From Acholeplasmataceae bacterium (GTDB lineage: Bacteria > Bacillota_I > Bacilli_A > Acholeplasmatales > Acholeplasmataceae): DNA of 32,594 nt. The stretch covers positions 1 through 32,594 of the forward strand of contig DUQW01000003.1 in assembly GCA_012837585.1 (NCBI GenBank), written 5' to 3'. Each line of letters starts with the position of its first letter. Position 1 is the stretch's first letter. The notes under the pieces are model-generated. The model had not been told where the DNA came from and did no database searches. It saw only the letters and a list, made by a program, of their open reading frames with translations. Below are positions 1 through 32,594 of the stretch, one piece after another. Position numbers and translations under genes: made by a program.

Positions 1-60
1 CAATATAGATAATTAATAATTTGTAGCTAATTATTAAATCTAAATAATTTTAAATTTAGG

Positions 61-79
61 CCTAATATTTAGGTTTTTT
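61..79 (+). terminator. possible small intrinsic terminator for a plus-strand gene outside the window
   Basis: CCTAA-TAT-TTAGG short stem followed by TTTTTT; convergent to the 3' end of alaS. Confidence 0.3.
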
Positions 80-105
80 CAAATTGATCTAGTTAAAATA
101 CTTGA

Positions 106-2703
106 CTATTCAATAGTTATCTCCTTTATTTTATTTAAGGCTTCATTTAGTTTAGCTAAATTACTACCTCCACCTCTAGCAAAATCTGGTTTACCGCCGC
201 CTCGGCCATCAGTTAATTCTGATGCTAGTTTAATTAATGTGTTAGCGTTATTTAAACTAGATTTAGCAATAAAGGTAATTTTACCATCTTTTACATTAGC
301 TAAAAACAAGACTTCTAACTTATGTTCATCATAAATTTGATCAACTATACCCTTAAGAAGAGATTCATCATAATCATTTAAAAGTAAGACTTCACGCTTA
401 GAATTAATATTTTTAGTTACATTTGATAAATTTTCAAGAGCTTTAGATTCGTTATATTCTTTAACTTCTCTTTCATAATCTTTGATTAATAATTTGAAGT
501 CTTCTAAGTATTTGCGGTAGTTTAAGATATCTTGATAACTGCCTAAAATTGTTGGAGTTTTTGGTTTATTATATTTAACTTCTTTAATTTCTAATTTTGA
601 AAGTTTATCATTTAAATTAGCAATTTCATTTAATAAAGTTTTCAAATAATTAGAAACTTTACTGCCTAATTTATCGCCAGTAACTGCTTCAATACGATAA
701 ATACCTGATCCAATCGACTCAATTGAAGCAATCGCAAAGCCTTTGATATCACGAGTGTTATTAACGTGAGTTCCGCCGCATAACTCCATTGAAGCGCCCA
801 TTTTAACAACTCTTACAACATCATCATACTTTTCAGTAAATAACGCTTGAGCACCTTTAGCTTTAGCTTCATCAATATTCATCTTTTTAATATTAACTGA
901 ATGATGCAATTTTATTTCATCATTTACTAGTTTTTCAATTTTTAATAAATCTTCAACAGTTGGGAAAGTAAAATTATTAAAGTCAAATCTTAATGACTCA
1001 TTAGATACTCTTGACCCATGTTGATTTACGTGTGTTCCTAAGACATCTTTTAAGGCTTTATGCAGTAAGTGTGTGGCCGAATGGTTTTTAATAATATCAT
1101 TTCGGTTATCTGCATCAACCAAAGCCACAACTTTATCACCAACGCTAAATGCTGGCTCAATTAAATGTAGGTGTTGACCGTTAGGTAGTTTTACAACATC
1201 TAATACTTCAAGTCCGTTAATCGATCCTTTATCAGAAACTTGACCACCACTTTCAGCATAAAATGGTGTTTTATCTAAGACAATACCTTGATCGAAAATA
1301 GCAATTACCCTACTTTCAGTTTTTAATACGTCATAACCCACAAATTCAGATTTATCAGTAAATTTTAAAAATCTTTCATCTTGAGTATGCATTGATCCTT
1401 CAACAGAACGACTACTTCTTGAGCGTTCTTTTTGAAGTTCTAATTCTTCTTTAAATCCTTCTAAATCAACTGATAAATTATGTTCATTAGCATATTCTTC
1501 GGTTAATTCAATCGGAAAACCGTATGTATCAAATAATTTAAAAGCGTCTTTTCCTGAAATTACTTTGCCAGTTTTACCAAGTAATAAATTAAATTGACGT
1601 TCTCCTTCGGCTAATGTTTGTAAGAATTTTTCTTCTTCAATTAAGACAATTTGTTTAATAATTTTAATATTATCTTTTACTTGAGGATATTGAATTTCCA
1701 TAATTTGTACAACATCATCAACTAGCTTATGCATAAACGGCTCATTTAAGCCTAAAGTACGACCGTGCTTTAAGGCTCTTCTTAATAAACGACGAAGTAC
1801 ATAACCTCTACCTTCATTAGAAAATACCGCACCGTCAGCTAAAGCCATTGTAATAGTTTTAATATGGTCTGCAATAATTTTATATTCTTTTTGACCTTCA
1901 TATTTAATATTAGTTAAACTTTCGGTATGTGTAATAATTGGTAAGAATAAATCTGTTTCAAAGTTAGTTTTTGCATCTTGGAAAATACTAACAATTCTTT
2001 CAAGTCCAGCTCCGGTATCAATATTTTTATTTGGAAGTTCCGGATATTCTTCTCTAGTTAAACCTGGTTTAGAGTTATACTGAGAAAAAACGATATTCCA
2101 AATTTCAATATATCTATCATTTTCAATATCATCACGAATTAGTTCAATGCCTCTTTTATCATATTTTTCACCGCGGTCGTAATAAATCTCAGTACAAGGA
2201 CCACATGGACCTTCACCAATTTCCCAGTAGTTTTCCTCTGATGCGATAATTCGGTTTTCAGGTACACCTAAAGAAAGCCAATAATTTTTAGCATCTAAAT
2301 CAGTTGGGTAATAAGTAAAGTATAAATTTTCTAAGTCAAAACCGAACCATTTTGGACTAGTTAATATTTCATAACCCCATTCGATAGCTTCTTTTTTAAA
2401 ATAATCGCCGATTGAGAAGTTACCAAGCATTTCAAAAAAAGTGTGATGTCTACTAGTTAAACCGACATTTTCAATGTCGTTAGTTCTAATACACTTTTGA
2501 ACGTTAGTCATTCTTTTATTTGGCGGCATTTGTGAACCATCAAAGTACTTTTTAAGTGGAGCTACACCAGCATTAATCCAAAGTAAGGTTGGATCATTTA
2601 CTGGTACTAGTGGGCTTGATTCGATTATCGAATGTTTTTTTGATTCAAAGAAATTTAGCCATATTTCTCTAACTTGTTGAGCGGTTAATTTTTTCATTTG
2701 CAT
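106..2703 (-). CDS. alaS: alanyl-tRNA synthetase
   Basis: 865 aa; class II aaRS N-terminus, HSATHLLHKAL and CGGTHVNNT editing/zinc motifs, C-terminal DHHA1 GRGGGKPDFARGGG. Confidence 0.98.
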   Translation of the reverse strand: MQMKKLTAQQVREIWLNFFESKKHSIIESSPLVPVNDPTLLWINAGVAPLKKYFDGSQMPPNKRMTNVQKCIRTNDIENVGLTSRHHTFFEMLGNFSIGDYFKKEAIEWGYEILTSPKWFGFDLENLYFTYYPTDLDAKNYWLSLGVPENRIIASEENYWEIGEGPCGPCTEIYYDRGEKYDKRGIELIRDDIENDRYIEIWNIVFSQYNSKPGLTREEYPELPNKNIDTGAGLERIVSIFQDAKTNFETDLFLPIITHTESLTNIKYEGQKEYKIIADHIKTITMALADGAVFSNEGRGYVLRRLLRRALKHGRTLGLNEPFMHKLVDDVVQIMEIQYPQVKDNIKIIKQIVLIEEEKFLQTLAEGERQFNLLLGKTGKVISGKDAFKLFDTYGFPIELTEEYANEHNLSVDLEGFKEELELQKERSRSSRSVEGSMHTQDERFLKFTDKSEFVGYDVLKTESRVIAIFDQGIVLDKTPFYAESGGQVSDKGSINGLEVLDVVKLPNGQHLHLIEPAFSVGDKVVALVDADNRNDIIKNHSATHLLHKALKDVLGTHVNQHGSRVSNESLRFDFNNFTFPTVEDLLKIEKLVNDEIKLHHSVNIKKMNIDEAKAKGAQALFTEKYDDVVRVVKMGASMELCGGTHVNNTRDIKGFAIASIESIGSGIYRIEAVTGDKLGSKVSNYLKTLLNEIANLNDKLSKLEIKEVKYNKPKTPTILGSYQDILNYRKYLEDFKLLIKDYEREVKEYNESKALENLSNVTKNINSKREVLLLNDYDESLLKGIVDQIYDEHKLEVLFLANVKDGKITFIAKSSLNNANTLIKLASELTDGRGGGKPDFARGGGSNLAKLNEALNKIKEITIE

Positions 2704-2722
2704 ACACCTTCATTTTAAATAT

Positions 2723-2752
2723 AAAATCGTCCTTTAATAATAAAAAGGACGA
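2723..2752 (-). terminator. Rho-independent terminator-like hairpin between the SDR operon and alaS
   Basis: minus strand TCGTCCTTT-ttattatt-AAAGGACGA followed by TTTTATATTT. Confidence 0.65.
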
Positions 2753-2899
2753 CTAAATATGTATTAATTAAATTGTTAGCTAAGTTTTTGTTTTAGTCAC
2801 CTTTAATATTTTATCATATAAAATATAAAAATACTTTCATAATGATTATTTTTCAAATTATCATTGCTGGTAACTAATTAAGTATATGATTTTAAGTTA

Positions 2900-3682
2900 T
2901 TATCCGTAAAGTTTGCCCATAACGTAATTAACAAATTTAACTGGTAAGATTCGATATAAGAATAAGAAAAATTTATATTGAACTCCAATAATTTTTCTAA
3001 CCGGAGGTCTTTTTTTCATAATACTACGATACATCACTTTTGAAACATACTCAACTGACATACCGTTTCTTTCGTCTTTTTCCATTACTTTAACTGATAT
3101 ATCAATTCGTTTTCCGTAATGAATTGAATCAGATTTGTTTTTCTTTCTTGCGTCAGTAAATCCAGTTTTAATATCCCCAGGCATAAAGTCAATTACTCTA
3201 ATACCAAAAGGTTTAACTTCAATATTTAATCCTTCGCTATAAAGTGAAATTGCCGCTTTATTAGCTGAATAAAACGTTTGAAATGCAATCGGTAAAACAC
3301 CAGCTACCGATGAAATATTGCAAATTCTACCGTAACCATTTTCTCTCATATAAGGTATTACTCGGTTGGTAATATTAGCCGTACCAAAAAAGTTAATGTC
3401 AAACATACGTTCAGCACTACTAATTTCAGTATCTTCAACCGCACCAGAAATACCCATTCCTGCAGAATTAATTAGAATATCTATTCTTTTTTCTTTTTCG
3501 TATATTTCATCAACAATTTGGTTAATTCGTTCGTGATCAGTAATATCAGCTGAATAATGATTTAGTCCTTCAAGTTCTACTTCTCTTCTTGAAATACCGT
3601 AAACAGTATGACCTTTTCGAAGAAACTTTTTCGCATTAGCAAGCCCAATTCCTGAAGATACTCCAGTAATTAAAACTATCAC
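2900..3682 (-). CDS. short-chain dehydrogenase/reductase; candidate 3-ketodihydrosphingosine reductase-like enzyme by context
   Basis: TGVSSGIG cofactor motif, NSAG, S...YSANK catalytic motif; GTG start overlaps the upstream SPT-like stop codon by 1 nt (TAGTG). Confidence 0.85.
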   Translation of the reverse strand: MIVLITGVSSGIGLANAKKFLRKGHTVYGISRREVELEGLNHYSADITDHERINQIVDEIYEKEKRIDILINSAGMGISGAVEDTEISSAERMFDINFFGTANITNRVIPYMRENGYGRICNISSVAGVLPIAFQTFYSANKAAISLYSEGLNIEVKPFGIRVIDFMPGDIKTGFTDARKKNKSDSIHYGKRIDISVKVMEKDERNGMSVEYVSKVMYRSIMKKRPPVRKIIGVQYKFFLFLYRILPVKFVNYVMGKLYG

Positions 3683-4875
3683 TACTCATCACCCTCAATT
3701 TCAGGATAATTTAATACGATATTGGCAATAATTTCAACCGCCTTATCAATAATTTCATGAGTATGAGTTGCCATTAAACTAACTCTAATTAAACATTCTC
3801 CCTTTGGAGTTGCTGGTGGAATAACAGGGTTAACATAAACACCATGTTCAAATAATTCTAAACAGATTTTAAATGTTCTAATCATTTTATATGTATAAAT
3901 CGGAATAATTGGAGTTTCAGATTCAATAATTGGAACGCCTAATTCTTTTAATCTTTTTCTCATATAATTAGCATTATCAGCTAATTTTTTAACTCTCTCT
4001 GGATTTTCTTTTAAAATATCTAAAGCCGCATTAGCACTAGCCGTATTTGCAGGTGGAATCGCAGCTGAGAAAATATAAGGACGAGAATTATGGCGAATGT
4101 AATCTACTACTTTTCTTGATGCAACTACATATCCACCAATTGAAGCTAATGATTTTGAGAATGTCCCCATAATAATATCAACTTCATCTTCTAATCCAAA
4201 ATAATGAGCCGTACCTTTTCCGTTTGGTCCAATAGTACCAAATCCGTGGGCATCATCAACCATAACTCTAGCACCGTATTTTTTAGCAAGTCTTACGATT
4301 TCAGGAAGATTAGCAATATCACCGCCCATTGAGAAAACACCGTCAGTTACGATTAATTTTCCCATATTAGGATCAGCATTTGCTAATAATCTTTCTAAAT
4401 CTTCCATATCGTTATGGTTATAGCGAACCATCTTACCATAAGATAATCTAATTGCATCATAAATTGAGGCGTGGTTTTCCTTATCGCTAAAGATTAAATC
4501 ATTACGACCAACAATAGCCGAGATTATACCTAAGTTAGTTTGAAATCCAGTAGAAAATAAAGTACAATCTTCTTTATCTAAAAAGTCAGCTAAATCACGT
4601 TCTAATTTTAAGTGGATATCTAATGTTCCGTTTAAAAAACGCGATCCAGAAACACCTGTTCCATATTTTTCTAATGCTTTAAGTGAAGCTTTTATAACTC
4701 TTTCATCTGAAGTTAGTCCTAAATAGTTATTAGAACCAAACATCATTACTTGTTTGCCTTCCATATCTACAATAACATCTTGCTTAGTTTGTAGTTGATG
4801 GAAATAAGGGTAAATACCAGCTGCTTTTGATTCATCAGCAATGGTATATTTTACTACTTTATCAAATAAATCCAT
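3682..4875 (-). CDS. alpha-oxoamine synthase family PLP enzyme, serine palmitoyltransferase-like
   Basis: 397 aa; SNNYLGL, GSRFLNGT, DDAHGFG, GTFSKSLASIGG (PLP lysine), and C-terminal VNPVIPPATPKGECLIRVSLMATHT, recalled as typical of bacterial SPTs rather than Kbl. Confidence 0.85.
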   Translation of the reverse strand: MDLFDKVVKYTIADESKAAGIYPYFHQLQTKQDVIVDMEGKQVMMFGSNNYLGLTSDERVIKASLKALEKYGTGVSGSRFLNGTLDIHLKLERDLADFLDKEDCTLFSTGFQTNLGIISAIVGRNDLIFSDKENHASIYDAIRLSYGKMVRYNHNDMEDLERLLANADPNMGKLIVTDGVFSMGGDIANLPEIVRLAKKYGARVMVDDAHGFGTIGPNGKGTAHYFGLEDEVDIIMGTFSKSLASIGGYVVASRKVVDYIRHNSRPYIFSAAIPPANTASANAALDILKENPERVKKLADNANYMRKRLKELGVPIIESETPIIPIYTYKMIRTFKICLELFEHGVYVNPVIPPATPKGECLIRVSLMATHTHEIIDKAVEIIANIVLNYPEIEGDE

Positions 4876-4877
4876 AA

Positions 4878-5909
4878 TTATGCCTCCTGATAAGGTAATT
4901 TAGTTCTTATTCTTTCACGTTTAACTTCTTGTACTTCAACTTTTTCTTCTTGTTTAACTTCTGGTGTAGTACGGAATAATGCTTTAAATAATAATGGAGC
5001 TCCTAATGTTGCCCATAACGCAATTAAGAAATATCTTATCGCGTCAAATCCTAAATTTCTTCTAGCAATAGTTTGTCCAGGGATTACTTCAGCATACGGG
5101 AAAACATATTTTAATCCTTGTTGTAACGCTACAATAACTACTACTCCGATAACAAACTTTAAGATTTGAACCCAAACTCTTTTATCTCTTGGAACAAATT
5201 TAATGTATCTTTTTTCTACAAAATAACCAAAAGCAAAGGCAACAAATGCTCCGGCTGCTTGAAATAATTGTTTATTATATAGTGATTCTATCTTCAAAAA
5301 TAAAATTACTGCCATTCCAGCAACAAATAATGGGATCAACCAAAAACCAACCCACTCTTCTTTTTCAGTTAGTTTAAAGATACTATAAACAATATTAACA
5401 ACAAGATAACCGATAAAAATTCCGGCTATTACGTCTAATAAGTAATGCTGTCCTAAATAAATTCTAGAAAAAGGCACTAATATCACGTTAAGAATTAAGA
5501 AAAATCTAATTAATTTATTTTTAGTTTTCTTCATTATTCCCGTAGTAATCGAGCTTGCGGAATTACTATGTCCTGACGGAAATGAGTAACTAGTATCACC
5601 ATAAGCTTCTGTTGCAGGTGTACCAATACTATGTACTGCAGTTGAATCTTGATAAGGTCTTAGTCTTTTTACTGTTACTTTTAATCCACCAACAATAAAA
5701 GTGCTTCCTAAAAATGCCATTACAAATTGATAAGCCCATTTTTTATCGATTAGCCAATATAATAATACTGCCAAAATAATAAATAAATACGCTTCTCCTA
5801 AATAACTAATATAGATAAATCCTTTATCTACAATAGGGTTTCCACTTAGTTTTTGTATAAATTCTACTATTCTAAGTTCGTACCATGTAAAATTATGTGC
5901 TAAGTTCAT
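4878..5909 (-). CDS. PAP2-superfamily membrane phosphatase
   Basis: 343 aa, multiple TM segments; KVTVKRLRP, SFPSGHSNS and SRIYLGQHYLLDV motifs. Confidence 0.9.
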   Translation of the reverse strand: MNLAHNFTWYELRIVEFIQKLSGNPIVDKGFIYISYLGEAYLFIILAVLLYWLIDKKWAYQFVMAFLGSTFIVGGLKVTVKRLRPYQDSTAVHSIGTPATEAYGDTSYSFPSGHSNSASSITTGIMKKTKNKLIRFFLILNVILVPFSRIYLGQHYLLDVIAGIFIGYLVVNIVYSIFKLTEKEEWVGFWLIPLFVAGMAVILFLKIESLYNKQLFQAAGAFVAFAFGYFVEKRYIKFVPRDKRVWVQILKFVIGVVVIVALQQGLKYVFPYAEVIPGQTIARRNLGFDAIRYFLIALWATLGAPLLFKALFRTTPEVKQEEKVEVQEVKRERIRTKLPYQEA

Positions 5910-5923
5910 GTTTTTCCTCTCCT

Positions 5924-6774
5924 TTATCTCATTAAATTATAATATTTAACAGATTTATTGTCAATTCTAAATTGATTGTCGACAATTATATGAAACTTTT
6001 TTAAAAGTTTAATTATTTCTTTGGCCCATTTATAGCCTTCATTTTTTAGTTTTTCAGCAAATTTACGATCAAAATACATTGACCTAAGTATATTAATTGA
6101 ATTTAGACGAGAAAATGGGTGACCGTGTTTAAAATCAATTATCGTAATATCTTCCCCTTAATATTGTTTGTAGTTAAATTTAGTGGCAATTGGCACTGCT
6201 AAAATTAAATCGCAATTTTCATCTAATAATGGGTGAATTGGATTATTATCAATAAAACCACCGTCAACATAGTAACCATCACCATTTTAGTACTACCAAA
6301 CAACATTGGAACTGAAGCTTAAGCTCTTACTACTCTAAATGGATTTTCAACTCCATTTAATAAAATATACTTTTTCTCACCATGAAAATAATTAACTTGA
6401 TACTTAAGTTTTGGTGATTTAACTTGTTTTACTGTTCTATATCCACGAATTTTAGATTCTTTAATTTTGGCAATGCTAATATCAGAAGTCATTAAATGAT
6501 ATAGCAAAGTGGTATTTACTAAACTTTTTCGTTCGTTTTTAAAATAAACCATATTTCCTTTATAAAGATTTTCTTTATCAAGTTTTTGCCATAAGTTTTC
6601 TATCTCCTCATATAATAGACCAGCCATTATCATTAAAAGATTAACTGCACCGATTGATTAGCCAGATGCTACATCAATTTCTTTAAGTAAGTCTTCTTAC
6701 ATAAATGCTTTAATAACACCTACTTGATAAACGCAAAAAACTCCGCCCCCACCTAACATTAATCCTACTTTCAT
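5924..6774 (-). pseudogene. degenerate patatin-like phospholipase
   Basis: Minus-strand translation MKVGLMLGGGGVFCVYQVGVIKAFM*EDLLKEIDVASG*SIGAVN...RVVRA*ASVPMLFGSTK(frameshift)NGDGYYVDGGFIDNNPIHPLL...NYKQY*GEDITIIDF...; in-frame TAA at 6697-6699, 6658-6660, 6319-6321, 6158-6160 and a frame change with TAA near 6287. Confidence 0.88.
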
Positions 6775-6788
6775 ATTTTTATACCTTC

Positions 6789-7229
6789 TTATCTACGAAG
6801 TTGTTTTTTGAGTCTTTCCTCTTGATCTCTTTGTTTTAGTGATTCACGTTTATCATGAGTTTGTTTACCTTTAACTAAGGCGATTTCGACTTTACAAAGC
6901 CCTTCTTTAAGATAGACTCTGAGTGGAACAACAGAATGTCCATCTAAAGTAACTTGGTTACTTAATTTTCTAATTTCTGATTTATGTAATAATAAAGTTC
7001 TTGTTCTAATTTCGTCATGGTTAAAAATGCTTGATTGATCAAACTTGCTAATATGTGCTCCGATAAGTTGAGCCTCACCGCTCTTAAAGGTTACATATGA
7101 ATCTTGAATATTAATTTTTCCAGCACGAATTGATTTTATTTCAGATCCCTTTAACTTAATTCCGGCTTCATAGGTATCTAAAATAAAATAATCATGTCTT
7201 GCTTTTCGGTTTTGAGCAATTACTTTCAT
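6789..7229 (-). CDS. smpB: SsrA-binding protein SmpB
   Basis: 146 aa; NRKARHDYFILDTYEAGIKLKGSEIKSIRAGKINIQDSYV, KGKQTHDKRESLKQRD. Confidence 0.98.
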   Translation of the reverse strand: MKVIAQNRKARHDYFILDTYEAGIKLKGSEIKSIRAGKINIQDSYVTFKSGEAQLIGAHISKFDQSSIFNHDEIRTRTLLLHKSEIRKLSNQVTLDGHSVVPLRVYLKEGLCKVEIALVKGKQTHDKRESLKQRDQEERLKKQLRR

Positions 7230-7230
7230 T

Positions 7231-9258
7231 TTATACCTTCTTTATAATACTAAAATCAATTTCTAATCTAGAAACATCATGTCCTATGTATTTTACTAAT
7301 ACATAATCTCCTAATTTATATTCTACACCATAATCATTAATGTAGTTTAGTGTTTCTTCATAAAAGTAAAAATATGTATCCATATTTCTTAGTGCACAAA
7401 ATCCTTCAATACCATTTTTAAGTTGAATAAACATTCCTGATGGTAATATAGAAACGATTTGTCCTTTATAAACATTTTCTATATTTTGATTAAGATAGTT
7501 AATTGAATATAGTTTTTCAACATCTCTTTCAATTTCAATTGCGACTCTTTCTTGAGTACTTGAGTGTTTTAAAATTTCTGGTAAAACTTGATCATAATAA
7601 GAAAACTTTTTTTGAAAATCTGTCTTATTAAATAATAAATCATTAATAATTCTATGTAAAATTAAATCAGGATATCTTCTAATCGGTGCCGTAAAGTGTG
7701 TATAACATTGTAATCCTAGTCCGTAATGGATATCACGATATGAGACATATACAGCACGCTTCATCGCTTTTAAAACTAATTGACTAACAATTTGTTTATA
7801 TCTAGTTTCACTTGCAAGATTAACAAGTTTTGCAATATTTTTAGGATTTTTATAATCTTTAATATTAGATTCAAAACCTAATCTTGAAATCACTTTAACT
7901 GATTCACTTAATTTTTCTAAATCAGGAGCCTCATGAATACGGTAAACCGATGGATAATTTAAGTTATATAAGTGTGTTGCCACTGTTTCATTAGCTAAAA
8001 TCATTAATACTTCAATTAACTTTTCGGCTTCATAAGATTCTCTTTTTCTAATTTCTAAAACTTTATCATCTTCTACGATAAATTCAAGTTCAGTTGATTC
8101 AAAATCAATTGAACCAGACTCTTTACTTTTCTTTTCTAACACTTTTGAAAAATCAAATAAAGTAAGTAGAGCGTATTTCAATTCGTTTTTATGATTAAAT
8201 TTATTATTTTGGAATAAATCATTAACTTCATCATAAGTTAATCTTTGATCACTTTTTATAATAGTTTTCTCTATTTTATAATCAATTACTTGCAAAGATT
8301 TAGATACTTTAAAAATAACTGACATCGCAAGTTTTTCTTCATCTTCATTAAGTGAGCCAATACCGTTACTAATTTGAACAGGTAACATTGGAATTACTTT
8401 ATTAACTACATATAAACTAGTCGCTCTTCTTTGGGCTTCTAAATCAATAAGTGAGCCTTCTTTAACTAAATACCCAATATCAGCAATATGAACTCCAACT
8501 TCATAGTAATCTATTTCTTCTTTAAAACTAATGGCATCATCTAAATCTTTAGCGTCAGCTCCATCAATAGTAAAAGTAAGAGTATTTGTATAATCAACTC
8601 TCATTTTTCTTTCGTTATCTAAATCTATAGTAATATTTCTTGCTTCCTCAATTAATTCAGGTGAAAACTCAAGTGGCCAATCTTTTTTATAGATAATTTT
8701 TAACATTTCCACATCGGGATCATTAACATGACCAATTGTATCAACGTAAGTTCCGATTATCTTCTTATTTTTAACTTCATTTATTTCAACATAAATAATT
8801 TCACCTTTCATTAAATTAGGTGCATTATTTAACTCTAAATGGAAATCCTCAATGTTTTCCAAAATATAAAAAGGTTTCTTTCTTTTTTTACTAAAATCAA
8901 CCTCAGCTATTAAGTGAGTCGTTTCCCTTTCTAGATAAAGTAAAATAACTTCGGTCATCATATTCATTAATACGATATCACCATTTAAAGTTAGTGTTTT
9001 AAAAGTTAAACGATAACTTTCATCATGTGATTTTAAATAATCAGTCATCTTTCCTTTAGAAATTTTACCAACTCTTAAATTAGGATGAAGTTTTAGTTGA
9101 TTATTATGAAGATAAAAATACTTTTGATAATTATCAATGTTTTTAATATCGTCTTCGTTTATTTCAAATTCGCTAAAAATAAAGTCTAAATCAATGCTTT
9201 GACTTTCATGATTATAAAAGAATATTAATATTTTTTGTAATAAATCATTTTGTTTCAT
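7231..9258 (-). CDS. rnr: ribonuclease R
   Basis: 675 aa RNB family: TIDGADAKDLDDAISF, HFTAPIRRYPDLILHR, C-terminal S1-like domain; directly upstream of smpB. Confidence 0.96.
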   Translation of the reverse strand: MKQNDLLQKILIFFYNHESQSIDLDFIFSEFEINEDDIKNIDNYQKYFYLHNNQLKLHPNLRVGKISKGKMTDYLKSHDESYRLTFKTLTLNGDIVLMNMMTEVILLYLERETTHLIAEVDFSKKRKKPFYILENIEDFHLELNNAPNLMKGEIIYVEINEVKNKKIIGTYVDTIGHVNDPDVEMLKIIYKKDWPLEFSPELIEEARNITIDLDNERKMRVDYTNTLTFTIDGADAKDLDDAISFKEEIDYYEVGVHIADIGYLVKEGSLIDLEAQRRATSLYVVNKVIPMLPVQISNGIGSLNEDEEKLAMSVIFKVSKSLQVIDYKIEKTIIKSDQRLTYDEVNDLFQNNKFNHKNELKYALLTLFDFSKVLEKKSKESGSIDFESTELEFIVEDDKVLEIRKRESYEAEKLIEVLMILANETVATHLYNLNYPSVYRIHEAPDLEKLSESVKVISRLGFESNIKDYKNPKNIAKLVNLASETRYKQIVSQLVLKAMKRAVYVSYRDIHYGLGLQCYTHFTAPIRRYPDLILHRIINDLLFNKTDFQKKFSYYDQVLPEILKHSSTQERVAIEIERDVEKLYSINYLNQNIENVYKGQIVSILPSGMFIQLKNGIEGFCALRNMDTYFYFYEETLNYINDYGVEYKLGDYVLVKYIGHDVSRLEIDFSIIKKV

Positions 9259-9264
9259 ACATAA

Positions 9265-9293
9265 ATTATACCATGTTTAATATAAAATATTAA
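9265..9293 (-). promoter_or_regulatory. predicted rnr promoter
   Basis: minus strand TTAATA - 17 nt - TATAAT with extended -10 TGGTATAAT; -10 ends 6 nt before the annotated ATG. Confidence 0.6.
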
Positions 9294-9315
9294 AAAAGGC
9301 TGGTAAACCAGCCTT
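9292..9315 (-). terminator. intrinsic terminator of eno
   Basis: AAGGCTGG-TTTA-CCAGCCTT perfect stem followed by T-run on the minus strand. Confidence 0.9.
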
Positions 9316-9329
9316 CTTTTTATACTATT

Positions 9330-10640
<1,311 letters not shown>

Positions 10641-10730
10641 TTAAAAATAATTAAAATCCATTAATATTATACTAAATATCACCACTTTAATAAACTGATA
10701 ACACAAAATAACATATGATTTTGTATTTTT

Positions 10731-11423
10731 TTATTCTTCACTGTTAATTGCAATTAATATTGGTCTTCTAATTAAAGTAAATAAAATCATACAAGATGCA
10801 AATTTAACTAAGTTAAATGGACCATAAAGTGAAACGATAAATATCGTATAATTCATAATTCCAGGTCCACCAAACATACGATCATATTTACCAGAGTTAA
10901 CTAAACTTATAAAGAATGGATACTCGCCTGATGAAGCAAATGATGGAGTTACTACTAAATAGTTAATTGTAACCATAAATAGCGCCATTAATACTGTCAC
11001 AATTAATATCAGTGCAATTTCTCTTCCAATACCAGATACAAGACTTTTATTTCCTTCATAAACAGAATTAGGTCTATCATATCTATAGTTATTGATTCTT
11101 AAAACTCGACTAAATCCCATATAGATTAATATCATTACAATTGAAGCAACGATAGCGACAGTTTCCCCAAAAAATGGAAACGGAATATTAGTTGAATGAC
11201 CAGAAATTAACCACCTTACAACTGAACGAATCACTATTACTGCTAAGGTGTGGTTAAATCCAATTAAAACAAATGAAATTAAAATTACAACTTCACTAAA
11301 ATCTAATTTTAACCATGGTGCCATTGGCCAGACAATTTCAAGATAACCGACTATTAAAGCTAACGCCGCTAAAATTGCCGCTAGTACTGGTTTTAATAAT
11401 TTGTTGTTGGTGTTATTTATCAT
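10731..11423 (-). CDS. ribU: riboflavin ECF transporter S component RibU
   Basis: Hydrophobic RibU-like protein downstream of an FMN riboswitch; the true start is probably MINNTNNK at 11423 (AAGGAGG SD), not the ORF-track start at 11507, which lies in the riboswitch. Confidence 0.88.
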   Translation of the reverse strand: MINNTNNKLLKPVLAAILAALALIVGYLEIVWPMAPWLKLDFSEVVILISFVLIGFNHTLAVIVIRSVVRWLISGHSTNIPFPFFGETVAIVASIVMILIYMGFSRVLRINNYRYDRPNSVYEGNKSLVSGIGREIALILIVTVLMALFMVTINYLVVTPSFASSGEYPFFISLVNSGKYDRMFGGPGIMNYTIFIVSLYGPFNLVKFASCMILFTLIRRPILIAINSEE

Positions 11424-11445
11424 ATTTAATGCCTCCTTAGAAATG

Positions 11446-11466
11446 AAAAACCACCTTCTCAGGCGG
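11446..11466 (-). terminator. expression-platform terminator of the FMN riboswitch
   Basis: minus strand CCGCCT-GAGA-AGGTGG followed by TTTTTC between the RFN aptamer and ribU start. Confidence 0.75.
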
Positions 11467-11496
11467 CATAAAAACATAAAAAAGAATTTTATTATG

Positions 11497-11604
11497 TTCT
11501 CTTTCATCCAGACTATAACTGTCGGTACTAGAATTTCACTAGTTCAACCTATAAGGTTCGTGGACTATTACCACCGGTGGAGACTTCCACTCCGCCCTGA
11601 GAAT
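11497..11604 (-). promoter_or_regulatory. FMN riboswitch (RFN element)
   Basis: minus strand CAGGGCGGAGTGGAAGTCTCCACCGGTGGT...CCGACAGTTATAGTCTGGATGAAAGAGAA matches conserved RFN segments. Confidence 0.95.
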
Positions 11605-11673
11605 TATATTTCTAATTATATTTTATCACTTTTAGTAAAATAGTCAATTAATGTAATAACGATTCAATTAATG

Positions 11674-12492
11674 TCATATCTCAAATATCGCAATAGATTT
11701 TAATTTACGCAAAAATTCATCCATTTTTTTAATATATTCATCATTTATCGAATCCAATAATGGCATGTTTAAATTTAATTCTGCATTAAATGATGAACGG
11801 TATGCTACAACATAATACACAGTATTATTTTGAATGGCTAATCCTACTTGTTTGAAGGCAGATAATTTCATAGACAAGGCATTTGCTAATTTTGGATCCA
11901 TCTTAAAATTAGAATCGCTTGAATATAATAAATATCTGTTGTCAAAGTTAGCGACACCAGTTTGTATTTTTTGATCTTTAACTTTAGGTTTAAAATAATA
12001 CTTATAATTAAACATTATAAATGGTTTAGAATCGGTTTGCAGTTCTTTTTTTATGACAAACCCTCTAAATCGAAAGTCATTTAACATCGAAACTTCATAT
12101 ATTGAATATTCACTAGTATGAATTTCATTTAACACTTTATATTTATGAGATTTTCCAATTAGAGTAATCTCTGATAACTTAAGTGGTATTTTCTTATCCC
12201 AATCAACATCCTTAAACACATTATTAATAATTGGCTTAATTACTTCCTCTTGAAATTTATTATTGTATTTTTTAACGTATCTTCTTTCGACAATATCAGC
12301 TAGTATTATGAACAAAAATACCAAAAAAATAGCACTAATTGCTAAAATTAGAAATACCCACCATTCTATTTTAAGTGGAATAAATATTAAAACAATTATA
12401 GTTACTAGCATAATAATAAGTGATATCATTATGAAAGTAAAATACAGTGGGAAATATTTACTTCTTATATTTTCAAAATCTTGTGTTTTCAT
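11674..12492 (-). CDS. two-TM membrane protein, DUF3137-like
   Basis: 272 aa, two N-terminal TM helices followed by a soluble domain; family call from recalled similarity only. Confidence 0.55.
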   Translation of the reverse strand: MKTQDFENIRSKYFPLYFTFIMISLIIMLVTIIVLIFIPLKIEWWVFLILAISAIFLVFLFIILADIVERRYVKKYNNKFQEEVIKPIINNVFKDVDWDKKIPLKLSEITLIGKSHKYKVLNEIHTSEYSIYEVSMLNDFRFRGFVIKKELQTDSKPFIMFNYKYYFKPKVKDQKIQTGVANFDNRYLLYSSDSNFKMDPKLANALSMKLSAFKQVGLAIQNNTVYYVVAYRSSFNAELNLNMPLLDSINDEYIKKMDEFLRKLKSIAIFEI

Positions 12493-12564
12493 ATGTCAAT
12501 TCCTTTCACTAAATATTTTACCACTATTTTGAAATATTAGATATATATCTTGATTAAAGTACTT

Positions 12565-12578
12565 TGAAAGCGGTTTCA
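12565..12578. promoter_or_regulatory. cre-like / LacI-family operator upstream of the GH13 gene
   Basis: TGAAAGCGGTTTCA fits TGWAANCGNTNNCA, about 80 nt upstream of the ATG at 12656. Confidence 0.75.
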
Positions 12579-12655
12579 TTTGAATTAAAATTTATATTAT
12601 AAATAATATAATGTATACTATTTATTGAGAGATTATTTAACAAGGGGGACTTGCA

Positions 12656-14695
12656 ATGTTAAAAAAATTAGCAGCAGTTTTGAAAAAGAATAAACCATCA
12701 TATCCACTAAATTACACTATTCCTTCATTACTAAATTACAAAGATCAAGGAAAATGTGTTGGAAATGGTGAAATTTTAATTAATCCTTATGATTTTTATT
12801 CTTTTTTAATTGAAGATTTATTTTTGCCAAAAAAACAAAAAGGTGTCAACTACTTAGAATCGATTTCTAATTCTAAAAAAGTTACAAGACGTACAAACTG
12901 GCATAAAAAGAGTGTTTTTTATTCTCTAATGGCTCGTACTTCTACTACTTGGGATAATGACCGTAGTGGAGAAATTGATGAAGCTAACATGTATGATTTA
13001 TCAGAACTTGGTTCATTTGTTAAATCAATAGCCTTACTTCCATATTTAAAATCAATTGGAATTGATGTTTTATACTTCTTACCTTTATCAAGTTATTCTA
13101 CTTATAGACCTAAAGGAGATTTAGGTTCTAGTTATGCTGTAGTTAACTTTACCGGATTAGATGAAAACCTAAAAGATTCTTTAACTGGGGATAAAATGAC
13201 ACTAAAAGATGAGTTTAAAACTTTTGTTGAAGCTGCTCATATTTTAGGAATTAGAATTATGATTGACATTATTCCAAGAACTAATGCATTAGATTCTAGT
13301 TTAATTTTAGATCATCCGGATTGGTTTTACTGGATTAACACGAAAGACTTATCAAAATATAATCCACCACTAATTGATACCATTGATGCTGAGGTAGTAC
13401 CTCCGCATGCCAAACATATGCCAAAAGTATATGAGCACGAAAATACTAAAGCTCACTTAAAATTATTTAAGGAAAATCCATATAAATTAAATCCAGCTAA
13501 ATGGGATGAAGTAAGAGCATTAGTTGAAAGTGGAGTAAATATTTTAGATGCAGTTGATAAAGTTTATAAGATGACTGTTGCTCCAGCATTTTCAGACCAC
13601 ATTAATGACAATCAACCACCTTGGTATGATGTTACTTTCTTTAGATTATATTTAGATCATCCGGTTAATGCTCAAAAATATTTAAAGAAAAATCAACCTC
13701 CTTATATTTTATTTGATACTATCAAATCAAACCTACACCCTGGTTTAGAACCTAATATGCCACTTTGGGAATTACTAGCTGATATTATTCCATATTATCA
13801 AAGAGAATTTGGAATTGATGGTGCTAGAATTGACATGGGACATGCTCTACCTAAAGAATTAATTGAAATGATTATTTCAAAAGCAAGAGAAATTGATCAA
13901 GATTTCGTATTCGTTGCAGAAGAATTAGATCCATCTAATGCTTTGCAAGCTAAAAAATTAGGTTATGATGCGATTATTGGTAATGGTTTCTGGATGGAAA
14001 ACCGTATTTTAGAAGGTAAATTACACGAGTTTATTGAAGCTGCACCAACACTTGCTTTACCAGCTTTTGCTTGTGGTGAAACACATGATACTCCTAGACT
14101 TGCCGGAAAACATAATGGTGTTAACTTAACTAATTTATTAACTTTAGTTAACTTCTTCATTCCAAATACAATGCCATTTATTAACTCAGGTCAAGAATTC
14201 TATGAAGTTCAACCAATGAACTTAGGAATTGATGCTACTCCTGAAGATAGATATCACTTACCAGAAAGTGATCCGTTCTACGGAAAACTTGCATTGTTTG
14301 ATAAATACGCACTTCATTATCAAAATGATCATTCATTAGTTAGTCATATTAGAAAATTATTACCAGTTAGAAATAAATATTTATCTAAATTAAACCCTAA
14401 GAAATTCCATATGTTTGAAGTTAAAGGACCACATATCGGATTAGCATTTGGTTATACATTCAATGCTAAAGGAGAAGATAAATTATTATTAATCGTTGGT
14501 AACACAAATACTTCTTATCAAGAATATATGGAAGTTAACTTAGACACTTTAGATGCTGATTTAGCACAAAAAATTGATGTTTTATTTGAATTTGACAGCG
14601 TTGAAGGCGAAGCTAACGTTAATGATTTCACGTTAAACGGAAATCCGTTTTTCTTAGTCGGACCTGGTGAAGTTAAAGTTATTCTTGTAGGATAA
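12656..14695 (+). CDS. intracellular GH13 (alpha-amylase superfamily) enzyme
   Basis: 679 aa, no signal peptide; GIDGARIDMGHALP (nucleophile Asp), FVFVAEEL (acid/base Glu), ETHDTPR; GGGGGAC SD upstream. Confidence 0.87.
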   Translation: MLKKLAAVLKKNKPSYPLNYTIPSLLNYKDQGKCVGNGEILINPYDFYSFLIEDLFLPKKQKGVNYLESISNSKKVTRRTNWHKKSVFYSLMARTSTTWDNDRSGEIDEANMYDLSELGSFVKSIALLPYLKSIGIDVLYFLPLSSYSTYRPKGDLGSSYAVVNFTGLDENLKDSLTGDKMTLKDEFKTFVEAAHILGIRIMIDIIPRTNALDSSLILDHPDWFYWINTKDLSKYNPPLIDTIDAEVVPPHAKHMPKVYEHENTKAHLKLFKENPYKLNPAKWDEVRALVESGVNILDAVDKVYKMTVAPAFSDHINDNQPPWYDVTFFRLYLDHPVNAQKYLKKNQPPYILFDTIKSNLHPGLEPNMPLWELLADIIPYYQREFGIDGARIDMGHALPKELIEMIISKAREIDQDFVFVAEELDPSNALQAKKLGYDAIIGNGFWMENRILEGKLHEFIEAAPTLALPAFACGETHDTPRLAGKHNGVNLTNLLTLVNFFIPNTMPFINSGQEFYEVQPMNLGIDATPEDRYHLPESDPFYGKLALFDKYALHYQNDHSLVSHIRKLLPVRNKYLSKLNPKKFHMFEVKGPHIGLAFGYTFNAKGEDKLLLIVGNTNTSYQEYMEVNLDTLDADLAQKIDVLFEFDSVEGEANVNDFTLNGNPFFLVGPGEVKVILVG

Positions 14696-14705
14696 TTATA
14701 AATAT

Positions 14706-14732
14706 AAAATGGCGCAAAAATTGCGCCATTTT
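14706..14732. terminator. bidirectional intrinsic terminator
   Basis: AAAATGGCGCAA-AAA-TTGCGCCATTTT perfect stem plus T-runs on both strands between convergent genes. Confidence 0.93.
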
Positions 14733-14741
14733 TTTATTTTA

Positions 14742-15539
14742 TTATATTCTTTTATCTAACCATTCAACGATATCTTCAAAAACTGGTTTACTTTTTGAAT
14801 CGTTTAGAATGTTATGTTTTAATTCTGGATATAACTTTCTTGTTTTATCTTGTGAACTAATATGATTATATAAATATTCGCTTAATTCAGGAGGAACAAC
14901 TATATCTTCTTCTCCGTGAATAAAGAAATACGGAATATCAATCAGGTGCATTCCTTTTTTAATCTTCCTAAGTCCGTGAATCATTGTTTTGTTAATTAAT
15001 GATAAATAAAAATAATCTAATAAATAATCGTCTTTTTTAAAGTTTAAGGCTTGTAATGGATCACTGTATAAATTAGGATCTTCAAAATTAGTTTTGACCT
15101 TAACAAACCATAAAAGTTCACCCGGGAAGAATCTTAAAAATTTAACTGCTTTAGTAAAATTACCGGTTGCCCCTGAAGCAATAACACCATCTATATTTAA
15201 CTTATCATTAGATACTAAATATAAGTTATGAATCAATGCCCCTAATGAATGACCCAGTAAAAAAACTTTAGTTTTATATCTTTTTTGAGCATACTCAATT
15301 AATTCTTCCAAATCTTTAACAAACACATTGGCTGATTTAACATAACCACGTTTACCGCCACTACGACCATGTCCCCTTAAATCATAAGCTAATACGTTAT
15401 AATCGTGTTTATTTAAATATTTAATTAACTCTTCATATCTTAAGTGATGTTCAGCAATTCCGTGTGAAAGAATAATAGTAGCTTTGGCTTTTTCTGCTTG
15501 ATATGTTTTTACGTGAATAAATTCGTGATTAATTAGCAT
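14742..15539 (-). CDS. alpha/beta hydrolase, monoacylglycerol lipase/lysophospholipase-like
   Basis: HGIAEH, DLRGHGRSGGKRG, GHSLGA nucleophile elbow, HGEEDIVVP, H in LKHNIL. Confidence 0.88.
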   Translation of the reverse strand: MLINHEFIHVKTYQAEKAKATIILSHGIAEHHLRYEELIKYLNKHDYNVLAYDLRGHGRSGGKRGYVKSANVFVKDLEELIEYAQKRYKTKVFLLGHSLGALIHNLYLVSNDKLNIDGVIASGATGNFTKAVKFLRFFPGELLWFVKVKTNFEDPNLYSDPLQALNFKKDDYLLDYFYLSLINKTMIHGLRKIKKGMHLIDIPYFFIHGEEDIVVPPELSEYLYNHISSQDKTRKLYPELKHNILNDSKSKPVFEDIVEWLDKRI

Positions 15540-15540
15540 A

Positions 15541-16515
15541 TTATAATTCCATTGTCTTTATAATAATTTTAGCGATATCTTCATATTCTTTTTTAACTAC
15601 TTCTTTATATTCTTCATAGTTTATCGGAATAGCGCCTAAAAGGGGTACATCTAATTTACTTGCTACTTCAATTCCTCCACCTTGACCAAAGATATAATCT
15701 TTATTTTTTGATACTGGATTTAAATAATAACTCATATTTTCAATAACACCAATAACTTCATGGCCAATTTGATTTGCCCCAATACCAGCTTTAACGGCAA
15801 TTTTAGATGCCGGAAGACTTGGAGTAGTGACAATTACCATTTTGCTTTTTGGTGCAAATTTATTAATATCTAAGGCAACATCTCCAGTTCCAGGAGGTAA
15901 GTCTATTAAAATCAGTTTAGTATCATCAGCCCAACGAACACTATTAAAAAAGTAAGTTAACATCTTGTTAAGCATTGGTCCTCTCCACATTAGTGGCTTA
16001 TCATCAGGCATAAAATACTCCGTTGAAATAACTTCAATACCTTCTCCTTGAAGTGGAATCATTAATTCATTTTCATCGCCCATTACTGGCGTTTTTTTAA
16101 TATCTAAAATAAACGGAATTGACGCTCCGTAAACATCAGCGTCAATAATAGCCGTTTTAATACCTAAATTATTTAATGCTTTTGCTAAATTAACAGTTAC
16201 AGTCGATTTACCAACTCCACCCTTACCACTAGCAACTCCTAAATAAATATATGGTGGTCTTGGTTTTGGAAATTCATTAATGGTAATTACTGCTCCTGGT
16301 AAGTTTAAATCAACTTTTAATAGTTTAGTAATATTAATTCTAACTTCACGTTCATCTTTTTCCTTATTTACTAATTTAACTACTACTTCACAAACGCCAT
16401 CGGGTTTAATATAAGCTGATTCAATTCCACCAGTTTCTTCTAATGTTTTTTTGGCGCTTGGATCATAAATAGTTCCAATATATTTAATTAATTCTTGATT
16501 AGTCATAGTTGTCAA
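15541..16515 (-). CDS. Mrp/NBP35-family P-loop ATPase
   Basis: GVASGKGGVGKSTVTVNLA deviant Walker A, LIDLPPGTGDVALD, IGVIENMSYY; N-terminal DUF59-like region; C-terminal CxxC missing. Confidence 0.9.
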   Translation of the reverse strand: MTTMTNQELIKYIGTIYDPSAKKTLEETGGIESAYIKPDGVCEVVVKLVNKEKDEREVRINITKLLKVDLNLPGAVITINEFPKPRPPYIYLGVASGKGGVGKSTVTVNLAKALNNLGIKTAIIDADVYGASIPFILDIKKTPVMGDENELMIPLQGEGIEVISTEYFMPDDKPLMWRGPMLNKMLTYFFNSVRWADDTKLILIDLPPGTGDVALDINKFAPKSKMVIVTTPSLPASKIAVKAGIGANQIGHEVIGVIENMSYYLNPVSKNKDYIFGQGGGIEVASKLDVPLLGAIPINYEEYKEVVKKEYEDIAKIIIKTMEL

Positions 16516-16537
16516 TCCTTTCTCTAGTCGGAATATG

Positions 16538-17713
16538 TTAAATTATTCCTAATTCTTTAGATAGTTCGTAGATTTGTTTAATTGCAAAGTCTAGTTCTTC
16601 TTTTGTATGTTCGCTTGATAGCATCATTCTTATTCTTGCAGTTCCTTTTGGAACAGTTGGAAATACTATTCCAGAAGTATAGACACCGCGCTCTAATAAT
16701 TTTTTAGCGAAATCCATAGTTTTAGCTTCATCATAAATCATCAGTGGCGTAATAGGGGTTTGGGTTTTACCTAAAGTAAAGCCTAACTCTTTTAATTTAG
16801 ATTGGAAATATTTAGTGTTATCCCAAAGTTTTTTTGAGTATTCATCAGTTTCCTCTAACATGGTAATAGCTTCAATGGCTGCACCACAGGCTGCAGGCAT
16901 CATTGAAGTTGAAAATAAAAGTGGACGTCCGCGATGTAGTAAGTAATCTTTCATTTCTGATGATCCAGCAATATATGCTCCAACAACACCAATCGCTTTT
17001 GATAATGTTCCCATAATATAATCAACTTGGCCATGTAAGTTAAAATGGTCAACAGTTCCGCGTCCATTTTCACCTAAAACGCCTGATCCATGAGCATCAT
17101 CAACATAAACTTTAGCATCATATTTTTTAGCTAGTCTTACAATTTCAGGAAGATTTGCAATATCTCCGTCCATTGAAAAAACTCCATCAGTAATGATTAA
17201 AACTTCGTTATAGTCTTTTCTTCTTTCTTTTAAGATTTGTTCAAGAGCTTTCATATCACTGTGAGGGAAAACCGCTTTATCAGCACGTGAAAGTCTAACA
17301 CCATCAATAATTGATGCGTGATTTAATTCATCAGAGATAATTAAATCACCTCTGTCAGTAATCGCTTGAATAACTCCAAGATTAGCTAAAAATCCTGATT
17401 GAAAGACTAGTGCTGCCTCTTCACGTTTAAATTTAGCAAGGCGCTCATCTAACTCTTCATGGATTTCAATATTTCCACTAATCGTTCTAACTGCTCCTGA
17501 ACCAACACCGTATTTGTCGATTGCTTTTTTAGCAGCTTCTTTCATTCTTGGATGATTAGCAAATCCTAAATAGTTATTACTGCATAAGTTAATAACTTGT
17601 TTGCCATTTAATGTAATAACTGCTTTATTTGGTGAACTACTAACAGATAGCTTACGGTAGACACCTTCTTTTTTTAATTCTTCTATTTTTAACTTAATAC
17701 TATTTTCTTTCAT
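16538..17713 (-). CDS. kbl: glycine C-acetyltransferase (2-amino-3-ketobutyrate CoA ligase)
   Basis: 391 aa AOS-family PLP enzyme, [28 protein letters not shown]; overlaps tdh by 4 nt. Confidence 0.92.
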
Positions 17714-18741
17714 AATTTTAAAACTACCTTTCCTGATTTTCCTTCGTTCATAACTTTAATTCCTTTTTCAAATTCATCAAAAGGAAAAATGTGTGTAACA
17801 AATTTATCAAATTGGAGTTTTTTAGATTTTAATAACTCGTCAATTTGTTGCCATGTTTTAGGAAGTAACCTTCCAGTTACTCCGTAGATATGTAATCCTT
17901 TGAAAACAACTTTATTAAAATCAACATTTAATTTATTATTAAAAGCTCCTAATATAGAAATTCCTCCACCAGGTTTTACATAATCAAATGATTCTTCGAC
18001 GGCTCCAACATTTCCAGAAAAATCTATAACAACATCTACACCTTTATTATTAGTGTGTTTTTTAATATATTCTAATGTATTTACTTCTTTGGGATTAATA
18101 ACATGATGAGCACCAATTTCTTTAGCTAAATTGATGCGGTACGGATTTACTTCTGTCGCAAAAATTCTTTTTGCTTCACTAGCTATTGCTACATCAATAC
18201 CCATTAAACCAATTGGTCCGCATCCAATAATTAAAACATCCTTATCTTTTACATCAAAATGTTTTACCGCATGAACTGCATTTCCTAGTGGCTCTAATAC
18301 AGATAAATATGTCGGATCTAAGTTTGACGTGTCGATATATAAATTTTCTTCAGGAATTTTCATATATTCAGCAAATGCTCCGTCCATATCAACCCCAATA
18401 ACCTTAGTTTTTTCACAAATATGGCCATTTCCTGTTAAACAATATTCACATTTCCCGCAAATAATATGTGATTCACTTGATACTATATCCCCAATTTTAA
18501 CTTTTGAAACATTAGAACCAATTTTGACTACTTTACCACTAAATTCATGACCGACTGTAAGTGGCGGATTGATTCTATTTTGACTCCATGCATCCCAGTT
18601 ATAAATATGCAAATCTGTTCCGCAAATAGAGACTGAAATAACTTTAATTAATACTTCATTAGCTTCTAAATTGCGCGGTATCGGTTTTTCCCCTCTCGTA
18701 AAACCTTTAGCGCGTTCCGTCTTTAAAATTACTTTCATCAT
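17710..18741 (-). CDS. tdh: L-threonine 3-dehydrogenase (zinc-dependent MDR)
   Basis: [20 protein letters not shown], structural zinc Cys set [24 protein letters not shown]. Confidence 0.94.
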
Positions 18742-18764
18742 AATATCAAGTTCCTTTCAATATA

Positions 18765-18794
18765 ATTATAACACCTTAATTATACATAATTAAG
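18765..18794 (-). promoter_or_regulatory. tdh-kbl promoter region containing a 20-bp palindrome
   Basis: TATAAT -10 (18765-18770) preceded by CTTAATTAT-AC-ATAATTAAG palindrome at 18775-18794. Confidence 0.6.
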
Positions 18795-18800
18795 AAAAAT

Positions 18801-18832
18801 AAAAGAATGTCGTAAAATATTGACATTCTTTT
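18801..18832 (-). terminator. intrinsic terminator of the BMP/ABC operon
   Basis: minus strand AAAAGAATGTC-N10-GACATTCTTTT followed by ATTTTTC. Confidence 0.88.
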
Positions 18833-18847
18833 AGTAATATTATTAAA

Positions 18848-19921
18848 TTATGATCCTTTTGGATCAAATGGGATACCAGAAGCTTTTGGTGCCCTTGATG
18901 ATTTAGACGTTAACGATAACGCAATTAAAGTAATTAAGAATGGCATGATTCTAATAATCATCGCAAGCGGAACCTTATTGTTAGCTTCTAACCATACTTT
19001 AACTGTATCTATTGTAAATAAGTTAATTGATAACATTTGGAATAATCCAAAGAAGATTGCTGCAAATAAGATTTTAACTGGCTTCCATTGACCAAAAATT
19101 AATACCGCTAACGCTAAGAATCCATATCCGTTAACTGTTCCGTGGAAACTAACTGATGTAGGAATAATATAAATTAATCCACCAAATCCACCTAATGCAC
19201 CAGAGATTAATACTCCTGCCCAACGATATTTATAAACATTAATCCCAACTGATTGAGCAGCTTGTGGGTGTTCACCACACGCTGATAATCTCATACCAAA
19301 GCGAGTTCTCTTAATTATAAATGCACTAACTAAGAAGATGGCAATTGAAATATAGGTAAATAGGAATGCTTCAGAGAAGAAAATATAATTAATACCTTCT
19401 ACTACTTTATAACCAATTGTTCCTTCTTGAACATTAGGGAATAAATTGATAAAAGCATTTGATCTAAACCTAAAGATATTATCAAATTTTAAGTGACTTA
19501 CTCCTTGGTCAGTTAAAGTTCTAGCCATAAATATTGCAAGTGCTCCAGCTAAAATATTTAATGCGACACCACCAATAGTTTGATTAGCTTTCATATTTAT
19601 CGCTAAAAATCCTAATAATGCTGAAAAGGCCATTCCTGCTAAAGCAGCTAGTATCATCGCAACAATTAGCATAAGTTGCGGATTGTTAGAAAAATATGTA
19701 TATATTCTCTTTTGCGATGCTGATAAGGCTTCAAATACTTCTGGAGTACTCATTGCATTTTGAACAGAATATATAAAATAAATTCCGGCAAATGCACCAA
19801 TAACCATGATTCCTTCAAGAGCAATGTTAACTGTACCACTCTTTTCAGAGAACATACCAGCTAGTGCTACGATTAATAGAGGAAGAATAAAATAAAGCGA
19901 TTGGTTAATCAAAAACATCAT
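18848..19921 (-). CDS. nucleoside ABC transporter permease (NupQ-like)
   Basis: EKSGTVNIALEGIMVIGAF motif, polytopic, last gene of BMP/ATPase/permease/permease operon. Confidence 0.92.
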   Translation of the reverse strand: MMFLINQSLYFILPLLIVALAGMFSEKSGTVNIALEGIMVIGAFAGIYFIYSVQNAMSTPEVFEALSASQKRIYTYFSNNPQLMLIVAMILAALAGMAFSALLGFLAINMKANQTIGGVALNILAGALAIFMARTLTDQGVSHLKFDNIFRFRSNAFINLFPNVQEGTIGYKVVEGINYIFFSEAFLFTYISIAIFLVSAFIIKRTRFGMRLSACGEHPQAAQSVGINVYKYRWAGVLISGALGGFGGLIYIIPTSVSFHGTVNGYGFLALAVLIFGQWKPVKILFAAIFFGLFQMLSINLFTIDTVKVWLEANNKVPLAMIIRIMPFLITLIALSLTSKSSRAPKASGIPFDPKGS

Positions 19922-21123
19922 TTTACTTCACCCCCCAATTCTAAAGTTTCAACACTATCTGTATCATCAGACTCCTTAATGACTTCTTCTTGAGGTTTAT
20001 CTTTATTTACTTTTTTCTTGCGTTTAAATAGTCTAGTAACTGAACGTCCTAAAATTAAAGAAAACGCACTAAAATATAAAATTACACCAATAATTACGTT
20101 AACAATTTCAGCTTTGAAGCCTAAGCTTTGCATATATTGTCCACCCAAACTTATATATTGGACAAATAAAGCTGCGATTAATATGCCAATTGGATGACTA
20201 TTGGCTAGTAATGCAATTGGGATACCATCAAATCCTTGAGAAAGGATTGTATTAACAAGAGTATAGTTATTACCTAAGTTTCTTGCACTTGGAGCTAAAA
20301 TAAACAGTGCCCCACCTAATCCAGCTAAAAATCCTGAAATAGCCATTGATAAAATGATACTCTTTTTTTCATTAATTCCGGCATATTTAGCCGCGTGTCG
20401 GTTAGACCCAACAGCAATTAATTCTTTACCAAAGACTGTTTTCTTTAATATAAAGTAAACGATAATAACTGAAATGATTGCTAGAATAATTCCAATATCT
20501 GCCCCAGAGTTAGGGAAAACTTTATCTAATCCAACAAATGGATTTCTCGCATTTTTAGGAATCGGATGGCTTCGGTTAGTCGCGTTATCAATAATAATGC
20601 CTTTATAGTATGTCGATAAAATTCCATTAACGAATAAAACTCCAATATGGTTTAACATAATTGACGTAATAACTTCATGAACGTTTAGGAAAGCTTTTAA
20701 AATACCCGGTATAGATCCCCAAATAGCACCAAATAAAGCGCCAACCAGGATTGCTAATGGCCATTGCAAAATTCCTAAGAAACCGCCTAAGAATGCGACT
20801 AATAGGGCTCCAAAGATACCCATAGTATATTGCCCACTAGCCCCAATATTAAATAGCCCGGTCTTAAATGCAAATCCAATCGCTAAACCAGTAAATATAA
20901 GCGGAGTTGATCTATATAATAATTGACCAATTCCTCTAACTGGACCAGCTGGATTATTAAATGCTCCCTTAAACATCTTCCCTAATCCCGCAACAGCATT
21001 TTGCGAATTAGCAATTAACATAATGATAAATCCAATTAGTAATCCAAGGAAAATAGCAATTAAAGATGATGAAAGATTTTTAATAGCTGGTTTTTGAAAA
21101 AATGATTGAATTTTCGTTTTCAT
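19918..21123 (-). CDS. nucleoside ABC transporter permease (NupP-like)
   Basis: FKTGLFNIGASGQYTMG motif; 4-nt overlaps with both neighbours. Confidence 0.92.
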   Translation of the reverse strand: MKTKIQSFFQKPAIKNLSSSLIAIFLGLLIGFIIMLIANSQNAVAGLGKMFKGAFNNPAGPVRGIGQLLYRSTPLIFTGLAIGFAFKTGLFNIGASGQYTMGIFGALLVAFLGGFLGILQWPLAILVGALFGAIWGSIPGILKAFLNVHEVITSIMLNHIGVLFVNGILSTYYKGIIIDNATNRSHPIPKNARNPFVGLDKVFPNSGADIGIILAIISVIIVYFILKKTVFGKELIAVGSNRHAAKYAGINEKKSIILSMAISGFLAGLGGALFILAPSARNLGNNYTLVNTILSQGFDGIPIALLANSHPIGILIAALFVQYISLGGQYMQSLGFKAEIVNVIIGVILYFSAFSLILGRSVTRLFKRKKKVNKDKPQEEVIKESDDTDSVETLELGGEVK

Positions 21124-22799
21124 CTTCGATCACCGCCTCTTTCATCTTGTTTTTGGAAAAGTTTATTATAACTCGGATAATTAAACTTTTTGTATCTAAA
21201 TGGTTTATGCTTGATATCTTTTCTAATGTGTGGTTCTGACTTTATAATAGGTTCTTCATGAACTTTATTCATTAGTTCTTCATCTCGTTTAGAACCCGCC
21301 ATATAAAGACCAAGTTCTTCAACGGTAATTTTCTTAGGATCTAAATCCCCAACAATCTTACCTTCATACATAACTAGAATTCTATCACTTACACTCATTA
21401 CTTCTTCTAGTTCAAAAGAAATAAGTAATACTGCTCTACCGGCGTCACGCTCTGCTAGGATTTGTTTATGAGCAAATTCAATCGCTCCGACGTCTAATCC
21501 TCTAACAGTTTGAACCGATAATAATAAATCAGATTCTTGGCTAATTTCTCTAGCGATAATTGATTTTTGTTGATTTCCACCTGACATTGAACCAGATAAA
21601 GTTTTAACTCCTTGAGCAGCTCTAATATCAAACTTATCAATTAATATCTTACCATCACGATTAATTGGATTTTCTTTAACAATTCCTCGTTTTTGATAAG
21701 GTTCTTTATGATATTTTTTCAAGTTTAAGTTATGAGCTAATGTATCGTTTAATATTAAACCGTGTAATTGTCTATCTTCAGGAATATGACTTAACCCATG
21801 ATCATTTCTGTAACGAATTGATTTATGAACAAGATCAACGCCATCTAAATAGATATGACCACTTTTCGGTTTAATTAATCCTGAAATAGCTTGTGCGAGT
21901 TCACTTTGTCCGTTACCATCAACGCCGGCAATACAAACAATTTCTCCGCCCCTTACATCAAAACTAACACCATCAACTACATTTCTTTTACTAAATGGTG
22001 AAACAACCACTAAATCTCTAACTTGTAGTACTTTTTCTCTTAGTTGTTGTGGGTTTTTTTCAATCGTAAATTCAACATCGCGTCCAACCATCATTTTTGA
22101 TAGTTCTTCTTTGGTTGTCGATTTAACATCAACGGTTGCGATATGTTTTCCTTGTTTTAAAACCGTTACGCGATCACATACAGCCATAATCTCATCAAGT
22201 TTATGGGTAATAAATACGATAGATTTACCTTCTTTAGCTAAATTTTTCATCGTAATCATTAATTGATCAATTTCTTGCGGAGTTAAAACTGCTGTTGGCT
22301 CGTCAAAAATTAAAATATCATTATCACGATACAGCATTTTTAAAATTTCAGTTCGTTGTTGCATCCCAACAGTAACATCTGAAATTTTTGCATTCAAATC
22401 AACATGAAGCTCATATCTTTTTGTTAAGTCAGTTAACTCTGCTTTGGCATGTTTACGATTTAAAACGCCACCCTTATTTGGTTCAACCCCTAAAATAATA
22501 TTATCCAAAATACTAAATACATCAACTAACTTAAAATGTTGATGTACCATCCCAATACCATATTTATTAGCATCATTAGGGCTATTAATATTAATTGGCT
22601 CACCATTTAATAAAATTTCTCCCTCATCTTGTCGGTATAGTCCAAATAAAACACTCATAAGTGTCGATTTACCGGCACCATTTTCCCCTAGTAAAGCGTG
22701 AATTTCGCCTTTACGGAGTTCAAATGTAATGTTATCGTTGGCTATAATACCTGGGAAACATTTGGTTATATTTTTCATCTCAATTACATTTCTTGTCAT
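21120..22799 (-). CDS. nucleoside ABC transporter ATP-binding protein, two fused NBDs (NupO-like)
   Basis: GENGAGKST, DEPTAVLTPQEI, GVDGNGQSELA, SGGNQQKSIIARE. Confidence 0.95.
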   Translation of the reverse strand: MTRNVIEMKNITKCFPGIIANDNITFELRKGEIHALLGENGAGKSTLMSVLFGLYRQDEGEILLNGEPININSPNDANKYGIGMVHQHFKLVDVFSILDNIILGVEPNKGGVLNRKHAKAELTDLTKRYELHVDLNAKISDVTVGMQQRTEILKMLYRDNDILIFDEPTAVLTPQEIDQLMITMKNLAKEGKSIVFITHKLDEIMAVCDRVTVLKQGKHIATVDVKSTTKEELSKMMVGRDVEFTIEKNPQQLREKVLQVRDLVVVSPFSKRNVVDGVSFDVRGGEIVCIAGVDGNGQSELAQAISGLIKPKSGHIYLDGVDLVHKSIRYRNDHGLSHIPEDRQLHGLILNDTLAHNLNLKKYHKEPYQKRGIVKENPINRDGKILIDKFDIRAAQGVKTLSGSMSGGNQQKSIIAREISQESDLLLSVQTVRGLDVGAIEFAHKQILAERDAGRAVLLISFELEEVMSVSDRILVMYEGKIVGDLDPKKITVEELGLYMAGSKRDEELMNKVHEEPIIKSEPHIRKDIKHKPFRYKKFNYPSYNKLFQKQDERGGDRR

Positions 22800-22820
22800 A
22801 ATAATCTCACTTTATATACA

Positions 22821-22856
22821 ATACAAAGGATAAGAAAAACTTCTTACCCTTTGTAT
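22821..22856. other. long inverted repeat / RNA hairpin between bmp lipoprotein and ATPase genes
   Basis: ATACAAAGGATAAGAA-N-TTCTTACCCTTTGTAT; near-perfect stem of about 16 bp. Confidence 0.8.
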
Positions 22857-22894
22857 CCCTTTTTTATAATCTAGTTAATGTTATAATTATTAAA

Positions 22895-24019
22895 TTATGC
22901 ACCGAATGGAACAACAGTTACTTTAACTTTAGTAGTTTCAAATTGTTTAGCTGCGTTTCCGTCATCTCCGAATTCACCAATAACGTCACTTACTAGAACA
23001 GTTCCGTCAACTAATTTACCATAAATTACATTGTATGCTTCTAAGTTGAATGTTCTGAAGCGTGAATTTGCCATTGGTAGTCCAACTCCGTCTTTAGTAA
23101 CATCTAGAACAACTGATTTTCCACCGAAATCTGTAGCCCAGTTTTTATCAATGAAAATAGCTTTTAATGCTTGTTGAACTGAAATTGCTAATTCTTTAGT
23201 AGATGAAGTAATAACTGTTGGAGAGTCAGCACTTTGGTCAACGTCAACACCAATAACCCATTTGTCAGTTGATGCTGCAGCCGCTGCCATTACAGATTGT
23301 CCTACTGCTCCACCGCATGCGAAGATTACTTCTACACCATTTTGATAAAATGATGCTGCCATTGCTTGTACTTCTGGAGTAGCTTTGAAGTCACCAGTAT
23401 ATAGATAGTCAATAGTAACTGAGTTGTCAGCTAAACCTAATTCTTCTGCTGCAACTGCTGCACCTTGAACAAATCCGTGTCCAAATCTTTGAACAGCTGG
23501 TACTGCTATACCACCCATAAATCCTAATTTTCTAAATCCATCTTTCACTGCTGCATATCCAGCTAAGAATCCTGTTTGTTCTTCAGCATAGAACACTGAA
23601 TAAACGTTACTTTCTAAAGATCCATTTTCAACGTTTGTAGGACTTCCATCTAGTAAAATAAATTTTACATCTGGGAAATCTTTTTGAACAACGTTAATTG
23701 GTCCTTCAAATAAGTATCCCGGAGTAACAATTACTGTTGCTCCATCTCCAACTGCTTGCTCAATAGCTGCAATGTAGTCTTCGTTAGTAGCATCTGCTGG
23801 TTTTAAATAAGCGTAAGGAATGTTATTGGCATCGCCAAATGCTTTAACTCCTTCATATGATCCTTGATTAAATGATTTGTCATCAATACCACCTTTGTCG
23901 GTAATTAGAACGATTTTGTCCTTTTTCTCTTCAGGTTTTGGATCTGGAGTACCATCACAAGCAGCTAATGTAAATACTGCCAAAGCTACTAATAAGAAAC
24001 CCATAATTCTTTTAAACAT
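22895..24019 (-). CDS. BMP-family substrate-binding lipoprotein (NupN-like)
   Basis: Lipobox LAAC, IVLITDKGGIDDKSFNQGSYEGVKAF, operon with sugar/nucleoside-type ABC genes. Confidence 0.95.
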   Translation of the reverse strand: MFKRIMGFLLVALAVFTLAACDGTPDPKPEEKKDKIVLITDKGGIDDKSFNQGSYEGVKAFGDANNIPYAYLKPADATNEDYIAAIEQAVGDGATVIVTPGYLFEGPINVVQKDFPDVKFILLDGSPTNVENGSLESNVYSVFYAEEQTGFLAGYAAVKDGFRKLGFMGGIAVPAVQRFGHGFVQGAAVAAEELGLADNSVTIDYLYTGDFKATPEVQAMAASFYQNGVEVIFACGGAVGQSVMAAAAASTDKWVIGVDVDQSADSPTVITSSTKELAISVQQALKAIFIDKNWATDFGGKSVVLDVTKDGVGLPMANSRFRTFNLEAYNVIYGKLVDGTVLVSDVIGEFGDDGNAAKQFETTKVKVTVVPFGA

Positions 24020-24061
24020 ATATTTTTCCTCCCTTTTTTTGCATCTTTATGCACTACATAT

Positions 24062-24090
24062 AGTATATATGAAATAAATTAATTTTTCAA
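24062..24090 (-). promoter_or_regulatory. promoter of the BMP/ABC operon
   Basis: minus strand TTGAAA - 17 nt - TATACT upstream of the lipoprotein gene. Confidence 0.7.
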
Positions 24091-24115
24091 CATAATTTTA
24101 AATTTTTCATTCAAA

Positions 24116-26014
24116 TTATTCTTTATTTATAATTATATTTTTCAATAAATTGACATATTCAGTTAATTTAACGGTGATTTGTTTATCATCGCCATATCTA
24201 CGGTATGTAACTTCGTTAGATTCTACTTCTTTATCACCAATTACGATACTAAATGGTATTTTTGAAGTTTGGGCATCTCTAATTTTATAACCTAATTTTT
24301 CATCACGTAAATCAATCTCAGCTCTAATTCCGGCAGCTTGAAGTTCTTCTAAAACTTTTTCTGAATATTTGCTGTGTTTTGATAAATTTACCGGAATAAT
24401 TTTTGTTTGAAGTGGACTTAACCATGTAGGAAAAGCTCCACCATAATGTTCAATTAAAATACCAATAAACCTTTCTAAAGATCCGTAAATAGCGCGGTGC
24501 AACATAACCGGACGAACTCTTTCTCCTTTTTCATCAATATAAGTTAATTCAAATCTTTCAGGTAAGTTCATATCTAGTTGGATAGTACCACATTGCCAAA
24601 TTCTATTTAATGAATCTCTAATTTTATAGTCTAACTTTGGACCATAGAAAGCTCCGTCTCCTGGATTAATCTTAACTTCTTTTCCAGAAGCTTTAGCCGC
24701 TTCAAATAATGCTTTTTCAGAAACTTCCCATGCAGAGATTTCACCAATATAATTTTCTGGTCTAGTTGAAAGTTCAATATGATATTTTAATCCAAAAGTA
24801 TCATAAATTTCATCAAATAATTTAATTAATTCAATTACTTCTGATTGAATTTGATCTGGTCTCATATATAAGTGGGCGTCATCTTGAGTAAATGCTCTTA
24901 CTCTAAATAAACCAGTTAATGCACCACTAGCTTCATAACGATGAACGTGTCCTAACTCACCTACACGTAGTGGTAAGTCACGATATGAGTGAATGTCATT
25001 TTTATAAACTAACATCCCGCCCGGACAGTTCATTGGCTTAATCGCAAATTCTTTTTCATCAATAGTTGATGTATACATATTTTCACGATAATTACCCCAG
25101 TGTCCAGAAATTTCCCAAAGTTCTTGGTTTAACATAGTTGGTGTTTCAATATATTTATAATCATGTTTATCATGAACTTTGTACCAATAGTTAATAAGTT
25201 CACGTTTTAAAATCATCCCATTTGGTAACCAAAATGGAAAACCAGGACCATATTCAGATAACATAAATATTCCTAGTTCACGACCTAATTTACGATGATC
25301 ACGTTTCTTTCTTTCTTCTAATAATACTAAATATTCATCTAAATCTTTTTTATTCCAAAAAGCTGTACCATAAATTCTTGTTAGCATCTTATTATTACTA
25401 TCACCTCTCCAGTATGCTCCGGCAAGAGATAATAATTTAAAATGTTTAATATCTTTAGTATTAGAAACATGTCCTCCGCGACATAAATCAGTAAAGTTAT
25501 TTTGAGTATGAACTGAAATAATTTCGTTTTTATACTCTTCAATTAATTCTAATTTATATTCATCACGTGTAAATAGTTTCTTAGCTTCTTCATATGATAA
25601 TTCTTTACGAACAATCTCAGCTCCCACTTCAGATAATCTTTTCATCTCAGCTTCTATTTTTTCTAAGTCTGCTTCTCTTAAAACATCTTCACCAAAATCA
25701 ACATCATAATAAAAGCCTTCTTCGATAGCTGGACCAACTCCGAATTTAGCATGTGGATATAAATTAGTAATCGCCTCAGCCATTAAGTGTGCTGCTGAGT
25801 GATTTAGAATATGCAAACTTCTTTCATCTCTTTTAGTTAAAATATCAATTTTACCATCTTCTCTAATTGGATAGTCTAAACTAACAAATTCGTCGTTAAA
25901 TAAAGCACCAACAGCCATATTAGCTAGTCCACTAGAAATTGACTCTGCAATTTCAAGAGGTGTTACTTTTAATTTGAATTCCTTAATACTACCATCTTTA
26001 AACTCTATTTTCAT
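24116..26014 (-). CDS. thrS: threonyl-tRNA synthetase
   Basis: TGS domain MKIEFKDGSIKEF, HSAAHLMAEA, FTQDDAHLYMRP, HRAIYGSLERFIGILIEHYGG; start MKIEFKDG at 26014 preferred over the ORF-track start at 26032. Confidence 0.97.
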   Translation of the reverse strand: MKIEFKDGSIKEFKLKVTPLEIAESISSGLANMAVGALFNDEFVSLDYPIREDGKIDILTKRDERSLHILNHSAAHLMAEAITNLYPHAKFGVGPAIEEGFYYDVDFGEDVLREADLEKIEAEMKRLSEVGAEIVRKELSYEEAKKLFTRDEYKLELIEEYKNEIISVHTQNNFTDLCRGGHVSNTKDIKHFKLLSLAGAYWRGDSNNKMLTRIYGTAFWNKKDLDEYLVLLEERKKRDHRKLGRELGIFMLSEYGPGFPFWLPNGMILKRELINYWYKVHDKHDYKYIETPTMLNQELWEISGHWGNYRENMYTSTIDEKEFAIKPMNCPGGMLVYKNDIHSYRDLPLRVGELGHVHRYEASGALTGLFRVRAFTQDDAHLYMRPDQIQSEVIELIKLFDEIYDTFGLKYHIELSTRPENYIGEISAWEVSEKALFEAAKASGKEVKINPGDGAFYGPKLDYKIRDSLNRIWQCGTIQLDMNLPERFELTYIDEKGERVRPVMLHRAIYGSLERFIGILIEHYGGAFPTWLSPLQTKIIPVNLSKHSKYSEKVLEELQAAGIRAEIDLRDEKLGYKIRDAQTSKIPFSIVIGDKEVESNEVTYRRYGDDKQITVKLTEYVNLLKNIIINKE

Positions 26015-26043
26015 ATTAATTCCCCATTTCAATAATCATATCA

Positions 26044-26072
26044 ATTTTACCATTAAAAACGCTTATTTACAA
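26044..26072 (-). promoter_or_regulatory. thrS promoter
   Basis: minus strand TTGTAA - 17 nt - TAAAAT with TGG extended -10. Confidence 0.6.
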
Positions 26073-26082
26073 TCATTTAAGC

Positions 26083-26886
26083 CTATTTATATTGCGTAGT
26101 TAAAGGTGCTTCATCAGTTAATTCAACAATTCGATGAATTATTCTTGCGGCTTTCATGCGATCGGTATCCGTTCGCTCGGTAGCCATGAAGTTTATTAAT
26201 TCTTTACGACTGAAATTAGATGAAAATAATACTGGTAATCCAGAAGCTAATCTAAATTGCAAAATCGGGCTTAAGATCTCATCACGGAACCATGCGCTCA
26301 TATTTTCACTGCCAATATCATCTAAGATTAAAACATCACATGTTTTTAGTGAAGTTACTTTATCTTCTAAGTCATTAGTAGAAATTGAAGATTTTAAATT
26401 TCTAACTAAATCAGGAAAATAGACAAACATAACTTCCTTAAATTTAGCAATTTCATCAACAATTGCTGAAAGAAGATAAGTTTTACCACTTCCATAAATA
26501 CCATATAAATAAAGACCTTTAGCATATTTATTTTCTTTTAATAGATCAATAAAGCGAGACGCTTTTAAATATGCTTCCTCTCTTTCTTTAGTATTTAACT
26601 TGAAGTTGGCTAAGTTGGCATCCAAAATGAAGTTAACTGTATCAAGTGATTGTACATTTGCCATAGCTTTTCTTCTATTTACCTCAGATTGTAGTTCTTC
26701 TGATGGCATCATAATGATTTCTAAAAGATCCTCTGACCTTCTTAAGGTAGGGACATAATTAGGGTCATCATTATATTTTTTCATTTTTAAATAACGGTAA
26801 GCCGTCATTAGTTCATAATCTGAAAGTCTTAACGCTTTTAGCTCTTTGTCTTTTTCTACGATTCTTCTCAATTCTACATAATCCAT
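26083..26886 (-). CDS. dnaI: primosomal helicase loader DnaI
   Basis: AAA+ Walker A LYGIYGSGKTYLL, LILDDIGSENMSAW, downstream of dnaB-like gene. Confidence 0.92.
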   Translation of the reverse strand: MDYVELRRIVEKDKELKALRLSDYELMTAYRYLKMKKYNDDPNYVPTLRRSEDLLEIIMMPSEELQSEVNRRKAMANVQSLDTVNFILDANLANFKLNTKEREEAYLKASRFIDLLKENKYAKGLYLYGIYGSGKTYLLSAIVDEIAKFKEVMFVYFPDLVRNLKSSISTNDLEDKVTSLKTCDVLILDDIGSENMSAWFRDEILSPILQFRLASGLPVLFSSNFSRKELINFMATERTDTDRMKAARIIHRIVELTDEAPLTTQYK

Positions 26887-26898
26887 TTTGAATACCTC

Positions 26899-28068
26899 CT
26901 AAAGACTATTAATATAATCATCTAACCAATCAGTTTCATATTTTTTGGTTCTCTTTGATGATTTTGGTTTGTTTAAATCATAATCACTTTCTAATTGATT
27001 AAAATATGTGATTGCTTCTGATGCGGTAGTAATACCTTTATTTTGAAATGTGTTTAATACTTTCTCTAGATAACTATAATTTGGTAAGAATCCCTCTTTT
27101 AATTTGATAGTTCTTAAAACTATATATTTTAGTAAATCTGGATCTGCATCATTTCTTTGCGCGAAAGCTACTACCGTATCTAAATCAATAGCGATATTAT
27201 CACGTTTAGAATACATTTTAATAATATCAGTAATTTCAATTTGCTCTAATTGTTCATCAGGGCTTTCTTTTTTTTCAATGATTTCTGGTTTTTGAGCCCC
27301 ATAAACATTTTGATAATATAGATTAGCTTGAAGTCTTAATTTTTCATCGCTTGGAAGTTCTCCTTTAGCGCTTGAATTTGTGTAAACTTCATACATATCC
27401 TCATTAGTAAATTGATAAATATAGGCAACTTTTTCAATATTAGATTTAACCACTGGATTAAATAGATGGGCTCTTTTTAATCTATTTGGAATTAATTCTA
27501 AAAATTTATCATATTGAAATTTATCATTTACTATTTTCATTCCATTATTTTTACTTGATCCTCTTAAATGGTTTCCGGTATTAAGTAGTTCAAGATGTTT
27601 AACTTCATATACTTCATTAAATGATTTAGTTATATTTTCATATTTTAGTAAATCAATAGCTGATAATCTAAATTCAGAAATCAAATTTTTCATTTGATTT
27701 TCACCAATTTGGTCTTGCAAATATGAGCCAAAAATTGTATCATTTAAAAACTCTTTAGCGGTCATTGGTGGTTTTAATGAATAAATATATTCGTCACCAT
27801 CTTGAAACACGACTAGTAAGCCAAGTGCTTCAAGTTTATTACGTGAGTTTATATGCTCTTTTGACTTGATATTTAACATATCTAGTAGTTCTTTTTGCAT
27901 GTACTCTTTGGAAATACCAGTTTCTAAATTTGATAATGTATATAAAGTTAAATATAGGGTATAAGGTATTGATCCTAATAACGGTTGATAAAGAAGAGTT
28001 AAAACTTTTAGCTCTTCATGTGAGATAATTTGTTGTATTTGAATTTTTATAACCGCATTTAATTTCAT
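26899..28068 (-). CDS. dnaB: replication initiation/membrane attachment protein DnaB (DnaB_2/DnaD-like)
   Basis: DPDLLKYIVLRTIKLKEGFLPNYSYLEKVLNTFQNKGI DnaD-like region; adjacency to dnaI. Confidence 0.88.
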   Translation of the reverse strand: MKLNAVIKIQIQQIISHEELKVLTLLYQPLLGSIPYTLYLTLYTLSNLETGISKEYMQKELLDMLNIKSKEHINSRNKLEALGLLVVFQDGDEYIYSLKPPMTAKEFLNDTIFGSYLQDQIGENQMKNLISEFRLSAIDLLKYENITKSFNEVYEVKHLELLNTGNHLRGSSKNNGMKIVNDKFQYDKFLELIPNRLKRAHLFNPVVKSNIEKVAYIYQFTNEDMYEVYTNSSAKGELPSDEKLRLQANLYYQNVYGAQKPEIIEKKESPDEQLEQIEITDIIKMYSKRDNIAIDLDTVVAFAQRNDADPDLLKYIVLRTIKLKEGFLPNYSYLEKVLNTFQNKGITTASEAITYFNQLESDYDLNKPKSSKRTKKYETDWLDDYINSL

Positions 28069-28072
28069 ATAA

Positions 28073-28672
28073 TTATACTCCTAATTTTTCGATAAATTCT
28101 TGGATTTCTTGATCTAAAACCTCTTTAGAATCGTTATTATAAATAACGTAATCAGCCATAAAAAGCTTTTTATTGATAGGAATTTGTCTATCAATTCTCA
28201 TTTGAGCGTCACTTTTAGAAAGTTTATCTCTTAAAATTAATCTATCAAGTTGTTGACTTGGTGTTGAATAAACTAATAAAGTTAAATCAACTTTATCATA
28301 GTTAGCTTCAAATAAAAGTGGCATATCAATAATGATAATATCTAGATGCATATTATCCTTAACGAATTTATCAATGTGAGCGAACACTTTTGGATGAATT
28401 AATTCATTAAGTCTGCGTAACCTATTTGGATCACTAAACACCATTTTCGCTAACCTTTTTTTGTCAATTGGTACTTCTAACTTAAATTCCTTAGAGACAG
28501 TATCATTTAACTCCATATCGGTTTGCCATAAATGATGAACAATTTTATCTGAGTCTAAAACGATTAAGCCTTTTCTTTTTAGTTCATTAGAAACTGACGA
28601 TTTACCAGTAGCTATCCCACCGGTTAAACCGATAATAAAAGGTCGTTTATTTTTGACATTTAAAACAGACAT
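28073..28672 (-). CDS. coaE: dephospho-CoA kinase
   Basis: IIGLTGGIATGKSSVSNELK, DSDKIVH, DMPLLFEA; 26-nt overlap with mutM. Confidence 0.96.
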   Translation of the reverse strand: MSVLNVKNKRPFIIGLTGGIATGKSSVSNELKRKGLIVLDSDKIVHHLWQTDMELNDTVSKEFKLEVPIDKKRLAKMVFSDPNRLRRLNELIHPKVFAHIDKFVKDNMHLDIIIIDMPLLFEANYDKVDLTLLVYSTPSQQLDRLILRDKLSKSDAQMRIDRQIPINKKLFMADYVIYNNDSKEVLDQEIQEFIEKLGV

Positions 28673-29450
28673 AGGTTCCTCTTCCTCCTACTTTTATTTT
28701 TTCAATTGGCGTACCACAAATTGGGCACGGCTCGCCTTCTTTAGTGTGAACTAGTAATTCATTTTGAAATCTACCAGTAACACCTTCGCTTGATTCATAT
28801 GTATAAATTGTAGTCCCGCCTAGTTTAGTTGCCTTAGCTAAGACATCAGCTGCCGCTTTTAAAATCTTTTTTGTTTCATCTAAAGTAACTAAATTAGATT
28901 CTCTTGTTGGTAAGACTTTGGCGATAAATAATGTTTCATCAACATAAATATTACCAAGTCCCGCGATGATACCTTGATCTAAAAGAGTTGGTTTAATCGC
29001 TCTTTGTCTTCTTTTTAATAATTCGTGAAACTCTTTTGGATCAATATCTTTTGGTTCTTTGGCCACCTCTGAAAGTGGTGGTGTATCTAAATAATTATCA
29101 TGTGTTTTAATTAATAATCTTCCAAACTTTCTTGTATCAACATATCTAAGTGATAAATGATTGGTAAAGGTAATTTTTACGTGTTCATGTTTTGATTTTG
29201 GTTCGATATCTTCTTTTAAAAAGAATCTACCTTCCATTCGCATATGAGAGACAATTACGTAATTAGTTAATTTAAAAATTAAAAATTTACCAACTCGTTC
29301 AAGAGCTGTAATCTTTTCCCCTTCTAAATTAACTTTATTACCATCAGGCATAATATTTTCATAATAAACATGGACTTTTTTAATTTCCCAGTTTAATATT
29401 TTTAATTCAAGTGTTCTTTTGACTGTTTCTACTTCTGGTAACTCTGGCAT
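28647..29450 (-). CDS. mutM: formamidopyrimidine-DNA glycosylase
   Basis: MPELPEVETVKRTLE start, GLGNIYVDE, C-terminal zinc finger CPICGTPIEKIKVGGRGTYVCFKCQK. Confidence 0.98.
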   Translation of the reverse strand: MPELPEVETVKRTLELKILNWEIKKVHVYYENIMPDGNKVNLEGEKITALERVGKFLIFKLTNYVIVSHMRMEGRFFLKEDIEPKSKHEHVKITFTNHLSLRYVDTRKFGRLLIKTHDNYLDTPPLSEVAKEPKDIDPKEFHELLKRRQRAIKPTLLDQGIIAGLGNIYVDETLFIAKVLPTRESNLVTLDETKKILKAAADVLAKATKLGGTTIYTYESSEGVTGRFQNELLVHTKEGEPCPICGTPIEKIKVGGRGTYVCFKCQK

Positions 29451-29461
29451 GTTATTATCTC

Positions 29462-32092
29462 CTATACTTCATACCATGATTTACCACTAGCTAAACTAAC
29501 TGGTAAATCAACTAATAACTTAACTGCGTTAGTCATTAGTTTAGGTATCATATTATTCATAAGTTCAAGTTCATCTGAAGGTACTTCAAAGATTAATTCA
29601 TCATGAACTTGAAGTAAAATTTTAGATTTTAAATTATTATCTGTAATATATTTGTCGATATCTATCATCGCTTTTTTCAAAATATCAGCCGCACTACCTT
29701 GGATTGGTGCATTAAGAGCTAATCTTTCTCCAAATTTTCTAACCATATAAACTGGTGATTGAAGTTCCGGAAGATATCTTCTTCTATTAAAAATAGTTTC
29801 GACATATCCGTTATCTTGGCCATATTTGACAATATATGACATATACTTAGAAACGTCAGGATATATTTTTAAATAACTATTAATATACTTTTCGGCTTCT
29901 TGAACACTAATTCCTAAATCTTCTGATAGGCCCCAATCACTAATTCCATAAATGATTCCAAAATTAACTGCCTTAGCAGCTCTTCTTTCATTACTAGTGA
30001 TTTCTTGTTTATGAAAGATTTGTCTTGCTGTTTCAGTATGAATGTCAACACCTTTTTTAAATGTTTCAATTAGTTTTTCATCTTTTGAAATATGAGCTAA
30101 TACTCTTAATTCAATTTGTGAATAGTCTGCACTAATAAAAAAGTTATCAGCTTTGGAAGGAATAAACATCTTTCTAATTTTTCTACCTTCAACTGTACGA
30201 ATTGGAATATTTTGTAAGTTAGGTTCAATTGATGATAGCCTACCGGTTGCAGTTAATGCTTGTTGGTAGATAGTATGTACTTTATGATCTTTGGTAAGGG
30301 CGTCACTAATACCATTAATATAAGTTTGGAATAATTTTGAAACACTACGATATCTTAATATCTTATTAATAATAGGATGTTCATCTATTAATTTAATTAA
30401 AACATCTTGACTAGTTGAATATCCAGTTTTAGTTTTTTTACCGTGAGGAAGATTCATTTTTTCAAATAAAATATCTCCTAATTGTTTTGGACTATTTAAA
30501 TTAAATTCTTCATTAGCGTCTTTATAAATTGAATTAGTTAATTCTTCTAGTTCAAAAGATAATTCTTTTCTTTGATTTTCTAGTTCGTTAACATTAACTT
30601 TTATGCCTTCAAATTCCATCTTAGCTAAGATTAATGATAGTGGAATTTCTATTTCATTTAAAAGTTTTAATTGATTATATTCTCCTAGTTCTTTTAATGT
30701 TTGTTCTCTTAAAGTGTGAATTGCTTTTGCTTTACTTGCAATATGCTCTTCATAGATACTTGATGGTTCAGGTAATCTTTTTTTAGCACCTTTTAAGTAT
30801 ATTAATTCATCATATTTAACTAAGTCACATTCAAATGCTATTGCAATTCTTGCTAGTTCTTCTTTACCTAAGTTAGGATTAATTAAATATGATGCTAGTA
30901 ATAAGTCATAAGTAAATCCTCTTACGAAAATATCATAGTATCTTAATTTAACCGTAAATTCTTTAATATTAAATCCGTATTTAGGAATATCTTTATCTTC
31001 TAAGTATTCTTTTAATGAATTAGAAGATAAAACTAACTTAGGCGAGATAAAGTAAGAGTTTTTACCATCACTTAATCCCATACCCCAAATTTCGGCTTGA
31101 TGATAGTTTTCGATATTAAGTTCTAAATAAATAGCTAAGTTAGGTTTTAAGATTTTTTTAATCTCTAAATCATTATTTAACTTAACATATTTAGATTGTG
31201 GAATATCATCAACACTTACTTCTTGTCTAATTAAGTTTCTAGCAAGAGAGTGAAGTTCATATTTTTGATAAAAAGCAACTAGTTCGTTATAGTCACCTTC
31301 ACTGTATTTAATATCTTCAAGTCCAAATGGAATTGGAACGTATTTATCAATAGTTACTAATACTTTAGATTTTAATGCGACATCATGGTTTTCATTAATC
31401 CTACTTCCAACTGCTCCTTTAATATTTTCGCTATTAGCTAAAATATTTTCTAGTGTCGTAAATTCATTTAATAACTTAATCGCAGTTTTAGGTCCAACAC
31501 CAGGAACTCCAGGAATATTATCGCTTGGATCTCCCGTCAAAGCTTTAAAATCAATCATTTGTTCGCAATCAAGTTCAAACTCTTCTTTAATTGCTTCTGG
31601 TGAGTATATCGAAATATCTGACATTCCTTTTTTAATTAAATTAACCGTAACATTATTGCTAACTAATTGTAAAAGGTCACGATCTGATGAATAAACATCT
31701 ACCTTATAATTACTGTTTTCTCCAAGTCGAGCTAATGTACCAATAATATCATCAGCTTCATAGCCTGGCAAATTATAATAATGGAATCCAACCGTATCTA
31801 AGTATTCATATACTAGATCAAATTGTTGGGCTAATTCTTCAGGCATTTCTTTTCTACCTGCTTTATAATCTTCATACATTAAATGTCTTTTAGTTGGTCC
31901 TTTTGAGTCAAATGCAAACAAGATATGGTCAAAATCCATTTCTTTAATTTTATCAACCATATTAATAAAAGCGAAAAGAGCATTTGTGTAAATGCCGGTT
32001 GATGTTTGCATTAATTTAGCCCCCGGATACGCGGTTGCATAGTAGGCTCTAAATATAATTGAATTTCCGTCGACTAAAATTAATTTTTTCAT
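29462..32092 (-). CDS. polA: DNA polymerase I
   Basis: 876 aa; 5' nuclease domain LVDGNSIIFRAYYA, polymerase motifs DYSQIELRVLAHIS, RRAAKAVNFGIIYG, QVHDELIFEVP. Confidence 0.99.
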   Translation of the reverse strand: MKKLILVDGNSIIFRAYYATAYPGAKLMQTSTGIYTNALFAFINMVDKIKEMDFDHILFAFDSKGPTKRHLMYEDYKAGRKEMPEELAQQFDLVYEYLDTVGFHYYNLPGYEADDIIGTLARLGENSNYKVDVYSSDRDLLQLVSNNVTVNLIKKGMSDISIYSPEAIKEEFELDCEQMIDFKALTGDPSDNIPGVPGVGPKTAIKLLNEFTTLENILANSENIKGAVGSRINENHDVALKSKVLVTIDKYVPIPFGLEDIKYSEGDYNELVAFYQKYELHSLARNLIRQEVSVDDIPQSKYVKLNNDLEIKKILKPNLAIYLELNIENYHQAEIWGMGLSDGKNSYFISPKLVLSSNSLKEYLEDKDIPKYGFNIKEFTVKLRYYDIFVRGFTYDLLLASYLINPNLGKEELARIAIAFECDLVKYDELIYLKGAKKRLPEPSSIYEEHIASKAKAIHTLREQTLKELGEYNQLKLLNEIEIPLSLILAKMEFEGIKVNVNELENQRKELSFELEELTNSIYKDANEEFNLNSPKQLGDILFEKMNLPHGKKTKTGYSTSQDVLIKLIDEHPIINKILRYRSVSKLFQTYINGISDALTKDHKVHTIYQQALTATGRLSSIEPNLQNIPIRTVEGRKIRKMFIPSKADNFFISADYSQIELRVLAHISKDEKLIETFKKGVDIHTETARQIFHKQEITSNERRAAKAVNFGIIYGISDWGLSEDLGISVQEAEKYINSYLKIYPDVSKYMSYIVKYGQDNGYVETIFNRRRYLPELQSPVYMVRKFGERLALNAPIQGSAADILKKAMIDIDKYITDNNLKSKILLQVHDELIFEVPSDELELMNNMIPKLMTNAVKLLVDLPVSLASGKSWYEV

Positions 32093-32140
32093 ATTTTATC
32101 TTTCTCCTTACATATAATATAACATATTATAGAATCAACA

Positions 32141-32163
32141 TTTTCCACACTAAATGTGGATAA
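32141..32163. promoter_or_regulatory. inverted pair of DnaA-box-like sequences in the polA upstream region
   Basis: TTTTCCACA (plus, 32141-32149), 5-nt spacer, TTATCCACA (minus, 32155-32163); TATAAT -10 at 32126-32131 on the minus strand. Confidence 0.65.
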
Positions 32164-32190
32164 AAAAAGACTCAATTTTCATGAGTCTTT
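32162..32190 (-). terminator. intrinsic terminator overlapping the 3' end of the membrane-protein CDS
   Basis: minus strand AAAGACTCA-TGAAAAT-TGAGTCTTT plus T-run; the stop codon TGA lies in the loop. Confidence 0.85.
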
Positions 32191-32594
32191 ATTATCATCT
32201 TCAACTAAGAGTGGATCTTTGTATTCTCGTTCTTTATATCCAAAATCCCTAAATGTTTTAGTTGGTCTTCCAGATCCTAATGCAGCCTTATTACCACGTC
32301 TAAAGAAAAATAAGAAATAAGCCCCTAAAACAATCGCGATAAGAGTTGCAGCAACACTTAAATAAAAAACATAACTATATTTTTTTGCATTATGATAGTG
32401 CTTTGGATAAATTTCACAATTTATTAAATAATCATCTAACAATCTTGATTTATCTTTTAAGTTTTCCGATGTAATTCCTAATTCAGCCATTCCATTTTCT
32501 ACATTCTTACCAACCTTTAAATCTGTATCTTGAATATTATATAAAAATGGATATTCGTCAGTTTGAGTTAATATTTTTTGATTAACTTCATCAA
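32179..32594 (-). CDS. C-terminal part of a membrane protein of unknown function (5' end beyond the window)
   Basis: Reading frame stays open to the window edge (DEVNQKILTQTDEYPFLYNIQDTDLKVGKNVENGMAELGI...); one TM helix YVFYLSVAATLIAIVLGAYFLFFF then RRGNK and a charged tail. Confidence 0.7.
   Translation of the reverse strand, partial: DEVNQKILTQTDEYPFLYNIQDTDLKVGKNVENGMAELGITSENLKDKSRLLDDYLINCEIYPKHYHNAKKYSYVFYLSVAATLIAIVLGAYFLFFFRRGNKAALGSGRPTKTFRDFGYKEREYKDPLLVEDDNKDS

Follow-up and report, generated by a model that had tools for sequence, protein, structure and literature searches.

Sphingolipids are familiar mainly as lipids of animals and of Bacteroides and are, to our knowledge, hardly documented in Bacillota, although ceramide phosphorylglycerol has been reported from A. 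axanthum. A review also gives a sphingophospholipid for 'Mycoplasma spp.' (PMC10626005). Our literature search on Acholeplasma and serine palmitoyltransferase (SPT) returned no paper linking a gene to sphingolipids of the Mollicutes. Spt-like proteins have been reported from up to 40 phyla, in a text that names neither Bacillota nor Firmicutes (PMC11334938).

Here, we analysed a stretch of 32,594 nucleotides from a wall-less Acholeplasmataceae bacterium (contig DUQW01000003.1; hereafter the window), in which a PAP2-family phosphatase, an alpha-oxoamine synthase (AOS) and an SDR are encoded side by side. The SPT lineage closest to this AOS by HMM, PDB search and fold is the CFB type of the Bacteroidota, e.g. 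the enzyme of Sphingobacterium multivorum (3a2b/8guh), although this belongs to another phylum and the SPT of the window scores below the CFB equivalog cut-off. As in Bacteroides thetaiotaomicron, with the SPT BT_0870 and the 3-ketosphinganine reductase (KDSR) BT_0972, the second step would be taken by a KDSR-type SDR; however, the two genes of B. thetaiotaomicron are not clustered (PMC9278070), whereas those of the window overlap in one operon. A DAGK-type lipid kinase lies beside SPT in Parabacteroides and in some Acholeplasmataceae.

The proteobacterial ceramide operon (aasR-acpR-spt-epimerase CerR-N-acyltransferase), known from Caulobacter, Sphingomonas, E. coli BL21 and the Klebsiella plasmid L144, likewise starts with SPT as the first step. 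Its GNAT-type N-acyltransferase (YghO family) has a homologue in the genome of the window, and acyl-ACP as the probable donor is a further likeness (PMC9386255). In contrast, the reductase of the proteobacterial operon is the NDUFA9-like CerR instead of a KdsR-type SDR, and the SPT of the window has neither a dedicated ACP nor an acyl-ACP synthetase beside it, with the N-acyltransferase being unlinked.

Organization of the locus

The three ORFs are all full-length and follow one another on the minus strand in the order PAP2, AOS, SDR (Table 1). The original prediction had described a 2 nt gap between PAP2 and AOS and a 1 nt overlap between AOS and SDR, and these can indeed be read at positions 4876-4877 and as TAGTG, respectively; GTFSKSLASIGG and VNPVIPPATPKGECLIRVSLMATHT, both ascribed to the AOS protein, are present in its translation.

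Table 1. Coordinates of the genes and putative expression signals of the locus within the window
Feature	Position	Strand	Details
PAP2-family integral membrane lipid phosphatase	4878..5909	-	343 aa; Pfam PF01569 2.7e-21
Serine palmitoyltransferase (SPT), assigned to the Bacillota branch	3682..4875	-	397 aa; PLP lysine K241; Aminotran_1_2 1.3e-61
SDR, 3-ketosphinganine reductase-like	2900..3682	-	260 aa; GTG start; adh_short (PF00106) 2.6e-43
Perfect sigma70-type promoter TTGACA-17 nt-TATAAT	5936..5964	-	consensus match, 12/12 positions
AGGAGG, Shine-Dalgarno of the SPT gene	4883..4888	-	within the last PAP2 codons
Terminator-like hairpin with T-rich tail	2725..2754	-	between SDR and alaS; 11 pairs, 4 GC

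The promoter lies 27 nt upstream of the PAP2 ATG and is the sole site of this kind within the window, with 0.07 expected across its whole length. It falls within the 3' end of the patatin gene located upstream. This gene is broken in the window but intact in two congeners; the hexamers are kept in all three, and both hexamers and spacing in the congeners L037 and L038. The C-terminal LPYQ of PAP2, which overlaps the AGGAGG of the SPT gene, is conserved across all three congeners. For the hairpin, 1.6 such sites are expected by chance in the scanned region. Judging by these consensus matches, PAP2, SPT and SDR are predicted to form one transcription unit, with the promoter before and the hairpin after it.

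The AOS groups with bacterial serine palmitoyltransferases

The AOS shares its fold family with Kbl and BioF, and their NCBIfam models score 417 and 403 bits, respectively; the beta-proteobacterial SPT model scores 410 bits and the CFB-type SPT model NF047600 551 bits. A search of the PDB returned the S. multivorum SPT as the best match (443 bits, 1e-131), followed by Kbl and AONS structures with at most 288 bits. Likewise, the best PDB matches of the AlphaFold model (pLDDT 87.6) were 8guh and 3a2b, at a TM of 0.94 and an identity of 51-52 %. Structures of Kbl and AONS ranked next at 38 %, the solved Kbls being 37-38 % identical to the model. The curated cut-off of NF047600 (640 bits) is reached by Parabacteroides (684 bits) and by none of the 88 family genomes, and the AOS of the window stays below it with 551 bits; we therefore file the AOS under a Bacillota branch of SPT, not as a CFB equivalog.

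Phylogenetic analysis points in the same direction. A place of the AOS inside Kbl or BioF would have refuted the original prediction, but the protein falls outside both. In a tree of 34 rows, i.e. a 58-row tree rebuilt without the long-branched AOS rows, all Bacillota SPT-like proteins form one clade with four SPT references (support 100/100), apart from Kbl, BioF and HemA; the 58-row tree agrees. Two of the references have solved structures (3a2b and 2jg2), and the other two were identified as SPTs by their scores against curated models. Forced grouping of the Bacillota SPT-like proteins with Kbl or with BioF was rejected by AU tests (p 0.00095 and p 0.0017, respectively); Bacteroidota SPTs may or may not be the nearest sister (p 0.48).

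The active-site residues H135, D207, H210, K241, R364, S78, N82, S240, S242, N349 and S366 are identical in all 89 Bacillota rows, with the exception of one row at column 366. Columns 78, 82, 239, 242, 349 and 366 (window numbering) distinguish the Bacillota SPTs from all Kbl rows, and the SPT residues at these positions (S78, N82, F239, S242, N349 and S366) are found in at least 88 of the 89 sequences. At column 78, the AOS thus carries S, and the V diagnostic of Kbl is missing.

A second AOS is encoded in the window (positions 16538-17713) next to the threonine dehydrogenase Tdh; it passes the cut-offs of the Kbl and BioF/Kbl-family models, falls among the Kbls in the tree and serves as an in-window control, being the real Kbl of this genome. 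The Kbl-Tdh threonine pathway (16538-18741) shares the alpha-oxoamine synthase fold with the SPT locus, but its Kbl differs from the SPT in clade, active-site columns and neighbours.

HMM scores, the PDB search, trees with AU tests and active-site columns thus agree with the original proposal of an SPT, and we assign the AOS to the Bacillota branch of the bacterial SPT clade. Scores, trees and residues ruled out readings as Kbl, BioF, HemA, CqsA or cysteate acyltransferase. That the AOS is the Kbl of the organism, working with a threonine-degradation SDR, or its BioF, is hardly conceivable considering the AU tests and the separate Kbl next to Tdh.

The choice of amino acid is a different matter, since the substrate of the AOS is not fixed by sequence alone. 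A study from the Black Sea allowed for alanine and other amino acids as substrates of Spt-like proteins (PMC11334938), and the Bacillota branch forms a lineage of its own, with scores that fall short of the cut-off for the CFB equivalog. A long-chain AOS of the SPT clade that uses alanine, glycine, cysteate or another amino acid, and hence yields a 1-deoxy base, a sulfono-base or another aminoketone, is nevertheless quite improbable: all inspected active-site columns match those of the reference SPTs, including S78, N82, S240, S242, N349 and S366, and cysteate acyltransferase scores far lower against the AOS than SPT does (265 vs 443 bits). Serine stays our preferred substrate for the predicted SPT.

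The SDR and its pairing with SPT

The suggestion that the SDR resembles a 3-ketosphinganine reductase was also borne out, as the best of 212 matching models is NF049977, KdsR (3-ketodihydrosphingosine reductase), with 237 bits; the cut-off of 400 bits is not reached, and the SDR is filed as KDSR-like only. KdsR is likewise the best model for the SDR of a family relative. The Rossmann motif TGVSSGIG (TGxxxGxG) and the catalytic YSANK (YxxxK) are present.

We surveyed 89 Bacillota loci with SPT, drawn from a scan of the genome collection and from the family genomes. SDR directly adjoins SPT in 62 of them (41 in the order SPT-SDR, 13 in the order SDR-SPT and eight divergent), and 27 loci have an SPT without an adjacent SDR. 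Most SPT-SDR loci show an overlap of 1-20 nt or a 2 nt gap. Among the other ORFs, only 11 of 1046 scored above 100 bits to the SDR, and most of these represented a second SDR close to an SPT or repeated a locus already counted. The adjacency is hence not a matter of chance. In one neighbourhood survey, the pair was intact in all 15 SPT-positive family genomes. The adjacency in 62 of 89 loci suggests that the pair is a functional unit, and its persistence while order and orientation vary argues for functional coupling of the two enzymes. Based on these comparisons, the SPT-SDR pair very probably makes a sphingolipid backbone. The original reading of the whole cassette as the long-chain-base pathway is supported for the SPT and the KDSR-like SDR, but not for PAP2, which adjoins SPT in one genus only.

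PAP2 is a local addition to the pair

PAP2 carries intact motifs, i.e. KX6RP (KVTVKRLRP), PSGH and SRX5HX3D (SRIYLGQHYLLD), which are conserved in the congeners, and is the sole PAP2 of the genome. It lies next to SPT in all three genomes of the window's genus and in none of the 86 other loci. Furthermore, PAP2 is absent from an SPT-positive genome that is 99 % complete (G004) and was not found in another that is 85 % complete (G010). PAP2 is thus a local addition to the pair in the genus of the window. The PAP2-SPT-KDSR neighbourhood, which had been put forward as a possibly undescribed arrangement, is confined to this genus among the 89 loci, and the conserved unit is SPT-SDR.

The original prediction had also made PAP2 a pathway enzyme. 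It would then act on a phosphorylated sphingoid base or ceramide, on a phosphoglycerol intermediate, or transfer a head group, in line with its place in the transcription unit of SPT at a distance of 2 nt and with the lipid kinases found in or beside the SPT operons of other members and of Parabacteroides. The protein also shows a weak match to PAP2_C (2.7e-5, below the cut-off), a domain of the sphingomyelin-synthase type. We consider such an integral role unlikely, given that PAP2 never adjoins SPT outside the genus, that an SPT-positive genome does without any PAP2 and that the motifs are those of a classical phosphatase. As the only copy in the genome, PAP2 may be a phosphatidylglycerophosphate or phosphatidate phosphatase, and it is no less likely to serve more generally in making phosphatidylglycerol or diacylglycerol.

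Remaining pathway genes

The 1045 ORFs of the organism's genome were searched for further pathway genes. With the N-acyltransferase of the Klebsiella plasmid SPT operon as query, a single match was obtained (G000:C19:4343-5473, 1.4e-29). The protein is 40 % identical to a GNAT of Bacteroides finegoldii and homologous to E. coli YghO (9e-36) and to a Streptomyces GNAT (4e-37), the gene of which lies directly behind SPT in an operon. Both yghO and Caulobacter CC_1154 are listed as the N-acyltransferase gene (aca) required for dihydroceramide (PMC9386255). Each of the 26 near-complete family genomes with an SPT has the homologue; since it is also found in nine of 11 near-complete SPT-negative genomes outside the reduced genus described below, its co-occurrence with SPT is not significant (p 0.08). 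By homology, participation of this protein in the pathway is likely but unproven; in species without SPT, the substrate to be acylated may be scavenged bases or some other amine.

No acyl-CoA synthetase (AMP-binding, PF00501) was detected in the genome; the control gave a match in 12 of 14 genomes. PlsX, PlsY, CdsA, PgsA, ACP (L189:2051-2281) and three full DegV/FakB proteins are present. Queries with FabD, FabZ, AccB and AccC gave no match among the 1045 ORFs, and the FabF match proved to be a thiolase, leaving classical FASII unsupported. In two loci of Clostridia, DegV/FakB-like genes are also found at a distance of two genes from SPT. Taken together, a genome with ACP, PlsX and FakB-like proteins and no detectable acyl-CoA synthetase points to acyl-ACP, most likely made from scavenged fatty acids, as the acyl donor of SPT; proteobacterial SPTs prefer acyl-ACP as well (PMC9386255).

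Among the loci surveyed, no conserved head-group enzyme was found beside SPT. The recurrent neighbours are lineage-specific, i.e. a formate/nitrite transporter, a lipid kinase, a patatin, an FtsX-domain ABC transporter and a D-2-hydroxyacid dehydrogenase. In other members of the family, the genes that come after the pair encode a formate/nitrite transporter, a lipid kinase of the DAGK type and a patatin.

Distribution

Leaving aside one reduced genus, 39 of the 59 family genomes have an SPT that scores above 500 bits, and a truncated copy brings the count to 40 of 59. It was found in none of the 29 genomes of the reduced genus (0.3-0.9 Mb), presumably the phytoplasmas, and in 15 of the 215 genomes of a phylum sample. 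Named matches from metagenome-assembled genomes include Izemoplasmatales and many Clostridia. One cultured SPT-positive relative is Peloplasma aerotolerans (DSM 112561), which is closest to Mariniplasma of the Acholeplasmataceae and the fatty acids of which include 3-OH C18:0 (4.1 %) and 3-OH C16:0 (1.8 %) (PMC11122141). These would fit amide-linked hydroxy acids, but prove nothing.

Proposed pathway and significance

In the simplest route, scavenged fatty acids would be converted via acyl-phosphate into acyl-ACP and passed to SPT, which would condense the long-chain acyl thioester with L-serine to 3-ketosphinganine. The SDR would then reduce this with NADPH to sphinganine, and the GNAT-type N-acyltransferase encoded elsewhere in the genome probably N-acylates the base to dihydroceramide. 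PAP2 would be a lipid phosphatase acquired by the unit within this genus, and it may serve general phospholipid synthesis. We infer the activities, serine as the substrate, the N-acylation and the lipid product of the locus from sequence comparison, and hold the proposal as a whole, i.e. a long-chain base from SPT-SDR, an acyl-ACP donor, an unlinked N-acyltransferase and PAP2 as a later companion within the genus, with considerable confidence.

SPT and bacterial sphingolipids are already known, and the locus appears to hold a Bacillota branch of this pathway in the form of a compact SPT-KDSR operon. As far as the literature searched shows, an overlapping operon of this kind is undescribed in Bacillota and Mollicutes. 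It is tempting to speculate, at somewhat less than even odds in our view, that Acholeplasmataceae, Izemoplasmatales and many gut and rumen Clostridia share a largely inherited Bacillota pathway, in which the SPT-KDSR operon works with FakB-PlsX-ACP on scavenged fatty acids, through acyl-ACP and without acyl-CoA, so that Bacteroidota would not be the sole makers of sphingolipids in the gut.

The locus also raises a question of SPT chemistry, i.e. the use of acyl-ACP by an SPT in a genome without a detectable acyl-CoA synthetase. The SPT-SDR pair provides a concrete candidate for the sphingolipid genes of the Mollicutes, and one that is present in a culturable isolate. With the same SPT lineage occurring in uncultured Clostridia, many of them from animal guts, the sphingolipid-based exchange of gut bacteria with their host may draw on sources beyond the Bacteroidota.

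Gene neighbourhood of the serine palmitoyltransferase genes

In the window, the gene upstream of PAP2 is a broken patatin-like phospholipase gene, yet the promoter within its 3' end has been retained, while the congeners L037 and L038 carry an unbroken copy of 287-288 aa in this position. Many other Acholeplasmataceae have a formate/nitrite transporter-family (FNT) gene immediately after the serine palmitoyltransferase (SPT) and SDR genes (loci L042, L046, L049 and nine more), followed in three of these loci by a DAGK-type lipid kinase gene. In the Clostridia loci L081 and L089, a DegV/FakB-like gene, the SDR gene and the SPT gene are consecutive, which suggests a tie between fatty-acid scavenging and SPT. 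Several Clostridia (L102, L112, L114, L119, L122, L125 and L129) possess two distinct SDR genes close to SPT, the second of which forms a separate clade. The SPT of a contig titled Syntrophus aciditrophicus (L062, DYLD01000051.1) was nested within Izemoplasma-type sequences; this contig is probably mis-binned.

Coordinates of the gene remnant in the window and of the plasmid region with the candidate operon
Feature	Sequence	Position	Strand	Remark
Patatin-like phospholipase gene remnant	window	5924-6633	-	intact counterparts in L037, L038
Region with candidate ceramide operon (L144)	NZ_CP106839.1	108000-124500		conjugative IncFIB plasmid, Klebsiella michiganensis

Candidate ceramide-type gene clusters and N-acyltransferase homologues

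The Klebsiella plasmid region appears to hold an entire proteobacterial ceramide operon, i.e. in addition to an SPT scoring 613 bits, above the cut-off, it encodes an ACP, a CerR-like epimerase, an acyl-AMP ligase, a YghO-like N-acyltransferase, TMPK-like proteins, a flippase and LptF/G. On a plasmid of Streptomyces sp. NBC_01001 (L292), genes of the SPT-like and GNAT N-acyltransferase types form a single overlapping series together with epimerase and condensation-domain genes, which resembles a sphingolipid-like or related lipid cluster of an actinomycete.

Despite its annotation as a putative DNA-binding transcriptional regulator, YghO of E. coli K-12 (b2981, L294) is a member of the ceramide N-acyltransferase family, and yghO has likewise been entered as a ceramide N-acyltransferase gene (PMC9386255). 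In this strain, IS5 directly adjoins yghO. Homologues of the ceramide N-acyltransferase were also present without SPT in genomes G012, G015, G022, G041-G044 and G046 as well as in those of family f5, where they may serve sphingoid-base salvage or act on a different substrate.
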